Source of the DNA: Aquamicrobium aerolatum DSM 21857
Lineage (GTDB): Bacteria > Pseudomonadota > Alphaproteobacteria > Rhizobiales > Rhizobiaceae
Direction of reading: 5' to 3'
Assembly (NCBI RefSeq): GCF_900113935.1
Contig: NZ_FORF01000004.1
Location: 1 to 64,000, forward strand
Length of the DNA stretch: 64,000 bases
Shown here: piece after piece, positions 1 through 64,000 of the stretch
Position numbering within the stretch: the first letter of the stretch is position 1
Layout: the number at the start of each line of letters is the position of its first letter
The notes under the pieces: model-generated
The model's database searches: none
Told to the model about the DNA's origin: nothing
The model's input: only the letters and a program-made list of their open reading frames with translations
Position numbers and translations under genes: made by a program

Positions 1-301
1 AACTTCCCAGGGCCAAATGGCTGCTGGCCGACCGTGGCTATGATGCCGACTGGTATCGTGACGCTTTACAGGCCAAGGGGATCACTCCCTGCATTCCGGG
101 TCGCAAATCCCGCAACAAGGCCATCAAATACGACAAACGCCGCTACAAGCGGCGCAACCGGATCGAGATAATGTTCGGGCGTCTCAAAGACTGGCGGCGT
201 GTCGCGACGCGCTATGACAGGTGCCCAATGGCCTTCCTCTCCGCAATCGCTCTCGCGGCTACCGTTATCTTCTGGCTCTGATCAACGAGTCCTGAGCCTA
301 G
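1..301 (+). mobile_element. IS5-family insertion sequence, right end only
   Basis: The window opens inside an insertion sequence. It holds the 3' part of a DDE transposase followed by a short tail ending near 301 with a sequence (about 281-301, gatcaacgagtcctgagcct) that resembles terminal inverted repeats of the IS5 family, IS427 group, from memory. The left end and any target duplication lie outside the window, so the exact boundary is inferred. Just past this point the reading frame continues into a phage metallopeptidase, so the element appears to have landed inside that gene. Confidence 0.75.
3..281 (+). CDS. IS5-family transposase, C-terminal part (cut by window edge)
   Basis: This open frame enters from the left edge and stops at 279-281. 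The visible 92 residues carry the IS5-type signature: LLADRGYDAD near the start, which contains the second catalytic aspartate, and RNRIEIMFGRLKDWRR further on, whose glutamate would be the third member of the DDE triad. The C-terminus ends in a hydrophobic stretch, ALAATVIFWL, common in this group. The gene would catalyse cut-and-paste movement of the element. Its 5' half is outside the window, so I cannot say whether it is intact or made by frameshifting, as in many IS427-group elements. Confidence 0.85.
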   Translation, partial: LPRAKWLLADRGYDADWYRDALQAKGITPCIPGRKSRNKAIKYDKRRYKRRNRIEIMFGRLKDWRRVATRYDRCPMAFLSAIALAATVIFWL

Positions 302-974
302 GTTCTATTTAGAGCCTCCTGATATTGATGAATCCATCGCGTACCGCCTCAAAGGTGAGCGGCCCGAACCCGCTGGTGTAGTCGAGGATACCCCTCCGAC
401 CGAACAAACCGCTTGGCACGAATCTGGTCATGCTATTTTCGGGCATGCGTTTGGGATGCCGATTGATTTCATTCGAGTTTGCAAGCCGGCAATGGTCAAA
501 TTTAAGCGTGGCAACAACCTCTCCGCGCCGATGCGCATAGCTATCGACTTCGCTGGCGCTATTGGAGAGATGTCCAGACTGCGGTGCTGGTCAACCATCA
601 GCCCTCATGACGAAGATGATTATCTGAACCGCATCGAAGCTGGATCTGGTGGCGGATGCGATGAATGCAAAATGGCCGGCTGGGCATGGATGGCAGTAGG
701 CCTATCCGCAGGAAAGTCAGCAGCACAGGAAGTGTTTCGCAACGGCCAGCGCCTTGCATTGAACATCGGCCAGCGGCGTGTCGTGCAGCAAGCCATTCGG
801 GCTTTGGCGGCAGCTCTAATGGAAAAGCACACGATGACCGGCAAGGAAGCGCATGAGATCATCGAAAAATACATAAAATTTGGAGAACTGAAGAATGCTG
901 AAACAGATCAAGAAAATGCTGACCGGCCCACTCCCGACGACAGCGAAAATCGACAAAGCCAGCGCATCAATTGA
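282..974 (+). pseudogene. phage-type HExxH metallopeptidase (M41-like), 5' end removed by IS insertion
   Basis: The frame is open from the transposase stop at 281 through to a stop at 974, although the first ATG is only at 456. Upstream of that ATG the frame encodes AWHESGHAIFGHAFG (about 411-455), a clear HExxH zinc-binding motif with the His-Glu-Ser-Gly-His core of FtsH-like M41 peptidase domains found alone in phages. A protein started at 456 would lack the zinc ligands, so the original gene must have begun further left and was cut by the insertion sequence. The C-terminal region has a conserved-looking alpha-helical end. It overlaps the next gene by 80 bases. Function in the phage is unknown; the remnant is probably inactive. 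Confidence 0.7.
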
Positions 975-1578
975 AATTCCTGCACTGGAGGTAGCGCTTG
1001 CGACTGCGCAAGACAGGCGCGCCGCACTTCTACTGGATGGCAGCGTTGATGAAATCCTTGCTGCCGAACGTGCGGTTGATGAAGCCCGCATCGAGTTAGA
1101 ACGCGGTCAGGTTGCGCTTGTTGAGCTTGAGAGGCGGCGTGCGGAAGCTGAGGCAAAAGCAGCACGCGACGCACTGGAAAGCCGCCGGGGCGAAGTTGAA
1201 GCCAAGGTTGCGCATGCTGTGAAGCGGATCGAGGCCGAGTACCCAAAACATGCCGAAGCGATTGCTGAACTGGCCGCTCTTGCGAAAGAGGCTGATGCAT
1301 CTGCGCATGCTTGGCTTCGGGCCATCATCGATGACGAAGCTGGGGGGCTGCCACCTGTCGTGTCAGTTGCAACTAGCCTCGGCTGGGATGCCGAATTCTT
1401 TTCAAACCCTGACTTCTCAGACGCGATAGTCCTGCCGCCAGTCTGTGACTTCGACGGATACAATGACGAAAAATCATTCGTAACACATATGCACCATTTC
1501 GCTGTGTACGGCGGAGGCATGGGTGGCGACAAATTGCTTACCCAGCAAGCTCAAGGCCCCCGATGGGGCCGTGTTTAG
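895..1578 (+). CDS. hypothetical phage protein with long coiled coil
   Basis: Protein of 227 residues that I do not recognise. Residues about 30-150 are rich in Ala, Glu, Arg and Lys in a heptad-like pattern and should form a long coiled coil. The last third is different, with aromatic and acidic residues and a Gly-rich end. It starts inside the end of the metallopeptidase remnant, which suggests translational coupling in the original prophage operon. Position ahead of tail genes suggests a structural or assembly role, but nothing in the sequence proves that. Confidence 0.6.
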   Translation: MLKQIKKMLTGPLPTTAKIDKASASIEIPALEVALATAQDRRAALLLDGSVDEILAAERAVDEARIELERGQVALVELERRRAEAEAKAARDALESRRGEVEAKVAHAVKRIEAEYPKHAEAIAELAALAKEADASAHAWLRAIIDDEAGGLPPVVSVATSLGWDAEFFSNPDFSDAIVLPPVCDFDGYNDEKSFVTHMHHFAVYGGGMGGDKLLTQQAQGPRWGRV

Positions 1579-1589
1579 AACCACCACAG

Positions 1590-1613
1590 CCCGCCATTTG
1601 AGCGGGTTTTTTT
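1590..1613 (+). terminator. intrinsic terminator
   Basis: Arms CCCGC (1590-1594) and GCGGG (1602-1606) enclose a 7-base loop and are followed by eight T residues. It lies 12 bases after the preceding stop codon and 16 bases before the next ATG, so it probably reduces rather than blocks expression of the genes beyond. Confidence 0.7.
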
Positions 1614-1628
1614 ATACCTGGAGATAGC

Positions 1629-1832
1629 ATGATCAATCCCGCACTCGCTCACCTATTTGAAAACTGGCAACTCGATATAGACGCGGCTGACGATGGCACT
1701 TCTGCGACCGCTTTATTCGGCGACGAAGCAGTCGAAATCAGCGTTACGGCGCACGGCGACGACGCCGAAGAAGCCCTCGCAAATTTGATGAGCACCATCA
1801 ATGAATCAGCCAGCGCGCTGGCATGCATCTAG
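1629..1832 (+). CDS. small hypothetical phage protein
   Basis: 67 residues, acidic (many Asp and Glu) and mostly alpha/beta in character, without a motif I recognise. A GGAGA ribosome binding site stands 6 bases ahead of the ATG. It is the first of a short series of genes leading into the tail chaperone and tape measure genes, so a role in tail assembly is possible. Confidence 0.5.
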   Translation: MINPALAHLFENWQLDIDAADDGTSATALFGDEAVEISVTAHGDDAEEALANLMSTINESASALACI

Positions 1833-1849
1833 CGACCGGATCATAACCA

Positions 1850-2065
1850 ATGATTTTTCACTCGCCAGAACTTGCGCGTTTTCAAGAGCAAATCCGCCTC
1901 TTTGAGAAGGCGCAGGAAAGCCTGCTCGCCCCGTTCAAAACGGCCATGGCGACCCTGCCTGAAAGCGAACCGCTGCCGACGCTCGCCGACATCGCGGCGG
2001 CTATCTGCCCAGCCGCGCCGGCAATCCAGATCAATATCTTCATCAACAAGGAAGACTGTCAGTGA
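1850..2065 (+). CDS. small hypothetical phage protein
   Basis: 71 residues with a helical first half (LARFQEQIRLFEKAQESL) and a Pro/Ala-rich centre. Its stop overlaps the start of the next gene (ATGA-type overlap at 2062-2065), pointing to coupled translation. No family recognised. The position just before the tail assembly chaperone matches small tail accessory genes in Mu-like and rhizobial prophages. Confidence 0.5.
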   Translation: MIFHSPELARFQEQIRLFEKAQESLLAPFKTAMATLPESEPLPTLADIAAAICPAAPAIQINIFINKEDCQ

Positions 2066-2325
2066 CCAAGACCATCCAGCTCAAGACCCCAATCGAGCAC
2101 AACGGCACCACCTACACCGAACTGACATTCCGCGAGGCAACGACCGGAGATGTCGCAACTGCCGAAGCAGTTGGCGGGGGCGACTTCATGCAGACACTGG
2201 CAATCGTCGCATCGATTACGGGTGTTCCGCTTCCTGCGATCAGGCAAATTTCGATGCGCGAATTCAAACGTCTCGCTGAAGAGGTGAAAGACCTCTTGGG
2301 GGAGTCGGAAGAGTCGGCGGCCTGA
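2062..2325 (+). CDS. phage tail assembly chaperone, Mu gp41-like
   Basis: 87 residues. The N-terminal part (TIQLKTPIEHNGTTYTELTF) and the TFREATTGDVATAE stretch match what I know of the E/gp41-like tail assembly chaperone family (Phage_TAC). These proteins coat the tape measure protein while the tail tube is built and are not in the final particle. The gene sits directly before the tape measure gene, as expected. It starts by overlapping the previous gene. Its stop at 2323-2325 is crossed by a downstream open frame in the -1 phase (see next entry). Confidence 0.8.
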   Translation: MTKTIQLKTPIEHNGTTYTELTFREATTGDVATAEAVGGGDFMQTLAIVASITGVPLPAIRQISMREFKRLAEEVKDLLGESEESAA

Positions 2326-2462
2326 TCGATATTATCGCGATCATATGCGCCGAGCTTTCCACTCCGGTTGACGTGGTGGAAAGCTGGCCGCTCGATAAGA
2401 CCCTTCGCTACTACGAAGCGGCAGCCCGTCTAATAAGAATCAAAAATGGGGGCGGTGCATGA
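2298..2462 (+). CDS. probable -1 frameshift extension of the tail assembly chaperone
   Basis: In the frame one base back from the chaperone, codons stay open through the chaperone stop up to TGA at 2460-2462. From about 2322 the product reads LIDIIAIICAELSTPVDVVE and ends in LIRIKNGGGA. The stretch has no ATG, its only GTG codons are internal, and there is no ribosome binding site, so it is best explained as the C-terminal half of a longer frameshift product, like lambda gpG-T or P2 E+E'. A run of five G at 2298-2302 would let a tRNA on GGG re-pair one base back. The stop overlaps the ATG of the tape measure gene. The slip site itself is inferred. Confidence 0.65.
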   Translation, partial: GGVGRVGGLIDIIAIICAELSTPVDVVESWPLDKTLRYYEAAARLIRIKNGGGA

Positions 2463-4774
2463 GCACGACCAAAACGGCCAGCCTTGTCGTTAGTTTGATC
2501 GACAAGCTGACGGCACCCGCAAAAGGCATCTCCGGCACAATCGATCGTATGACCGCGGCAAGCCGGAGAAATGCCGCGCAGATGTCAGCAATGCGCGGGC
2601 AAATGCTCGATGCGGTTGGCGCAGGCTATGCACTGTATCGTGGCCTTTCGGCGCCTATCAATGCTGCGGTCGACTACGAGTCGGCACTCGCGGATGTGCG
2701 GAAGGTCGTCGACTTCGAGAGCCCTGCCGCATTCAAGCAGATGGGCAAAGACATTCGAGCCCTATCGCTTGAGATGCCGATGGCAGCGGACGGCATCGCG
2801 CAACTGGTCGCGGCGGCTGGTCAGTCTGGCTTTGCCAACGAGGAGCTGCTGCCCTTCGCTGAGATGGCTGCAAAGGTCGGCGTCGCTTGGGAAATGTCTG
2901 CTGAACAGACGGGCACCGCGCTCGCCAAGTTGAAAGCTGGATTGGGGCTGACTGTTGCGGAAACCGGCTCGCTCGCTGACGCGCTCAACCATCTGGGAAA
3001 CAATTCGGCAGCGGCTGCCCCGGACATTCTCGCCTTCACGATGCGCGGCGCACCGCTCGCAAAACAGTTTGGCTTGTCTGCCGAGCAGGCGGCTGCATTC
3101 GGCGCCGCTATGATCGGCGCGGGCTTCAATGCTGAAATGGCCGGAACCAGTTTCCAGAACATGGGCCTCGCACTAACCCGCGGTGCGTCCGCGACGGGAC
3201 GCCAAACCGGCGCTTTCAAGAAGCTCGGCCTGGACTCGAAAAAGGTAGCGAAGGCCATGCAGCAAGACGCTGTTGGCACCATCACAGACGTCTTCGCTCG
3301 ACTGCGGGAGCTGCCGGATCACGTCCGCGGTTCCGTTATGTCCGACCTGTTCGGCAACGAGGCAAAAGCGCTCGCACCGCTGATTAACAACGCGGAGTTG
3401 CTGGCACACGCTATCGCCTTGATCGGCGATAAGTCAAAATATGCTGGTTCGGCACAGGCGGAATACGCCGAGCGCGCCAATACAACAGGCAACGCGCTGA
3501 TCCTGTTCAAGAACCGCGTCACTGATCTAAACATCAGCATTGGCGACGCGCTTATACCCGGCCTGAATAGTCTTCTCGACACGGTTGGGCCAATAGTCAC
3601 TTCGTTCTCGGATCTGGCGCAGCGCTTTCCGCAGGTCACCAACGCCATCGTCGGCGTCAGTGCCGCTGTCGTGGGTTTTCGAGTGGCAGCGACCGCGGCC
3701 CAATATGCCGGCCTGTTCGTAAAAGGCGCTTTCCTAGATGCTGGCATTGCCGCGCTGTCTGCCTCCCGCTCAATCGGGCGTATAGCATTCGCGCCGGTCA
3801 TTGCCGGCTTTAACGCCTTGCGCACCGCTGTTATCGGCTACACCGCGTCCGCAGCCATCTTAGGACATGGCGGTGCGATGAAGCTGGCAGCGTCTTCAAT
3901 GCTGGGAATGCTGAATCCGTTGCGGCTGGTAACGGCAGCGCTGCATGGTTTGAAATATGCACTGATTGGCACAGGCATCGGTGCTGCTGTCGTCGGGCTG
4001 GCAGCGGCAGGGACGTGGATATATAACAACTGGTCGGGCATTTCGACCATGTTTGAGGCATTCAAGGGCGCGTTCATGCGTGCCATTGAACCAATTATGC
4101 CTGCCTTGCAGCCGGCCATCGACGGTTTTCAATGGCTTTGGGACAAGGTGTCCGGTCTGCTTGGTCCTATTGACGAACTAGGCGGCGGCTGGGCAAGTGC
4201 AGGTATTGCGGTCGGCAAGTTCGTCGGAGAGTCGATTGTTGCCATTGTCGAGCTACCCGCCAAGATCATTGCGCTGGCCGGTGAAATGTATGAGGCAGCC
4301 AAGCGGCTGGGCAAAGCCATCTATGATGGCATATCGGAAATGATTGCCGAACTGGTCAGCTATATCAAAAGCTCTATCAGTGGTGCGCTATCATCCGCAG
4401 CAAGCGGCGCCCGCAATCTTGCCAGCCGTTTATCGTTCGGCCTTATCGGCGGATCCGATTCTGACATCGATGGAGCAAGGGCTGATGGCGGGCCAGTCAG
4501 AGCGGGTGGCACATATCTTGTAGGTGAGCGCGGGCCGGAACTGTTCACTCCAAAGCAGTCGGGCATGGTGCATCCCAATGATGTTTACCGGACCGCACGT
4601 GGCAGTGAGGGGCTATCAGCTGCAACCTCATCAGCCGGCAATTCAGTGTCGGTGACGAACAACATCACTGTCTACAGTCAGGCCAATGAAGGCGCCGATA
4701 GCATTGCGCGAAAGATCGCGGGGCGCATTCAGGACACCCTGGCTGGCGGCTTCCAAGATGGAGCGTATGCATGA
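2459..4774 (+). CDS. phage tail tape measure protein
   Basis: 771 residues. The N-terminal half is the TP901/PhageMin_Tail type of tape measure domain, with the tell-tale Ala/Gly-rich helices and the stretch AAAGQSGFANEELLPFAEMA around residue 120. The middle (about 390-520) has several hydrophobic segments such as GTGIGAAVVGLAAAGTWIY, which in this family may cross the host membrane during DNA delivery. The C-terminus carries the common VGERGPELFTP motif. The protein sets tail length and is packed in the tube. Its ATG overlaps the stop of the chaperone extension by 4 bases, and it overlaps the next gene by 4 bases. Confidence 0.93.
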   Translation: MSTTKTASLVVSLIDKLTAPAKGISGTIDRMTAASRRNAAQMSAMRGQMLDAVGAGYALYRGLSAPINAAVDYESALADVRKVVDFESPAAFKQMGKDIRALSLEMPMAADGIAQLVAAAGQSGFANEELLPFAEMAAKVGVAWEMSAEQTGTALAKLKAGLGLTVAETGSLADALNHLGNNSAAAAPDILAFTMRGAPLAKQFGLSAEQAAAFGAAMIGAGFNAEMAGTSFQNMGLALTRGASATGRQTGAFKKLGLDSKKVAKAMQQDAVGTITDVFARLRELPDHVRGSVMSDLFGNEAKALAPLINNAELLAHAIALIGDKSKYAGSAQAEYAERANTTGNALILFKNRVTDLNISIGDALIPGLNSLLDTVGPIVTSFSDLAQRFPQVTNAIVGVSAAVVGFRVAATAAQYAGLFVKGAFLDAGIAALSASRSIGRIAFAPVIAGFNALRTAVIGYTASAAILGHGGAMKLAASSMLGMLNPLRLVTAALHGLKYALIGTGIGAAVVGLAAAGTWIYNNWSGISTMFEAFKGAFMRAIEPIMPALQPAIDGFQWLWDKVSGLLGPIDELGGGWASAGIAVGKFVGESIVAIVELPAKIIALAGEMYEAAKRLGKAIYDGISEMIAELVSYIKSSISGALSSAASGARNLASRLSFGLIGGSDSDIDGARADGGPVRAGGTYLVGERGPELFTPKQSGMVHPNDVYRTARGSEGLSAATSSAGNSVSVTNNITVYSQANEGADSIARKIAGRIQDTLAGGFQDGAYA

Positions 4775-5334
4775 CAATCTCGATCAAGTGGGCTGACAAA
4801 ACGCTTGCGAAATTCGGTAAGCAGATCGAGCGTCTGAATACTGAATTTCCGGTCGTGCTGCCGCGCATTGTGAATCAGGTCGGCAATCGTGCCAAGACGC
4901 AGGTCATTCGTAATTTGACAAAACAGACTGGCCTGCCACGCAAGACTATCGTCAGCGCCGTGGAAGTCAGCGCGGCTGGTGGCAAAAAGCTGTCTTATGA
5001 CATGGTAACACGAGGCGGAAACATCCGTCTCAAGTACCTGAACCCAAAAGAAACGCCTGATGGCGTGGTGGCCAAGCCGTTCGGCAAAACCACGACCTAT
5101 CCGGGCGCATTTCTGAAAGGCGGTGCGTTTCCTGATCGCAAGGCTGTCGATAAGTTTGGCGGTCACGCTTTCTATCGCCTCAATAAATCAGGGACGAAGA
5201 TCACCTACGCCCGGTCCGGCGTGCGCATCCCGGTCGAGATGACGACGGGTGCGACGGCAGCGGCCTTCGAGAAGACCGCCAGCGAGCTATTACAGCCCCG
5301 TGTCATGGCCGCCATCGACAAGCTGCTGAAGTAG
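4771..5334 (+). CDS. prophage minor tail protein Z-like
   Basis: 187 residues resembling the Minor_tail_Z (GpZ) family of lambdoid phages, which completes the tail tip end and helps position DNA in the tail. The features are a basic N-terminus, the stretch TKQTGLPRKTIVSAV at about 50-65, and a C-terminal VEMTTGATAAAFEKTA. It overlaps the tape measure gene by 4 bases. It is the last tail gene I can see; the usual next tail and host-recognition genes are missing to its right. Confidence 0.75.
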   Translation: MTISIKWADKTLAKFGKQIERLNTEFPVVLPRIVNQVGNRAKTQVIRNLTKQTGLPRKTIVSAVEVSAAGGKKLSYDMVTRGGNIRLKYLNPKETPDGVVAKPFGKTTTYPGAFLKGGAFPDRKAVDKFGGHAFYRLNKSGTKITYARSGVRIPVEMTTGATAAAFEKTASELLQPRVMAAIDKLLK

Positions 5335-5352
5335 GTGACTGCCGTGTTGTCA

Positions 5353-5458
5353 GGCGGGCGGATACCAAAAAGGTACTCCGCCCCGCCACCCTGCGGGTTT
5401 AGGCGCGCCCGGAAAGAAGCTGAATTCATACTTTTCAGAATCGAATTTCTTTCCGGGC
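5353..5458 (+). promoter_or_regulatory. two adjacent hairpins after the tail genes
   Basis: The first hairpin (5353-5387) pairs GGCGGGCGGATACC with GGTACTCCGCCCCGCC around five A bases, with small bulges. The second has perfect 12-base arms, GCCCGGAAAGAA (5407-5418) and TTCTTTCCGGGC (5447-5458), around a 28-base loop. Neither has a T tract. They lie in the 150-base gap between the tail Z gene and the next start and could act as RNA processing, termination or phage recombination signals. Confidence 0.5.
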
Positions 5459-5484
5459 AGCGTCCAGCAATTCAAGGAAAAATC

Positions 5485-5790
5485 ATGTTTGAAATAACAA
5501 GAATGACCCGCCGTGATGATTGCGGCCTGGTCGCGGATTTTGACGTTGAGATCAGTGGAGTGACCTTGACAGGCTGCGGTCTACGACGACGCGGTGATGA
5601 CTTCATTACATATGCCCCGCGCGGTTTCTCGCGCCCTGGAACCAGATCAGTATGGCTATCACCGGAAGCGAAAGCCGCACTTGATGACGCAGGGCGGCGC
5701 GTGGCTGTTGAGCTTGGCTTTATAGAAGATGACGACGACGAGGGGCTGCGGCGAGTGATTGGTGAGACGTGTGAGCGGGCGGGGCTATGA
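5485..5790 (+). CDS. conserved-looking hypothetical phage protein
   Basis: 101 residues from an ATG with an AAGGA site 6 bases upstream. The frame stays open back to 5335, but the earlier start would translate through the hairpins and is unlikely. The middle (VADFDVEISGVTLTGCGLRR, followed by DDFITYAPRG) resembles short rhizobial phage proteins of SpoVG-like beta-strand pattern; this likeness is from memory and weak. The C-terminus has an acidic DDDDEG stretch. Function unknown. Confidence 0.5.
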   Translation: MFEITRMTRRDDCGLVADFDVEISGVTLTGCGLRRRGDDFITYAPRGFSRPGTRSVWLSPEAKAALDDAGRRVAVELGFIEDDDDEGLRRVIGETCERAGL

Positions 5791-6062
5791 TGGTGGAGAT
5801 AGGTATGATGTTTACGGCAATGGCCGCGATAACATGGCTCGCCGTCACTATATGGGGCGCTTACTTCGTGTACAATGTGATGGGGATCGTTACTGAATTG
5901 AAGCGGTCTGAAATTATCTTCGTCTCTAAGGTTGGAAGGGGCGCTGAGGTTTCGATGTGGAACCAGACGGCGGTTGACGGCGGCGTGACATTCACGGCTC
6001 GTCCTGGTCTTCCCGAATCCTCGAAAAGCGATATGTCTGTGCTTGGATCGACGCCGAGGTGA
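5787..6062 (+). CDS. possible small membrane protein (competes with antisense gene)
   Basis: 91 residues with one strong hydrophobic segment near the N-terminus (MAAITWLAVTIWGAYFVYNV). It overlaps the preceding stop by 4 bases, and a second in-frame ATG at 5805 has a good GGAGATAGGT site. Against it, its last two thirds are antisense to the 5861-6301 gene. Only one of the two is likely to be a real gene over its full length; I rank this one second. Confidence 0.3.
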   Translation: MMVEIGMMFTAMAAITWLAVTIWGAYFVYNVMGIVTELKRSEIIFVSKVGRGAEVSMWNQTAVDGGVTFTARPGLPESSKSDMSVLGSTPR

Positions 6063-6301
6063 CGAGATGCCTGTATTGAACCCGGCGTCTTTCCCATAGA
6101 GATTTGAGATATCTTGAACTCGCCGCCTTCAGGCACGGATATCCTGAATCGACCACCGTGCGCCGGCCTAACCTCTGGCGCTGGCAGATAGGCGATCTTC
6201 GCTAGATTTAAGGATTCTCTGCTGTACCACGCCGCCGCTATAGCAGCGCCTGCACTGACGACCGCAGATCCGGTCGCGGCGTACACCAACCAGCTCATCA
6301 T
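5861..6301 (-). CDS. hypothetical membrane-anchored protein
   Basis: 146 residues from an ATG at 6301 preceded by GGGAGTGGGA; an upstream TTG at 6352 is the longest alternative. The N-terminus is a single membrane anchor (MMSWLVYAATGSAVVSAGAA), followed by a soluble domain with beta-strand character (GGRFRISVPEGGEFKISQI). It is the third gene of a minus-strand group with 6829-7515 and 6368-6820. I do not recognise a family. It is partly antisense to a weaker plus-strand frame. Confidence 0.5.
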   Translation of the reverse strand: MMSWLVYAATGSAVVSAGAAIAAAWYSRESLNLAKIAYLPAPEVRPAHGGRFRISVPEGGEFKISQISMGKTPGSIQASRHLGVDPSTDISLFEDSGRPGRAVNVTPPSTAVWFHIETSAPLPTLETKIISDRFNSVTIPITLYTK

Positions 6302-6367
6302 TCCCACTCCCTTAACCCGCAATGATCTTTGCAGGGATGGTAGGGGAGTCAATCTCTCGCCGCTACT

Positions 6368-6820
6368 CTACGCATCCACCAGCATAAGCACCTGCCAGCC
6401 CGCAGGCGTGATCCGCATCCATCGTGGACCCGTCTCGTCGCCTTGCCACTCAGCCCAGCCCCGAATGCCGAGGCGACGGCAGACGTCGACCATGTGGCCG
6501 GGCATGTCGGTGTAACCACGCGGGCCGCCGGCAAGGAACCGTAGAGCGGCAATCTGCGGTTGGGTAAGGCGGACGACGGGCTTCTTGGAGAAGTAGCCGT
6601 TCGCGCGGACCTGCTCGCCGAGTTCAGTCAGCATGACGGCAAGCTTTCGGCGCCGGGGATTTGTGCGCACGATGCCGAGCTTGTCGAGTTCCTGCCATAC
6701 GACAACCTCGCGGTACTCCATATCATCCAGCAGTACGCCGTTCTCGGCCCCGTCGAGTCGGTCGACGAGCGAGATCTGGCTGGGCGTCAGCTTGTATATG
6801 AGGATCGGCTTGGAGGGCAT
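6368..6820 (-). CDS. hypothetical protein, possible winged-helix type
   Basis: 150 residues. The pattern LTPSQISLVDRLDG...YREVVVWQELDKLGIV followed by LTELGEQVRANGY is like the helix-helix-wing layout of MarR/phage regulator domains, and it is repeated in LTQPQIAALRFLAGG with RITPAGWQVL near the end, so the protein may be two such units in tandem. This is inference from pattern only. It begins 8 bases after the stop of the 6829-7515 gene and is clearly in the same operon. Confidence 0.55.
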   Translation of the reverse strand: MPSKPILIYKLTPSQISLVDRLDGAENGVLLDDMEYREVVVWQELDKLGIVRTNPRRRKLAVMLTELGEQVRANGYFSKKPVVRLTQPQIAALRFLAGGPRGYTDMPGHMVDVCRRLGIRGWAEWQGDETGPRWMRITPAGWQVLMLVDA

Positions 6821-6828
6821 GGGGCGGC

Positions 6829-7515
6829 TTATACCGCGCCGTCCAATAGGCGGGCGATGCGCATTATAGAGCGGTGTGTGAACCGGAACTCGGAGCGTAG
6901 ATCGATTTCAAGTTCATCGCGGGTCGCAATATCGATCCCGGACAGATTTCCCCTCCGTTCAATTCCGCCGTATCGGTGCAACTCTTGGGCATCTGTATCT
7001 TCTATCGGCTCGCCGTGCTCCCCTCTTGTGAGGAGGCCTATTTTGATCGCTGCGCTGGGCATCGGCCCAACTAGGGAAACTTCGATTTGCGTATCCGGCG
7101 CAAGGTCGTGAACGAGATCAACAGCAGCACCGCTGACCTTGTTTGCCTCCTCTTGTAGTGTCCCGTCGATGCCTGCCCTTATCAATGCTTCAACCGCATC
7201 AATCAGGGTATGGTTAGATGGAAGCTCGATCATCTCCGGAATAGGCAGAAACGCTAACTTCCACTTCCCGGCTCTGGAAATGAATTGACCAGGGCGATGG
7301 ATCACGTCGACGCTTTTCCGCACTGAATTGGTGCCGGCTGCCGCAACAAGCAGATGCGCGGCATCTCGTGCGGTCATCGACCCCGAACCACGCCCGCCTT
7401 TCTCCTTCGCCATGTAATCGTGGTCGCGTAGCTCTCGGGCCTGCGCTCTCACGGTCGGCACTTCAGCACCAAACAATTCTGCAATCAGTCCCGCCAGCTC
7501 GCCTGGTTTTGCCAA
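6829..7515 (-). CDS. hypothetical phage protein, candidate DNA-binding regulator
   Basis: 228 residues from a TTG at 7515 with GGAGAG five to six bases upstream. The N-terminus (AKPGELAGLIAELFG, then VPTVRAQARELRDHDYMAKE) has a helix-turn-helix-like look, followed by GGRGSGSMTARDAAHLLVAA, a stretch I associate with rhizobial prophage proteins of unknown function. It is the first gene leftward from a divergent control region with several operator-like palindromes, so it is the best candidate for the factor that binds them. No biochemical role is certain. Confidence 0.55.
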   Translation of the reverse strand: MAKPGELAGLIAELFGAEVPTVRAQARELRDHDYMAKEKGGRGSGSMTARDAAHLLVAAAGTNSVRKSVDVIHRPGQFISRAGKWKLAFLPIPEMIELPSNHTLIDAVEALIRAGIDGTLQEEANKVSGAAVDLVHDLAPDTQIEVSLVGPMPSAAIKIGLLTRGEHGEPIEDTDAQELHRYGGIERRGNLSGIDIATRDELEIDLRSEFRFTHRSIMRIARLLDGAV

Positions 7516-7592
7516 GGCATCTCTCCGATGTGTTCCTGTCGTGTCCGTATAATGGCCCCTTTTATAGGCGTCAATTTTTACGACAGTGACAG

Positions 7593-7656
7593 TATCGATA
7601 TTTTTACAATCGATACCTTGACTCTCGATTTAATCGAGACTAAATGTGTCGATACG
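7593..7656 (+). promoter_or_regulatory. divergent control region with promoter and operator-like palindromes
   Basis: A plausible sigma-70 promoter reads TTGACT (7618-7623), 17 bases, TAAATG (7641-7646). The palindrome TCTCGATT-T-AATCGAGA (7623-7639) fills the spacer exactly, a classic repressor position. A second inverted repeat, TATCGAT (7593-7599) and ATCGATA (7609-7615), lies just upstream, and a half site GTCGATAC at 7649-7656 just downstream. All share an ATCGA core. The region sits between the TTG starts of the leftward and rightward phage genes. Confidence 0.65.
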
Positions 7657-7706
7657 CAGCCAAGACCCGACGGCGGGCGCGCCACCAAAAAAAGAGGAGA
7701 CCAAAA

Positions 7707-8279
7707 TTGACCGACATGATTCAGATCGACCGCACCAAGATCGTGGACGCCTTCGCGCAATTTCTCGCTTCTGCTGATCCTGCGAAGCCAGCCGAGGAAA
7801 TGCTTGACATCCAGACCATCACCCAGCTTGCAGAGAAAGGCCGCGAACTGGCAGCAGCCGGCGCATTCCGAAACAGGACTATTTATTCGGAAACCTGCGA
7901 GCGGCTTATGCGTGAAGGGTACAGCCAAGCGGAAATGGTGGCGATTTCGGAAATCGGCCTTCAGGTCGGACGGGCCGTGAACGCAGCCTTCATGAATGCG
8001 GCCGGCGTCTATAGCAGCACCGCGAAGCTGCTGCGGGCATTCGAGAAGGACGCCGAAGCTGCCAATGATGAGCGGGAAGCCATAGAGGCAGGTGACGAGG
8101 TGCCAGTCATGAGCGATGACGATATCGACGCCAATATGCAGGCTGAGGGCTTCTATTGGGACGAGGAGTCGAAGGGCTACATCGATGCCGACTACCGGCA
8201 CATGGACCCTCAGAGCCTGCATCCGAACGTTGTGGATGCACTCGACCGCGTGACCAAGAAGTACGACCTGGCTCACTAA
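7707..8279 (+). CDS. hypothetical phage protein under the divergent promoter
   Basis: 190 residues from a TTG at 7707, chosen because AGAGGAGA lies 6 bases before it; the next ATG at 7716 would be 15 bases away. The longer frame back to 7644 would start inside the promoter and is rejected. The protein is helical and acidic, with no motif I recognise. The C-terminal part (FYWDEESKGYIDADY) is rich in acidic and aromatic residues. As the first gene rightward it is probably an early phage function. Confidence 0.6.
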   Translation: MTDMIQIDRTKIVDAFAQFLASADPAKPAEEMLDIQTITQLAEKGRELAAAGAFRNRTIYSETCERLMREGYSQAEMVAISEIGLQVGRAVNAAFMNAAGVYSSTAKLLRAFEKDAEAANDEREAIEAGDEVPVMSDDDIDANMQAEGFYWDEESKGYIDADYRHMDPQSLHPNVVDALDRVTKKYDLAH

Positions 8280-8288
8280 CCGCATCCA

Positions 8289-8327
8289 GAACCCGGCGCT
8301 CGTGAGCAGCGGCGCCGGTTCCTTTTC
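8289..8327 (+). terminator. probable intrinsic terminator
   Basis: GAACC-c-GGCGC on the left pairs with GGCGCCGGTTCC on the right with a one-base bulge, followed by TTTTCC. It lies between the 7707-8279 gene and the next small gene at 8350, which has its own ribosome binding site. Confidence 0.55.
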
Positions 8328-8349
8328 CAGACACTGAGGAGCAACACCA

Positions 8350-8595
8350 ATGACCGCAGCATCGCTTGCGGCAGCCGCTACCGGCTTGCCTAGAGATTTC
8401 ACCGACCTCGAAGATCAGGTCATCCGCGTGAAAATCATGTCTTCGATCGCGAATGACCAACTCCAAGACATTTCGACAAAGCATCTTGGTGTTGAGTTCG
8501 AAAAACTCTGCCACCTCGTCCGCGCGACGAATGAACTTGCCGAGCAACTGCTTAGCGATTTCTACGCTGTACCAGGGTGGAGGGCAGCAGCATGA
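8350..8595 (+). CDS. small hypothetical phage protein
   Basis: 81 residues, helical, with a GAGGAGC site 9 bases before the ATG. No recognised family. First of four small genes joined by 4-base ATGA overlaps (8592, 8789, 9034), a tightly coupled operon typical of phage early regions. Confidence 0.55.
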   Translation: MTAASLAAAATGLPRDFTDLEDQVIRVKIMSSIANDQLQDISTKHLGVEFEKLCHLVRATNELAEQLLSDFYAVPGWRAAA

Positions 8596-8792
8596 GCAGA
8601 TCAACCATTATCACGGTTATCGACACACTGGTTGAGGCTCGGGACTTGCTGACCTGCGTGACGGTTCTGCGAGAGCATGACGAGCACGCTACGGCTGACG
8701 ATATTGAGGGCAAGCTTGCCATGGCGATTAAGCGCGCTCTTGCCACTGCCCATGACGTTTACACCATCGAACTGACGAGGGCGGCGGCATGA
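8592..8792 (+). CDS. small hypothetical phage protein
   Basis: 66 residues. I chose the ATG at 8592, which overlaps the previous stop and has GGAGGG upstream, over a frame extension to 8577. The sequence is largely helical, with the central stretch LREHDEHATADDIEGKLAMA. Function unknown. Confidence 0.5.
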   Translation: MSRSTIITVIDTLVEARDLLTCVTVLREHDEHATADDIEGKLAMAIKRALATAHDVYTIELTRAAA

Positions 8793-9037
8793 CCAACGAG
8801 TTTTACATCGAGCACGATTCACCGCTGTCAGATTTGCGGCCTGGGAGATCGTTTGATGAGCGCGCAGCGATATGGCTGGATGCCGCCCATGAATTGGTTT
8901 CCCGTAAGATTGTGTGGGACCGAGAGCTCCATGGGCACGGTGAGGAGGTTTCGCTGCTTCTTACCAACCGGCAGGCCGACCATCTCGCGATGGGGCTAGC
9001 ACTGCTAGCGAGTCATTTCCGGAGGGCAGCAGCATGA
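8789..9037 (+). CDS. small hypothetical phage protein
   Basis: 82 residues, coupled to its neighbours by 4-base overlaps on both sides. The C-terminus (LLLTNRQADHLAMGLALLAS) is a likely amphipathic helix. No family recognised. Confidence 0.5.
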   Translation: MTNEFYIEHDSPLSDLRPGRSFDERAAIWLDAAHELVSRKIVWDRELHGHGEEVSLLLTNRQADHLAMGLALLASHFRRAAA

Positions 9038-9222
9038 CCAACAAATTCGCAATAGACCGCCTAGAAGCCGCGATTGATTGCATCCTCGCTGCGGAGACTT
9101 TAGCGGATGCAGAAAGCAACGTCGCAGAACGGTTCAGCGCTCGCGCTTATCAGTTGGTTTCAGCAGCGATCTACTCGCTCAAGGGCGAGGAAGACCCGCA
9201 AGCGGCGGAACCAGTTTACTGA
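9034..9222 (+). CDS. small hypothetical phage protein
   Basis: 62 residues, helical, last of the coupled set of small genes; GGAGGG lies upstream of its ATG. It begins with MTNKF, close to the MTNEF start of the preceding gene, although the rest differs. Function unknown. Confidence 0.5.
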   Translation: MTNKFAIDRLEAAIDCILAAETLADAESNVAERFSARAYQLVSAAIYSLKGEEDPQAAEPVY

Positions 9223-9279
9223 AGCATCTAACTCTCCGGCTGGCTACCACTTAGGGCTTTATGCCACAGTCGGACCTTC

Positions 9280-9342
9280 GAGCGCTTTTGGGAGAGCGCT
9301 CACCCCTCGCCGTGTTTTGTCTCCTCTCTCCACGGCGAGGGG
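9280..9342 (+). terminator. two consecutive hairpins ahead of the excisionase-like gene
   Basis: GAGCGCT (9280-9286) pairs with AGCGCTC (9295-9301). Directly after it CCCCTCGCCGTG (9303-9314) pairs perfectly with CACGGCGAGGGG (9331-9342), followed by TTCTCT. The second is a strong stem without a full T tract. Together they probably end the small-gene operon and separate it from excision and integration genes. Confidence 0.55.
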
Positions 9343-9365
9343 TTCTCTAACGACAGGGAGGCACC

Positions 9366-9743
9366 ATGAAAGCTGACAACGACAATATTGACCCACATGC
9401 ACCGCTTCGCCTGAAGGATGCAGTGGCAATCGCCTTTCCCAATGGGGGCATGACTGTAGCGGGCTTGAGACGTGAAGCTTTCAGAGGGCGGCTCGTCATG
9501 ATGCGGATCGCAAACAAGGACTTCACGACCCTAGACTATATCGAGGAGATGAAACTGAAATGTCGCGTGCAAGGAAACCAGCCCGACTCTGGTTGCGTCC
9601 AAGCAGCAAGGACCGCGAAGCCGTCTGGATCATCCTCGACGGCGGCAAGCAGTTCAGCACTGGCTGCGGCGAATCTCATCGTGGAGAGGCTGAGCGGGCG
9701 CTATCCGACCACATCGCCAAGAGGTTCCTTGAGAAGCCACTAG
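9366..9743 (+). CDS. excisionase-like DNA-binding protein
   Basis: 125 residues with a strong GGGAGG site. The first 70 residues look like an AlpA/excisionase-type winged helix: PLRLKDAVAIAFPNGGMTVA, then GLRREAFRGRLVMMRI and FTTLDYIEEM. Such proteins sit just before integrases in rhizobial elements and bend DNA at the attachment site to favour excision. The last 60 residues, low in complexity and rich in Ser and Ala, are read out of frame through the start of the integrase gene, an overlap of 184 bases. I recall similar long C-terminal tails in related proteins, so the overlap may be real. Confidence 0.6.
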   Translation: MKADNDNIDPHAPLRLKDAVAIAFPNGGMTVAGLRREAFRGRLVMMRIANKDFTTLDYIEEMKLKCRVQGNQPDSGCVQAARTAKPSGSSSTAASSSALAAANLIVERLSGRYPTTSPRGSLRSH

Positions 9744-10672
9744 AGCGACATCGGGCAGCGGCTGATGTCAGCGTAGCGGAGGTGATAGCTCATTACTTGA
9801 TGGTGAAAGAGCACACCACCCGAAATCCGAAAGACATGGCCGCTAGGGCCAAAAGGCTGCTTGCGTTCTGGGGCGATAAGACACTGGATGATATCACGAC
9901 GCGGACCTGTGGCGAATATGCCAGGCAGCGCGGCTACCAATCAGCAGCTCGTCGAGATCTTGAGGATCTGCGCGCTGCGTGCCGTTTGGCAATTGCAGAC
10001 AATGTAACACGTCACGCCGTCACGGTTACTCTGCCACCGAAACCACGGGGCAGGACAAAGTATCTTGAGCGTAACACGATGGCAAGGTTGATCTGGGCCG
10101 CGTACCGGAAGCGTGAAGTGCAGCGGGGCGTACCAACTAAGAAGAAGGCGACCCTGCACGTTGCACGGTTTCTGATCGTCGCCCTTTATACGGGCAGCCG
10201 TTCAAGTCGTGTATGGCAGGCATCCTTCGTGCAGGAGCCAGATCGTCCATTCATCGACCTAGAACAAGGCGTGTTCTACCGGCTGCCTGAAACAGAGCAG
10301 GAGGCACACAACAAGAAGGCGCCCCCGATACGCCTCCCTGAGCGGTTGCTTGCCCATATGCGGCGCTGGCGTCGGATGGGCTCGCGTTACGTGGTCGAAT
10401 ATCAGGGCAGGCCAGCGGACCCTAAGAGGGCATTCCGCAACCTTGTGAACGATGTCCTGGGCGAGGATGCCGAGGGCGTTGTGCGCCATACCATGCGACA
10501 CACAGCGGCGACGTGGCTGATGCAGGGTGGTGTCGATACGTGGCAAGCGTCCGGCTATCTCGGAATGACGCGCGAGACATTAGAAAAGACCTACGGCCAC
10601 CACCACCCAGACTATCAGGGCGAGGTGGGATCAGCGTTCACAACTGGAAAAGCAGGCAGGGCGCGGGAGTGA
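9560..10672 (+). CDS. tyrosine recombinase (phage integrase)
   Basis: 370 residues. An SAM-like core-binding domain spans about residues 70-150, and the catalytic domain follows. Visible catalytic elements are the arginine in YTGSRSSRV (about 215), the HTMRHTAATWL motif with His and Arg (about 310), and the nucleophile tyrosine in EKTYGHHHPDY (about 345). It would integrate and excise the prophage by recombination at tRNA-Pro, which lies 67 bases downstream in the opposite direction. It starts within the excisionase-like gene at an ATG with a weak upstream site, consistent with coupled translation. Confidence 0.93.
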   Translation: MSRARKPARLWLRPSSKDREAVWIILDGGKQFSTGCGESHRGEAERALSDHIAKRFLEKPLERHRAAADVSVAEVIAHYLMVKEHTTRNPKDMAARAKRLLAFWGDKTLDDITTRTCGEYARQRGYQSAARRDLEDLRAACRLAIADNVTRHAVTVTLPPKPRGRTKYLERNTMARLIWAAYRKREVQRGVPTKKKATLHVARFLIVALYTGSRSSRVWQASFVQEPDRPFIDLEQGVFYRLPETEQEAHNKKAPPIRLPERLLAHMRRWRRMGSRYVVEYQGRPADPKRAFRNLVNDVLGEDAEGVVRHTMRHTAATWLMQGGVDTWQASGYLGMTRETLEKTYGHHHPDYQGEVGSAFTTGKAGRARE

Positions 10673-10739
10673 TTTCATCAATCATTGCCGTATTCGTTGC
10701 CGTAGATTTTTGGAGGTGCTGTTAAGCCTTTGATTTAAC

Positions 10740-10770
10740 TGGTCGGAGTGAGAGGATTCGAACCTCCGAC
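10740..10770. other. probable attachment site (attR) in the tRNA-Pro 3' end
   Basis: The tRNA's 3' end, including the CCA and T-arm, points toward the integrase. Tyrosine integrases of this type commonly use the 3' end of a tRNA as core site and rebuild it on insertion. The matching copy should lie beyond the left edge, so the core length cannot be read here. Confidence 0.55.
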
Positions 10771-10816
10771 CCCGTCGTCCCGAACGACGTGCGCTACCAG
10801 GCTGCGCTACACTCCG
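10740..10816 (-). tRNA. tRNA-Pro (anticodon CGG)
   Basis: Read on the minus strand, the acceptor 5' arm CGGAGTG (10816-10810) pairs with CACTCCG (10750-10744), followed by discriminator A and an encoded CCA (10742-10740). The anticodon stem CGTCG/CGACG holds the loop TTCGGGA, giving anticodon CGG. The T-arm has GGTTCGAATCC. The whole is 77 bases, a normal tRNA-Pro. Confidence 0.97.
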
Positions 10817-10899
10817 TGACCAGTGGTCGGGCTTATAGCGCCCGACGACATCGTCTGCAAGCGCTGGGCATTGCAGAATTAAGAGATTTTTTGGTGTCG

Positions 10900-12366
10900 T
10901 CAGTAGGGACTGTCCACATCGCCGGTTTCGACATAGACCGCCTTCAGCTGTGAGTAGTGTCCGAGCGCCGCGAGCGAATTTTCGCGTCCGATGCCCGACT
11001 GCTTGTAGCCGCCGAACGGTACTTCTGCGGGGGCCAGATTGTAGGTGTTGATCCAGCAGCTGCCTGCCTTGATGTTGGCAATGACCCGATGCGCGCGGGC
11101 GATGTCGCGGGTGAACACGCCGGCTGACAGGCCAAACACGGTGTCGTTGGCGCGCGTGATTGCCTCGTCCTCGTCGGAGAATGTCAGCACGCTCATCACC
11201 GGGCCGAAAATCTCCTCACGCGCGATCCGCATGTCGTCGGTCACATTGGTGAAGATCGTCGGTTCGATAAAAAAGCCGCCCTCAAATCCCTGCAGCACCG
11301 GCACGCCTCCGCCATGGTGCAGGGTCGCGCCTTCGCCACGCCCGATGTCGACATAGCCAAGCACCTTTTCGTGCTGTGCCTTGTTGATCAGCGGCCCCAT
11401 CTGGGTATCGGGATCGAGCGGGTCGCCGATGCGGATCTTCTTGGTCCGCTCGGTCAGCCTGTCGAGGAACTGTTCGTAGATGCCGTTCTGCACATAGACG
11501 CGGGTGCCGTTGGAGCACACCTGGCCGGTGGAGTAGAAATTGGCGAGCATCGCGCCGCCCACGGCGTTTTCGACATCGGCGTCATCGAAGATGACCAGCG
11601 GCGACTTGCCGCCGAGTTCCATCGTCGCGTGCTTCATGTGCGAGCCGGCGAGCGCCAGAACCTTCTTGCCGGTCGGCACCGAGCCGGTCAGCGAAACCTT
11701 CGCCACTTCCGGGTGCCCGGCCAAAGCCGCGCCAACATCGCCAAATCCTTGCACGACGTTGAACAGCCCGTCCGGCAGGCCTGCTTCCGAGTAGATCTCG
11801 GCGAGCGCCAGCGCCGACAGCGGTGTGTTTTCCGACGGCTTGAACACCATCGCATTGCCCATGGCGAGCGCAGGCGCGGACTTCCACGCCGCGCCCTGCA
11901 TCGGGTAGTTCCAGGCGCCAACACCCACGCACACACCCAGCGGCTCGCGCCTTGTATAGGCAAAGGGACCGCCGCCAAGGTCGATATAGTCGCCATTGTA
12001 GCCCGCAACGACGCCGCCGAAAAACTCCAGCGCTTCGGCTGCGGACAGCGGGTCTGCAACGATCGTCTCCTGGATTGCCTTGCCGGTGTCGAGCGTTTCG
12101 AGACGCGAAAGCTCCTCGTTGCGCTCGTGGATCAGGTCGGCAGCCTTGCGCAGGATGCGGCCACGGTCGGCAGGACGCATGCGCGCCCACTCGGCCTGTC
12201 CAACGCGCGCCGCTTCCACCGCCAGTTCGATGATGTTCGGGGTTGCGGCGTGGATGCGCGCAATCACTTCGCCGGTCGCGGGATAGATGACGTCGAATGG
12301 CTGTCCCTGCTCGTCGTCGACATAGCTGCCATTGATGTAGTGCGATGCCTTCGGCTGTGCGCGCAT
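10900..12366 (-). CDS. betB: betaine aldehyde dehydrogenase
   Basis: 488 residues from an ATG at 12366 with AGGAG seven bases upstream; the frame extends further to 12447 but that part overlaps nothing useful. It is an aldehyde dehydrogenase superfamily member: the ELGGKSP motif carries the general-base glutamate and the GQVCSNGTR stretch the catalytic cysteine. It oxidises betaine aldehyde to glycine betaine using NAD+, in the cytoplasm, for osmoprotection or as a first step in choline catabolism. It is the last gene of betI-betA-betB, 44 bases after betA. Confidence 0.95.
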
Positions 12367-12410
12367 GAAGTGAACTCCTGTCTCTGGCCCGGCGGTGGCC
12401 TGACGTCTGG

Positions 12411-14063
12411 TTAGCGGTCGGATGTCTGCCAGCGCGGGTTGATCCACGGTTCCTGGTTCGACGGGCTGAGTGGCTGGCGGCCCAGAATGTGATCCGACGC
12501 CTTTTCACCTACCATAATGGATGGTGCATTGAGATTGCCATTAGTGATGCGCGGAAAAATCGAGGAATCCGCAACGCGCAGCCCGTCGACGCCGATGACG
12601 CGGCATTCGGGATCAACGACGCTCATCGGATCGTCCGCTCGGCCCATCCGGCAGGTGCCGCATGGGTGATAGGCGCTTTCCGCGTGGTCCTTGATGAACG
12701 CGTCGAGTTCTTCATCGCTCTGAACCTGCGCGCCGGGCGAAATTTCCGCGCCACGATAGGGCGTGAACGCGTCCTGCCCGAAGATTTCGCGCGTCAGCCG
12801 GATGCAGTGGCGGAAGTCTGCCCAGTCGTCGGGATGCGACATGTAGTTGAAGCGGATCACGGGATCTGCCCACGGGTCGGACGAGCGAAGGGTGACCGAT
12901 CCGCGCGACTTCGAGCGCATCGGGCCGACATGCGCCTGAAACCCGTGCGAGTTCGCCGCCGCCTTGCCGTCATAGCGGATGGCGACGGGGATGAAGTGGT
13001 ACTGGATATCCGGATAGTCGACGCCCGCCGCCGAGCGCAGGAATGCCGCCGCCTCGAAATGGTTTGATGCGCCGAGGCCCGATTTCAGGAATAGCCATTG
13101 CGCGCCGATCAGCGCCTTGGAGAACAAGTTGAGCTTCGAATAGAGCGTGATCGGCTGGATGGATTCCTGCTGGATGTAGAGTTCCATGTGGTCTTGCAGG
13201 TTCTGTCCGACGCCGGGGCGATCGGCGACCACGTCGATGCCATGCTCCCGCAGATGCTCTGCCGGGCCGACGCCCGACAGCATCAGCAGTTTCGGGGAAT
13301 TCAGCGGCGACGCGGCGATGATGACCTCGCGGCGCGCGCGCACGGTCTGCGCCTGGCCCCGGATTTCCACCTCCACGCCGGTCGCGCGTTGGTTCTCGAT
13401 CACCACGCGTCGGGCAAATCCATTGATAAGCCGCACATTGCCGCGCTTCAGGGCAGGGCGCAGATAGGCATTCGCCACCGACCAGCGCCGTCCCATATGG
13501 ATGGTCTGTTCCATCGGTCCGAAGCCTTCCTGCTTCGAGCCGTTATAGTCGTCGGTCAGTTCGAACCCGGCTTGCTTTCCAGCCTCGATGAACGCGGCAT
13601 AAAGCGGGTTCTGTCGTGGGCCGCGCTGGATGTGCATCGGGCCTTTGGTGCCGCGCCAGCCGGCCTCGCCACCGTGCGAATGCTCCATCCGCTTGAAGTA
13701 GGGCAAGACGTCCGCATAGCTCCAGCCGGTTGCGCCTTCCTCGGACCAATGGTCGTAGTCGCGGGCATGGCCGCGCACATAGACCATGCCATTGATCGAC
13801 GACGACCCGCCGATGACCTTGCCGCGCGGCGTTGCCAGCACGCGCCCGCCCAGATGCGGTTCGGGTTCGCTCTTCAGCCCCCAATCATAGCGCTTCATGT
13901 TCATCGGGAAGGAGAGGGCGGCGGGCATCTGGATGAACGGCCCGATATCGGTGCCGCCATATTCGATCACCGCAACCGAGTGCTTGCCGTCTTCCGAGAG
14001 GCGATAGGCCATGGCAGCACCCGCCGAGCCTGAACCGATGATGACGAAATCTGCTTCATGCAT
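12411..14063 (-). CDS. betA: choline dehydrogenase
   Basis: 550 residues starting at the ATG at 14063, which begins [15 protein letters not shown], the FAD-binding GxGxxG of GMC oxidoreductases. The signature [19 protein letters not shown] follows at about residue 80, and the C-terminal catalytic region with HPCGTCRMG and [15 protein letters not shown] is present. The enzyme oxidises choline to betaine aldehyde at the membrane. It follows betI by 4 bases and precedes betB. Length is normal for the family. Confidence 0.96.
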
Positions 14064-14067
14064 GCCT

Positions 14068-14655
14068 TCACCTCTTCGAAGATGCGACAGCCATGTCGAC
14101 GTGGGATTCAACCAGATGGATCGCGCTCTTCGGGTCGGGCGCGCCCTGTTTCAGCGCGCGTCGGATGTAGAGCCCGTCGATCAGCGCGGCGATGCTTTCG
14201 GCTGTTTGCAGGGCGCTCTCGCGCGCCATCAGTTCCGTCAGGCCACTCATCAGGTTCGAGTGAAGCCGGTTTGCGTAGACCCGAAGCAGCCGGCGCATGG
14301 CAGGGGAGCGCTGCGCCTCGACGTAAAATGCCAGCCACGCGGCGATGGTCGCGCTGCGAAACTGCGCCTGCGAGAAATTTACCTCGATGATCGCCCTGAC
14401 GCGGTCATATGGGCTGCGCGCCTTGCGCAGGGCGGCGACGGTGTCAGTACCAAGCTCCCGCAGAAGATGGCGCATCGTCGCCTGTAACAGGTCATCCTTG
14501 GCCCCGAAATAATGGTGCGCCAGCGCGGACGACACGCCAGCGCGCCCCGCAATGTCCGACATCGTCACATCCAGCGAGCCACGCTCGCCGATGGCGAGGA
14601 TGGCGGCATCGATCAGCGCCTTGCGGCGCAGCGGTTCCATTCCAACTTTGGGCAT
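14068..14655 (-). CDS. betI: TetR-type repressor BetI
   Basis: 195 residues. I chose the ATG at 14655 ([11 protein letters not shown], the usual BetI start) with AGGAG seven bases upstream. The N-terminal helix-turn-helix spans about residues 25-55 ([20 protein letters not shown]). In known systems BetI represses the bet genes and is released by choline. A near-perfect palindrome of the right kind lies 28 bases upstream. No betC (choline sulfatase) gene is present next to it, unlike in Sinorhizobium. Confidence 0.94.
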
Positions 14656-14682
14656 CTGCAATCTCCTGCCAGCAATCTAATT

Positions 14683-14702
14683 TTGATTGACTGGTCAATC
14701 AA
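14683..14702 (-). promoter_or_regulatory. BetI operator
   Basis: TTGATTGAC-TG-GTCAATCAA: nine-base perfect arms around a 2-base centre, 28 bases upstream of the betI ATG. The arms match the TTGA-type BetI boxes known from enteric and rhizobial bet operons. It lies between betI and the divergent thiolase gene, so it could affect both. Confidence 0.8.
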
Positions 14703-14824
14703 TAAAAATCTCTCCGACGGCTGGAAGGCGGTGCTTTACTGCACTGCACAACTAGGTCATCAATGAACTAAGAGCGTGCCGAGCGACGGTCGTGCATGCT
14801 ATGATGACGCAGGGAGAGAGTTGC

Positions 14825-15991
14825 ATGACTGCTTGTATTGTTGGCTGGGCGCATTCGCCTTTCGGAAAGCTGGCTGACGAGACGCTGGAAAGCCTCATCG
14901 TCAAGGTCGCGACCGACGCGCTGGACCATGCCGGCATCGGTCCGGACGACGTCGACGAGATCGTGCTTGGCCATTTCAACGCCGGCTTTTCCGCGCAGGA
15001 TTTCACCGCCAGCCTCGTTCTGCAGGCCGACGACCGCTTCCGGTTCAAGCCGGCCACCCGCGTTGAGAACGCCTGCGCCACGGGTTCGGCGGCGGTGCGT
15101 CAGGGGATCCGCGCCATCGAGGCCAAAGCGGCGCGCGTCGTGCTGGTTGTCGGTGCCGAGCAGATGACGACGACCCCCGGCCCACAGATCGGCCAGAACC
15201 TTCTGCGCGCGTCCTACCTGCCGGAAGATGGCGATACGCCTGCGGGCTTTGCCGGTGTCTTCGGCAAGATCGCCGCAGCCTACTACCAGCGCCATGGCGA
15301 CCAGACCGATGCGCTGGCACGCATTGCCGCCAAGAACCACAAGAACGGCGTCGACAATATCTATGCCCAGATGCGTAAGGATTTCGGCTTCGAGTTCTGC
15401 CGTACCGAGAGCGAGCGCAATCCTTATGTCGCTGGCCCGCTAAAGCGCACTGACTGTTCGCTCGTCTCCGACGGCGCTGCGGCCATCGTGCTCACCGATG
15501 CCACCACGGCGCTGTCGATGCGCCGCGCCGTCGCCTTCCGCGCCAATGAACACGTGCAGGATTTCCTGCCGATGTCCAAGCGCGACATCCTTTTGTTTGA
15601 AGGCTGCGAGGAAGCCTGGGCGCGCGCGCTGCGCAATGCCGGCATCACGCTTGATGATCTGTCCTTCGTTGAAACCCACGACTGCTTCACCATCGCGGAG
15701 CTGATCGAGTACGAGGCCATGGGCCTTGCCAAGCGGGGTGAGGGCGGCAAGATCGCGCTTGAAGGCCAGACCGAAAAGGGCGGGCGTCTGCCGGTTAATC
15801 CTTCGGGCGGCTTGAAGGCCAAGGGGCATCCGATCGGCGCCACCGGCGTGTCGATGCACGCTCTGACGGCGGCTCAGCTCACCGGTGAAGCCGGCGGCAT
15901 CCAGGTCGAGGGTGCCAAGATCGGCGGCATCTTCAACATGGGCGGCGCTGCCGTTGCCAACTACGTGTCGATTCTCGAACGGATCAAATGA
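14825..15991 (+). CDS. thiolase family protein (acetyl-CoA acetyltransferase, SCP-x type)
   Basis: 388 residues from the ATG at 14825, which has GGGAGAG upstream; an earlier start at 14792 lacks one. The nucleophile cysteine is in [11 protein letters not shown] (about residue 82), and [16 protein letters not shown] and [11 protein letters not shown] carry the other conserved active-site residues of thiolases. It would condense or cleave acyl-CoA thioesters; the lipid-transfer-like thiolases often act in side-chain breakdown, so the substrate is unknown. It overlaps the SDR gene by 4 bases and is divergent from betI. Confidence 0.88.
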
Positions 15992-16731
15992 AACCATCGG
16001 CGATCATCACGGGCGGCGCATCCGGCATCGGCCTTGCCACTGCCGAATGGCTGCTCAATGACGGGTGGCCGGTCGCGATCATCGACGCCGACCCCGAAGC
16101 GCTTGCCATTGCAGAGGACGTTCTCAATGGCGAGAATGCCCTTTTCCTGACCGCAGACGTCACCGACGAGGAACTCGTCGACGACGCTTTCGATCAGGTG
16201 GTCGATGCGCTTGGTCCCATCGGCGGGCTGGTCAACTCTGTCGGCCTCGCTCAGGACGTCCCGGTGCTTGAAACGACTGCCGAGCTTCTGCGCGAATTGC
16301 TGGACGTCAATCTCGTCGGGCCGTTCATTGCGGCGCGCGCGGCGGTCGAGCGCATGGGCGAAACGCTTTCCATCGTCAATCTGGCATCCGTTTCGGCACT
16401 GCGCGCCAATCATGGCCGCGCTGCCTATGGCGCGTCCAAGGCCGGGCTGAAGATGCTGTCCGAGGTGATGGCGGTCGAGCTCGCGCATGTCGATGTGCGG
16501 GTGAATTGCGTTGCGCCGGGGCCGGTCGATACCCAGTCGACGGCCCGTCGCCATGACGACATGACCCGCCGACATTGGCTAGACCGGCTTCCACAGCGTC
16601 GCTATGGCGCGCCTGACGAGGTTGCGGCGGCCATCGCCTTCCTGCTTTCGCCGGAAGCCAGCTACATCACCGGCCAGACCCTGGCCGTCGATGGCGGTTT
16701 CTCCGCCGCCGGGATTGTCCGGTTCGATTGA
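15988..16731 (+). CDS. short-chain dehydrogenase/reductase
   Basis: 247 residues of the classical SDR fold. The cofactor site is TGGASGIG at residues 8-15, the catalytic serine is in NLASVSA, and the YGASK motif supplies Tyr and Lys. The usual NNAG is replaced by VNSVG, a variant. The C-terminus has [13 protein letters not shown], typical of FabG-like enzymes. It is translationally coupled to the thiolase, so the two probably act on consecutive CoA-linked intermediates. The substrate is not evident. Confidence 0.9.
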
Positions 16732-16783
16732 GGCCTTGCCGGCATCACGCGATGCCGCCGCAAACTGCAAAATCTGGTGAGAA

Positions 16784-17791
16784 ATGACGAATCCGGTTCT
16801 GGTGGAAGTCACGCGCGGCGAAGTGGTGGAAAGCCGCCATCGCGGCGCAGTTATTGTCGTGGATGCCGATGGCAAAACCGTGCTTGAACTGGGGGATGTC
16901 GATCGACCGGTTTTCCCGCGTTCTGCCGTCAAGGCGATCCAGGCGCTGCCGTTTGTCGAGTCAGGCGCTGTGGATGCGTTCGGCTTCGGCCCCAGGGAAA
17001 TCGCGCTCGCCTGCGCCTCGCACTCTGGCGAACCCGAGCACGCGGCACTTGCGGCGGCAATGCTCGCCAAGGCTGGCCTCGACGCCTCGGCTCTGGAATG
17101 TGGTGCGCACTGGCCTTCCCGGCAGGAATCGGCCCTCGACCTTGCCCGCGCTGGCCATACGCCGAGCGCGCTTCACAACAATTGCTCCGGCAAGCATTCT
17201 GGCTTCATCTGCACCTGCGCGCATCTGGGTATCGACCATCGCGGCTATGTCGGGGCAGGGCACCGCGCACAGGAAGCGGTGCGCGACGCGATGGAATCTG
17301 TGACCGGCGCGACCCACGCAGTCGACATGTGCGGCACGGATGGCTGTTCAATTCCCACTTATGCCGTTCCGCTCAGAAACGTTGCGCATGGCTTTGCGCG
17401 GATGGCCACCGGCATCGGGCTTGGGCAGGAGCGTGCGAAAGCGGCCAGGCGCATCCTCAGCGCCTGTATGGCAGAGCCATTCCTGATTGCCGGAACGCGC
17501 AAGCTCGACACCGAGCTGATGCAGGCGGCGTCTGGGCGCATCATGGTCAAGGTCGGCGCCGAAGGTGTCTATTGCGGTGCAATCCCGGAACTTGGCGTCG
17601 GCCTTGCGATCAAATGCGACGATGGCGTCATAAGAGGGGCCGAGATCATGGTTGTCAGCGTGCTTGCGCGGCTCATCGCAGCCGTCGATCCGCACCTTGC
17701 CGAGTCACTGCGGCAGATGGCCAACCCGGTTCTGAAAAACTGGAACGGCATCGAGGTCGGCGGTCTGCGTCCGACTGCAGCCCTCGACTGA
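16784..17791 (+). CDS. L-asparaginase, Rhizobium etli ReAV-type (asparaginase II)
   Basis: 335 residues matching the PF06089 family of asparaginases, which are unrelated to the E. coli enzymes and resemble beta-lactamases in fold. Key stretches are HNNCSGKHSGF (about 129-139), with the Ser-x-x-Lys pair and a metal-ligand cysteine, and MCGTDGCSIPTYAVP (about 180-194), with a second cysteine. They hydrolyse asparagine to aspartate and ammonia. It sits 52 bases after the SDR gene and is convergent with mutA. Confidence 0.9.
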   Translation: MTNPVLVEVTRGEVVESRHRGAVIVVDADGKTVLELGDVDRPVFPRSAVKAIQALPFVESGAVDAFGFGPREIALACASHSGEPEHAALAAAMLAKAGLDASALECGAHWPSRQESALDLARAGHTPSALHNNCSGKHSGFICTCAHLGIDHRGYVGAGHRAQEAVRDAMESVTGATHAVDMCGTDGCSIPTYAVPLRNVAHGFARMATGIGLGQERAKAARRILSACMAEPFLIAGTRKLDTELMQAASGRIMVKVGAEGVYCGAIPELGVGLAIKCDDGVIRGAEIMVVSVLARLIAAVDPHLAESLRQMANPVLKNWNGIEVGGLRPTAALD

Positions 17792-17811
17792 CGCCGAGGA
17801 CTGCCGACGCA

Positions 17812-19281
17812 TCAGCCGTCGGCGGCTGGTGCGTCTGCGTCGGCGATGTTCGCGTCATCGAGCATTTCGTCAAGGCGCAGCGGCGGGAGGCTGTCGCAGA
17901 ACACCACGCCGTCCTGCGGCACTTCGCGCCGCTCGGCCTTGAGCGTCGAGACCTTTTCGACATCGGGGCGCAGGTGCAGCTGGCCGCTGGTGCCGACGAT
18001 GCGCACCTTGCCGCCCTGCATCTGGGCCAGCGCCTGCTGCCTTGCCGCGGTCACGCGCTGTTGCACCATTCCCTTGCCAAGGCTGTTCAGCAAGCCGCCT
18101 TCAGCTTCGATCTGGCGGAACTCGTCCCACGCGGCAGCGCAGAGCGAAGCCGTGAGGATGTTGAGTTCTTCCGAGCCGAACGCAGGCGATGCGAGCGAAC
18201 TGAGGTGTGTTTCTTCGGAAAGCACGAGCTGGGCGTTGCGCGCGATCTGACGTCCGCGCCGGTCCGGCAGGCCGTGCGGAATGTTCGGCGGCAGCACGCT
18301 GATCGTGTCCGCTCCGCCCGCTGCAGCAGCAAAGGCGGCCATCGAACTGCGCAGGATGTTGTTTTCCGGCGCGCGCAGCGTGAGCATCCGATAAGAAGTT
18401 TCTGCGTGGATCTTGGCGGCAATCGGCTGCAGGCCGCACGCTTCCTGGGCCTTGGCCCAGAGCAGGCGCAAGGCGCGCAGCTTGGCAATCGACAGGAACT
18501 GGTCCTGGGTGACGCTGAGCGCAAAACCGATATGCGGCGTCGCATAAATCAGCGGCTGGCGCGCTTCCTGGAACATGCGCAGGTGCGAGACGGCACCGGC
18601 CATCATCGCCCCCAGTTCCTGGGCTTCCGTCGCGCCGGCATTGTGCAGCACACGGCCATCGGCTTCCAGCAGCGTTGCCGGAATGCCCATCGCGAAGAAA
18701 TGCGCCAGCGATTGTGGCATCGAGGCGCGCAAGGCTTCAAGCGACATCCGCAGGCTGCCATTGCCAGCGAACACGGCTGCCGGATCGATGCCGAAGGACA
18801 GGCTCAGACGGCTCGGATCGACGCGCTTGCGGCGCATCAGTTCGATGATCCAGTCGATCGTCACGCGGCTCGACGGGTGAACGTCGATACGCAGATAGAT
18901 TCGGTTGAGTGGTATGTTATGCAGCGCCGCCGCCAGGGCTTCGGGCCGCGCTGGAAGGCCATAGCCGAATGCGTTTGGTGCGCCCTCAAAGACGATGGCA
19001 AGCCCGGTCGCGCCAGCTTCGATGTCGAATTGCGCCTGCGCGTTGGCGCGCTTGGCGTTGACGTCGTCAACGCGCTGCACAATCGTCCAGCCGCCTCCCG
19101 ACAGCGGAAACTGTCCCGCACGTGCAGGTTCCTGGCGCAATTGCTCGAAGTGAAGATCCGCATAGGACGGAGAAACAGGGGCCTCGCCGGAGCGAGCGAA
19201 CGCTTCGCCCCGTAGAGCTTCCAGCCATTGCGCACGGTCAATGGGGGGAAAACTGCCGGTGCTGATGATCGCCGCTTCCAT
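17812..19281 (-). CDS. mutA: methylmalonyl-CoA mutase small (beta) subunit
   Basis: 489 residues from the ATG at 19281 with GGGAG upstream; the longer frame to 19365 is not supported by a site. The TIM-barrel part is typical of the MutA/B family (ETSYRMLTLRAPENNILRSS, then NAQLVLSEETHLSSL). I see no C-terminal DxHxxG cobalamin-binding motif, which fits the small subunit, whose role is structural in the heterodimer that interconverts methylmalonyl-CoA and succinyl-CoA. The large subunit gene mutB is not in the window; the neighbours are convergent or divergent. Confidence 0.85.
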   Translation of the reverse strand: MEAAIISTGSFPPIDRAQWLEALRGEAFARSGEAPVSPSYADLHFEQLRQEPARAGQFPLSGGGWTIVQRVDDVNAKRANAQAQFDIEAGATGLAIVFEGAPNAFGYGLPARPEALAAALHNIPLNRIYLRIDVHPSSRVTIDWIIELMRRKRVDPSRLSLSFGIDPAAVFAGNGSLRMSLEALRASMPQSLAHFFAMGIPATLLEADGRVLHNAGATEAQELGAMMAGAVSHLRMFQEARQPLIYATPHIGFALSVTQDQFLSIAKLRALRLLWAKAQEACGLQPIAAKIHAETSYRMLTLRAPENNILRSSMAAFAAAAGGADTISVLPPNIPHGLPDRRGRQIARNAQLVLSEETHLSSLASPAFGSEELNILTASLCAAAWDEFRQIEAEGGLLNSLGKGMVQQRVTAARQQALAQMQGGKVRIVGTSGQLHLRPDVEKVSTLKAERREVPQDGVVFCDSLPPLRLDEMLDDANIADADAPAADG

Positions 19282-19519
19282 ATCTACTCCCGCTACCGCC
19301 GATACAGTTTGGTGTCTAAGGTAGGACGCCCATGCTGTGATCGCAATGCAGGGGGAGCTACCCAAAACGGTTGTAATGTCTGGTATCAGGATTTCGTGAA
19401 CGCGTGTGGTTTAATCGCAACGTCCCACAGCGCTCAATTGTCCAGACAGGGTGCGATCCGCATTGGCAGTGCCCCCCGCGCCCGTTATACCGGGAGCGAC
19501 GATATCGGGAGATAAATTT

Positions 19520-21091
19520 ATGTGGGATGCGCAGCAGACGAGCATTTTTCTTGGTGCGAGCCGGTTGCCGGACGACAGCTACCAGAAGGCCGAGGAACTG
19601 CTCCTGAAATTTGCCAACCGCCATGGCATCATCACCGGAGCGACTGGAACCGGTAAGACAGTGACGCTGCAGATTCTCGCCGAGGCGTTTTCAGATGCTG
19701 GCGTTCCCGTTTTCTGCGCCGACATCAAGGGCGATCTCGCCGGCATCTCGATGATGGGCGAATCGAAGGATTTTCTTGAGAAGCGCGCCGCCGAGATCAA
19801 GCTCGAGCCTTATGAACTCAGCCAGTATCCGGCTGTGTTCTGGGATCTGTTCGGAGAGCAGGGCCATCCCGTGCGGGCGACGATTTCCGAGATGGGGCCG
19901 TTGCTGCTGTCGCGCCTGATGGACCTGTCCGATGCGCAGGAAGGCGTGCTCAACATCGCGTTCCGGATTGCCGACGAAGAAGGCATGCTGCTGCTCGACA
20001 TGAAGGACTTGCAGGCAATGCTCGTCAATATGGCCGAGCGCGCGTCGGAGATCGGCGCACGCTATGGCAACGTCACGCGTCAGTCTGTCGGCGCGATCCA
20101 GCGTTCGCTGCTGGTGCTGGAGCAGCAGGGCGCAAACCATTTCTTTGGCGAGCCTGCGCTGAAAATTTCCGACATCATGCGCACGACGCGTGATGGCCGT
20201 GGCGCGGTCAATATTCTGGCCGCCGACAAGCTGATGATGAATCCGCGTCTCTACGCGACGTTCCTGTTGTGGCTGTTGTCGGAGCTGTTCGAGGAACTGC
20301 CCGAGATTGGCGATCCGGCCAAGCCGAAGCTGGTGTTCTTCTTCGACGAGGCCCATCTTCTGTTCAACGAGGCGCCGCGCGCATTGCTGGAACGCATCGA
20401 GCAGGTGGTGCGCCTGATTCGTTCCAAAGGCGTCGGTGTCTACTTCGTCACCCAGAACCCGCTCGACGTGCCTGAGACTGTGCTGGCCCAGCTTGGCAAC
20501 CGCGTGCAGCACGCCTTGCGCGCCTACACGCCGCGCGAGCAGAAGGCGGTCAAGACGGCGGCAGATACATTCCGCCCCAACCCCGACTTCAACACCTATG
20601 AGATGATCACGCATCTTGGCACCGGCGAGGCGCTGGTTTCGACGCTGGCCGAAAAGGGCATCCCGTCGATGGTGCAGCGGACCCTGATCCGTCCGCCATC
20701 AGCGCGCATGGGCACGATCACGGCGGATGAGCGCGCCAAGATCATGAGCGTCAGCCCGGTTGCAGGTCTCTACGACGAGGTCGTTGATCGCGAGTCGGCC
20801 TATGAGATCTTGCAGAAGCGCGCGGCCGACGCCGCAACGGCGCGTGAAGAGGCCGACAAGGCAGCGCAGCAGGCCGAGGCCAGCAACACGAGCGGCTGGA
20901 AGCTTCCGGATTTCGGTGGCAATTCGGGGGGCTCCGGCTCTCGCGAGCCGGTCCGCCGTCAGTCGTCGGGGCGCACTTCTCAGCGCCAGACCGTGACCGA
21001 AACCGCGATCAAGTCGATCGTGCGCACGGTCAGCACCACGCTTGGCCGCGAGATCGTGCGCGGCATTCTCGGCAGCCTGAAGAAGCGCTGA
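19520..21091 (+). CDS. HerA/YjgR-type DUF853 ATPase
   Basis: 523 residues from the ATG at 19520, with GGGAG eight bases upstream; the frame extends to 19451 without support. Walker A is [12 protein letters not shown] (about residue 40) and Walker [12 protein letters not shown] (about 275), in a FtsK/HerA-like ATPase core. The C-terminus (about 450-500) is low-complexity, rich in Ala, Gly and Ser, ending in a helix. E. coli YjgR is the named homologue; its physiological role is unclear, with DNA translocation suggested. The gene stands alone and ends at a bidirectional terminator. Confidence 0.9.
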
Positions 21092-21095
21092 ATCA

Positions 21096-21126
21096 AAAAG
21101 GGCACCCGCATTGCGGATGCCCTTTT
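21096..21126. terminator. bidirectional terminator
   Basis: AAAAGGGCACCCGC and GCGGATGCCCTTTT pair with a single mismatch, with A and T runs on the two sides. It serves the convergent ATPase gene and the L,D-transpeptidase gene. Confidence 0.85.
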
Positions 21127-21147
21127 CAAGACAGAGACGGTTGCGCG

Positions 21148-21897
21148 TCAGGTGGTGCGCAGACCGGACGTGACGATGATCGGCGACTTTTCCGGCACCC
21201 GATCATACAGGTCCATGACGTCCTGATTGATCATCCGCACGCAGCCTGAAGACACCGACTTGCCGATGGTCCACCATTCGGGCGAGCCGTGGACGCGGTA
21301 CAGCGTGTCCTTGCCGTTCTGATAGATGTAGAGCGCGCGCGCACCGAGCGGGTTGCTGATGCCCGGTGCCATGCCCCCCTTCCATTCCTTGGTCTTGGGA
21401 TCGTAGTCAGTACGATATTTTTCGAGGTTTGGCTGGCGCTGGATCATCTCTGCCGGCGGGTGCCAGCGCGGCCAGTGCTGCTTCCATTCGATGACGCCGG
21501 TGCCCGACCATTCGAAGCCTGCCCGGCCAAGCCCGACGCCATAGCGCATTGCGCGCCCGAAGCGCTGCACGACGTAGAGGAAATGGCTGCCGGTATCGAT
21601 CACCACCGTGCCGGGTGCTTCGCCGGTCGGATCGGCAACGATCTGACGCAGGAAGCGCTTGTCGATCTTTTCGACCGGCACGCCCGGAACCTTGTGTCCG
21701 CCGTCTTCGACCGCCGCGTACATCGTCACCGCGGAACCCAGCGTCTCTGGTGGCGGTGGGATCACAGGCTTTGCGATCGGCGGCGTTGCTGGCGACGAGG
21801 TGTTGCAGCCGGCAAGTGCTGCGGTAGCTGCGGTCGTCGCTGCTGCGGACAGGAGCGTACGTCTGGAAACTGTATTGCGGGTGAGGTCGATGGCCAC
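21148..21897 (-). CDS. L,D-transpeptidase lipoprotein (YkuD domain)
   Basis: 249 residues from a GTG at 21897, with a GGAG site; the longer frame starts outside a plausible signal. The N-terminus has SRRTLLSAAATTAATAALAG followed by cysteine, that is, an arginine pair and a lipobox LAGC, so it should be an exported lipoprotein. The YkuD catalytic motif is seen as HGSPEWWTIG...SVSSGCVRM, with His, Ser-Gly-Cys and Arg. It forms 3-3 cross-links in peptidoglycan or attaches proteins to it, both common in Rhizobiales. Confidence 0.92.
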   Translation of the reverse strand: MAIDLTRNTVSRRTLLSAAATTAATAALAGCNTSSPATPPIAKPVIPPPPETLGSAVTMYAAVEDGGHKVPGVPVEKIDKRFLRQIVADPTGEAPGTVVIDTGSHFLYVVQRFGRAMRYGVGLGRAGFEWSGTGVIEWKQHWPRWHPPAEMIQRQPNLEKYRTDYDPKTKEWKGGMAPGISNPLGARALYIYQNGKDTLYRVHGSPEWWTIGKSVSSGCVRMINQDVMDLYDRVPEKSPIIVTSGLRTT

Positions 21898-22214
21898 GAC
21901 GGCTCCATAAGTGTTCAGGTGTGCGGATGTGCAGACGAAGTCGAGATGACTGATGGTTCGCACGGAACACACCCCAATCCGACGCCGCAGGCAAGCAATT
22001 CAGAATTTGTCAGAAACATGGATAACAAATGCCTAACGCGGGGCCAACAGGCGAATGTTGCACTGCGGCAACAGCGGCGTGGTTTGCGACGCACGATTGG
22101 GGGCCGGGCAGGCAGGGAAACTCATGTTGGCCCTGCGGAAAAGAAGGTCTTGTCGATTGACGTGCTTGGTCAAAGCCGTTTCGATGCAGCAAAAGATCAG
22201 AAGAGGTGAACATC
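21898..22214. promoter_or_regulatory. ilvE upstream region with paired sequences
   Basis: This 317-base gap has no convincing gene. A 9-base inverted repeat, GGGCCAACA (22041-22049) and TGTTGGCCC (22125-22133), spans 93 bases, with a smaller TGTTGC/GCAACA hairpin inside the first part. It could be a leader RNA ahead of ilvE. I saw no run of Ile, Leu or Val codons that would mark a classical attenuator. Confidence 0.35.
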
Positions 22215-23093
22215 ATGAGCTTGGTGGAAACAGCAGACAGCACGACCTGGACCTATGTCGATGGCGACTGGCACGAGGGTAATGTGGCCATCGTCGGTCC
22301 GCGCAGTCACGTGATGTGGCTTGGTTCCAGCGTGTTTGACGGCGGCCGCTGGTTCGAGGGCATTTCGCCTGACCTCGACAAGCACTGCGCGCGCGTCAAC
22401 GCTTCGGCCATCGCGCTTGGCCTGAAGCCGACGAAAACCACCGAAGAGATCATCGGCCTGGCGCGGGACGGGCTCAAGAAATTCGACGGCAACACGGCGG
22501 TGTACATCCGTCCGATGTATTGGGCGGAGCATGGCGGCTATCTCGGCGTCCCCGCCGATCCCGAATCGACGCGCTTCTGCCTGTGCCTTTACGAATCGCC
22601 GATGCTGGAGCCGACCGGTTTTTCCGTTACCGTCTCGCCATTCCGCCGCCCCTCGCTTGAGACGATGCCGACGAACGCCAAGGCGGGTTGTCTTTATCCC
22701 AACAATGGTCGGGCAATTCTGGAGGCGAAGTCGCGCGGTTTCGATAATGCGCTGGTTCTCGATATGCTTGGCAATGTTTGCGAAACCGGGTTGTCCAACG
22801 TCTTCATGGTCAAGGATGGCGTCGTGTTCACGCCGGTTGCCAATGGCTCGTTCCTGTCCGGCATCACCCGCGCCCGCACCATCGGTCTCTTGACTGAGGC
22901 TGGCCACACGGTTGTCGAAAAGACGCTGAACGCGCGTGACTTCCTCGATGCTGACGAGATTTTCTCCACCGGCAACCATTCCAAGGTGGTGCCGATCACG
23001 CGCATAGAAAATCGTGATCTGCAGCCGGGAGCAGTGGCCAAGAAGGCCCGCGCACTTTATTGGGAATGGGCTCACGCTGACGCGGTTCGCTAA
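22215..23093 (+). CDS. ilvE: branched-chain amino acid aminotransferase, class IV
   Basis: 292 residues from the ATG at 22215, preceded by GAGGTGAAC; the upstream GTG at 22206 is less likely. The fold-type IV PLP enzyme features are present: the lysine region TNAKAGCLYPNNGRAI at about 155, with Lys for Schiff base formation, the glutamate in NVCETGLSNVF, and the GITR phosphate-binding region. It transfers amino groups between branched-chain amino acids and 2-oxoglutarate. D-amino acid transaminase or aminodeoxychorismate lyase are related alternatives, but the N-terminal layout favours IlvE. Confidence 0.85.
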   Translation: MSLVETADSTTWTYVDGDWHEGNVAIVGPRSHVMWLGSSVFDGGRWFEGISPDLDKHCARVNASAIALGLKPTKTTEEIIGLARDGLKKFDGNTAVYIRPMYWAEHGGYLGVPADPESTRFCLCLYESPMLEPTGFSVTVSPFRRPSLETMPTNAKAGCLYPNNGRAILEAKSRGFDNALVLDMLGNVCETGLSNVFMVKDGVVFTPVANGSFLSGITRARTIGLLTEAGHTVVEKTLNARDFLDADEIFSTGNHSKVVPITRIENRDLQPGAVAKKARALYWEWAHADAVR

Positions 23094-23198
23094 GCGGCGT
23101 CGAGACGGAACAATCTGGGCGCGCGGTTGCTTCTCCGCGACCGCTGCCTATGTAAGAGTCCTAACCATCCAAGCCATTTCAGCGAGGGAGATTTTGCT

Positions 23199-23801
23199 AT
23201 GGCCTTTGAACTTCCGGAACTTCCGTATGCCTACGAGGCGCTGCAGCCCTTCATGTCGAAGGAAACGCTTGAGTACCATCACGACAAGCACCACAAGGCG
23301 TATGTCGACAATGGCAACAAGCTTGCAGCTGAAGCCGGCATGGACGGCCTGTCCCTCGAAGAGATCGTGAAGCAGTCCTATGGCAAGAACCAGGGCCTCT
23401 TCAACAACGCTGGCCAGCACTACAACCACATCCATTTCTGGAAGTGGATGAAGAAGGACGGCGGCGGCAAGAGCCTGCCAGGCGCGCTGCAGAAGGCGAT
23501 CGACTCGGATCTCGGCGGCTACGACAAGTTCCGCGCCGACTTCATCAATGCCGGCACGACGCAGTTCGGCTCGGGCTGGGCATGGCTGTCGGTCAAGGAC
23601 GGCAAGCTCGAAATCTCCAAGACCCCGAACGGCGAAAACCCGCTGGTTCACGGCGCGTCGCCAATTCTCGGCGTCGACGTGTGGGAGCACTCCTACTACA
23701 TCGACTATCGCAACGCGCGTCCGAAGTACCTCGAGGCGTTCGTCGACAGCCTCATTAACTGGGACTACGTCCTGGAAATGTACGAAGCCGCATCGAAGTA
23801 A
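23199..23801 (+). CDS. sodB: superoxide dismutase, Fe/Mn family (Fe-type)
   Basis: 200 residues from the ATG at 23199, with GAGGGAG upstream; the frame extends to 23127 but begins in untranslated sequence. Metal ligands are two histidines in the N-terminal part (LEYHHDKHH and QHYNHIHFW), and Asp and His in the C-terminal GVDVWEHSYYID. A glutamine in NAGQHYNH and the TTQFGSGWAW stretch are more Fe-type than Mn-type, though rhizobial enzymes can be cambialistic. It removes superoxide in the cytoplasm. A strong terminator follows. Confidence 0.92.
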   Translation: MAFELPELPYAYEALQPFMSKETLEYHHDKHHKAYVDNGNKLAAEAGMDGLSLEEIVKQSYGKNQGLFNNAGQHYNHIHFWKWMKKDGGGKSLPGALQKAIDSDLGGYDKFRADFINAGTTQFGSGWAWLSVKDGKLEISKTPNGENPLVHGASPILGVDVWEHSYYIDYRNARPKYLEAFVDSLINWDYVLEMYEAASK

Positions 23802-23822
23802 GCTGCCGGTTTTACGAGTTCG

Positions 23823-23849
23823 AAGCCCCGCTACGGCGGGGCTTTCCTT
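23823..23849 (+). terminator. intrinsic terminator after sodB
   Basis: AAGCCCCGC (23823-23831) pairs with GCGGGGCTT (23836-23844) around a 4-base loop, followed by TTTCCTTTC. It lies 21 bases after the sodB stop. Confidence 0.85.
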
Positions 23850-23969
23850 TCGCGTGTTCACGCAGATTTGACCGCGAGCCGGTCGTTGTGAATTCCGTCC
23901 CTGTTCGTTTCCGCGAAGATGGCGTCGCGCCCCAAGCGGTAAAATCAGTCAGATTACGGAGTGGACCCT

Positions 23970-24401
23970 ATGAAGTTTTTCGCATTTGCTGCCGCAGCAC
24001 TTGTCGTCGCTGTGACCTCCGCAGCCGCCGATCCGATCGCTGATCGCAAGGCTGACATGAAAGAGCGCGGCGGCCTGATGCGTGTGTTGGGGCCGACAGC
24101 ACAGGGCAAGACCGAGTTTGACGCCGCGACCATTCTGGACGCCCTCGAAAAGCTGAACGCCCGTGCGCAGGCGGCGATGGACGTCGAGAAATTCTACCCG
24201 GCAGGCAGCGAAACCGGCGACACCAAGGCTGGACCAAAGATCTGGTCGGAGCGCGAGGCTTTTCAGGACGCGACGAACAAGTTCGCTGAAGCGACTGCCG
24301 CCGCGCTCGCCGCTGCACCGCAGGATCTGGAATCCTTCCGCGCTGCGTTCGGCCCGGTTGGCGCTGGTTGCGGCACCTGCCACGAAGCCTTCCGTCTCTA
24401 A
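23970..24401 (+). CDS. cytochrome c-prime/c556 family protein
   Basis: 143 residues with a signal peptide (MKFFAFAAAALVVAVTSAAA), then a four-helix bundle sequence ending in CGTCHEAFRL, the C-terminal CxxCH heme site that marks the cytochrome c' and c556 group. It should be periplasmic with one c-type heme. The ATG at 23970 has GGAG upstream. The next gene, 21 bases on, is a diheme cytochrome c, so the pair may act in one electron transfer chain; partners are unknown. Confidence 0.88.
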   Translation: MKFFAFAAAALVVAVTSAAADPIADRKADMKERGGLMRVLGPTAQGKTEFDAATILDALEKLNARAQAAMDVEKFYPAGSETGDTKAGPKIWSEREAFQDATNKFAEATAAALAAAPQDLESFRAAFGPVGAGCGTCHEAFRL

Positions 24402-24422
24402 AATTCAACGGACAATTGCCCG

Positions 24423-25349
24423 ATGTCGGTCCTGAAAAAAGTTGCACTGACAGGCGCGGTTTCAGTTGTGGCCGTGGGCGCTGCCCTTTGGTTCGCCAGC
24501 GCGCCGCAGCGCCTCAATGCTGCGACGCTTGCTGCTCTTGGGCCGGGTGATGTCGCAAATGGCGAGCAGGTGTTCTTTGCGTCGGGATGTGCCTCCTGCC
24601 ACGCGGCTTCGGGCGCGAGCGGCGAGGAACGTCTGGCGCTGGGTGGCGGCATGAAGTTCGAAACCGGGTTCGGCACCTTCGTGGCACCGAACATCTCGCA
24701 GCACCCCACCGATGGCATCGGCAATTGGTCCGTTGCCGATCTTGCAAACGCCATGATGCGTGGAGTGTCGCCGGAAGGTGAGCACTATTATCCGGCATTT
24801 CCTTACGCCTCCTACGCACGGATGAAGCCGCAGGACGTGGCGGACCTGCATGCTTTCATGCAGACGCTGCCGGCTGTGGAGGGCAAGGCGGAGACGGTTG
24901 CGATCCCGTTCCCGTTCAATCAGCGGCGGGGCATCGGCTTGTGGAAAGCGGCATTCCTCGACGAGGCGCCGGTTGCGGTGCTCGACAACCCTTCCGAGCA
25001 GCTTCAGCGTGGCCAATATCTGGTTGAAAGCATGGGGCATTGTGCCGAGTGCCATACGCCGCGCAATGCGTTTGGCGCGCTCGACACATCGCAGTGGATG
25101 GCGGGCGCAGCGGCGATGGAAACAGGCGGACGCCCCATCCCGAACATCACGGCCAGCGACGACGGCATCGGCGATTGGACCGAGGGCGACATAGCCGAAT
25201 TGCTGTCCAGCGGCTTTACCCCGGAATACGATTCCGTTGGCGGCACCATGGCAGCCGTCGTGCGCAACATTTCGGAACTCGATGCAGCGGATCGCGAGGC
25301 GATGGCGGCCTACCTGAAAGCCATTCCCGCTCATCCCAACGGTTACTGA
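24423..25349 (+). CDS. membrane-anchored diheme cytochrome c
   Basis: 308 residues with an N-terminal hydrophobic anchor (VALTGAVSVVAVGAALWFA) and two heme-binding motifs, CASCH (about residue 56) and CAECH (about 205), in two cytochrome c domains; methionines in later loops may be axial ligands. It resembles the cytochrome subunits of membrane alcohol or aldehyde dehydrogenases (AdhB-like), but no dehydrogenase subunit is next to it. It probably shuttles electrons in the periplasm and forms an operon with the preceding cytochrome. Confidence 0.9.
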   Translation: MSVLKKVALTGAVSVVAVGAALWFASAPQRLNAATLAALGPGDVANGEQVFFASGCASCHAASGASGEERLALGGGMKFETGFGTFVAPNISQHPTDGIGNWSVADLANAMMRGVSPEGEHYYPAFPYASYARMKPQDVADLHAFMQTLPAVEGKAETVAIPFPFNQRRGIGLWKAAFLDEAPVAVLDNPSEQLQRGQYLVESMGHCAECHTPRNAFGALDTSQWMAGAAAMETGGRPIPNITASDDGIGDWTEGDIAELLSSGFTPEYDSVGGTMAAVVRNISELDAADREAMAAYLKAIPAHPNGY

Positions 25350-25361
25350 GCACATCACGAG

Positions 25362-25388
25362 AAGGCCGGTGCGGAAGGCACCGGCCTT
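25362..25388. terminator. bidirectional terminator
   Basis: AAGGCCGGTGC (25362-25372) and GCACCGGCCTT (25378-25388) form a perfect 11-base stem with a 5-base loop between the convergent diheme cytochrome gene and ptrB. Confidence 0.8.
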
Positions 25389-25397
25389 GTCTGTTCG

Positions 25398-27518
25398 TCA
25401 GGCCTTGCCGACAACTTTCAGCGCGAACGCATAGCCGTAGGCGACTTCCTCAAGCCGTGAGAACCGTCCCGACGCGCCGGCATGGCCGGCATCCATGTTG
25501 ATCTTGAACAGGATCGGGCTATCGCCGGTCGTGTGGGTTCTCAGTTTGGCAACCCATTTTGCCGGCTCCCAATAGGTCACGCGCGGATCGGTCAGCCCGG
25601 CGACTGCCAGAATCGGCGGATAATCCTGCGCGCTGACATTGTCGTAGGGCGAGTAGGAAGCGATGGTGCGGTAGTCCTCTTCCGACTCGATCGGGTTGCC
25701 CCATTCCGGCCATTCCGGCGGCGTCAGCGGCAGGGTCGCGTCGAGCATCGTATTGAGCACATCGACAAACGGCACCTCGGCGATGATCCCCGCGAAGTCT
25801 GCCGGCGCCATGTTCGCCACCGCTCCCATCAGCATCCCGCCGGCAGAACCGCCTTGCGCGACGATGCGGTCATGGCCGGTGAAACCTTCCGCGACGAGAT
25901 GGCGACCGGCGGCGATGAAATCGCTGAAAGTGTTGGTCTTGTTCCCGCGCTTGCCATCGTCATACCAGGTATAGCCCTTGTCCTTGCCGCCGCGGATATG
26001 GGCGATGGCATAGACGAAACCACGGTCGACCAGCGACAGGCAATTGGTGTTGAACGACGCCGGGATCGTGATGCCGTAGGAGCCGTAACCGTAAAGCAGG
26101 CATGGCGCAGAGCCGTCCAGCTTGGTGTCCTTGCGATAGAGAACCGAGACAGGAACCAGTTCCCCGTCCGGGGCAGGGGCCATCAGCCGCCGCGTCACAT
26201 AGTCGGCGGCGTTGTGGCCGGACGGCACTTCCTGCGTCTTCAGCAGCACCCGCTCGCGCGTGCGCATGTCATAGTCGAAGACCTGCGCAGGTGTCGTCAT
26301 TGACGAATAGGAAAAGCGGATCGTCTCGGTGTCGTATTCGTAAGAGCCTGCCAGACCAAGCGAATAGGCCTCTTCTTCGAATGCAACGGCATGTTCTTCG
26401 CCGGTATCGCGCTGGCGCACGACGATGCGCGGCAGGCCGTCGCGACGTTCCAGCCAGACGAGGAAGTTGCGGAACCCGATCACCGACAGGATCAACCGGC
26501 CCGGCTCGTGTGGCACCAGCTCGGTCCAGTTCTCCTCGCGCGGATCGGAGACGGGGGCCGTCATGATCCGGAAATCCTTGGCACCTCCGGAGTTGGTGAG
26601 GATGAAGAACACGTCGCCGCCTTCTTCAAGATCATACTGAACCCCGGTTTCGCGCGCCTTGACAAGCACCGGCTCGGCATCCGGCTGGTTTGCGGGAAGA
26701 AGGCGATATTCGCTGGTTTCGTGATCGCTGACCGAGATCATGATCCAGTCGCGCAGGCGCGTTCCGCCGACATCCATGAAGAAGCCGGGATCAGTTTCTT
26801 CATAGACAAGGCGGTCTTGCGACGCGGCCTGCCCAATATCATGATAGAAGATCTGCGACGGGCGGTGGTTGTCATCCAGGCGCGTGTAAAAGAAGCCGGT
26901 ATTTTCCGAGTTCCACTCGCCGGAGCCGCCGGTGTTCTCGATCACATCTTCGAGATCAATTCCACTCTCAAGATCTCTGATCTTGAGCGTGTAAAATTCG
27001 GAGCCCTTGTCGTCATAACCCCAGATCAATTTTTTGTGGTCATTCGAATGATCTATGCCACCGAGAGAGAAATAGGCCGCGCCTTCTCCCTCCTTGTCGC
27101 CATCGAGCAGGATGGTTTGCGGGCCACCTTCGCGAGGGGTGCGAAAGTAGCGGGGATACTGTCCACCGAGGCGGAATGACGAGCCATAGGCATAAGCACC
27201 GTCCTTCATCGGGACGCTCGAATCGTCTTCCTTGATCCGACCTTTCATTTCTTCGAACAGGTTCTGGCGCAGCTCCAGAGTATTGCCCATGAGGGCGTCC
27301 TGATACGCGTTCTCAGCCTCAAGATGGGTGCGGATCGCGGGATCCAGCGTTGCCGGATTCTTGAACATTTCCTGCCAGTTAGCCGCCCGAAGCCATGCAT
27401 ACTCGTCGGTTCGGCTGATGCCGTGGCGCGTGTCCTCTACGGGTCGTTTCAGTGTCGTGGGGGCTGGTTGCGGCTTGAAATATTGGCGGCGTGTCATGGC
27501 AGATCTTTCGGGATTCAT
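25398..27518 (-). CDS. ptrB: oligopeptidase B (S9A serine peptidase)
   Basis: 706 residues, or 699 if the second ATG at 27497 (MTRRQYFKP, with GAAAGA upstream) is used, which I slightly prefer. The first half is a seven-bladed propeller-type domain. The C-terminal catalytic domain has the serine in QGGSAGGMLMG, the aspartate in AGLTDPRVTYWEP and the histidine in DAGHAGASGRF. The family cleaves short peptides after Arg or Lys in the cytoplasm. It lies alone, convergent with the cytochrome genes. Confidence 0.94.
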   Translation of the reverse strand: MNPERSAMTRRQYFKPQPAPTTLKRPVEDTRHGISRTDEYAWLRAANWQEMFKNPATLDPAIRTHLEAENAYQDALMGNTLELRQNLFEEMKGRIKEDDSSVPMKDGAYAYGSSFRLGGQYPRYFRTPREGGPQTILLDGDKEGEGAAYFSLGGIDHSNDHKKLIWGYDDKGSEFYTLKIRDLESGIDLEDVIENTGGSGEWNSENTGFFYTRLDDNHRPSQIFYHDIGQAASQDRLVYEETDPGFFMDVGGTRLRDWIMISVSDHETSEYRLLPANQPDAEPVLVKARETGVQYDLEEGGDVFFILTNSGGAKDFRIMTAPVSDPREENWTELVPHEPGRLILSVIGFRNFLVWLERRDGLPRIVVRQRDTGEEHAVAFEEEAYSLGLAGSYEYDTETIRFSYSSMTTPAQVFDYDMRTRERVLLKTQEVPSGHNAADYVTRRLMAPAPDGELVPVSVLYRKDTKLDGSAPCLLYGYGSYGITIPASFNTNCLSLVDRGFVYAIAHIRGGKDKGYTWYDDGKRGNKTNTFSDFIAAGRHLVAEGFTGHDRIVAQGGSAGGMLMGAVANMAPADFAGIIAEVPFVDVLNTMLDATLPLTPPEWPEWGNPIESEEDYRTIASYSPYDNVSAQDYPPILAVAGLTDPRVTYWEPAKWVAKLRTHTTGDSPILFKINMDAGHAGASGRFSRLEEVAYGYAFALKVVGKA

Positions 27519-27869
27519 GTTCTGCAGAGGCGGTTACAGCCCATCTTATCGGACTGCCGCGCGGCTATCGCAAGCAGGTCAGCCGTCCCTCCTGGTATAT
27601 GAGGCGGCGCTAATTTGACGTTCAGATATGACGATATCTCTGACCGCTTGGTTAAATTTTTGGTAATACAAGAAACGGTGATCGGACTATACTTATTATT
27701 CACTCGCTTTTTCAGATGCGCCCTTATGTTGAATTGACTTGTCCTAACGAGGGTCCCATGTATGCACACGTGGTACGAATCGCAGGACGCGGCAACAAGC
27801 GTCCCGGTATCACACTCCAGATGTCTTCGACGTCTGGATCACGTTGTGTTTTCAACTTACTGGGGCCAA
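27519..27869. promoter_or_regulatory. mucR upstream region
   Basis: 351 bases without a convincing gene; the frame from 27762 to the mucR start reads low-quality protein. The section 27640-27735 is much richer in A and T than its surroundings, as are MucR autoregulation targets. It includes TATACT (27688-27693) as a possible -10 and TTAA-N7-GTAA (27652-27666), one base off a CtrA box. These are suggestions, not firm sites. Confidence 0.35.
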
Positions 27870-28301
27870 ATGATGGATATTAGCGAGTCTCAACCCAAAG
27901 GCGATGAGATGCTGATCGAACTGACTGCCGATGTTGTGTCGGCTTATGTCAGTAACAATCCGGTGCCGGCAGGCGAACTGCCAAATCTGATTGCAGACGT
28001 TCATGCAGCACTCGGCCGCGTGGGCGGTGCGCCTGAGCAGGCACCTGCTGACAAGCAGAAGCCGGCTGTAAATCCGAAGAAGTCCGTGACGGATGATTAC
28101 ATCATCTGTCTGGAAGACGGTAAGAAATTCAAGTCCTTGAAGCGTCATCTGATGACGCATTATGGTCTGACGCCGGACCAGTATCGTGAAAAGTGGGGCC
28201 TTGAGCCGAACTATCCGATGGTAGCACCAAGCTATGCCGCTGCACGTTCGCAGCTGGCGAAGCAGATGGGGCTGGGTCGCAAGCGCGCGCCGGCTAAGTA
28301 A
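27870..28301 (+). CDS. mucR: MucR/Ros family transcriptional regulator
   Basis: 143 residues from the ATG at 27870; the frame opens at 27762 but the family starts near here. The C-terminal Ros-type zinc finger is visible in [21 protein letters not shown], with Cys, Asp and two His as ligand candidates, followed by [12 protein letters not shown], a family hallmark. MucR proteins oligomerise through the N-terminus, bind A/T-rich DNA and control exopolysaccharide, motility and cell-cycle genes in Rhizobiales. A second paralogue lies at 36731. A strong terminator follows. Confidence 0.94.
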
Positions 28302-28323
28302 GCTACGTACAGATCTGAAGTAC

Positions 28324-28355
28324 AAAAAGGGTAGCGCTTAGGCGCTACCCTTTTT
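28324..28355. terminator. bidirectional terminator
   Basis: AAAAAGGGTAGCGC and GCGCTACCCTTTTT form a perfect long stem with a very short loop. It ends mucR on the plus strand, and the stop region of the minus-strand gene at 28338 lies inside it. Confidence 0.9.
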
Positions 28356-28649
28356 GTTTGCGCATAATCTTCTGCAATTTTGATTGAGTCTATCGAATGC
28401 TTGCTTGAGGGCAATATGTCGATCCAGATTATAGCTCCAATGCTTGCGGATTCCGCGCTGGCGTTCTTTCTCGATCAGCCTGTTGAGGCGAAGCAGAAGA
28501 TGGGCGAGCCCTTGGCCGCTGAGACTGCCGGCCTGGGCGAGATCGATGCCGGCTAGAAGCTGCAAAGCCATCATTTCCTGCGCAATGCGGGCGTGTTCGA
28601 GCCGGACCTGCCGGAAGTGTCTGATCTCACTCGATAATGTTTCCGTCAC
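28338..28649 (-). CDS. small hypothetical protein
   Basis: 103 residues, helical and basic toward the C-terminus (LNRLIEKERQRGIRKHW, ending CRRLCANKKGSA). I do not recognise a family. Its coding end runs into the mucR terminator stem. It is divergent from the DnaA-domain gene. Position between conserved rhizobial regulators suggests a conserved chromosomal gene rather than a foreign one. Confidence 0.55.
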   Translation of the reverse strand: MTETLSSEIRHFRQVRLEHARIAQEMMALQLLAGIDLAQAGSLSGQGLAHLLLRLNRLIEKERQRGIRKHWSYNLDRHIALKQAFDRLNQNCRRLCANKKGSA

Positions 28650-28850
28650 ATCCGATCCCTGTGTTTGCTTTGAGCGCGTGACAATTTTTCCGGCACCGAA
28701 ACACGGGTGGATGGGATTGTTGGGGATGTCCTGAGAAGTTCAATCAAAACAACTGCTTGAACTATATCAGCAGAATTCTTGTTCTCTTTTTGTTCACTTC
28801 ATCGTTCTGCGTGGGTATAAGTAATTATTCCTATAACGCAGGGGTGGAAC

Positions 28851-29285
28851 GTGCGATCTTCAGTGCTCAAAAAGGAATGGGAACCGGATCGGACAGAATG
28901 CTGTTCGCGCCCGATCGAAATCGACATTGCCCGGCTGAGCCGTGCGGAGCGAATTTCAGTGGCTTGTGACGGGGTGATTGACATCGCGTCCGCCCTGTTT
29001 GGCGTCAGTGGGAAGGAATTGCGCGAGCCGGGTCGCTCGCTCCTCAGTGTCGCGCGAGTCCGGCAGATCGCGATGTATGTGACGCATGTCGAGTTGGGCC
29101 TGAGCATGAAGGATGTCGGCCAGGGATTCGCACGGGATCGCACGACGGTCCTCCACGCCTGTCATCAGGTCGAGGATCTGCGCGACGATATCGAATTCGA
29201 CACGATGGTGAGCCGGATGGAGAAGGTCGTCGCGGCAGCCTTCGGCCAGCCCCACAAGAATGCGGGGCTTTCAAATGCAACCTGA
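28851..29285 (+). CDS. stand-alone DnaA domain IV-like DNA-binding protein
   Basis: 144 residues from a GTG at 28851 with GGGGTGGA upstream. Residues about 60-125 match the DnaA C-terminal DNA-binding domain: VARVRQIAMYVTHVELGLSM, KDVGQGFARDRTTVLHA, which contains the DnaA signature region. The ATPase and oligomerisation domains of DnaA are absent. Such a protein could bind DnaA-box-like DNA and regulate replication or transcription, but this is inference. It overlaps the DUF6456 gene by 26 bases, so the two are coupled. Confidence 0.8.
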   Translation: MRSSVLKKEWEPDRTECCSRPIEIDIARLSRAERISVACDGVIDIASALFGVSGKELREPGRSLLSVARVRQIAMYVTHVELGLSMKDVGQGFARDRTTVLHACHQVEDLRDDIEFDTMVSRMEKVVAAAFGQPHKNAGLSNAT

Positions 29286-30066
29286 CAGGGATGAAGCAAG
29301 GCTGTTGCGTTTTCTCAAGACAGGCGAGGCGCGCATGACGGTTTCGGGCTGCGGCCGGGTGCTGGTCGAGAGTGCGGATGGCGGGACGATCGCGGTTTCG
29401 GCGGCGAGTGTGCGGCGACTGGTCGGGGAGAAGCGGATGCTGGCTCAGGGCGACCGGCTCGCGCTCGCGCCGGAAAATGCCGATGCCGGGCGCGCGACGG
29501 TTCGGGAAACGGTCATGACGGCGGATGGGCCGGCAAGTGTGAACGTCAACATTTCCGAGTCACCGCTCGGCATGCTGTGGCGGCATCGCGATAGAAGCGG
29601 CGCGCGGTTCTTGAGCGCGCAGGAGTTCAATGCCGGCGAAAGACTGCGCGCCGATTATACGCGTGCACAGATCATGCCGCGTCTTGGCATCAACTGGGAT
29701 GCAGCGGGAGGCGCGGGAAAATCAACGCGCGATCCCAATGGCTTGACGGGATTGACGGACACTGCGCTGGCGGCACGGGAACGGGTTGAGAAGGCAATCA
29801 CCGCGGTCGGCCCGGAATTTGCGGGCGTGCTGATTGACGTCTGCTGCTTCCTGAAAGGGCTGGAGGCGGTCGAGCGCGAACGCTTCTGGCCGGCGCGCTC
29901 AGCAAAGATCATGCTGAAATCCGCCTTGAGCGCGCTGAGCCGCCACTATGAGCCACAGCGACCTGGCAACAGAACTACAATCCTGCGCTGGGGCGCGGCC
30001 GACTATAGGCCGGAGCTGAAACCTGATGCGCCTCGCGATCTTTCAGATGCCCGTCTTGCGCCTTAG
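29260..30066 (+). CDS. DUF6456 domain-containing protein
   Basis: 268 residues, or 263 from the ATG at 29275. The central region SPLGMLWRHRDRSGARFLS, then EFNAGERLRADYTRAQIMP, is what I know as DUF6456, found widely in Rhizobiales; the C-terminal VLIDVCCFLKGLEAVE and the RSAKIMLKSALSAL helix belong to it. Function is not established. Overlap with the DnaA-domain gene suggests a functional link in DNA binding or cell cycle. Confidence 0.8.
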   Translation: MRGFQMQPDRDEARLLRFLKTGEARMTVSGCGRVLVESADGGTIAVSAASVRRLVGEKRMLAQGDRLALAPENADAGRATVRETVMTADGPASVNVNISESPLGMLWRHRDRSGARFLSAQEFNAGERLRADYTRAQIMPRLGINWDAAGGAGKSTRDPNGLTGLTDTALAARERVEKAITAVGPEFAGVLIDVCCFLKGLEAVERERFWPARSAKIMLKSALSALSRHYEPQRPGNRTTILRWGAADYRPELKPDAPRDLSDARLAP

Positions 30067-30117
30067 CGGCTTCTCTTACCGCAGAACCGCTGCGCCCTTT
30101 TGCGGGAATTGCTTCAG

Positions 30118-30555
30118 CTAATGCGCAGCCGGCGCAGTGTTGAGAGCCTGTTCGGCTTCGAGGCGGATGCGCTTAACCATCGAGCGCAGGCCGTTGGCGC
30201 GCTGTGGGCTGAGATGCTCGTGCAGGCCAAGCTCGCGCAGCGTGGCTTCGGCGTCGATGGCGACGATCTCGGACGCCTTGCGGCCCGAATAGAGCGCAAG
30301 AATGATTGCGACAAGGCCGCGGACGATATGGGCATCGGAGTCGCCGGAGAAGGCGATGACCGGATCGGGGGCTGCATCGGGGCTGCTGTGGAGCCAGACC
30401 TGGCTGACGCAACCGGGCACGCGATGGATGTCATCGCGAAAGGCATCGGGGTAGGGCGCAAGGTTGCTGCCCAGTTCGATGATGTAGCGGTAACGCTCCT
30501 CCCAATCGTCGAGGAAGGCAAAGTCGTCGCGGATAGTATCAATGGTCGTAGTCAT
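30118..30555 (-). CDS. sufE: SufE family cysteine desulfuration protein
   Basis: 145 residues from the ATG at 30555. The stretch HRVPGCVSQVWLHSS at about 45-60 carries the sulfur-accepting cysteine in the conserved GCxSQVW motif of SufE and CsdE. SufE takes sulfur from the desulfurase SufS and activates it for Fe-S cluster assembly. No other suf genes are nearby, so this copy acts in trans. It is 61 bases from the next minus-strand gene. Confidence 0.95.
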   Translation of the reverse strand: MTTTIDTIRDDFAFLDDWEERYRYIIELGSNLAPYPDAFRDDIHRVPGCVSQVWLHSSPDAAPDPVIAFSGDSDAHIVRGLVAIILALYSGRKASEIVAIDAEATLRELGLHEHLSPQRANGLRSMVKRIRLEAEQALNTAPAAH

Positions 30556-30615
30556 CACCACGCATATAATGCGTCGCCGTCGTCTCGTCACCCTTTAACG
30601 GGCAATTGGCGCTGA

Positions 30616-30960
30616 TCACTCGGCAACAGGCTCCGGCAGCTCCGCAGGCAAGGGCAGGGAAGGTGCAACGGAGCCGGTGTGCAGCGGCTGCTTTTCGCCG
30701 AAGTGCTCATCGAGAAGGCCATAGGCAATGCGGGCGCCTTCCTTGGCGCGCACGCCAATTGTGTTGAGCGCGGACTTGCCGATCTCGCACGCATCCGGGC
30801 GACGTTCGCACAGATTGGCCATGTCGGTGACGACAGCGCGCGCCGCCAGAAAAGTGTCCAATGCGCCAACATTGGTTTCGCCCTCTGCGTTCTGCCCCCC
30901 GAACGGGATCAGCAGAAGCACCAGCGACAGCCAGAAGACGGATTTGATCAAGAAGCCCAT
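30616..30960 (-). CDS. DUF5330 family protein
   Basis: 114 residues from the ATG at 30960 with GAGG seven bases upstream. An N-terminal membrane segment or signal (IKSVFWLSLVLLLIPFG) is followed by a short helical region with two cysteines (MANLCERRPDACEIG), which fits the DUF5330 family of Rhizobiales. Likely periplasmic or membrane-tethered; function unknown. The C-terminus is Pro- and Glu-rich. The frame continues to 31047 but without a start site I trust. Confidence 0.75.
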   Translation of the reverse strand: MGFLIKSVFWLSLVLLLIPFGGQNAEGETNVGALDTFLAARAVVTDMANLCERRPDACEIGKSALNTIGVRAKEGARIAYGLLDEHFGEKQPLHTGSVAPSLPLPAELPEPVAE

Positions 30961-31047
30961 TTCGATACCTCGTCCTGCGCGGACATTTCCCCGATCCGCT
31001 CGACCAGAACGACAATGGCAGACACACACCAACGAGGGCTTTTTCAC

Positions 31048-31397
31048 GCTGCTAAGATTTGGATCAAATTTTAGCTATTTGGCGCGCAGCCGCCGCAAGC
31101 GCCGTGAGACGGCGTGAACGCGCAAATCAGCGTTTGCGACAACTTATTGAAAATACGGATCAAATTTGAACCGCAGCCGGTCGGGATGTGACGAAAACGG
31201 CAAAAATCCTGCCTTCAGAAGCACTTACGCTCTGTTTACCATGACAACAATCGCTGGGGTGAAAAGGCCAGTTTTGCCGCTGGATCGCCGCTGTGAGGCC
31301 GCGAAAGCAGCCTCGTTTATCCATTCCTTAAACCGCAGATGCGAGTGTCCAGACAAAGAGTTCGATCCGCAAAGCGGACAGTGTGCGAGTGCGTTGA
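31048..31397. promoter_or_regulatory. divergent promoter region with an 11-base direct repeat
   Basis: 350 bases between the leftward DUF5330 gene and the rightward histidine kinase, with no convincing gene. GGATCAAATTT occurs at 31061-31071 and again at 31157-31167, 96 bases apart. Both copies are in the A/T-rich part close to the DUF5330 start. It may be a binding site for an unknown regulator. Confidence 0.4.
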
Positions 31398-33185
31398 GTG
31401 ACTTCAAATGCCCCCAGAGCTGAAGATTGGTTTGCCGGAGCGGTCGCAGGATGCGACCGCCTTGTACACCCGTCGGTGAGCGGTGCGCGTCGTGGACGCC
31501 AGCGCCGCATGCTCGGCTTGCTTCTGGCTGCCCCTTTCATCGCCACCCCTGCGATTGTCCAGTCGGCGCTCACTGTGTCGAGCTCGGCACCGGCGCTGAT
31601 CGTGTTGTGCCTGACCTTCGCCGCATCCTGGCTGGCCGGGCTGTCGATTGCGATGACCGGCTCGTCGCGCCTTGCTGAATGGGCTGGCCTGTCGCTGGCT
31701 TCGCTGGGCGTTGCGGCGCTGGTGGTCACCAGCGGGGGCTTGTCGGTTGCGGCGATGGTGCTTCTGGCTGCCATCGCCATCGAGGCGTGGTGGGTGACCG
31801 GTTCGGCGCGCAGCGCTGGCATTGCCGGCGCAATCGGGATGGCAGCTATCGGAGCCGCCATGATGCTGACGGGTGGCGTGGGCGGCCCTGCTGCAACGCT
31901 GCTCGACTGGCTGTCGCCGGCACTTTACGCCGCCAGCTGGGCCGCACGGAAGCTCGAAGCCGATCATGACACGATGAGCCCGCGCGCCGTCGGCCCGGTG
32001 TCGATCCCGGAAACTGCGCTCGATGCTGTCGTGGTGCGGATGAACGCGGTTGGCGAGACGGAAAGCGTGTCGGCGCGCGCCCGCGAGATCCTGCATCTTG
32101 AGCCGGAGCTGCTGCTGGGCAGCGGCCTGTTCGAGCGCGTGCATGTCGGCGACCGCGTGGCGATGCTGTGCGCCGTGGCCGATACGCGTGACGATGGCCA
32201 GCCACGTCGCTGCTCGGTGCGCCTGCGCCTGCCGGTGATGGCCGGTGGCGAAGGTCGCGGCTACCGCGCGTTCGAGATCGAGATCGTCAAGGACGATCTG
32301 CACAGCCGCAATGTGGTCGGCGTGATCCGCGATGTCAGCGATGTGGAATCGCTGCGCGAGGAACTGGAATGGGCGCGCGAACAGGCGAGCGCCACCGAAA
32401 TTGCCAAGAGCCGCTTCCTTGCCGCTGTCAGCCACGAACTGCGCACGCCGCTGAACGCCATCATCGGCTTCTCGGACATGCTGCTGCATCGCGAGATTTC
32501 GGGCGATTTGACGGCCAAGCAGTCGGAAAACATCGCGCTGATCCGCGAGGCCGGTAATCATCTCCTGTCGGTGGTGAACGCGATCCTCGACGTGTCGAAG
32601 ATCGAGTCCGGCTCGTATCACATCAATGTCGAGCCATTTGCGCTGCGTCCGGCGGTCGATCTGTGCCGGGCGATGCTGGAGCCGCAGGCTGCCGAGAAGG
32701 GCGTTGCGCTGTCGGTGAACCTGCCAGGCGGGCTGAAAGATGTGGCTGGCGACCAGCGCGCGGTGCAGCAGATCTTGCTCAACCTTGTGTCGAATGCGAT
32801 CAAGTTCACGCCGACAGGCGGGCAGGTCAGCGTTTCAGCGGCGCAGACGGGCGACACGATCCGCATTTTCGTCAACGACAATGGTATCGGCATCGCTGCC
32901 GACGACCTGAACCAGCTTGGCCGGCCGTTCATGCAGGTGCAGAACGACTATACGCGCCAGTTCCAGGGCACCGGCCTTGGCCTGTCGCTGGTGAAGGGCC
33001 TGGTGACGCTGCATGGCGGCACGATGAGTATTGAAAGCGCCCCCGGACTGGGAACGACCGTGACGGTCGGCCTGCCGGCGGCGGCATTGAGTGAAGATGA
33101 CAGCAGGAAAGACTCGGAAGCAGCGCAAGCTGCCGGCGACGAAGCAGGGGAGAGACATGGCATCGCGCTCCGCAAGATCGCCTAG
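31398..33185 (+). CDS. membrane sensor histidine kinase, PleC/DivJ-like
   Basis: 595 residues from a GTG at 31398, directly after an in-frame stop. About residues 38-165 are several membrane segments, then a PAS-like region (about 200-310), the dimerisation helix with FLAAVSHELRTPLNAIIGFS (phosphorylated His about 350), and a HATPase domain with NAIKFTP, DNGIGI and GTGLGLSLVKG. The H-box is of the kind found in cell-cycle kinases PleC, DivJ and PdhS of alphaproteobacteria. No response regulator gene lies next to it. The gene downstream overlaps it and encodes a peptidoglycan-binding protein. Confidence 0.9.
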   Translation: MTSNAPRAEDWFAGAVAGCDRLVHPSVSGARRGRQRRMLGLLLAAPFIATPAIVQSALTVSSSAPALIVLCLTFAASWLAGLSIAMTGSSRLAEWAGLSLASLGVAALVVTSGGLSVAAMVLLAAIAIEAWWVTGSARSAGIAGAIGMAAIGAAMMLTGGVGGPAATLLDWLSPALYAASWAARKLEADHDTMSPRAVGPVSIPETALDAVVVRMNAVGETESVSARAREILHLEPELLLGSGLFERVHVGDRVAMLCAVADTRDDGQPRRCSVRLRLPVMAGGEGRGYRAFEIEIVKDDLHSRNVVGVIRDVSDVESLREELEWAREQASATEIAKSRFLAAVSHELRTPLNAIIGFSDMLLHREISGDLTAKQSENIALIREAGNHLLSVVNAILDVSKIESGSYHINVEPFALRPAVDLCRAMLEPQAAEKGVALSVNLPGGLKDVAGDQRAVQQILLNLVSNAIKFTPTGGQVSVSAAQTGDTIRIFVNDNGIGIAADDLNQLGRPFMQVQNDYTRQFQGTGLGLSLVKGLVTLHGGTMSIESAPGLGTTVTVGLPAAALSEDDSRKDSEAAQAAGDEAGERHGIALRKIA

Positions 33186-34047
33186 AAACTCCCGGATGAT
33201 CGACGATTTCGGCGACGAGGCCGGCATTGGCGCATTTCTGATGCGCCATCGCCTGACCGTCGGCGGTCTGACCGCCTTTGCCGTGGCATTCTTCTACGTT
33301 ACCGCCAACGCGATCTGGTATCAGCCGCACGCGCATGGCAGCGCGTTCTTTTCGACGCGCCCGCTTCCTTCGCAATGGGGTGCTGGCGCTCAGACCGGCG
33401 CAGGCGCGGATACGGTCGAGACGGTGATCCGGCTTGAGCGTGGCGGCGACGAGCGCGACGCAACGCTGGAAGAGCGCATGGGCGTCGACGATCTGCCGCA
33501 AACCGCGCCGACGCCGTTCGTGCCGCAGGACGCCGCGAATGTGGCCGCGCAGCAGCCGCCAGCCGCAGTTTCCGGCAATCCGGTCGTGGCCGAGGTGCAG
33601 GAAATCCTCAAGCGGCTCAACATCTATACCGGCGGCGTCGACGGCCTGACCGGGCCGCAGACCCGCGCGGCCATCGAGACCTATCGCAAAATGGTCGGTC
33701 TTGGCGCTTCGGGCGAGATCGACGACCAGCTGCTGACCCAGCTTGGCGCGCGCGCACGTGTGGCAAGTACGGCACCGACACAGCCTGAAACCGTGCAGCC
33801 CGAGGCGTCGCCTGGGACCGACCTGATCGAAACCGCATCTGCCGCACCGCGCGGCGACACGATGGTGATGCGCATTCAGGCGGGGCTGAAGGCATTCGGC
33901 AATGACGGCATCACCATCGACGGCGTCGTCGGGGCGCGAACCAAATCGGCGATCCTGGAGTTCCAGTCGCTGTTCGGACTGCCCGAAACCGGCGAGCCGG
34001 ACGAGGCGCTGCTGACCAAGATGCGCGAAATCGGCCTGACGAGCTGA
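33157..34047 (+). CDS. membrane-anchored peptidoglycan-binding domain protein
   Basis: 296 residues from the ATG at 33157, which has a strong GGGGAGAG site; another possible ATG at 33097 would add a Lys/Arg-rich tail. One membrane segment at about residues 36-54 (VGGLTAFAVAFFYVTANAIW) puts the rest in the periplasm. Two PG_binding_1-like repeats are seen: VQEILKRLNIYTGGVDGLTG (about 150) and IQAGLKAFGNDGITIDGVVG (about 240). It overlaps the histidine kinase gene and may report wall state to it; that link is inference. Confidence 0.85.
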   Translation: MASRSARSPRNSRMIDDFGDEAGIGAFLMRHRLTVGGLTAFAVAFFYVTANAIWYQPHAHGSAFFSTRPLPSQWGAGAQTGAGADTVETVIRLERGGDERDATLEERMGVDDLPQTAPTPFVPQDAANVAAQQPPAAVSGNPVVAEVQEILKRLNIYTGGVDGLTGPQTRAAIETYRKMVGLGASGEIDDQLLTQLGARARVASTAPTQPETVQPEASPGTDLIETASAAPRGDTMVMRIQAGLKAFGNDGITIDGVVGARTKSAILEFQSLFGLPETGEPDEALLTKMREIGLTS

Positions 34048-34052
34048 CGCCG

Positions 34053-34400
34053 ATGCGCGTCACCACGGATTTCTGGGTCTCCGCGCTCGTAAGGCGGGTC
34101 TTTGCAGCCAACGGCTTTGCCGCCGTCTCGCGCAAGGGCGCGGCGGAAGCCGGAACGGTGCTGCTGGTGCGGCGCGACCGGTTTGGCGATGCCTGGCTCT
34201 ATGTCCCCGCTGCGCAGGCCGACTATGACGAAGATCGGCCCACCGAGCGACTATTCGCGCAGGTTCTTCAGACGCAGGACGAGGATGAGATCCAGGCACG
34301 CATCGCCCGCGAATTGCGGTTCGATTCCGACCTGTGGATCGTCGAGCTTGAACTGGACGAGGCGCAATTGCGCGAGCTTGTCAGCCTGACGACGCCCTGA
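34053..34400 (+). CDS. DUF1491 family protein
   Basis: 115 residues. The N-terminus TDFWVSALVRRVFAANGFAA and the RRDRFGDAWLYVPA stretch match DUF1491, a small alphaproteobacterial family without a known function. It follows the peptidoglycan-binding gene by 5 bases in the same direction and overlaps the 3' end of the convergent DUF2336 gene by 20 bases. Confidence 0.85.
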   Translation: MRVTTDFWVSALVRRVFAANGFAAVSRKGAAEAGTVLLVRRDRFGDAWLYVPAAQADYDEDRPTERLFAQVLQTQDEDEIQARIARELRFDSDLWIVELELDEAQLRELVSLTTP

Positions 34401-35286
34401 ATTCATTGGCATTGTGACTGGAACGCGCGGCAGCCGGGCGATTGCGCCAGGCGGCGACGACGGCATCTGCCTGCGCGTCGGTGATGCTCTGGAAGGCATC
34501 GATGAAGCGGCGCACGGCGCGCGCGTCGCTGGCGCGGGACGAGCCTGCACACTGACAGATCAGGAACGCCTGCTCTTCCGACAGATCGAGCGCGCGCAAG
34601 GCGACGATCAGCGGTGACATGTCATCGCCGCCAAACAGCGTGCGTGCTGTGTCGAGGGTGATTTCGAGGGCGTCGGCAAGGGCGATCTGGAACAGGGTCG
34701 GCACGCCAGCCAGCGCGGTGGAGCGCAGCTTGCGGTAGCCGTCGGGGCGCTCTTCCCAGCGCAGGCGCGGCTCCGGCACCTTGACCGGGCCGGTGGTTTC
34801 GGACGCCGAGCGCATCATCGTCAAAAGCCGGTCGCGGGTGACATCGGCCTTATCGGGCGTGTGATCCTGTTCGAACGCACCGAGCGATGCAATCAGCCGG
34901 ACGATGCGCGGATCGAGCTCCTTGCGGGCGGCGATGGCGCGTGCGTGGGGCAGGCCGTGGCGTCCGATCAGGGCGATGAGGTCGATGCCGTTCAGCACCG
35001 GCGAGCGCATCAAAAGCGGCGCGCAGATGTCGACCGACATGTCGCACAGGCGGCGCACGAGGGTTGGCGGGGCATAGGGCGAATCGGACAGCGTGGCGGC
35101 GGCAAAGCGCAGCGTCTCGTCGCTGACCGAGCCGAGAAGGGGTACGGCGAGGTCGTCCAGCTGCGCCGTCTCGCGCCGCGTCGGCCGCGCGATGGCGCTG
35201 AACGCCGTGACCGCCGAACGCAACAGGCGCTCCGGCTTGCCCGCCGCACGGTGAGAGCTGAGTTTGAGAAGGCTCGTCTGGGACAC
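34381..35286 (-). CDS. DUF2336 family protein
   Basis: 301 residues from a GTG at 35286; the frame opens at a TTG at 35310. The protein is a solenoid of helical repeats (DETLRFAAATLSDSPYAPPT, RRLCDMSVDICAPLL), matching DUF2336, an alphaproteobacterial family with no established activity. A near-consensus CtrA box lies about 90 bases upstream. Its 3' end overlaps DUF1491. Confidence 0.8.
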   Translation of the reverse strand: MSQTSLLKLSSHRAAGKPERLLRSAVTAFSAIARPTRRETAQLDDLAVPLLGSVSDETLRFAAATLSDSPYAPPTLVRRLCDMSVDICAPLLMRSPVLNGIDLIALIGRHGLPHARAIAARKELDPRIVRLIASLGAFEQDHTPDKADVTRDRLLTMMRSASETTGPVKVPEPRLRWEERPDGYRKLRSTALAGVPTLFQIALADALEITLDTARTLFGGDDMSPLIVALRALDLSEEQAFLICQCAGSSRASDARAVRRFIDAFQSITDAQADAVVAAWRNRPAAARSSHNANEFRASSG

Positions 35287-35372
35287 GAGAAACGCCTGTA
35301 CTGCACACAATCGGACGCCGGGCCGCGCGCGCAGGCGACGGACCGCAGGTCTCTAAAACTAACGGTAATTTG

Positions 35373-35388
35373 TTAGCGGCGTGTTAAC
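35373..35388 (-). promoter_or_regulatory. near-consensus CtrA box
   Basis: TTAG-CGGCGTG-TTAAC differs by one base from the CtrA consensus TTAA-N7-TTAAC. It lies about 90 bases upstream of the DUF2336 start and about 100 bases past the end of sapC. Control of DUF2336 by the cell-cycle regulator CtrA is plausible but untested. Confidence 0.5.
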
Positions 35389-35481
35389 TGTTTTGGCGCG
35401 GCGGAAAAGTTTTATCCCGGCCTGTCAGTATCTTACCGGCAGGCCTTGCAATGCTTGTTCAGGCAGAAACGGAGCGTGTGC

Positions 35482-36288
35482 TCAATCGTTGAAAATCTTG
35501 CTCCAGTCGATTGCGGCGGTGTCGCTGCCATTGGGCTGAAGCAGGCGCTGGTGCTCGGCATTGGCTGCTTCCTGCCGCTGGCGGATCGCTTCATGCGTCT
35601 GGGCGAGTTTTGCCAGAACTTCCATGTTGCCCGAAGAGAGCATCTGGGCATAGGCAAGCTGAAGCGCGCCGGTCTTGCGCAGGGGCAGGAAATTCTCGTC
35701 GTCGAGGCTGTTGAGCGCCTGTTCGTTGACCCGCAACAGGCCGTTTACCTCGCGCTCGCCCTCCGCCTCGCGCACCCTGATCGGCCATGGCTCAAGCAGG
35801 CCGGCCTGCGACAGCGCGGTGGCGGCCCGGCTTGCCGTTTCCTGGCCCTGGGTGATCTGGGCGAGGAACTGCATCACTTGCTGGACAGCCTGGGTCGGGC
35901 TGGCGTCGTCGTTGAACAGGGCTTCCCCTTCGCTGCGATTGACCAGCAGGCCACTGTCGGTGTCGATGCAGAGCGAGAGATTGTTCTCGCCGGATTTGGC
36001 GAGCTTGAACGGATAGCTGCGAAACACGGCTGGCACATAGGCGCCGGCCCAGCGTCCGTCGGGCGCGACAAAAAGGTTCTGCTGCGGCAGGAGCCCGCAT
36101 ATCGCGACGAGCGACACTTTTGCTTCGACCTGCATGAAAGCCAGCGGCATCACCAGCGCGGCCTTGGCGATTTCCTGCGCCGCAAGATGCGCGGTATTCG
36201 CGCCAAGAGCGAACTGGTAACCGCTAAAGCGCTTCCACGCCTTGTCGCCATGCGTTTCGTGACGGATCAGCTCAAAATTGCCGCTCAT
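35482..36288 (-). CDS. SapC family protein
   Basis: 268 residues matching the SapC family (PF07277): FALGANTAHLAAQEIAKAAL at about 27-46, MQVEAKVSLVAICGLLPQQN, and NNLSLCIDTDSGLL further on. The family is named after a Campylobacter surface-layer associated protein, but its role in alphaproteobacteria is unknown. The ATG at 36288 is a fair start. It is transcribed toward DUF2336, with 170 bases between. Confidence 0.85.
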   Translation of the reverse strand: MSGNFELIRHETHGDKAWKRFSGYQFALGANTAHLAAQEIAKAALVMPLAFMQVEAKVSLVAICGLLPQQNLFVAPDGRWAGAYVPAVFRSYPFKLAKSGENNLSLCIDTDSGLLVNRSEGEALFNDDASPTQAVQQVMQFLAQITQGQETASRAATALSQAGLLEPWPIRVREAEGEREVNGLLRVNEQALNSLDDENFLPLRKTGALQLAYAQMLSSGNMEVLAKLAQTHEAIRQRQEAANAEHQRLLQPNGSDTAAIDWSKIFND

Positions 36289-36730
36289 GAAAACCCCGGA
36301 TGTGGTTGCTGCCAGATCAGACAGGTTTGATTGGAAACAAACCGGCCCGAGAATTCCAGCGCTGTGAATGAAAACTGGACGAACGCGTACTTATACAAAG
36401 AAGTTTGTATCAAGCTACCAATAGCCTGCAAGACTATCGCATGTCTCCTGAAAGTGAGAACCGGTTTCGGGATACAGACATGCGTAAATGCAGGAGCATG
36501 TCTCCTGTAAGTGGGAACCGGTTTAGGGACATGTTTCAATGTGGAGTTGCCGGTGAGGCAGATGAGGCCTCGGGCGCAATGGCATGCCCTCCGAGACAAG
36601 CGGAGGGGGAGGCGTTCAGGGGAGGAATGTGGGCCCGGCGTCAGAGCGCGGCGAGGGCGATGTCACACGGTTTGTGGGGGCAGGAGATCTGGCGCGTCGC
36701 TGGGGGGGGGGGAGGACGCGTTGCTAGGGA
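36289..36730. repeat. intergenic region with a repeated palindromic element and a G11 tract
   Basis: 442 bases without a convincing gene between sapC and the second mucR. Two copies of the same element, of the form GCATGTCTCCTG-AAGTG-GAACCGGTTT, lie at 36439-36472 and 36496-36530. It contains an ACCGGT core and looks like the short dispersed repeats of Rhizobium and Mesorhizobium intergenic regions. Further on, 11 consecutive G (about 36702-36712) lie just beyond the 3' end of the mucR paralogue. Confidence 0.6.
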
Positions 36731-37183
36731 TCAGTCCTGCACAGTTTCCGTGGTAGGTTTTGCGCGGGGTTTCACCTTGGTGCCGGGCTTGCGTCCGAAG
36801 GACATGTCCTTGGCGATTCGCGACCGGGACTGCGAGTAGGAACTGGCAGTCATCGGATAGTCCGGCGGCAGGCCCCATTTTTCGCGATATTCTTCAGGGG
36901 TCATCCCGTGGCTCGCCTGCAAATGGCGCTTGAGCGACTTGAAGCGCAAGCCATCTTCAAGACAGACGATATAGTCGTTTGTCACCGATTTTTTGACCGG
37001 CACATGCGGTGTCGGCGCCTCTAGCGGCGTTTCGGGTGATGAAAGGGTTTCGAGCGAGGAATGGATACTGGCGATCAGAGCGGGCAGCTCGCCAGCCTGA
37101 AGCGGATTGTTGGTTACATATGCACGTGTGATGCGTGCAACTCGGCTCATGAGAGCGTGTTTTGTTTCGTCTTGGTCAGTCAT
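36731..37183 (-). CDS. MucR/Ros family transcriptional regulator, second copy
   Basis: 150 residues from the ATG at 37183, with AAGG upstream. It has the same zinc finger region as the mucR gene at 27870: [20 protein letters not shown], then GMTPEEYREKWGL. The C-terminus is longer and more basic (GRKPGTKVKPRAKP). It could share or compete for A/T-rich targets. It is 320 bases from a divergent small gene that has a perfect CtrA box. Confidence 0.93.
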   Translation of the reverse strand: MTDQDETKHALMSRVARITRAYVTNNPLQAGELPALIASIHSSLETLSSPETPLEAPTPHVPVKKSVTNDYIVCLEDGLRFKSLKRHLQASHGMTPEEYREKWGLPPDYPMTASSYSQSRSRIAKDMSFGRKPGTKVKPRAKPTTETVQD

Positions 37184-37506
37184 TCGATATGCCTTTATGA
37201 TTCGCGAAATTATGCCAAACACAAACGAAAACACAATCAGTAAAACTGTCTCCAGCTGCCAGATTTTACAGTTTGGATATTGATTTTCTTCTTGATTTGA
37301 GCATTCAGCTGAACTTGATGCTGGCTGGCGCTGTCAAGTTCATGAATGGAAAGAATAGCCTCATCAATTACCCGCATAGGTGAGGTTCTGATGCTCGCTG
37401 AACCAGGGACATAGTGCGGCTTAACGGCCTGTTAACTCTGTCCTGCTGCTATTCCTCGCGGAGGCGTAGCGTCTGCTCCGGATTGAACCGAAACGCGAGC
37501 GAGGTC
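37184..37506. promoter_or_regulatory. intergenic region with a perfect CtrA box
   Basis: 323 bases with no convincing gene; the frame opened at 37414 is cut back to 37507. TTAA-CGGCCTG-TTAAC at 37421-37436 is an exact match to the CtrA consensus, about 70 bases before the ATG of the small gene at 37507. The part near 37200-37330 is A/T-rich, as expected for a MucR-controlled promoter of the divergent mucR copy. Confidence 0.65.
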
Positions 37507-37689
37507 ATGACAGCAACGATACTTCCATTTGTCGTCCGCTCTGCGCGTGAAGGCGCGCGGCCGGGATCAGGGCCACCGGCCCAGATCGTGATTTTTCCGG
37601 GAGTACGCTATGAAGCGTATCCGGATGATGACGAGCCAAAGGCTGCGTCGGCCGAGAAGGGCAGACGTCCGCGGCGCAAGGTGCGCTGA
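37507..37689 (+). CDS. small hypothetical protein
   Basis: 60 residues from the ATG at 37507, with GAGCGAGG nearby. It begins MTATILPFVVRSAREG and contains PAQIVIFPGVRYEAY before a Lys/Arg-rich end. I recall similar short proteins of unknown function in rhizobia. A CtrA box lies upstream. It is convergent with the DUF1254 gene, 4 bases apart. Confidence 0.6.
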   Translation: MTATILPFVVRSAREGARPGSGPPAQIVIFPGVRYEAYPDDDEPKAASAEKGRRPRRKVR

Positions 37690-37693
37690 GCGA

Positions 37694-38236
37694 TCATTCC
37701 TGTGACGTGCAGGCCAGCCCCGCAAGATAGGTGGCGATGGTCTCTTCCCAGCTTTCATCGGGCGTGAACGCGCGCACCACAACGATGCCTTCGTCGATGT
37801 CTGCCTCGACGAAAATCGAGCGGTCGAAATCCGCCGGCATGGTGTTGCGCAACTCGATCATCTGCGCGGGCGTCGCGATGACGAAGTCGAAACTGGAGCC
37901 GGAGGTCGAGCTGTCATTGACGCTGAAGATATTCTGGCCAGCGCGGTTGTAGACCGACATCGACCAGTAGGGGATCTTGCCGCCGCCGAGCAGACGCACC
38001 ACGCCATCGCTCAGATCGAAACGACAGCCGACAACGTTGAACAGCGGATCGATGGAGCCGATCACCGGCTCGGCACCCGGACGGTCGAGGCGGGTGACAT
38101 TGTTGTAGTTCGACAGCTCCGACAGGGCCGACCAGGCGTCGCGCTGCGAATAGGCCGGAACCATCAGCAGCACGGCGATGTGGATGATGCCGGCGCCGAC
38201 GAGGCCGAGAATGATGGCGTGAAGAAACCTAGCCAT
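37694..38236 (-). CDS. DUF1254 family protein
   Basis: 180 residues with an N-terminal membrane segment (ILGLVGAGIIHIAVLLMVPA) and a soluble part that fits DUF1254. The pattern YWSMSVYNRAGQNIFSVND is characteristic. It overlaps the DUF1214 gene by 8 bases; the two families are usually found together, often fused, and the pair is presumably one functional unit outside the cytoplasmic membrane. Function is unknown. Confidence 0.8.
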   Translation of the reverse strand: MARFLHAIILGLVGAGIIHIAVLLMVPAYSQRDAWSALSELSNYNNVTRLDRPGAEPVIGSIDPLFNVVGCRFDLSDGVVRLLGGGKIPYWSMSVYNRAGQNIFSVNDSSTSGSSFDFVIATPAQMIELRNTMPADFDRSIFVEADIDEGIVVVRAFTPDESWEETIATYLAGLACTSQE

Positions 38237-38813
38237 CGCAGCCCACCTGCGTGATCTGCGGCAGTTCGATCTCGGTGATGCGCGCGCCGGACGCCATGGC
38301 GGTGTCGTAGAAGGTCATCACCAGGCTGAACTCGCCATTGCCTTCGACGGCAAGCCAGTTGCCGGGGGAGGGATGACGCGACACGGTGGTGGCGACATTG
38401 TTGTCGCCGTCGCGCAGCAGGGCATAGGAATGCAGTGCAGGCGCACGCGTGCCGGGCGCGTGGATGACCTTGCCGGAGGCATCGCGCGCATGAAGGGTCC
38501 AGAAGCGCGCCGGCGGCAGCGGCCCGGCGATGCGATAGGCACAGTGCAGGTGCAGGGGCGCGCCGCTATCGTCCTGACGGGCGATGAAGGTGATGCCTTC
38601 GGCGCTGCCGAGCGCTAGGTCCGCCTCACGTGAAAAACGCGCCTTTGAATAGGGATCGGCCTCCGGCGTGCCACGGGTGGCAAAGGCCTTCCAGCTGCCA
38701 ATGGTGATGGTGCCGAACTCGAAATCCCGGTCGAGCGCGAACCAGACACTGCCTGCACCGACGCCCAGGGCGATGGCAAGCGTTGTAATGGTCAGAAGAA
38801 AGGATCTCAGCAT
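38229..38813 (-). CDS. DUF1214 family protein
   Basis: 194 residues with an N-terminal signal or anchor (LLTITTLAIALGVGAGSVWF). The soluble domain has GPLPPARFWTLHARDASGKV and the ALHSYALLRDGDNNVATTVS pattern typical of DUF1214. First gene of a two-gene operon with DUF1254. It begins 12 bases after the stop of the PBP gene on the same strand, so it could be cotranscribed with it. Confidence 0.82.
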   Translation of the reverse strand: MLRSFLLTITTLAIALGVGAGSVWFALDRDFEFGTITIGSWKAFATRGTPEADPYSKARFSREADLALGSAEGITFIARQDDSGAPLHLHCAYRIAGPLPPARFWTLHARDASGKVIHAPGTRAPALHSYALLRDGDNNVATTVSRHPSPGNWLAVEGNGEFSLVMTFYDTAMASGARITEIELPQITQVGCDG

Positions 38814-38825
38814 CTCGATCTTGGC

Positions 38826-40976
38826 TTACAGCGAAGACAGGTTGTCGGACGGCGCCGAGGTAGTCAGCGCCGGAGCGGTCTCGAACATCTCCGCCATCGA
38901 AACCAGCAATCTCGTGGTGCGTGCCGACAGGATGGAAGGCCGCTCCTGCTCGGCGGTGGCGTCATGTTCCGCCGCGGAGGCGGACGCAACCGCAGCGGCG
39001 GGTTTGCGGTCGAGGAACGGGGCCTCGATGCCGGGGATCGGCTTGAGTTCGACGTTCTGGTGCGCATAGGCCATCAGGCGCTGCCAGACCATGGCCGGAA
39101 CCGTGCCACCGGTCATGTTGCGGGTGGAGGTGAAGTCGTCATTGCCGAGCCAGACGGCAGCGGTGTAATTGCCGGTATAGCCGACGAACCACGCATCGCG
39201 ATAAGCCTGCGTGGTGCCGGTCTTGCCGGCGGCGCGGATGCCGGGCAGGGCGGCGCGGCGCGCCGTGCCGGTTTCGGGGATCTGCACCATGATCGAATTC
39301 ATCGAGGCGACAGCCTGCTCGGAAACGACGCGGTGTGGCTCAGGCGCATCGCGCGAAAAATCATAGACCACCTGCCCGGAATGGGTGACGAGCTGGGTGA
39401 TCGCATGGCGCGAGCCCGCAAAGCCGCCATTGGCGAGCGTGAGGTGGCCGGTGGCCTGATCCATCACGGTCATTTCCGAGGTGCCGAGCACCATGGTGCG
39501 GTGGCCGTTCAGCTCGGACTCGACGCCCATCTTCGCCGCCATTTCGACGATGGCGGGAATGCCTAGATGCTCCTTGGCAAGCCGCACCGGCACGGTGTTG
39601 AGCGAACGGATCAGCGCCGAGGCCAGCGTGACGCGCCCGGCATAGCCACGGGTATAGTTTCGCGGCGACCAGCCGGCCCATGTGATGGGGCCGTCGGAGA
39701 TGACGTCGTCGGGCTTGAAGCCGGCTTCCATGGCGGCAGTGTAGACATAGGTCTTGAACGACGAGCCGGTCTGGCGCATCGCCCGCGTGGCGCGGTTGAA
39801 CTGGCTGCGGCCATAATCATTGCCGCCGACCAGCGCGCGCACCGCGCCGTTGTTCTCGACCATGACGATGGCGCCTTCAGAGAACTTGTAGGCAGGGCCG
39901 TTCTGGCGCAGATGAAACTCCAGCGATTCCTCGGCGGCCTTCTGCAAATTCATGTCGATGGTGGTGCGCGCCACCAGCGCATGCGGCCCATGTTTCGGCG
40001 CGATCTTCTTGACCTCCTCAAACGCCCAGTCGAGGAAATAATCCGGGCTGTCGCGCCCGGCGCGGTCGACGGAAGTGGCCGGGTGCAGCCGCGCCGACAG
40101 AACCTGACCTTCGGTCATCAAACCAGCCTCGACCATGTTGGACAGGACGACGTTGGCACGGCCACGGGCGGCGGGAAGGTTGATGTGGGGGGCGTAGTTG
40201 CCGGGGGCCTTGAACAGTCCGGCCAGCATCGCCGCCTCGGCGACGGTGACATCCTTGATGTTCTTGTCGAAATAGAAATCGGCGGCGGCCGCGATGCCGA
40301 AGGTGCCGCCACCCATATAGGCGCGGTCGAGATAGAGCTGGAGGATTTCCTTCTTGGTCAGGTTCCATTCCAGCCACAAAGCCAGATAGGCTTCCTTGAT
40401 CTTGCGCTCCATCGAGCGCTCATTGGTCAGGAACAGGTTTTTCGCCAGCTGCTGGGTCAGGGTTGAGCCGCCCTGCACGACCGACTTGGCGCGGACATTT
40501 TCGCCCATGGCGCGCGCCAGGCCGATGAAGTCGATGCCGAAATGTTCGAAGAAGCGCCGGTCCTCGGTGGCCAGCACCGCCTTGATGACGTGATCGGGCA
40601 GTTCGTCGACGGGAACGGAATCGCGCTGGATGATGCCGCGCTGGCCGATCTCGTTGCCGTAACGGTCGAGGAAGGTGACGGCGTAATCGCCCTGACTGCG
40701 CCAGTCCTTCGACGTTTCCTCGAAGGCCGGCATGGCGAGCGCGACCATGGCGATGGCGCCGACCGTGCCCCAGGTGAAGCTCTCGCTGGCAATCTCGACG
40801 ACGCCGCGCCGCCAGCCGGTGACCTTGAAGCGGCGGAAGAAGATGGTGAGGTTTTCCCACGTTTCGCGGGCCTTGAAACCGGCCTCGTAGAGCGTGGAGT
40901 CAATCCAAGCGTCGACTGCAAGCAACCGGGTGGCCCGAGGTGCCTTGAGTTTCCGTCGCTTCGAAGGATTGTCCAT
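38826..40976 (-). CDS. class A penicillin-binding protein (PBP1 family)
   Basis: 716 residues from the ATG at 40976. A cytoplasmic basic tail and one membrane segment near residue 75 are followed by a glycosyltransferase 51 domain (ATEDRRFFEHFGIDFIG at about 138, then GGSTLTQQLAKNLFL) and a transpeptidase domain with QTGSSFKTYVY (SxxK), RSLNTVP (SxN) and AAGKTGTTQAYRD (KTG). It polymerises and cross-links peptidoglycan. It is divergent from the GTA cluster, and its C-terminal tail is Ala- and Ser-rich. Confidence 0.95.
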   Translation of the reverse strand: MDNPSKRRKLKAPRATRLLAVDAWIDSTLYEAGFKARETWENLTIFFRRFKVTGWRRGVVEIASESFTWGTVGAIAMVALAMPAFEETSKDWRSQGDYAVTFLDRYGNEIGQRGIIQRDSVPVDELPDHVIKAVLATEDRRFFEHFGIDFIGLARAMGENVRAKSVVQGGSTLTQQLAKNLFLTNERSMERKIKEAYLALWLEWNLTKKEILQLYLDRAYMGGGTFGIAAAADFYFDKNIKDVTVAEAAMLAGLFKAPGNYAPHINLPAARGRANVVLSNMVEAGLMTEGQVLSARLHPATSVDRAGRDSPDYFLDWAFEEVKKIAPKHGPHALVARTTIDMNLQKAAEESLEFHLRQNGPAYKFSEGAIVMVENNGAVRALVGGNDYGRSQFNRATRAMRQTGSSFKTYVYTAAMEAGFKPDDVISDGPITWAGWSPRNYTRGYAGRVTLASALIRSLNTVPVRLAKEHLGIPAIVEMAAKMGVESELNGHRTMVLGTSEMTVMDQATGHLTLANGGFAGSRHAITQLVTHSGQVVYDFSRDAPEPHRVVSEQAVASMNSIMVQIPETGTARRAALPGIRAAGKTGTTQAYRDAWFVGYTGNYTAAVWLGNDDFTSTRNMTGGTVPAMVWQRLMAYAHQNVELKPIPGIEAPFLDRKPAAAVASASAAEHDATAEQERPSILSARTTRLLVSMAEMFETAPALTTSAPSDNLSSL

Positions 40977-41207
40977 GCCGCCAACGCCCACCCATCGGCC
41001 TCAAATACGCAAAGGCCGAGTACAAAACTTTCTGGCTCATTTTGGCACGCCCTACAAGAAGCGAAAGTTAATTCCACCGGGATCGTAAATTTCACCCGCA
41101 CACCGTGGCAAATTATCTCCACCCCGTACGGTGCGATGGTAGTCTCTGGGTAACGTCGGAGAAATGCGCCCAAGGGGTGGCAGGACAGACCGGCACAATT
41201 CCAGACA

Positions 41208-41753
41208 ATGAGCACGGTGATGGTGAAGCGACCGATTGCGCGGCTGCGGGCATTGCGCGCGCTGGCCGAAGGCGCGCATCCTTCGATCGAACTTCTGGCG
41301 GATGTGTCCGGCCGCTCGCCGCGCTGCCTGCGCCTTCTGGCCGTGCGCGAGGAGTGGAACCTGACGCCGGCGGCAAGTGCCGACATTCACAACCGCATCA
41401 GGCCGATTGTCAGCAAGCTGCTCGACAAGCTGGAAGCGGTGAGCGAACGCGCCGCCGAGGAGGAAGGGCGCATGGAACGCGGCGAGATCGACGCCGTGCT
41501 GACGATGCTGCGCGCCATCGACAAGATCAATGAAATCCAGCGGCCGGAAGAAGCCGTGGCGAAAAAACAGAAGCAGGACGATGAAGACCTGGCCACCGTT
41601 CTCGAACGTATCAACGAGCGCATCATCGCTCTTGCACGTGCCCTCGCAGACCAGATGGTTGCGCAGGACCGTGCGGCCGCAACTGGTGCCGGCGCTGGCA
41701 GAGGCGTGGGTAAGAAGCGCAAGGCTGCCGCAATACCCGCTGCTGGCAATTGA
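41208..41753 (+). CDS. GTA g1-like protein, candidate small terminase
   Basis: 181 residues. Helical and Arg/Glu-rich, with a possible helix-turn-helix at about 25-48 (IELLADVSGRSPRCLRLLAV) and a Lys-rich C-terminal tail. In R. capsulatus the gene before the large terminase was shown to encode a small terminase subunit; this gene has the same position, but I cannot show homology by eye. It overlaps the large terminase by roughly 80 bases. Confidence 0.6.
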   Translation: MSTVMVKRPIARLRALRALAEGAHPSIELLADVSGRSPRCLRLLAVREEWNLTPAASADIHNRIRPIVSKLLDKLEAVSERAAEEEGRMERGEIDAVLTMLRAIDKINEIQRPEEAVAKKQKQDDEDLATVLERINERIIALARALADQMVAQDRAAATGAGAGRGVGKKRKAAAIPAAGN

Positions 41754-42927
41754 GGACAGCTGGCTGGTCGTCGGCGGTCGCGGTTCGGGCAAGACCCGAC
41801 TGGGGGCCGAATGGGTCAATGCGATGGCGCGCGGGCTGCCGCCCTTTACCGAGCGCGACCAGCGCTACATGCAGATCGCGCTGGTCGGCGAGACGCTTGG
41901 TGACGTGCGCGAGGTGATGATCGACGGCCCGTCCGGCCTTGTCGCGATCAATCCGAGCGATCCGCCGCGCTATGAGGCGACGCGGCGCCGGCTGCTGTGG
42001 ACGACAGGAGCCGTTGCGCAGGTGTTTTCGTCGGAAGACCCCGACAGTCTGCGCGGACCGCAATTTTCCGCCGCCTGGTGCGACGAGGTGGCGAAGTGGA
42101 AGCATGCCGAGGAGGTTTTCGACATGCTGCAATTCGGTTTGCGGCTGGGACCGCGCCCGAAGCAGATCATCACCACGACACCAAAGCCGACCGGGCTGAT
42201 GAAGCGGTTGATGCGCGATCCGCACATCACGCTGACGCGAATGCCGACGGTGGAGAACGCGGAAAACCTCGCAACCGGTTTCATGGAGATGATGCGCCGG
42301 CGCTATGGCGGGACGCGGCTGGGGCGGCAGGAGCTGGATGGCGAACTGATCGAGGACCGCGCCGATGCGCTGTGGACGCGCGCGCAGCTGGAGAGCGTGG
42401 CCGGCGAATACGGCGAACTGCGCCGGATCGTGGTGGCGGTCGACCCGCCGGCAACGTCGCGCAGGACTTCGGATGCCTGCGGGTTGATCGTTGCCGGACT
42501 GGACGCAGATGAGCGCGCGGTGGTGCTGCAGGACGCAACGCTGGAACGTGCAAAGCCAAGCGACTGGGCGGCGCGCGCGGTGGCGCTTTATCGCGATTAC
42601 GAGGCCGACTGCATCGTTGCCGAGGTGAACCAGGGCGGCGAGATGGTGAGCGCCGTTTTGCGCACGGTGGATGCAGCAGTGCCGGTGCGCGAGGTGCGCG
42701 CCAGCCGGGGCAAGTGGCTGCGCGCCGAGCCGGTGGCGGCGCTTTATGCGCAGGGGCGAGTGCTGCATGGCGCGCGCTTTGCCGAACTGGAAGACGAGAT
42801 GTGCGATTTCGGCCCCGACGGGTTGTCGAATGGCCGCTCGCCCGACCGCGTCGATGCGCTGGTGTGGGCGATTACGGAATTGCTGCTTGGCCGCGCGAAC
42901 CGGCCGCGTATCCGCAACCTGAGCTAG
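41671..42927 (+). CDS. GTA terminase large subunit (g2)
   Basis: The frame opens at 41530, but the first part reads as shadow of the preceding gene; I take a GTG at 41671, about 48 codons before Walker A, giving 418 residues. The start is uncertain. Walker A is VGGRGSGKTRLGAEWV and Walker B lies near AAWCDEVAKW. The nuclease domain has VVAVDPPATS, a metal-ligand aspartate, and DRVDALVWA near the end, with further conserved aspartates. It packages random host DNA into GTA heads in related systems. Confidence 0.93.
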   Translation: MRPQLVPALAEAWVRSARLPQYPLLAIEDSWLVVGGRGSGKTRLGAEWVNAMARGLPPFTERDQRYMQIALVGETLGDVREVMIDGPSGLVAINPSDPPRYEATRRRLLWTTGAVAQVFSSEDPDSLRGPQFSAAWCDEVAKWKHAEEVFDMLQFGLRLGPRPKQIITTTPKPTGLMKRLMRDPHITLTRMPTVENAENLATGFMEMMRRRYGGTRLGRQELDGELIEDRADALWTRAQLESVAGEYGELRRIVVAVDPPATSRRTSDACGLIVAGLDADERAVVLQDATLERAKPSDWAARAVALYRDYEADCIVAEVNQGGEMVSAVLRTVDAAVPVREVRASRGKWLRAEPVAALYAQGRVLHGARFAELEDEMCDFGPDGLSNGRSPDRVDALVWAITELLLGRANRPRIRNLS

Positions 42928-42940
42928 ATGGGAACAGATA

Positions 42941-44107
42941 ATGGGTTGGAACTGGCCATGGGCGAAAGCTTCCCAAGCGATAGAGCGGGATGCGGGCGTG
43001 GAACGCAAGTCGGGCGGCGGTTTCGTTTCCCTGCACGCGCAGGGCGAGCCGACATGGACGCGCAGTGATTATGGCGCGCTGGCGCGGGAAGGCTTCATGC
43101 GCAATCCGGTGGTGCATCGGGCGGTGCGGATGATCGCCGAAGCGGCGGCGGCGGTGCCGTGGCTGCTTTATGAAGACACGTCCGAACTGAGCGCGCATCC
43201 GATGCTGGCGCTGCTCGGCCAGCCCAATGGACGGCAGGGCGGCATCGCATTTCTGGAAACGCTGTACGGGCACCTGCTGATGGCGGGCAACGCCTATGTC
43301 GAAGTCGTCGAGGCCGGAGAGGCGCGCGAACTGCATCTGCTGCGGCCCGACCGGGTGACTATGGTGACAGACGCGGCGGGATGGCCGGTCGGGCTGGATT
43401 ATCGCCAGGGCAACGCGAAGCGCCGTGTGAATCTTGGCGGACACGAAAGCGCAATGCAGTTGCGGCTGTTCCACCCGCTCGACGACCATTATGGCTTTGC
43501 GCCGTTGCGTGCCGCGCTGATGGCGCTCGATACGCACAATTCGGCGAGCCGCTGGAACAAGGCGCTGCTCGATAATTCGGCCCGGCCCTCCGGCGCGCTG
43601 GTCTATGCCCCCAAGGATGGCGGCAATTTGACCGAAGACCAGTATGACCGGCTCAAAGCTGAGCTTGAGGAAGGCTATTCGGGCGCAAGCCGCGCCGGGC
43701 GGCCGATGCTGCTGGAAGGTGGGCTCGACTGGAAGGCGATGGGCCTGACGCCGAAGGACATGGACTTCGTCGAGGCGCGCAATGGCGCAAGCCGCGACAT
43801 TGCGCTCGCCTTCGGCGTGCCGCCGATGATCCTCGGCATTCCGGGCGACAATACCTACGCCAATTATCAGGAGGCCAACCGCGCCTTCTACCGCATGACG
43901 GTGCTGCCGCTGGTGATGCGCACCGCTTCCGAATTTTCCGCCTGGCTGGGACCGCGTTACGGCGACCGGCTGAGGCTAGCCTGCGACGCCGACCAGATCG
44001 ACGGCCTTGCCGCCGAACGCGAGGCGCTGTGGGCGCGGCTGGGGGCAGCCGAATTCCTTTCCGACGACGAGAAGAGGGAGGCAGTCGGCTATGGTCCTCG
44101 CAACTGA
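42941..44107 (+). CDS. GTA portal protein, HK97 family (g3)
   Basis: 388 residues. HK97-type portal features include RNPVVHRAVRMIAEAAAAVP near residue 55 and HPLDDHYGFAPLRAALMALD near 175, plus GASRDIALAFGVPPMILGIP at about 285, typical of this family. The portal is the ring through which DNA enters the head. It starts 13 bases after the terminase and is followed by an overlapping small membrane gene. Confidence 0.94.
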   Translation: MGWNWPWAKASQAIERDAGVERKSGGGFVSLHAQGEPTWTRSDYGALAREGFMRNPVVHRAVRMIAEAAAAVPWLLYEDTSELSAHPMLALLGQPNGRQGGIAFLETLYGHLLMAGNAYVEVVEAGEARELHLLRPDRVTMVTDAAGWPVGLDYRQGNAKRRVNLGGHESAMQLRLFHPLDDHYGFAPLRAALMALDTHNSASRWNKALLDNSARPSGALVYAPKDGGNLTEDQYDRLKAELEEGYSGASRAGRPMLLEGGLDWKAMGLTPKDMDFVEARNGASRDIALAFGVPPMILGIPGDNTYANYQEANRAFYRMTVLPLVMRTASEFSAWLGPRYGDRLRLACDADQIDGLAAEREALWARLGAAEFLSDDEKREAVGYGPRN

Positions 44108-44459
44108 GCGCCCTGCGGCGCGGGAAGCAATCCTGATGGTTGATCCATTCTGGCTGTGGCTGGCCAAGGCGGCAGGCGCCGTCGCCGGCTCGGCAATCTC
44201 ACTTGGTTATGTGTTGCCGGCTGAACGGCGCGAGGCGGGTATTCGCTTTGGTGTCGGCGTGGCGGCCGGGCTGGTGTTCGGCGGCACGGTGGGCCTGAAA
44301 ATCGCGGTCGAACTCGGCATTGCCGACAGTCTCGGGCCGTTCGAGCTGGTGCTGATGGGGTCGGCAGCGGCGAGCCTGTGCGCCTGGTGGGCGCTCGGCC
44401 TGATCCTGCGCGCCTTCAAGGTTTCCGGGCAGAAGAGGAGCGGCCATGGGCGCTCGTGA
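44091..44459 (+). CDS. small membrane protein, DUF6107-like (g3.5 position)
   Basis: 122 residues from the ATG at 44091 (GGGAGG upstream), or 107 from 44136. It has three hydrophobic segments: LWLAKAAGAVAGSAISLGYV, VAAGLVFGGTVGLKIAVE and LVLMGSAAASLCAWWALGLI. I associate it with DUF6107, a small family found between portal and protease genes in rhizobial GTA clusters. Role unknown; it overlaps both neighbours (17 bases with the portal, 14 with the protease). Confidence 0.7.
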   Translation: MVLATERPAAREAILMVDPFWLWLAKAAGAVAGSAISLGYVLPAERREAGIRFGVGVAAGLVFGGTVGLKIAVELGIADSLGPFELVLMGSAAASLCAWWALGLILRAFKVSGQKRSGHGRS

Positions 44460-45111
44460 ACGCAAATTCGTCGATGTCGCCATCGACGCGGTGGCGCAGG
44501 ACGGCACGTTCTCCGGCTATGCCAGCCTGTTCGGCAAGCCGGATCTGGCGCAGGATGTGGTGGAGCCGGGGGCGTTTGCGCGCTCGCTGCGCCAGCGCGG
44601 GGCGGGCGGCGTGCGCATGCTCTACCAGCATGATCCGGCGGAGCCGCTCGGCACCTGGCTGGAACTGCGCGAGGATGCGCGCGGCCTGTTCGTGCGCGGA
44701 CAATTGACGCCGGGAGTGGGCCGCGCCCGCGAGGTGCGCGAACTGATGCGCAGCGGCGCACTCGACGGGCTGTCGATCGGCTTTCGCACGGTGAAGGCGC
44801 GCAAGGACACGGGCTCGGGCCTGCGCCGTATCCTCGAAGCCGATCTGTGGGAGATTTCCGTCGTCACCTTTCCGATGCTGCCGGGGGCGCGCATTAACGC
44901 CGTCAAGGGCGCGGCGGCGGACCTGCCGACGGTGCGGGAATTCGAAAATTGGCTGACGCGGGACGCGAAGCTGACACGGGCAGAGGCGCGCACGGTGATT
45001 GCGCGCGGCTATGCCAGCCTGATGCGCAAGCGGGACGCCGCGCGGGACACACAGGACGGGCTCGCGGAACGTATCCGCCGGGCCGCTCGACTGATCGAAA
45101 CAAGGGATTGA
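44446..45111 (+). CDS. GTA prohead protease, HK97 family (g4)
   Basis: 221 residues. The S78/HK97 protease pattern is visible: FSGYASLFGKPDLAQDVVEP at about 24, MLYQHDPAEPLGTW (about 63, catalytic His) and LDGLSIGFRTV (about 107, catalytic Ser). It processes the capsid protein and scaffold during head maturation. It is 5 bases before the capsid gene. Confidence 0.94.
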   Translation: MGARERKFVDVAIDAVAQDGTFSGYASLFGKPDLAQDVVEPGAFARSLRQRGAGGVRMLYQHDPAEPLGTWLELREDARGLFVRGQLTPGVGRAREVRELMRSGALDGLSIGFRTVKARKDTGSGLRRILEADLWEISVVTFPMLPGARINAVKGAAADLPTVREFENWLTRDAKLTRAEARTVIARGYASLMRKRDAARDTQDGLAERIRRAARLIETRD

Positions 45112-45116
45112 GCCAG

Positions 45117-46373
45117 ATGACCAGCAAGATGGTTGCGCCGGAAATGAAGGCCGATGCGGGTGGCTATGCCACGCTGTCGGACGCCTTCGACGACTTCATG
45201 ACCACTTTCACGCAGTTTCGCGACGACAATGACCGCCGTCTGCGCGAGATCGAAACCCGCAAGAGCGCCGATGTCGTGACCAGCGACAAGGTCGACCGCA
45301 TCAATGACGCGCTCGACCGCCAGAAGCGCCAGCTCGATGAAATGGCGCTGAAGCGCGCACGCCCGGCGCTCGGCGATGGACGCGAAATGTCGGCGGCGGC
45401 GCTGGAGCGCAAGCAGGCATTCGAGACCTATATGCGCACCGGCGAGGAACGCGCGCTGCGCGGGCTGGAAGCCAAGGACATGTCGGGCGGCTCCGGTCCC
45501 GATGGCGGCTATGTCGTGCCGGACGAGGTGGAAATCGAGATCGGGCGTCGTCTGGCAGCCCTGTCGCCGATCCGCTCGATTGCCAGCGTACGGCAGGTGT
45601 CGAGCGCGCTCTACAAAAAGTCGTTCATGACGACCGGGCCGGTGGTCGGCTGGGTCGGCGAGACGGCGGTGCGGCCGAAAACGGCCTCGCCGGTGCTCGA
45701 TGCGCTGCAGTTCCCGACGGCGGAGCTTTACGCCATGCCGGCGGCGACGCCTGCCTTGCTCGACGATGCGGTGGTCGATCTCGACCAGTGGATCGCCAGC
45801 GAGGTCGAGGCGGCCTTTGCCGAGCAGGAAGGCAAGGCGTTTGTCACCGGCGACGGCAGCAACAAGCCGCGCGGGTTCCTCGACTATGACCAGGTTGCGG
45901 AAACCGGCTGGGCCTGGAGCAAGATCGGCTATGTCGCCAGCGGCGCGGCGGGCGAGTTCGCCGCCAGCAACCCGTCCGACAAGCTGATCGACCTCGTCTA
46001 TGCGCTGAAGGCGGGATATCGCCAGAACGCGCATTGGGTGATGAACCGCAAGACGCAAGCCGCGATCCGCAAGATGAAGGACGTCGACGGCAATTATCTG
46101 TGGCAGCCGCCGGCGACCGCAGGCGGACGCGCGATGCTGATGGGCTTCCCGCTGGTCGAGGCGGAGGACATGCCGGATGTGGCGGCGGACTCCGCGTCCA
46201 TCGCCTTCGGTGATTTCCGGCGCGGCTATCTGGTGGTCGACCGTGCGGGGGTGCGCGTGTTGCGCGATCCGTATTCGGCGAAGCCTTACGTGCTGTTCTA
46301 CACCACCAAGCGCGTTGGCGGCGGCATGCAGGATTTCGACGCAATCAAGCTGATGAAGTTTTCGGCAAGCTGA
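45117..46373 (+). CDS. GTA major capsid protein, HK97 family (g5)
   Basis: 418 residues from the ATG at 45117; the frame extends upstream only as shadow of the protease gene. About residues 1-115 are charged and coiled-coil, the scaffold-like delta domain that the protease would remove. The mature part starts near GGSGPDGGYVVPDEVEIEIG (about 125), the classic HK97 capsid start, and has GKAFVTGDGSNKPRGFLDYD (about 240). It forms the head shell. A strong terminator-like hairpin follows 24 bases after the stop. Confidence 0.95.
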   Translation: MTSKMVAPEMKADAGGYATLSDAFDDFMTTFTQFRDDNDRRLREIETRKSADVVTSDKVDRINDALDRQKRQLDEMALKRARPALGDGREMSAAALERKQAFETYMRTGEERALRGLEAKDMSGGSGPDGGYVVPDEVEIEIGRRLAALSPIRSIASVRQVSSALYKKSFMTTGPVVGWVGETAVRPKTASPVLDALQFPTAELYAMPAATPALLDDAVVDLDQWIASEVEAAFAEQEGKAFVTGDGSNKPRGFLDYDQVAETGWAWSKIGYVASGAAGEFAASNPSDKLIDLVYALKAGYRQNAHWVMNRKTQAAIRKMKDVDGNYLWQPPATAGGRAMLMGFPLVEAEDMPDVAADSASIAFGDFRRGYLVVDRAGVRVLRDPYSAKPYVLFYTTKRVGGGMQDFDAIKLMKFSAS

Positions 46374-46397
46374 GCCCAGGCTGCACTGCATGGTTTG

Positions 46398-46429
46398 ACG
46401 GCCCCGGATGTCTTGTCCGGGGCCGTTTT
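46398..46429 (+). terminator. strong hairpin with short T run after the capsid gene
   Basis: ACGGCCCCGGA (46398-46408) pairs perfectly with TCCGGGGCCGT (46416-46426) around a 7-base loop, followed by TTTT. It is a good intrinsic terminator in the middle of the GTA operon. Partial read-through would give more capsid than tail genes; the downstream gene starts at 46459. Confidence 0.75.
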
Positions 46430-46458
46430 CGTTGAAACATCCGAATGTTGAGGTCAGC

Positions 46459-47022
46459 ATGACGCTTTTCCGAACCGTGCCGCCGGAGGCGGAGCCGGTG
46501 CTGCTCACCGAAGCCAAGCAGAATCTGCGTCTCGACCATGACGCCGAGGACGGTCTGCTCAACGGGCTGATCCGCGCCGCGCGCGAAGAGGTCGAGGCGG
46601 CCTGCGGACTGGCGCTGGTCGAACAGGGCTGGCGGCTGGCGCTCGACGAACTGCCGACTTCGGGCGTCGTGTTGCTACGGCGGCATCCGGTGCGCGAGGT
46701 GACGTCCGTGACCGTGTATGATGCCGATGGCGCGGGATCGCTGGTCGACCCGTCGCGCTATCGGCTGGAGCCGCAGGCGCGACCGGCGCGGCTGGTGTTT
46801 GCCGGCCCGCTGCACGATGCGCAGAATGGCATCGAGATCGACTTTACCGCCGGTTTCGGCGAGGCGGCGACCGATGTGCCGGACCTTCTGAAACGCGCGA
46901 TCCATGTTCTGGTGGCGCACTGGTTCGAGTTTCGCGCCAGCTTTGGCGCGAGCCAGCAGCCGGTGTCGTTCCCAAGTGGGTATGAGCGGCTGATCGCGCC
47001 GTGGCGGCTGCGGAGGCTGTAG
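46459..47022 (+). CDS. GTA head-tail connector (g6, phage gp6/gp8-like)
   Basis: 187 residues from the ATG at 46459, with GAGG upstream. It shows the family pattern: LTEAKQNLRLDHDAEDGLLN (about 16-35), AAREEVEAACGLAL, and a C-terminal DLLKRAIHVLVAHWFEFR. These adaptors bind the portal ring and provide the bridge to the tail. It is the first gene after the capsid hairpin. Confidence 0.88.
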   Translation: MTLFRTVPPEAEPVLLTEAKQNLRLDHDAEDGLLNGLIRAAREEVEAACGLALVEQGWRLALDELPTSGVVLLRRHPVREVTSVTVYDADGAGSLVDPSRYRLEPQARPARLVFAGPLHDAQNGIEIDFTAGFGEAATDVPDLLKRAIHVLVAHWFEFRASFGASQQPVSFPSGYERLIAPWRLRRL

Positions 47023-47358
47023 ATGCGCGGCGAATTCATCGATCCGGGCGCGTTTCGTCATGAGCTGGTGCTGGAAACGGCAACGCTCACCGGCGACGGC
47101 GCGGGCGGGCATCAAAAGACATGGGCCGAGGCGGCGACTTTTCTGGCGCGGGTAGAGCCGGTGTCGGCGCAATCGCGTTTCGGCGCCGATCAGACGCTGG
47201 AGAGCGTGACGCATCGGGTGACGCTGCGGATGCGTGGCGGTGTCGAAGCGGGGATGCGGCTGCGGCGCGGAGGCCGGGTGTACGACATCGTGACGGTGCA
47301 CGATCCGGATGAAAGCGGACGCTATCTCGTCTGCCGCGTGCGCGAGGCGCTGCCATGA
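47023..47358 (+). CDS. GTA head closure/stopper protein (g7)
   Basis: 111 residues of the phage head-tail adaptor family (SPP1 gp16-like): LVLETATLTGDGAGGHQKTW (about 15-34), then ESVTHRVTLRMRGGVEAGMR and YDIVTVHDPDESGRYL. It begins directly after the g6 stop and overlaps the next small gene by 4 bases. Confidence 0.88.
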   Translation: MRGEFIDPGAFRHELVLETATLTGDGAGGHQKTWAEAATFLARVEPVSAQSRFGADQTLESVTHRVTLRMRGGVEAGMRLRRGGRVYDIVTVHDPDESGRYLVCRVREALP

Positions 47359-47513
47359 AGGTGACGATGCGGTTGACGCTCGACGATCTGGTGCGGGCGC
47401 TGCGCGGCAAGGCGCACCAGCTCGCCGAAGAAGTGGAGGCCGGGGAGCGCCGCGTTGATGCGGCAGCAACCGGGCGAGTGAAGGAGGCACGCGATGACCT
47501 CACCGGCACTTGA
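47355..47513 (+). CDS. small GTA gene between g7 and g8
   Basis: 52 residues. It starts MKVTMRLTLDDLVRALRG and ends ARDDLTGT, with a helical charged centre. It overlaps g7 by 4 bases and g8 by 20 bases, with the strong g8 ribosome site inside it. Its phase and coupling argue for a real gene, but it is short and I know of no family for it. Role unknown. Confidence 0.5.
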   Translation: MKVTMRLTLDDLVRALRGKAHQLAEEVEAGERRVDAAATGRVKEARDDLTGT

Positions 47514-47904
47514 ACTGCAACAGGCGGTGTTTGTCGCGCTGTCCGGCGATGCGGCCCTGGTGGCGATGCTCGGGCCGGACCGCATCCACGACCATGCGCC
47601 GGCGAGCGTTGCGTTTCCCTACATCACTTTCGGGCGAAGCGCGGTCGAGGACTGGAGCACGACCACGGAAGACGGCAGCGAGCATCTGTTCTCGCTGCAT
47701 GTCTGGTCGAAGGCGGACGGCAAGAAGCAGGCGCTGGAGATCATGGAACTGGCCCGCGCTGCATTGCACGACGCAAGCCTTGTGCTGGCAAGCCATCGGC
47801 TCGTGAACTTGCGCGCCGAGGCGGCAGAGGTGCGGTTCAACGACGACCACGCGGTCTATCACGGCGTGGTGCGGTTTCGGGCGATTACGGAAAATGGGCA
47901 GTAG
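47494..47904 (+). CDS. GTA tail terminator, DUF3168 (g8)
   Basis: 136 residues with AAGGAGG just upstream. DUF3168 features: PALELQQAVFVALSGDAALV, then FPYITFGRSAVEDWSTTTED and HLFSLHVWSKADGKKQALEI. In R. capsulatus GTA the product sits at the top of the tail tube. It is followed by a 63-base gap with an imperfect repeat-rich hairpin. Confidence 0.9.
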   Translation: MTSPALELQQAVFVALSGDAALVAMLGPDRIHDHAPASVAFPYITFGRSAVEDWSTTTEDGSEHLFSLHVWSKADGKKQALEIMELARAALHDASLVLASHRLVNLRAEAAEVRFNDDHAVYHGVVRFRAITENGQ

Positions 47905-47967
47905 GCAATAGGCAGTCGGCAGCGGGGTTTGCCTGCTGCCCACTGCCCCAAAGATGGGAGGCTCGCT
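47905..47967 (+). repeat. GGCAGT-rich hairpin between g8 and g9
   Basis: The sequence around 47895-47946 has repeated GGCAGT/GGCAAT units that fold back on GCCTGCTGCCCACTGCCC to make a long imperfect stem. It sits just before the GTG start of g9 and its ribosome site and could affect translation or be a dispersed element inserted between the genes. Confidence 0.4.
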
Positions 47968-48381
47968 GTGGGAGCACAGAAGGGCAAGGATCTGCTGTTG
48001 AAGATCGACAGCACGGGGGCGGGGGTGTTCGTCACCGTGGCGGGGCTGCGCACCAAGCGGCTTTCGTTCAACAGCGAGACGGTGAACATCACGGATTCCG
48101 AATCCGTCGGGCGCTGGCGTGAACTGCTGGGTGGCGCAGGGGTGCAGCGCGCGTCGTTGAGCGGGGCGGGGATCTTCAAGGATGCGCAGTCGGATGCGCT
48201 GATCCGGGCGAATTTCTTCGGCAGCGTCATCGTTGCCTGGCAGATCGTGGTGCCGGATTTCGGCATCGTCGAAGGACCGTTTCAGGTGACGGCGCTGGAA
48301 TATACCGGCAATCATGATGGCGAAATCACCTTCGACATGGCGCTGGAATCGGCTGGCGCGCTGACCTTCGGAGCGGCGTGA
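47968..48381 (+). CDS. GTA major tail tube protein (g9)
   Basis: 137 residues from a GTG at 47968 with GGGAGG upstream; the earlier ATG is in the repeat-rich gap. It matches the TP901-1-type major tail protein family: GKDLLLKIDSTGAGVFVTVA, SFNSETVNITDSESVGRWRE, with the C-terminal EITFDMALESAGALTFG. It forms the tail tube rings. Confidence 0.9.
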   Translation: MGAQKGKDLLLKIDSTGAGVFVTVAGLRTKRLSFNSETVNITDSESVGRWRELLGGAGVQRASLSGAGIFKDAQSDALIRANFFGSVIVAWQIVVPDFGIVEGPFQVTALEYTGNHDGEITFDMALESAGALTFGAA

Positions 48382-48713
48382 TGGCGAATGCGCGGCGCGG
48401 GGAAATCGAGGCTGTCATCGACGGGCGGGCGCAGGTGCTGTGCCTGACACTGGGGGCGCTGGCGGAACTGGAGACGGCGTTCGCGGTCGACAATCTGGCG
48501 GCGCTGGCGCAGCGTTTTGCGACCGGAGAACTCGCCGCGCGCGATCTGATCCGGGTTATCGGCGCGGGGTTGCGCGGCGGGGGCGCCAGCGTCAGCGACG
48601 ACGAGGTGGCGGCGATGCAGTTTGACGGCGGGGTGGCGGGCTGCGCGCAAATGGTGGGCGCGTTGCTGGCTATCACGTTCGGCACGGCGGAGCGCGTACC
48701 AGCGGACCCCTGA
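48381..48713 (+). CDS. GTA tail assembly chaperone (g10)
   Basis: 110 residues from the ATG at 48381, which overlaps the g9 stop by one base. The family pattern is RRGEIEAVIDGRAQVLCLTL, then LGALAELETAFAVDNLAALA and VIGAGLRGGGASVSDDEVAA (GTA TAC family). It would coat the tape measure while the tail forms. It stops at TGA 48711-48713, where a -1 open frame continues (next entry). Confidence 0.88.
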   Translation: MANARRGEIEAVIDGRAQVLCLTLGALAELETAFAVDNLAALAQRFATGELAARDLIRVIGAGLRGGGASVSDDEVAAMQFDGGVAGCAQMVGALLAITFGTAERVPADP

Positions 48714-48943
48714 ACGCCGCGACAGGCGAAGCGCGCCGGTTTCCGTGGGACGATGTGATCGCCCTCGGGCTGGGCCTGTTGCGGCTATCGTCGCGCGATT
48801 TTTGGGCGATGACGCCGCTGGAGCTTTCGCATCTAGTGCGTGCCCACTCAGGCGGGATTGTAGAAGCGCCGGAGCGCAGCGCCGTCGAGACGCTGATGAA
48901 ACTCTTTCCCGATGTGAACAAGGGCCAAATTCATGGCGGATGA
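48710..48943 (+). CDS. GTA second tail chaperone segment (rcc01693-like, DUF2376), probably reached by -1 frameshift
   Basis: In the -1 frame relative to g10 the sequence reads LNAATGEARRFPWDDVIALG and LGLLRLSSRDFWAMTPLELS, the conserved N-terminus of the rcc01693/Phage_TAC_6 family, and ends at 48943. The conserved part begins before the only normal start, a GTG at 48755, and no ATG or ribosome site precedes it. At 48707-48710 there are four C followed by TGA, so a tRNA on CCC can slip back one base onto CCC at the stop. That would make a fused g10 product; independent initiation from CTG at 48710 or GTG at 48755 is the alternative. Confidence 0.7.
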   Translation: MNAATGEARRFPWDDVIALGLGLLRLSSRDFWAMTPLELSHLVRAHSGGIVEAPERSAVETLMKLFPDVNKGQIHGG

Positions 48944-49502
48944 CAACGCGCGCGTGCAGGTGCGCATCGAGGCGGACACGCGGCCTTTCACCGATGCGAT
49001 GGCCGATCTTGGCCGGTTGTCGGCGTCGTTCGGCACCCAGCTGAGTGGCGCGATGAAGGACGCGGTGGTCGGTGGCAAGTCGCTGGAGGACGTGTTGCGG
49101 CGGGTGGGGATGAACCTTGCCGGCATGGCGCTGAACCAGGGGATGAAGCCGCTGACCAGTCTCGTCAGCGGCCGGATGGGCAGCATTTTGCCATTTGCCA
49201 ATGGTGGCGTCGTCGGCGGCGGCGTGACGCCTTTCGCCAGCGGCGGGGTGGTCGCCGCGCCGACCTATTTTCCGATGGGCGGGGGCCGCACCGGACTGAT
49301 GGGCGAGGCGGGGGCGGAAGCGATCCTGCCGCTGCAGCGCGGGCCGGACGGGCAGCTGGGCGTGGCGGCGGGCGGCGGCGGGCGCGGGGTCAATGTCGTG
49401 TTCAATGTGAGCACGCAGGACGCCGCCTCGTTTCGCAAATCGGAAGCGCAGATCACCGGCATGCTGGCGCGCGCGGTGTCGTGCGGCTCAAGAACTCTGT
49501 GA
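48933..49502 (+). CDS. GTA tape measure protein (g11)
   Basis: 189 residues, very short for a tape measure but usual for GTA tails. It has DNARVQVRIEADTRPFTDAM at the start, an Ala/Gly-rich middle (FANGGVVGGGVTPFASGGVV) and the family end FRKSEAQITGMLARAV. Length implies a short tail. It overlaps the preceding gene by 11 bases. Confidence 0.88.
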   Translation: MADDNARVQVRIEADTRPFTDAMADLGRLSASFGTQLSGAMKDAVVGGKSLEDVLRRVGMNLAGMALNQGMKPLTSLVSGRMGSILPFANGGVVGGGVTPFASGGVVAAPTYFPMGGGRTGLMGEAGAEAILPLQRGPDGQLGVAAGGGGRGVNVVFNVSTQDAASFRKSEAQITGMLARAVSCGSRTL

Positions 49503-49511
49503 GGCGGCGGG

Positions 49512-50138
49512 ATGGACAGCTTTCATGATGTGCGCTTTCCGGTGGCGGTGTCGTTCGGCGCGACGGGCGGGCCGGAACGGCGCACGGAGATCGTCGCGCT
49601 GACCTCGGGGCGCGAGCAGCGCAATCTGCGGCTGGCGCATTCGCGGCGGCATTTCGATGCCGGAACCGGGGTGCGCTCGCTCAACGATCTCTATGAGATC
49701 TTCGGGTTTTTCGAGGCGCGGCGCGGGGCCTTTCACGGCTTCCGGTTTCGCGATCCGTTCGACATGAAATCGTGCCGGCCGGACCAGCAACCGGCGGCAA
49801 GCGACCAGCAGATCGGGCTCGGCGATGGCGCGGCGACACAGTTTCAGCTGGTGAAATGGTATGGCGACGGTGCGGACGCCTATGCCCGCCCGATTCGCAA
49901 GCCGGTCGCCGAAACGGTGCGCGTGGCGGTCGATGGCGTCGAGACGAGCGATTTTTCGGTCGATCTTGCGACGGGGATGGTGACGCTGGCGACACCGCTC
50001 GGCGCGGGGCAGGTGGTCAGCGCCGGCTACGAATTCGACCTTGCGGCGCGGTTCGATGCCGAGCGCATCGAGGTGAGCCTGACGGCCTTCACGGCGGGGC
50101 AGATCCCGACCATTCCAATCGTGGAGATTTTGGCATGA
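49512..50138 (+). CDS. GTA distal tail protein, DUF2460 (g12)
   Basis: 208 residues of the TIGR02217/DUF2460 family: FHDVRFPVAVSFGATGGPER at the start, HSRRHFDAGTGVRSLNDLYE (about 42) and AARFDAERIEVSLTAF near the end. In the R. capsulatus structure the family member forms the distal tail ring. It overlaps g13 by 4 bases. Confidence 0.92.
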   Translation: MDSFHDVRFPVAVSFGATGGPERRTEIVALTSGREQRNLRLAHSRRHFDAGTGVRSLNDLYEIFGFFEARRGAFHGFRFRDPFDMKSCRPDQQPAASDQQIGLGDGAATQFQLVKWYGDGADAYARPIRKPVAETVRVAVDGVETSDFSVDLATGMVTLATPLGAGQVVSAGYEFDLAARFDAERIEVSLTAFTAGQIPTIPIVEILA

Positions 50139-51010
50139 ACGGGTTGCGGGACCATCTGCAGGGTGGGTGCACCACTGTGTGCCAATGCTGGCGTGTCGAG
50201 CGGCGCGACGGGGTGGCTATGGGGTTCACTGACCACGATGTTGCGCTGGTTGTAGACGGTTTCAGCTACGAGCCGCAGAGCGGCTTTGCGCAGAGCGAGG
50301 CACGGCTGTCGCTGGGCATGGGGATCGACAAGCTCGATATCGAGGGTGCGCTGAGTTCTGCGCAACTGGCGGAGGACGATATTGCCGCGGGGCTGTTCGA
50401 TGGGGCGCGGGTGACGACGCTGCTGGTCAACTGGCAGAACCCGGCGCAGGTGGAGACGATCCGCACGGCGGTGATCGGCAAGATCGTGCGTGCCGATGGG
50501 CGGTTCATTGCAGAACTCGAAAGCGTGATGGCAAGCCTCGACCGACCCAATGGCCGCTTCCTGCGCCGGGTCTGCGATGCGGAACTGGGCGATGGGCGCT
50601 GCAAGGTCGATCTCGACGCAGGGGGCTTCAAGGGGGCGGGTACTGTGCTGGCGCGCGATGCCGCAAATGCGGTGCGGGTCAGTGGTCTCGACGGATTTGC
50701 CAATCGCTGGTTCGCGCTTGGGCATGTGACCTGGACAGGCGGGGCGCTGAATGGGCGGGTCTATCCGGTGCTCGACCATCGCATCGCGACGCATGGCGTG
50801 CTGCTGGTGCTGCCACCGGAAATGCGGCTGCCGGAGGTTGGCGACAATTTCAGCATCGTTGCCGGGTGTGACCGGCTGTTTGCCACCTGCAAGGCGAAAT
50901 TCGGCAATGCAGAGAATTTTCGCGGCTTTCCGCATCTGCCGGGCAATGATGCCGCCTATGGCTATGTCACCGATGGCGGCGTGTTCGACGGCGGAGCGCT
51001 GGTGCCATGA
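50135..51010 (+). CDS. GTA tail hub protein, DUF2163 (g13)
   Basis: 291 residues of the DUF2163 family; the longer frame to 49772 is shadow of g12. It has MGFTDHDVALVVDGFSYEPQ near residue 30 and LLVNWQNPAQVETIRTAVIG near 96. Four cysteines are spaced C147-x8-C156 and C245-x6-C252, the pattern I recall for the iron-sulfur cluster of lambda tail tip protein gpL, so a 4Fe-4S cluster is likely. It joins the tail tube to the tip. Overlaps its neighbours by 4 bases on each side. Confidence 0.9.
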   Translation: MNGLRDHLQGGCTTVCQCWRVERRDGVAMGFTDHDVALVVDGFSYEPQSGFAQSEARLSLGMGIDKLDIEGALSSAQLAEDDIAAGLFDGARVTTLLVNWQNPAQVETIRTAVIGKIVRADGRFIAELESVMASLDRPNGRFLRRVCDAELGDGRCKVDLDAGGFKGAGTVLARDAANAVRVSGLDGFANRWFALGHVTWTGGALNGRVYPVLDHRIATHGVLLVLPPEMRLPEVGDNFSIVAGCDRLFATCKAKFGNAENFRGFPHLPGNDAAYGYVTDGGVFDGGALVP

Positions 51011-51444
51011 CAGATTTGGCGCAGATGGCGCTGGACGAGGCGGTGGCGTGGATCGGCACGCCCTATCGCCATCAGGGCTCGATGAAGGGCGTCGGCTGCG
51101 ACTGTCTCGGGCTGATCCGGGGCGTGTGGCGCGCGCTTTATGGCTGCGAGCCGGAACTGGCGGGGCCGTATAGCGCCGACTGGGCCGAGGCAGGCGGGCA
51201 TGACCGGCTGATGGAAGCGGCGCGGCGGAACTGCCGCGAAAAGGCGCTCGACGACGCGCTGCCCGGCGACATTTTGCTGTTTCGGTGGCGCGCGCAGCAT
51301 CCGGCCAAGCATCTTGGAATCCTGTGCGATAGCGGGCGGTTCATCCATGCCTATGAAGGCCATGCGGTGACGATCTCGCCGCTGATTTCGCAATGGCGGC
51401 GGCGGATTGCCGGCGTCTTCGCGTTTCCCGATTTTCAACGATAG
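51007..51444 (+). CDS. GTA NlpC/P60 cell wall peptidase (g14)
   Basis: 145 residues. The NlpC/P60 core is visible: WIGTPYRHQGSMKGVGCDCL, with the nucleophile cysteine probably Cys33 in DCLGL, and the histidine in KHLGILCDSG. It would cut peptidoglycan of the recipient when DNA is injected. The gene overlaps g13 by 4 bases and precedes g15 by 8 bases. Confidence 0.92.
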   Translation: MTDLAQMALDEAVAWIGTPYRHQGSMKGVGCDCLGLIRGVWRALYGCEPELAGPYSADWAEAGGHDRLMEAARRNCREKALDDALPGDILLFRWRAQHPAKHLGILCDSGRFIHAYEGHAVTISPLISQWRRRIAGVFAFPDFQR

Positions 51445-51452
51445 GCAGGTTC

Positions 51453-54400
51453 ATGGCGACCATTCTTCTGCAGGCTGCCGGGTCGTATCTTGGCGGCGTT
51501 CTTGGACCTGTCGGCGCTGCTTTGGGCGCGGCGGCCGGGTCGATGGCCGGGTACATGGTGGACCGGGCGCTGTTGCAGGGCTCGCGCCACATCGAGGGCA
51601 ACCGGCTGTCGGGAATGCAGCCATTTCAGGCCGAGGAGGGGGCGCCGGTGGCGCGCGTCTACGGCACGATGCGGGTCGGCGGCAACGTCATCTGGGCAAC
51701 GCGCTTCGAGGAGGCGAGCCGGACCGAGCGGCAGGGCGGCAAGGGCATCACGCCGAAGGTGACGACCTACAGCTATTTCTGCAATGCCGCCTTTGCGCTG
51801 TGCGAGGGCGAGATTGCCGGGGTGCGGCGGATCTGGGCCGATGGGCGCGAGGTCGATCTCGACCAGGTGACGATCCGCATCTATCGCGGCAGCGAGGACC
51901 AGCCGGTCGATCCGCTGGTGGCGGCCAAGCAGGGGGCTGGCAATGCGCCGGCCTATCGCGGCATCGCCTATGCGGTGCTCGACCGGTTTCCGCTCGGCGA
52001 CTACGGCAACCGCATCCCGCAATTGCAGTTCGAGGTGATGCGTCCGGTGGGGGAATTTCACCGCCAGATCCGGTCGGTGGCGCTGCTGCCGGGGGCGACC
52101 GAATATGGGCTGCTGCCGCGCGCGGTGGTGCGCACGCCCAATCCGGGCGAGACGGTGCAGGTCAACCGCCATGTGCTGCACGGGCCGACCGATCTGGTCG
52201 CCTCGCTTGACGAGTTGCAGGCGCTGTGTCCGAAGCTTGAGGAAGTGGCCGTCATCGTCACCTGGTTTGGCGATGATCTGCGCGCGGGACAGTGCCTGTT
52301 GCGACCGGCGGTGATCGACAATCAGGCGACGGATTATTCGGAGCCTTGGAGCGTCGCTGGCGTGGACCGCGCCGATGCGATCAATGTCTCCTATGTCGAT
52401 GGTTCAGCGTCTTATGGCGGAACGCCCTCGGACCGCTCGGTGATCGAGTGCATTGCAGAACTGAAACGGCGCGGGCTGCGGGTGATGTTGTATCCGTTCC
52501 TGATGATGGATATTGCGCCGGACAACAGCCTGCCGAACCCCTATGGCGGGGCGTCGCAGCCGCCCTATCCGTGGCGCGGGCGCATAACTTGCGAGGCCGG
52601 GAACGACAAGAGTGGCGCGGCTCGCAGTGAGGTGAACGCGTTCAGCGGCACGGCGCAGGTGGGGCATTTTTCCGTTGCGGGCGAGGAGGTCAGCTATTCC
52701 GGTCCGGCGAACGACTGGGGCTATCGGCGTCTGGTGCTGCATTATGCGCATCTGGCGGTGGCAGCAGGCGGAGTCGATGGTTTTCTGCTCGGCTCGGAAA
52801 TGCGCGGGCTGACAGCCCTGCGCGACGGAGCAAATGCGTTTCCGTTTGTCGAGACCTTGTGCGCGCTGGCGGGAGAGGTGCGCGGTGTGCTCGGGGCGGG
52901 ATCGAAGATCACCTATGGCGCGGACTGGAGCGAATATTTCGGCCACCAGCCGCCTGACGGTTCGGGTGATGTGTTTTTCCATCTGGACGCCTTGTGGGCG
53001 CATCCGGCGGTCGATGCGGTGGGGATCGACAATTACATGCCGATCTCGGACTGGCGTGACAGCGACCATGACGGCCAGAGCCCGGACGGGTTCCGCGAGC
53101 CTTATGACCGCGCCGGAATGCGTGGCCAGATCGCGGCGGGGGAAGGGTTCGACTGGTATTATGCCAGCGCGCAGGACCGCGCCGACCGGGTGCGCTCGCC
53201 GATCAGCGATGGCGCTTATGGCAAGCCCTGGACCTATCGCTACAAGGATCTGCGCGGCTGGTGGGAGAACCGGCATTTCAATCGCATCGGTGGGGTAGAG
53301 GTTGCCAGTCCGACCGCATGGGTGCCGCGCTCCAAGCCGATCTGGTTCACCGAGCTTGGCTGCCCCGCGGTGGACAAGGGGGCGAACCAGCCCAACGTGT
53401 TTCCCGATGGCAAATCGTCGGAGAACGCCTCGCCCTATTATTCGTCCGGGCAGCAATCTGACCTTGCGCAGCAACGCATGGTGCTGGCGCATGTCGACTA
53501 TTGGGACGAGACGAGCGCCTGGTTCGATCCGGACAACAACCCGCTGTCGCCGCTTTATGGCGGGCGGATGGTGGATGCGTCGCGGTTGTGCCTGTGGGCA
53601 TGGGATGCGCGACCTTTTCCGGCCTTTCCGCAGCGCAGTGATGTCTGGCGCGACAACGTCAACTGGCGGCTGGGACATTGGCTGAACGGGCGCGTATGCG
53701 GTGTGGCGGTGGGCGATCTGATTGCCGCGATCCTCGAAGATCATGGGTTGCCAGAGGCGGATGTGTCGCTTGTCGGGCGGGCGTTGAGCGGGTTTCTGGT
53801 GGCCGCCCCGACGACAGCACGCGCGGCGTTGGAAGCGCTGACCGATCTGCACGGCATCGGCGTGTTCGAACGCGGTGGGCAATTGGTGTTTCGCGATGAA
53901 ACAGCGGTGCGGGGCGCGCCGGTGGCGGTCAGCGATCTGGTGCTCGACAGGGGTACGCCGGTGCTGGAGCGCACGCGGCTTTCGGAAGAGGACGTGCCGC
54001 GCGAGGCGGAACTGAGCTTCGTCGATCATTTTCGCGAGTATCAGACGGCGCGGACGCGGGCGACGCCGCATGGCGTTGCCGGTGCTGGCAGCGCGAGCCT
54101 GACCCTGTCTGGCGCGCTCGACCATGGGCTGGCGACGGCGCTCGTGTCGGACTGGGTGCAGCGGCGCTGGGTGGCGCGTGAAACGCTGGGCTTTGGCGTA
54201 CCGGCGTCGGCACTCGACATCGAGCCGGGGGCGCTGATCGCGCTGCCGGGACGCACACGCGACGAAACCTATCTGGTGACGGATGTGGAAATCGGGTTGG
54301 TACGGCAGGTGTCGGCGCGGCGGGTGGCACGGCGTGCGGCCTCGAACGGGCCGGTGAACGAGATGCCGACGCTGGCGCCACCGCCGATTGCCGGTGCACC

Positions 54401-54995
54401 GCATGTCGTGCTGCTCAATTTGCCGGAAGTGCCCGGCTCGCAGGCGGGGCGGGGCAATCTGCGCATCGCCGCCTATGCGCGGCCCTGGCGCACGCAGGCC
54501 GTCTATGCCTCGCCGGAAGATACCGGCTTTGTCGCGCGCATGGCGGTGGAGGCACCGGCGACATTGGGGAGGCTGACGCAGGCGCTGGAGCCGAGCGCGG
54601 GCGGGCCGTTCGATGAAGACGCTGAAATGGAGGTGAAGCTGCTCAACGGCGCGCTGGAAAGCGTGTCGATGATGCAGCTCGCCAACGGGGCCAACAGTGC
54701 GGCGGTGCGAACGGCCAGCGGGGCGTGGGAAGTGGTGCAGTTCGCCGATGCCGAAGAGATCGCGTCGTCGACGTGGAAGCTGACCGGGCTGTTGCGCGGG
54801 CAGGCCGGGACCGGCAGCGCGGCGCTGGCGGGGGCCAATGTGGGTGCGGATTTCGTGCTGCTGAATTCGGCTGTGCCGCGCATCGACCTGTCGCCCGACG
54901 AGGTGTCGCTGGCGCTGCACTGGCGCATCGGCCCGGCGGGACACGATTTCGGTTCGGGGCTGTTTGCGCGGCTGGTGCAGGCCGGCGCGCCGTGA
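51453..54995 (+). CDS. GTA g15 tail tip protein with TIM-barrel-like domain
   Basis: 1180 residues from the ATG at 51453; the frame extends upstream only as shadow of g14. The N-terminal region is a hydrophobic start (GSYLGGVLGPVGAALGAAAG) then a tail-tip domain with EEGAPVARVYGTMRVGGNVI. About residues 430-730 form the glycoside hydrolase-like TIM barrel (GTA_TIM), including KITYGADWSEYFGHQPPDGS. The C-terminal third is a further tail protein domain. In R. capsulatus GTA this protein is the large tail tip component (megatron) and contacts the recipient. Confidence 0.92.
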   Translation: MATILLQAAGSYLGGVLGPVGAALGAAAGSMAGYMVDRALLQGSRHIEGNRLSGMQPFQAEEGAPVARVYGTMRVGGNVIWATRFEEASRTERQGGKGITPKVTTYSYFCNAAFALCEGEIAGVRRIWADGREVDLDQVTIRIYRGSEDQPVDPLVAAKQGAGNAPAYRGIAYAVLDRFPLGDYGNRIPQLQFEVMRPVGEFHRQIRSVALLPGATEYGLLPRAVVRTPNPGETVQVNRHVLHGPTDLVASLDELQALCPKLEEVAVIVTWFGDDLRAGQCLLRPAVIDNQATDYSEPWSVAGVDRADAINVSYVDGSASYGGTPSDRSVIECIAELKRRGLRVMLYPFLMMDIAPDNSLPNPYGGASQPPYPWRGRITCEAGNDKSGAARSEVNAFSGTAQVGHFSVAGEEVSYSGPANDWGYRRLVLHYAHLAVAAGGVDGFLLGSEMRGLTALRDGANAFPFVETLCALAGEVRGVLGAGSKITYGADWSEYFGHQPPDGSGDVFFHLDALWAHPAVDAVGIDNYMPISDWRDSDHDGQSPDGFREPYDRAGMRGQIAAGEGFDWYYASAQDRADRVRSPISDGAYGKPWTYRYKDLRGWWENRHFNRIGGVEVASPTAWVPRSKPIWFTELGCPAVDKGANQPNVFPDGKSSENASPYYSSGQQSDLAQQRMVLAHVDYWDETSAWFDPDNNPLSPLYGGRMVDASRLCLWAWDARPFPAFPQRSDVWRDNVNWRLGHWLNGRVCGVAVGDLIAAILEDHGLPEADVSLVGRALSGFLVAAPTTARAALEALTDLHGIGVFERGGQLVFRDETAVRGAPVAVSDLVLDRGTPVLERTRLSEEDVPREAELSFVDHFREYQTARTRATPHGVAGAGSASLTLSGALDHGLATALVSDWVQRRWVARETLGFGVPASALDIEPGALIALPGRTRDETYLVTDVEIGLVRQVSARRVARRAASNGPVNEMPTLAPPPIAGAPHVVLLNLPEVPGSQAGRGNLRIAAYARPWRTQAVYASPEDTGFVARMAVEAPATLGRLTQALEPSAGGPFDEDAEMEVKLLNGALESVSMMQLANGANSAAVRTASGAWEVVQFADAEEIASSTWKLTGLLRGQAGTGSAALAGANVGADFVLLNSAVPRIDLSPDEVSLALHWRIGPAGHDFGSGLFARLVQAGAP

Positions 54996-55023
54996 CGATC
55001 AGACAAGGCAAGAGGAGACGATC

Positions 55024-55230
55024 ATGGATATGACGAAACAATGGTATCAGTCGCGCACGATCTGGGCGTCGCTGCTGGTGGTGGTGTCGCTGGGCGCTGC
55101 CGCGCTGGGCTTTCCGCTGGTGGAAGGCGAGACGGACGCTTTAGCTGAGGCGATCCTGCAGACGATTGCCGCCGGAGCGGGCGTTGCCGCCATTATCGGG
55201 CGCATCTGTGCGCGCTCGCGGATCGGGTGA
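55024..55230 (+). CDS. small membrane protein at the end of the GTA cluster
   Basis: 68 residues from the ATG at 55024 with GAGGAG upstream. Two hydrophobic segments, IWASLLVVVSLGAAALGFPL and ILQTIAAGAGVAAIIGRI, with a basic end. The layout, two membrane spans with a short loop, is compatible with a holin-like role, and it lies right after g15, but I cannot identify a family. An endolysin gene is not adjacent, which weakens the idea. Confidence 0.6.
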   Translation: MDMTKQWYQSRTIWASLLVVVSLGAAALGFPLVEGETDALAEAILQTIAAGAGVAAIIGRICARSRIG

Positions 55231-55318
55231 CGGCAAGAGCAGTCGGGTGACAGGGCTTGTGCTCTCCGGCTGGGTGTTGTTCATTTCACGTTCAGCCCAT
55301 TTGCGTTAGAACGGCGTC

Positions 55319-55630
55319 ATGAAAACACTTGTTGCCCCATTTTTGCGAAAAGCAGTCGCCGCCGCGGTGATCGCGACGGCGGCAGTCAGCCAGGCGATGG
55401 CGTTTCCGACGCCGGTGCCGAACCTGCCCGCCGCGCCGGCGCCGGTCGTGCGCGTGCAGGCCGACTGCCACGCCATCGGGCAGCAGCAGGCGGCGCGGGT
55501 CGGCGGCCAGCTTGCCAAGGCAACACCGGATGTGCGCAACGGCCAGCCGGTCTGCGTGATCGTCGTGTTGATGCCGGCCAAGGACGGCCAGCGTCCCATC
55601 CGCAACGAGATCGTCGTTCCCGCCGGTTGA
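55319..55630 (+). CDS. feuN: FeuN-like small periplasmic inhibitor
   Basis: 103 residues with an N-terminal signal peptide (LRKAVAAAVIATAAVSQAMA) and a mature part containing QAARVGGQLAKATPDVRNGQ and VCVIVVLMPAKDGQRP. I recall this GGQLAK...DGQRP layout from FeuN of Sinorhizobium, an exported protein that restrains the FeuQ sensor. It lies 33 bases before feuP in the same direction, the arrangement known for feuN-feuP-feuQ. The assignment rests on position and recalled likeness. Confidence 0.75.
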   Translation: MKTLVAPFLRKAVAAAVIATAAVSQAMAFPTPVPNLPAAPAPVVRVQADCHAIGQQQAARVGGQLAKATPDVRNGQPVCVIVVLMPAKDGQRPIRNEIVVPAG

Positions 55631-55663
55631 TCCGGCAGTCCCCCAACCGAAACAGGAATTTGC

Positions 55664-56329
55664 ATGCGGATACTGGTTGTCGAGGATGACAAGGATCTCA
55701 ACCGGCAGATCGCCGAAGCGCTTGTCGATGCAGGCTATGTCGTCGACCGTGCCTATGATGGCGAGGAAGGTCATTTCCTCGGCGATACGGAGCCGTATGA
55801 CGCCGTGATCCTCGATATCGGCCTGCCGCAGATGGATGGCATCAGCGTCGTCGAGAAATGGCGGCGCGACGGGCGCAAGATGCCGGTTCTGATGCTGACC
55901 GCGCGCGACCGCTGGAGCGACAAGGTCGCCGGGATCGATGCAGGTGCGGACGATTATGTCGCCAAGCCGTTCCATATCGAGGAAGTGCTGGCGCGGCTGC
56001 GTGCGCTGATCCGCCGTGCGGCGGGCCATGCGTCGAGCGAACTGATCTGCGGCCCGCTGCGGCTCGACACCAAATCGTCGAAGGCCGACGTCAACGGCAT
56101 GACGCTGAAGCTGACGTCGCACGAGTTCCGGCTGCTCGCCTATCTGATGCACCATATGGACGTGGTGGTGTCGCGCACCGAACTGGTCGAGCATCTTTAC
56201 GACCAGGATTTCGACCGCGATTCCAACACGATCGAGGTGTTCGTCGGCCGGTTGCGCAAGAAGATGGGCATCGACCTGATCGAGACGGTGCGCGGTATGG
56301 GCTACCGCATGCGCGCGCCGCAGGACTAG
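55664..56329 (+). CDS. feuP: FeuP-like response regulator, OmpR type
   Basis: 221 residues. The receiver domain has acidic residues EDD at the start, the phosphorylated aspartate in AVILDIGLPQMDG (about residue 50) and LTARDRWSDKV with the conserved threonine; the later AKPFH holds the conserved lysine. The C-terminal winged helix includes KLTSHEFRLLAYLMHHMDVV and IEVFVGRLRKKMG. FeuP regulates osmoadaptation and symbiosis genes in Sinorhizobium. It is 18 bases before the kinase gene. Confidence 0.92.
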   Translation: MRILVVEDDKDLNRQIAEALVDAGYVVDRAYDGEEGHFLGDTEPYDAVILDIGLPQMDGISVVEKWRRDGRKMPVLMLTARDRWSDKVAGIDAGADDYVAKPFHIEEVLARLRALIRRAAGHASSELICGPLRLDTKSSKADVNGMTLKLTSHEFRLLAYLMHHMDVVVSRTELVEHLYDQDFDRDSNTIEVFVGRLRKKMGIDLIETVRGMGYRMRAPQD

Positions 56330-56347
56330 GGGGACAGGCTCCCTCCC

Positions 56348-57724
56348 ATGTCCTCCATCAAGCGCTGGCTCAATTCGCTGACATTTCGCGTCGTGGCGTT
56401 CTCGACGCTGTGGGCGATTGTGGCGCTGGTGGTGATCGCGACCATTATCGCGACGCTGTTTCGGCAAGCCAGCGAACGTGGCTTTGAAAGCCTGATGACG
56501 GCGCATCTGTTCAACCTCATCAGTTCGGTCGGGGTCAGCGACGATGGCGCGCTTGTCGGATCGCCGAACCTGGGCGATCTGCGTTTCACGGTGCCGCGTT
56601 CGGGCTGGTACTGGGCGGTCGAGCCGGTCGAGGAAGTGAGCGGGCAGCTGCGCTCGCTGTCGCTGACGCGGGACGTGCCTTCGCCATCGGTCAGTCTGGT
56701 GCCGTTCAATGCAGCGTTCCAGCGCAGCTATATCGCTGACGGGCTGGCAGGCGAGACGATTGAGGTTTTCGAGACGGAATACGGCCTCGACGGCGAAAAC
56801 CGCGTCGCGCGCTTTCGCGTGATGGGCAATCGCACCGAACTGGAGGCGGATATTTCCGCCTTTGAGCGGCAGTTGTGGCTGTATCTCTTCATCTTCGGTG
56901 TCGGCATGATCGCCATCAACGCGCTGGCAATCGTCATCGGGTTGCAGCCGCTGCGCCGCGTGCGCACGGCGCTGGCGGAAATTCGCGCCGGGTCGGCGCA
57001 GCGCCTCGACGGCAATTTCCCGGTCGAGATTGCCCCACTGGCGGCGGAGACCAACGAACTCATCGACGGCAACCGGCGCATTGTCGAACGCTCGCGCACG
57101 CAGGTCGGCAATCTGGCGCATTCGCTGAAGACACCGCTGGCGGTGCTGACCAACGAGGCGCGCGCCCTTGGCGGCAAGAAGGGGGTGCTGCTGGCCGAGC
57201 AGGCCGAGGCGATGCGCATGCAGGTCGAGCATTATCTGCAGCGCGCCCGCATGGCGGCCCAGCGCGACACCATCGTGTTCCGCACGCCGGTGAAGGCGAC
57301 GCTGGAGCGGATGGTGCGGGTGATGGGCAAACTCAACCCGCATATCGACATGGTGCTGGATGCACCCGCCGAAGAGCTGATTTTCGCCGGTGAGCGTGAA
57401 GACCTCGAAGAACTGGTTGGCAATCTCCTCGAAAATGCGACGAAATGGGGCCGGGAGAGGGTGCGAATCGCGGTGCGCGCAGGCGATGAGCAGAAGCACA
57501 GCTTCCAGCTTCTGGTCGAGGATGACGGTCCGGGTATTCCGGAGGAAGACACACGCGAGGCGCTGACGCGCGGACGCCGTCTCGACGAAAGCAAGCCAGG
57601 CACCGGACTTGGCCTCGCCATTGTCGCCGATCTGGTCAAGGAATATGGCGGATCGCTGCAATTGGGGCGGTCGGATCTGGGTGGCTTGAAAGCCACTGTG
57701 ACGTTACGTCGATTGCATGATTAG
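56348..57724 (+). CDS. feuQ: FeuQ-like sensor histidine kinase
   Basis: 458 residues. Two membrane segments, VVAFSTLWAIVALVVIATII near the N-terminus and LWLYLFIFGVGMIAINALAI at about 178, enclose a periplasmic sensor of about 130 residues, where FeuN would act. A HAMP-like linker is followed by the H-box QVGNLAHSLKTPLAVLTNEA (His about 260) and a HATPase domain with NLLENATKWG, DDGPGIP and GTGLGLAIVADL. The PhoQ-type AHSLKTPL box fits FeuQ. Confidence 0.92.
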   Translation: MSSIKRWLNSLTFRVVAFSTLWAIVALVVIATIIATLFRQASERGFESLMTAHLFNLISSVGVSDDGALVGSPNLGDLRFTVPRSGWYWAVEPVEEVSGQLRSLSLTRDVPSPSVSLVPFNAAFQRSYIADGLAGETIEVFETEYGLDGENRVARFRVMGNRTELEADISAFERQLWLYLFIFGVGMIAINALAIVIGLQPLRRVRTALAEIRAGSAQRLDGNFPVEIAPLAAETNELIDGNRRIVERSRTQVGNLAHSLKTPLAVLTNEARALGGKKGVLLAEQAEAMRMQVEHYLQRARMAAQRDTIVFRTPVKATLERMVRVMGKLNPHIDMVLDAPAEELIFAGEREDLEELVGNLLENATKWGRERVRIAVRAGDEQKHSFQLLVEDDGPGIPEEDTREALTRGRRLDESKPGTGLGLAIVADLVKEYGGSLQLGRSDLGGLKATVTLRRLHD

Positions 57725-57823
57725 GCGATCATGCCATTTCTATGCCAAAGTCGCGGTGCAGTGCTCCGGACGTGGCGATGCAAATCGTTTCTTTGCCAAC
57801 GGAGTGAGTGAGGCGTTCGGAAT

Positions 57824-58264
57824 ATGATGCTGAAGATCGGCGTAACAGGCTTGGCTCTAATGCTGCTGGCGGGATGCTCATCGATCGGCATGGACAAACC
57901 GCGCAGCGGCGTGGTGCAGGCCTATGCGGGTGCAGTTCAGCCCCAGCCACCGGCGACACGGATCGTCGAGGCGATGGCGGGCGGGCTGATCGGTGGCACG
58001 CTGGGACGCGGCCTCGACCGTCGTGACCTGCGCCGTGCGCTTGTGGCCGAATATCAGGCGCTTGAACATACGCAGGCAGGCCAGCCGGTGTCATGGGGCG
58101 ATGTCTCCGAGCGTTCCGGCGAAGTGGTGGCCGGATCGCCCTATCGCGTCGGTTCGCAGAATTGCCGCCAATATACCCACACGGTGCAGGCCGCAGGGCG
58201 TAGCCAGAGCGCGCGTGGCACCGCATGCCGCAATCCCGACGGAAGCTGGACGCCGCTGGTCTGA
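57824..58264 (+). CDS. 17-kDa surface antigen-like lipoprotein (RT0821/Lpp0805 family)
   Basis: 146 residues with a lipoprotein signal (GLALMLLAGCSS, lipobox LAGC). The mature part has IVEAMAGGLIGGTLGRGLDR, a glycine-rich helix typical of outer-membrane 17-kDa antigen proteins, and the C-terminal NCRQYTHTVQAAGRSQSARG with GTACRNPDGSWTPL, which marks the RT0821/Lpp0805 surface family. It is probably attached to the outer membrane. It stands between feuQ and the cyc operon. Confidence 0.85.
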   Translation: MMLKIGVTGLALMLLAGCSSIGMDKPRSGVVQAYAGAVQPQPPATRIVEAMAGGLIGGTLGRGLDRRDLRRALVAEYQALEHTQAGQPVSWGDVSERSGEVVAGSPYRVGSQNCRQYTHTVQAAGRSQSARGTACRNPDGSWTPLV

Positions 58265-58359
58265 CGCAACTCTCACGAGCGGGTCACAATCGGTTTATCG
58301 TCAAAACGCCGCATGACTGGATCATTGGCAGGCTCCGCCGCACCGGCTAATGAGAGCGC

Positions 58360-59478
58360 ATGTTTTTCTGGATCATCGTTGCCTGCCTGACACTGATTGC
58401 CTGTCTCGCAGTTCTTCTGCCCGTGTTGCGGGTGAGGGACAGCGTCGCGGATGACAGTGCCTTTGACCTCGAAGTTTATCAGGACCAGCTTGCCGAGCTG
58501 GACAGAGATGTCGCGCGGGGCGTGATCGCCGGCACGGAAGCCGAGCAGGCGCGTGCCGAGATCGGCCGCCGCATTCTCAAGCTCAAGGCCGAAGGAAGCA
58601 CGCTTGCCGCAAAAGCCGGTTTCGGGGCGGGCAGGATTGTCCTGAGCGTGGCGATTCTGGCGGTGCCGCTGGCCAGCTGGGGCATCTACGCCGCAACCGG
58701 CTCGCCGCACCTGCCGTCGCAGCCATTGCATGAGCGCATGGCCGATAATCCACAGGCAAACCCAATCAACGAACTGGTGGCGCGGGCGGAGGCTCATCTT
58801 GCCGAGAACCCGCAGGACGGGCGCGGCTGGGATGTGCTTGCGCCGATCTATTACCGCAATGGTCGCTTCGTTGAAGCCGCGACGGCCTATCGCAATGCGA
58901 TCCGTCTGCTGGGCGCAAGCGCGACGCGCGAGGCGGGGCTGGGCGAAGCCGTGGCAGCCGTTGGCGGCGGCCTGATCAGCGAAGAGGCGCAGGCGGCGCT
59001 GCAGCGCGCACTGGCGCTGGAGCCGGACAATCCGAAGGCGCGGTTCCTGTTGGCTTTGGGGCTGGCACAGGAAGGCCGGACCGAAGAGGCGCAAGCGGCC
59101 TGGCTGGCGATGGCGAACGACTTGCCGCAGGATTCGCCCTGGCGTGGCGCAGTAGCGCAGATGCTGGGGAGCAAGGCTGAAGTGCAGGCAACGCCGGGAC
59201 CGTCGCAGGACGATGTTGATGCCGCCGAATTGATGTCGGACAATGAGCGCGCCGAGATGATCGGTAATATGGTGGCCGGACTGGACCAGAGGTTGCGTGA
59301 AAATCCGCAGGACCCTGAGGGCTGGCAGCGCCTGATCCACGCCTATACGGTGCTTCAGCGCAACGAAGACGCGCGCGACGCACTGGTGCGCGGGCTGGCG
59401 GCGCTGGGAAGCGACAGCGCGGAAGGCGCGGAACTGAAGACGTTTGCAGCGGCGCGCGGCGTCAGCGCGGCGGATTGA
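58360..59478 (+). CDS. ccmI: cytochrome c maturation protein CcmI (CycH)
   Basis: 372 residues. Two membrane segments at the N-terminus (FWIIVACLTLIACLAVLLPV and ILSVAILAVPL region near 95) enclose a cytoplasmic coiled-coil loop; the rest is a periplasmic TPR domain (AHLAENPQDGRGWDVLAPIY, then RFLLALGLAQEGRTEEAQAA). CcmI guides apocytochromes to the CcmF/CcmH heme ligation complex. First gene of cycHJKL, with the next gene overlapping the reading end by a gap of 19 bases. Confidence 0.93.
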   Translation: MFFWIIVACLTLIACLAVLLPVLRVRDSVADDSAFDLEVYQDQLAELDRDVARGVIAGTEAEQARAEIGRRILKLKAEGSTLAAKAGFGAGRIVLSVAILAVPLASWGIYAATGSPHLPSQPLHERMADNPQANPINELVARAEAHLAENPQDGRGWDVLAPIYYRNGRFVEAATAYRNAIRLLGASATREAGLGEAVAAVGGGLISEEAQAALQRALALEPDNPKARFLLALGLAQEGRTEEAQAAWLAMANDLPQDSPWRGAVAQMLGSKAEVQATPGPSQDDVDAAELMSDNERAEMIGNMVAGLDQRLRENPQDPEGWQRLIHAYTVLQRNEDARDALVRGLAALGSDSAEGAELKTFAAARGVSAAD

Positions 59479-59497
59479 GGAAGGCAGGCAGCGACAC

Positions 59498-59935
59498 ATG
59501 ACCAGAAAGCAGAAGCGGCTCACGGTGATCGGCGGTGCGATGGCATTTCTGATGCTTGCATCGGGACTGACGCTGTATGCGCTTGGCCAGAAGACCTCCT
59601 ACTTCTACATGCCTGCCGAATTGCAGACCGCAAAGCTTGAGCCTGGCCAGCGCATCCGCCTTGGCGGACTGGTCGCGGCCGGCTCGATTGTGCGTGGTGA
59701 AGGCACCCAGGTCGCCTTTGCCGTCACCGATCAGGTTCACACGGTGAAGGTCTCCTATTCCGGCATCCTGCCCGATCTGTTTCGGGAAGAGCAGGGCGTC
59801 GTGACCGAGGGCACGGTGGGACCGGGCGGCGTGTTCATCGCCGACAGCGTGCTGGCCAAGCATGACGAAAACTACATGCCCAAGGAAGTCGCGGACGGCC
59901 TGAAGGCCACCGGCCTGTGGCAGCACACCGAATGA
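59498..59935 (+). CDS. ccmE: cytochrome c maturation heme chaperone CcmE (CycJ)
   Basis: 145 residues from the ATG at 59498 with AGGAAGG upstream. A membrane anchor (IGGAMAFLMLASGLTLYALG) is followed by a beta-barrel with IRLGGLVAAGSIVRGEGTQV and the heme-binding region VLAKHDENYMPKEV, whose histidine bonds covalently to heme in the family. It carries heme from the CcmC side to CcmF in the periplasm. Confidence 0.95.
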   Translation: MTRKQKRLTVIGGAMAFLMLASGLTLYALGQKTSYFYMPAELQTAKLEPGQRIRLGGLVAAGSIVRGEGTQVAFAVTDQVHTVKVSYSGILPDLFREEQGVVTEGTVGPGGVFIADSVLAKHDENYMPKEVADGLKATGLWQHTE

Positions 59936-59951
59936 ACAACGGAGCGGATGC

Positions 59952-61952
59952 GTGATCGTTGAAGCAGGACATTTCGCGCTCGTACTGGCATTCGTGCTGG
60001 CGGTGGTCCAGTTCGCTGTTCCGCTGATCGGCACGCGCACGGGCGACGACCGGCTGATGGCGGTTGCCGCGCCGGTGACCATCGCCGGATTCGCGCTAAC
60101 GGCGCTGTCTTTTGCGGCGCTGACGATGGCCTATGTGCAATCGGACTTTTCGGTGGTGAATGTGTGGGAGAACTCCCACTCGCTGAAGCCGATGCTCTAC
60201 AAGGTGACGGGCGTGTGGGGAAACCACGAAGGCTCGATGCTTCTGTGGGTGCTGATCCTGACTTTTTTCGGCGCGCTGGTGGCCTGGTTCGGCTCGAACC
60301 TGCCGGCGTCGCTGCGCGCCAATGTTTTGTCGGTGCAGGGGCTGGTCGGCGCGGCGTTCCTGCTGTTCGTGCTGGCGACGTCGAACCCGTTTGCGCGGAT
60401 CGAGACCCCGCCATTTGAGGGCCGCGATCTCAACCCGATCCTGCAGGATATCGGCCTCGCCATCCATCCGCCGCTGCTCTATCTCGGCTATGTCGGATTT
60501 TCGGTCTGCTTCTCCTTTGCCGTCGCGGCGCTGATCGAAGGCCGGATCGATGCGGCATGGGCGCGCTGGGTGCGGCCCTGGACGCTGGCTGCCTGGGTGT
60601 TCCTCACCGGCGGCATCGCCATGGGCTCCTACTGGGCCTATTACGAGCTGGGTTGGGGCGGCTGGTGGTTCTGGGATCCGGTCGAAAACGCCTCGTTCCT
60701 GCCATGGCTCTCCGGAACTGCGTTGTTGCACTCGGCGATCGTGATGGAAAAGCGCTCGGCGCTGAAGATCTGGACGCTGCTTCTGGCGATCCTGACATTC
60801 TCGCTGTCGCTGCTGGGCACCTTCCTGGTGCGCTCCGGCGTTCTGACCTCGGTTCATGCCTTCGCCACCGACCCGACGCGCGGCCTGTTCATTCTTTTCA
60901 TCCTGATGCTGTTTATCGGCGGGTCGCTGTCGCTGTTTGCGCTGCGCGCGTCGAGCCTGACGCAGGGCGGCCTGTTCCAGCCGATCTCGCGCGAGGGTGC
61001 GCTGGTTCTGAACAATTTGTTCCTGACCACGGCGACGGCAACCGTTCTGATCGGCACGCTCTATCCGCTGCTGGTGGAAGCCGTGACCGGCGACAAGATT
61101 TCCGTCGGTGCGCCGTTCTTCAACATGACCTTCGTGCCGCTCGCGCTGCCCTTGCTGATCGCGGTGCCGTTCGGGCCGCTGCTGGCATGGAAGCGGGGCG
61201 ACCTTTATGCCGTGACGCAACGGCTTTACGCGGCGCTCGGTGGCGCGCTGCTGACCGTGCTGATCGCGCTGTTCTTTGTCGACGGCATGGGCGTACTGGC
61301 CGCATTCGGTGTCGGCGTGGCAACCTGGCTCGTGCTGGGCGCACTGACCGATCTGGCGCTCAAGGCAGGTATCGGCTCGGTGACCACTGCGGTGGCCTGG
61401 CGTCGCTTTCGGGGCTTGCCGCGCTCGGTGTTCGGCACCGCGCTGGCGCATCTGGGCCTTGGCCTGACGACGCTCGGCATCGTGGCGGTGACGTCGCTGG
61501 ATGTGGAAGAGATTGCGGTGATGAAGCCGGGCGATACGCTCGCTGTTGCCAATTACACGCTGCGCTTCGAGGAAATGACGCCTTTCCAGGGACCGAACTT
61601 CACCTCGGACAAGGCGCGCTTCACCTATATCAATGCGTGGGGCCGCGAACTTGGCGAGGTGATCTCGTCCAAGCGGCTCTATACGGCACGCCAGATGCCG
61701 ACGACCGAAGCGGGAATCGTCACGCGCGGGTTGAGCCAGCTTTACGTTTCGATCGGGGATCCCACGGCGGACGGTGGCATTGTCGTGCGCGCCTGGTGGA
61801 AACCGCTGGTGCTGCTGATCTGGCTCGGCGGGCTGGTGATGATGATCGGCGGAACGGTGTCGTTGCTTGACCGCAGGTTGCGGGTCGGCGCGCCGGCGGC
61901 ACGCAAGGCAAAGCCGAAAGTTCTGACGCCAGCGGAGACCCCAGCGCAGTGA
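59952..61952 (+). CDS. ccmF: heme lyase CcmF (CycK)
   Basis: 666 residues from a GTG at 59952, with many membrane segments (about 14). The tryptophan-rich WWD motif GWGGWWFWDPVENASFLPWL (about 236) and the preceding HEGSMLLWV region, where a conserved histidine binds heme, identify CcmF. It ligates heme to the CxxCH of apocytochromes in the periplasm, and works with CcmH and CcmI. It overlaps ccmH by 4 bases. Confidence 0.96.
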   Translation: MIVEAGHFALVLAFVLAVVQFAVPLIGTRTGDDRLMAVAAPVTIAGFALTALSFAALTMAYVQSDFSVVNVWENSHSLKPMLYKVTGVWGNHEGSMLLWVLILTFFGALVAWFGSNLPASLRANVLSVQGLVGAAFLLFVLATSNPFARIETPPFEGRDLNPILQDIGLAIHPPLLYLGYVGFSVCFSFAVAALIEGRIDAAWARWVRPWTLAAWVFLTGGIAMGSYWAYYELGWGGWWFWDPVENASFLPWLSGTALLHSAIVMEKRSALKIWTLLLAILTFSLSLLGTFLVRSGVLTSVHAFATDPTRGLFILFILMLFIGGSLSLFALRASSLTQGGLFQPISREGALVLNNLFLTTATATVLIGTLYPLLVEAVTGDKISVGAPFFNMTFVPLALPLLIAVPFGPLLAWKRGDLYAVTQRLYAALGGALLTVLIALFFVDGMGVLAAFGVGVATWLVLGALTDLALKAGIGSVTTAVAWRRFRGLPRSVFGTALAHLGLGLTTLGIVAVTSLDVEEIAVMKPGDTLAVANYTLRFEEMTPFQGPNFTSDKARFTYINAWGRELGEVISSKRLYTARQMPTTEAGIVTRGLSQLYVSIGDPTADGGIVVRAWWKPLVLLIWLGGLVMMIGGTVSLLDRRLRVGAPAARKAKPKVLTPAETPAQ

Positions 61953-62404
61953 GACGCTTTGCTTTCCTGTTGGTGCTCCTGTCGCTTGCGCTGCCGGCAT
62001 TCGCCGTGCAGCCGTCGGAGGTTCTGGACGATCCGGCGCTGGAGGCGAGGGCGCGCCAGCTTTCAAGCGGCTTGCGCTGCATGGTGTGCCAGAACCAGTC
62101 GATCGACGATTCCGATGCGGAACTGGCGCGGGATCTGCGCGTGCTGGTGCGCGAGCGGCTGGTGGCGGGCGAGACCGACGAGCAGGTGATCGATTACGTA
62201 GTCTCGCGCTATGGCGAGTTCGTGCTGTTGCAGCCGCGCTTCAACATGCGCAATGCGCTGCTGTGGGCAGCTCCGATCCTGTTGCTGGCGATTGGCGGCG
62301 CATTCATCGTCGCACAGTCACGTCGGCGCACCCGCCCGGTGACGCAGGCGCTGTCGGCTGAAGAAGAGAGCCGACTGAAGGAAATTCTCGGCGATTCCGA
62401 GTGA
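61949..62404 (+). CDS. ccmH: cytochrome c maturation protein CcmH (CycL)
   Basis: 151 residues from a GTG at 61949. A signal peptide (FAFLLVLLSLALPAFA) precedes the CcmH domain with LRCMVCQNQSIDDSDAELAR, the redox-active LRCxxCQ motif, and a C-terminal membrane anchor (LLWAAPILLLAIGGAFIVA). It reduces apocytochrome thiols before heme attachment. Last gene of the operon; degP follows after 147 bases. Confidence 0.95.
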   Translation: MRRFAFLLVLLSLALPAFAVQPSEVLDDPALEARARQLSSGLRCMVCQNQSIDDSDAELARDLRVLVRERLVAGETDEQVIDYVVSRYGEFVLLQPRFNMRNALLWAAPILLLAIGGAFIVAQSRRRTRPVTQALSAEEESRLKEILGDSE

Positions 62405-62551
62405 GGCGATGGCGCGCTGCGCCTGCATCCTTTCCAAGATTACAAAAGTTTCATCCTTCGGAAAGAACGCCGTAAGGTGGGGTGCCCTATCTGTGTTGTC
62501 GAAGGGTGCGTTTCGTCGCATCCAAGATGGATTTCACGAAGGACTCCAGAG

Positions 62552-64000
62552 ATGCAAAACGACATCAACTCCTCGACCAAATCTCCGTCCAAGGCGCGCA
62601 AGAACCGACTGCTCGCGGCTGCCGCCTCGCTTGCGATTGCTGGCGCTATCGGCTTTGGCGCGGTGACCTCCGGCAGCGCTCCGGTGCTTGCCGATCCGGT
62701 GAAGGTAGAAACCGTGCAGCCGACCGGCTTTGCCGATGTTGTCGAAAAGGTTTCTCCCGCTGTGGTGAGCGTGCGCGTGCAGGAACGCGTCGAGGCCACT
62801 GCCGACAGCGGCGGCCGCTTCAGCATGCCGGGCCTTGAAGACCTTCCGCGCGACCACCCGATGAGCCGCTTCTTCCGCGAATTCCGTGGTGAGCGTGGCG
62901 ATCGTGACTATCACGGCGAGCGCGGTCCGCGCGGCAAGGATCGCAGCGAGCGCATGCGCCCGGTATCGCAAGGCTCGGGTTTCTTCATTTCTGAAGATGG
63001 CTATCTCGTCACCAACAACCATGTCGTTGAAGGCGGGGCAAGCTTCACCGTTGTCATGGATGACGGTGCGGAACTGGATGCCAAGCTGGTCGGCACCGAT
63101 CCACGCACCGACCTTGCCGTCCTGAAGGTCGATGGCGACCGCAAGTTCACCTATGTCGCATTTGCCGATGATTCCAAGGTGCGCGTTGGCGATTGGGTCG
63201 TGGCTGTCGGCAATCCGTTCGGCCTTGGTGGCACCGTGACGGCAGGCATCGTTTCGGCCCGTGGCCGTGACATCGGCGCTGGCCCCTATGACGATTTCCT
63301 GCAGATCGACGCTGCAGTGAACCGCGGCAATTCGGGCGGCCCGGCGTTCAACCAGAGCGGTGAAGTGGTCGGCATCAACACGGCGATCTTCTCGCCCTCC
63401 GGCGGCAATGTCGGCATCGCTTTCGCAATTCCGTCATCCACGGCCAAGGAAGTCGTCGACAATCTGATCACCAACGGCGCAGTCACGCGGGGCTGGCTCG
63501 GAATTCAGATCCAGCCGGTGACGAAGGAAATCGGCGAATCGCTGGGCCTTGATGGCACCAAGGGCGCGCTGGTGGCCGACGCGCAGGCCGACGGACCGGG
63601 CCGCGACGCCGGGATCAAGGCCGGAGACGTGATCATCGCGGTCAATGACAAGGAAGTCGGCTCGCCGCGTGAACTGTCACGGATGATTGCCAGCTACGCA
63701 CCGAAAACCAAGGTCGACGTCACCGTCTGGCGTGGCGGTGCTAAGCAGCAGGTGGAGGTCGAACTCGGCCAGCTGCCAGGCGATCAGGCCAGCGCCGCGC
63801 AACAGGTGCCAAACCCGTCGAAGAGCGATACGTCGCTTGCCGATTTCGGCCTGACGGTGACAGGCGCGGACGATGGCAACGGTCTGGTCGTGACCGATGT
63901 CGACCCGGCAAGCCCTGCCGCTGAGCGTGGGATCCAGGCCGGTGACGTGATCGTCGCTATCAACTCGACCGCGGTGACAACAGCCGATGAAGTGGAAAAA
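62552..64000 (+). CDS. degP: Do-family serine protease DegP, cut by the right edge
   Basis: At least 483 residues; the stop is beyond the window. The start is the ATG at 62552, with AAGGA upstream. A signal-like segment (LLAAAASLAIAGAIGFGAVT) suggests export. The catalytic triad is visible: His in LVTNNHVVEG (about 155), Asp in DPRTDLAVLK (about 185), Ser in NRGNSGGPAF (about 255). A Gly/Arg-rich loop RGERGDRDYHGERGPRGK lies before the protease core, and one complete PDZ domain follows, with a second beginning near the edge. It clears misfolded periplasmic proteins. Confidence 0.95.
   Translation, partial: MQNDINSSTKSPSKARKNRLLAAAASLAIAGAIGFGAVTSGSAPVLADPVKVETVQPTGFADVVEKVSPAVVSVRVQERVEATADSGGRFSMPGLEDLPRDHPMSRFFREFRGERGDRDYHGERGPRGKDRSERMRPVSQGSGFFISEDGYLVTNNHVVEGGASFTVVMDDGAELDAKLVGTDPRTDLAVLKVDGDRKFTYVAFADDSKVRVGDWVVAVGNPFGLGGTVTAGIVSARGRDIGAGPYDDFLQIDAAVNRGNSGGPAFNQSGEVVGINTAIFSPSGGNVGIAFAIPSSTAKEVVDNLITNGAVTRGWLGIQIQPVTKEIGESLGLDGTKGALVADAQADGPGRDAGIKAGDVIIAVNDKEVGSPRELSRMIASYAPKTKVDVTVWRGGAKQQVEVELGQLPGDQASAAQQVPNPSKSDTSLADFGLTVTGADDGNGLVVTDVDPASPAAERGIQAGDVIVAINSTAVTTADEVEK

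Follow-up and report, generated by a model that had tools for sequence, protein, structure and literature searches.

A candidate programmed -1 ribosomal frameshift between the tail chaperone genes g10 and g10.1 of a gene transfer agent cluster in Aquamicrobium aerolatum

The GTA cluster and the g10/g10.1 junction

Gene transfer agents (GTAs) are tame, phage-like DNA carriers. In the window, i.e. the whole stretch of 64,000 nucleotides analysed here (A. aerolatum DSM 21857, contig NZ_FORF01000004.1, positions 1 to 64,000), an RcGTA-type cluster was identified by profile matches to the portal, prohead protease, HK97 capsid, distal tail protein, baseplate hub and NlpC/P60 peptidase. The cluster also contains terminase, connector, head completion, tail tube, g10, g10.1 and tape measure genes, and the GTA 'megatron' baseplate protein was matched with 1541.6 bits. 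The order g9-g10-g10.1-g11 corresponds to PF06199, PF11836, PF09550 and RcGTA_tape (the tape match lying under its cut-off), placing two chaperone-type ORFs between the tube and tape genes (Table 1). The tape measure ORF encodes 189 aa, and its N-terminus looks short because the match starts at profile position 40. A 52-codon ORF at 47355–47513 begins in an ATGA overlap behind g7 and runs into the first part of g8.

Table 1. Features of the g10/g10.1 region (positions in the window)
Feature	Position	Strand	Basis and remarks
g9, major tail (tube) protein, directly 5' of g10	47968..48381	+	PF06199 2.5e-45, TIGR02126 1.4e-32; start GTG read by eye
g10, GTA tail assembly chaperone, 0 frame	48381..48713	+	PF11836 5e-29; stop TGA 48711-48713
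GGAG, Shine-Dalgarno-like, 11 nt before heptamer	48689..48692	+	Sequence; family-wide enrichment
Candidate slippery heptamer G_GAC_CCC	48704..48710	+	Sequence and family conservation
g10.1, -1 frame after the proposed slip	48710..48943	+	PF09550 3.6e-13, TIGR02216 1e-15; first codon CTG read as Leu, 77 codons before stop
0-frame TGA stop of g10	48711..48713	+	Directly behind heptamer
Spacer, heptamer to stem, 5 nt	48711..48715	+	
Stem, 5' arm (12-bp stem)	48716..48727	+	GCCGCGACAGGC
Loop, 46 nt	48728..48773	+	Holds the FPW codons; inner pairing in single-sequence fold
Stem, 3' arm	48774..48785	+	GCCTGTTGCGGC; within codons of conserved G-L-L-R-L of g10.1
g11, GTA tail tape measure protein, 3' of the g10/g10.1 pair	48933..49502	+	NF058675 RcGTA_tape 161.9 bits, under cut-off 220

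The stop codon of g9 overlaps the probable g10 start, ATG 48381 (TGATG); the start given in the ORF list is GTG 48378. The AlphaFold model of g10 had a mean pLDDT of 86.3 and gave weak matches to a viral library (best E 0.002, none at E ≤0.001), some of them annotated as tail assembly chaperones. A PDB sequence search gave no match, and a PDB fold search returned nothing below E 3. For g10.1, the TIGR02216 score was 57.7 bits (cut-off 56.1) and the conserved domain spans 48740–48913. One terminator-like match was found at 48780 (0.5 in shuffles).

The 3' end of g10 reads GTA CCA GCG GAC CCC TGA, ending at 48713, with CCCC at 48707–48710 exactly as described in an earlier note made from this DNA alone. 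The note had also held that the -1 frame continues into a conserved protein beginning upstream of any normal start, and this is what the sequence contains: the -1 frame is open from 48626 to a stop at 48943, the FPW of the g10.1 domain lies at 48740, and no ATG, GTG or TTG is present in the open -1 frame of the window upstream of FPW. The first such codon, GTG 48755, falls within the conserved domain. The NTG codons upstream of FPW in this frame number two, both CTG; the one at 48710 overlaps the TGA, and the other lies 70 nt before the stop; stop-start overlaps of the ATGA or GTGA type are absent from the window junction, where CTG alone overlaps the stop. The F, P and W of the F-P-W-D-D stretch were invariant or nearly so in an alignment of 18 sequences.

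Frame relation and slippery site among relatives

PF11836 was found in 48 of 60 relatives and PF09550 in 246/397 genomes at the level of the order, 140/199 of the family, 7/8 of the genus and 45/385 of the class (own genome counted throughout). Named genome contigs were scanned, and of 404 loci the best 80 were kept; the junctions compared represent part of the loci found, both domains being located by an HMM-based pipeline. In loci L001–L217 plus the window both domains were present in 218/218 cases, and removal of repeats identical over 100 nt, with the window counted once, left 205 unique junctions (discovery set). A further 109 loci (L218–L326) yielded 104 junctions, 82 of them new, as a hold-out set that is not phylogenetically independent, since it shares families with the discovery set. 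The resulting 287 unique g10/g10.1 junctions are related sequences and the counts below are therefore not independent.

The g10.1 domain was in the -1 frame relative to g10 in 261 of the 287 junctions (discovery 189/205, hold-out 72/82), and this family comparison supports the proposal of the earlier note that two tail chaperone genes, the second lacking a normal start, may be joined by a -1 frameshift. The junctions could be divided into five modes: i) a heptamer N_NnC_CCY before FPW (152), ii) a -1 overlap extending beyond FPW (32), iii) an ATGA/GTGA start (47), iv) another frame (26), and v) other -1 junctions (30). Among the 152 heptamer junctions, 39 lack any ATG, GTG or TTG in the open -1 frame upstream of the domain, and in 9 NTG and ATN codons are missing altogether; the other 113 contain at least one ATG, GTG or TTG, often a TTG over the stop. 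In the 32 junctions of the second mode, another X_XXY_YYZ heptamer was present in 28, and 25 are without ATG, GTG or TTG. The 0 frame of g10 passes FPW in L042, L054, L185, L189, L200, L202, L209, L302, L305, L314 and L317, which carry CCCTTTCCCT, i.e. two overlapping heptamers. A few of the 26 other-frame junctions look like indels, and two of these (L176 and L277) retain the heptamer. Homologues with a proper ATG, named in the earlier note as evidence that would speak against the shift, do occur in the form of the 47 ATGA/GTGA junctions, but they belong to other lineages than that of the window; the class is without the heptamer by construction, and a strong helix (≥9 bp) at the stem position (see below) was found in 3/33 of its discovery members. 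To us they represent a second state that such junctions can take elsewhere, and they do not refute the shift in the lineage of the window.

CCT or CCC stands directly before the g10 stop in 111 of the 261 unique -1 junctions. As CCT and CCC make up 5.5% and 25.3%, respectively, of the Pro codons within g10 (91 Pro codons counted), this recurrence is more than chance. In these 111 junctions the preceding base is C in 110, and n1=n2 in 105, meaning that the base before the penultimate codon equals the first base of that codon; the baseline for codons inside g10 is 10–31%, depending on the first base. By P-site codon, the rule n1=n2 held in the discovery set for AAC (50/51), GAC (18/18), CGC (5/6), GGC (3/3) and others, compared with 8/80, 171/745 and 204/696 for AAC, GAC and CGC, respectively, inside g10. 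The constraint also extends four bases further upstream.

Two points of the earlier note are changed by these data. A requirement for TGA is contradicted by the stops of the 111 junctions (TGA 93, TAG 11, TAA 7) and by the A_AAC_CCN junctions, in 23/73 of which the stop is not directly behind the heptamer, indicating that conservation concerns the site rather than the stop, which may nevertheless contribute. Conservation of CCCCTGA, the check that the note had suggested, was examined across homologues, and since the tetramer mostly ends in T, the conserved unit is the heptamer and not CCCCTGA itself.

Heptamers of the form N_NnC_CCY (152/261 -1 junctions) comprise 112 in the discovery and 40 in the hold-out set, most of them the canonical A_AAC_CCY (71/112 and 31/40). 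The window heptamer GGACCCC has A at n3 and hence departs from the canonical X_XXY_YYZ (n1=n2=n3, n4=n5=n6), of which it is a variant. Its class, G_GAC_CCY, allows good re-pairing at the first position only; by the pairing rules, the P-site move from GAC to GGA would leave the second position with a G-U pair and the third one mismatched. Heptamers vary between lineages, including A_AAC_CCY, G_GAC_CCY, C_CGC_CCY, C_CCT_TTC_CCT and G_GGA_AAG. The last, lambda's own slippery site, was present in at least six other junctions of the set; in L003, L022, L024, L203, L217 and L308 it is located close to the stop of g10, and g10.1 is in the -1 frame.

Elements flanking the heptamer

Two features absent from the earlier note were found around the heptamer, a Shine-Dalgarno (SD)-like element upstream and a covarying stem downstream. 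The mean anti-SD pairing energy was -6.0 kcal/mol at -18 to -9 and -6.2 kcal/mol at -15 to -6, versus -3.1 and -3.2 kcal/mol in codon shuffles. Pairing was strongest 18 to 6 nt before the heptamer, and weaker than in the shuffles directly before it and more than 21 nt away. An SD-like match of at least 4 nt was found in 94/112 discovery and 26/40 hold-out junctions, versus 36/112 and 6/40 in the region 45 nt upstream, with spacings to the heptamer ranging from -2 to 22 and most commonly 10 (discovery) or 9 (hold-out). The available portion of a review gives 9–14 nt for upstream SD-like stimulators of -1 shifts (PMC5009743).

The predicted window stem contains one G-U among its 12 bp and is part of the minimum-energy fold of 48711–48799 (-45.2 kcal/mol), persisting in a 171-nt context. 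Since the folding-energy z-scores (-1.90 for 48711–48799 and -1.48 for 171 nt) are modest and unremarkable alone, the case for this stem rests on covariation. Among the relatives, GCCGC(A/G)G recurs five bases behind the heptamer: of the 84 discovery junctions with an adjacent stop, 82, 82, 81, 81 and 76 have G, C, C, G and C, respectively, at these places, a third codon position being among them, and the element keeps the same distance from the heptamer in junctions with the stop elsewhere. Its pairing partner is CTGCGGC, within the codons for L-R-L in g10.1. In the heptamer junctions, which were selected on neither stem arm, the first 7 pairs were complete in 71/112 (discovery) and 34/40 (hold-out), with totals of 1 and 0 over 12 slid registers, and at least 10 contiguous pairs inward from the first pair were present in 50/112 and 18/40. 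Folding gave a helix ≥9 bp long at the stem position in 81/112 and 23/40 versus 9/447 control windows; neither the 7-bp L-R-L pairing nor a 9-bp helix was found in 19/112 and 4/40.

Pairing was retained through changes at several positions. The outer pair of the 7-bp core was G-C in 67, A-T in 6, T-A in 6 and G-T in 6 of 99 sequences, the T-A cases entailing Leu-to-Met protein changes; in this 99-sequence group the conservation of the 5' arm is partly by construction, because that arm was selected on at least 4 of 5 matches to GCCGC. The pair h+13/b+37 was AT 32, GT 30, CG 19 and TA 7 in the discovery set (90/112 paired) and paired in just 25/40 of the hold-out set, where 11 are T-T; also in the hold-out set, h+12/b+38 was GC 13, TG 11 and CG 10 (38/40 paired) and h+16/b+34 was paired in 24/40. 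The observed pairing was never reached when arms were swapped among sequences (2000 trials, either set), nor when partners of the 7-bp core were shuffled in the 99-sequence group (10000 shuffles). In 34 ungapped sequences, 91.7% of the cells of the 12-bp stem pair, versus at most 59.1% in slid versions, and the covariation score was 0.160 versus 0.103 in shuffles (0/500 as high); two of five covariation measures on these 34 sequences, both-side changes (222/500) and further pair types (96/500), were not above the shuffles. RNAalifold found the 7-bp core unprompted. At h+0 to h+4, where the stem might run on into the stop codon, 46–63 of the 99 sequences pair per position. A codon comparison gave p values of 1.4e-5 at codon 14, 9e-8 at codon 15 and 1.1e-7 at codon 16, the smallest value elsewhere being 0.006, and is partly circular because its 82 sequences were chosen for pairing; in the unfiltered 99, the Arg codon of L-R-L is CGG in 83/89 versus 41/72 elsewhere.

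A local GCCGC/GCGGC hairpin within the linker was considered as the general stem and rejected, as it does not hold generally. By eye, a local linker hairpin lies near the same place in roughly a dozen non-pairing junctions (e.g. L113, L090 and L086), and folding placed linker helices at offset 6 in L013, L079, L131 and L179 and at offset 1 in L113 and L083. With the exception of L083, these loci were noted as having a linker hairpin of their own, the L-R-L codons being not fully paired in most.

A covariance model of the element, R1, matched the junction in its own genome with E 1.9e-18, the next match having E 0.59 (150 of 4580 first-look candidates scored). Across 60 genomes, own included, 26 had one match each, all at or beside g10/g10.1, some of these genomes matching by construction since they supplied R1 sequences. 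Rfam gave no match up to E 1, and phage records gave one weak match. Within the genus, 7 of 8 genomes have PF09550, and in each of these 7 the -1 frame is open over the domain and the junction is matched by R1. In these 7 junctions the stem is kept in all, with 6 to 12 contiguous pairs and including an A-T to C-G swap at one pair, and heptamers with n1=n2 are present in 6. In the seventh, L025 (genome G003), the stem is kept (11 contiguous pairs, R1 69.7 bits) and the place of the heptamer reads GCGCACC, which is non-slippery; this represents either natural loss of the heptamer or another mode. In the remaining genome (G006), PF11836 matches in two pieces only and PF09550 gave no match; its tail chaperone pair looks degraded or divergent.

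Interpretation and comparison with known systems

The gene order, the frame relation, the missing start, the tandem slippery site, the stem with its spacing and the upstream element, all read from sequence, jointly fit a programmed -1 ribosomal frameshift, and we consider it very probable that such a shift, be it of one tRNA or of two, yields gp10 together with its fusion to gp10.1. At the presumed efficiency, most ribosomes would read g10 to the TGA and release gp10. A smaller share, retained between the GGAG on the 5' side and the 12-bp stem on the 3' side, would slip back by one base, with tRNA-Asp and tRNA-Pro moving together on G_GAC_CCC (to GGA CCC), and would read on through CTG AAC GCC to give a fusion some 187 residues long. 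If the lambda scheme applies, the tape measure protein (g11) would be coated by gp10, and the less abundant fusion would bring in the tail tube protein (g9).

Translation might instead terminate at the TGA and restart at the overlapping CTG (TTG in many relatives), giving a separate gp10.1. Such reinitiation at NTGA was initially preferred: CTG 48710 is in frame and overlaps the stop, the 93 TGA stops of the 111 CCY-stop junctions each create a TTG or CTG, ATGA/GTGA overlaps exist in the 47 junctions described above, and an SD-like element lies upstream. However, the 18/111 junctions with TAA or TAG, in which the NTG is removed, retain the CCY motif, and this motif and the GCCGC element remain equidistant where the stop lies elsewhere. 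Reinitiation also leaves the n1=n2 rule, the fixed 5-nt spacing and the covariation unexplained, and it would have to use an SD-like element situated mostly about 13–20 nt from the NTG (the spacing to the heptamer plus 6), which is far for a usual start. It was dropped on the grounds of the TAA/TAG stops, the n1=n2 rule, the spacing and the covariation, and we now regard it as quite improbable. Scarcely credible is the reading that gp10.1 is unexpressed or starts at GTG 48755, the junction being a decayed or mis-sequenced gene overlap. GTG 48755 is indeed the first standard start in frame, but a start there would remove F-P-W-D-D with its nearly invariant residues, and the recurrence of the same frame relation in 261/287 unique junctions, like the open -1 frame with an R1 match in the genus, also speaks against this reading.

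How many tRNAs move in the proposed frameshift is a separate matter. In a single-tRNA slip, as proposed in the earlier note, peptidyl-tRNA-Pro would move from CCC or CCT to CCC with the stop codon occupying the A site; the -1 shift itself is supported here, and the site looks like a seven-base tandem one. In favour of the single slip are CCY directly before the stop in 111/261 junctions, the 6/111 in which n1 differs from n2, and the importance of a nearby stop at the G_GAU_UUU site of pea enation mosaic virus, reported in the available portion of PMC5009743. On the other hand, n1=n2 in 105/111 is unexplained unless the preceding tRNA re-pairs too, and A_AAC_CCN is kept in the 23/73 junctions that have no directly following stop. 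We therefore think it unlikely that one tRNA moves alone, a chance that overlaps with that of the frameshift as a whole. The stop may contribute on top of tandem slippage. More tentatively, and with considerable doubt, we suggest that the element could be a modular recoding cassette of domesticated GTAs, its parts (heptamers, and L-L-R-L codons or a linker hairpin as the 3' stem partner) being exchanged with frame and product kept, and that the adjacent stop might take part in such a way that the gp10:fusion ratio follows termination efficiency at GTA induction.

If the proposed frameshift is real, g10 and g10.1 of many Hyphomicrobiales GTAs would form a single recoded gene, it would be clear how the conserved domain of the second chaperone can do without a start codon, and a lambda-like model for GTA tail assembly would follow. 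An RNA stem that codes for protein as well, and that compensatory change has maintained in an element owned by the host, would be evidence that these GTAs are still selected to build tails. R1 could help to annotate the element, which is short enough for a plasmid reporter.

In the GTA and frameshift literature searched, mostly outside subscription journals and in part as partial texts, no report of a frameshift in a GTA tail chaperone was found. According to the portions available, a +1 shift has been proposed in the hydrolase of a Wolbachia element (PMC10299305), and a frameshift is usual in the chaperone genes of R. capsulatus phages (PMC8601537). The pair of the window belongs to the same gene families as g10/g10.1 of the Rhodobacter capsulatus RcGTA, TIGR02216 being the 'rcc01693 family' of NCBI; unlike the reading proposed here, g10.1 is named as a gene of its own in the available part of PMC9765227, and a term search of the main text of the RcGTA structure paper PMC7296036 found no g10, chaperone or frameshift. 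The -1 motif 'twoonefour' of PRFect, listed among the backward-shift motifs of annotated phage frameshifts in the part of PMC10885494 consulted, seems by its name to fit GG-A-CCCC; that motif was proposed from phage annotation, whereas most GTA heptamers are canonical A_AAC_CCY. In pea enation mosaic virus, as excerpted from PMC5009743, the P-site Asp codon of G_GAU_UUU likewise slips to GGA with a stop close behind, but this is a plant RNA virus read by eukaryotic ribosomes, with the stop 3 nt away.

The E. coli dnaX cassette, in the same excerpt, consists of an upstream SD-like stimulator, a heptamer and a downstream 11-bp stem, and the window has features of this three-part arrangement, with the SD-like element at 11 nt and the 12-bp stem at a spacer of 5. 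The dnaX gene is a different one in which the shift causes truncation, whereas the outcome in the window would be a C-terminal extension; the window stem also differs in closing a 46-nt loop and in having conserved protein-coding sequence as its 3' arm. The gpG/gpGT pair of lambda differs from the window pair in several respects: the window site is G_GAC_CCC directly before the stop, it is accompanied by a covarying stem and an SD-like element, and it belongs to a GTA and not a phage. The lambda products have a ratio of 30:1. In lambda, a tail chaperone and a longer -1 product arising near the end of the first gene act with the tape measure protein (PMC5009743, in part); a pair of this kind is predicted for the window, and this likeness suggests that g10/g10.1 may work like the lambda G/GT family of frameshifted chaperones.
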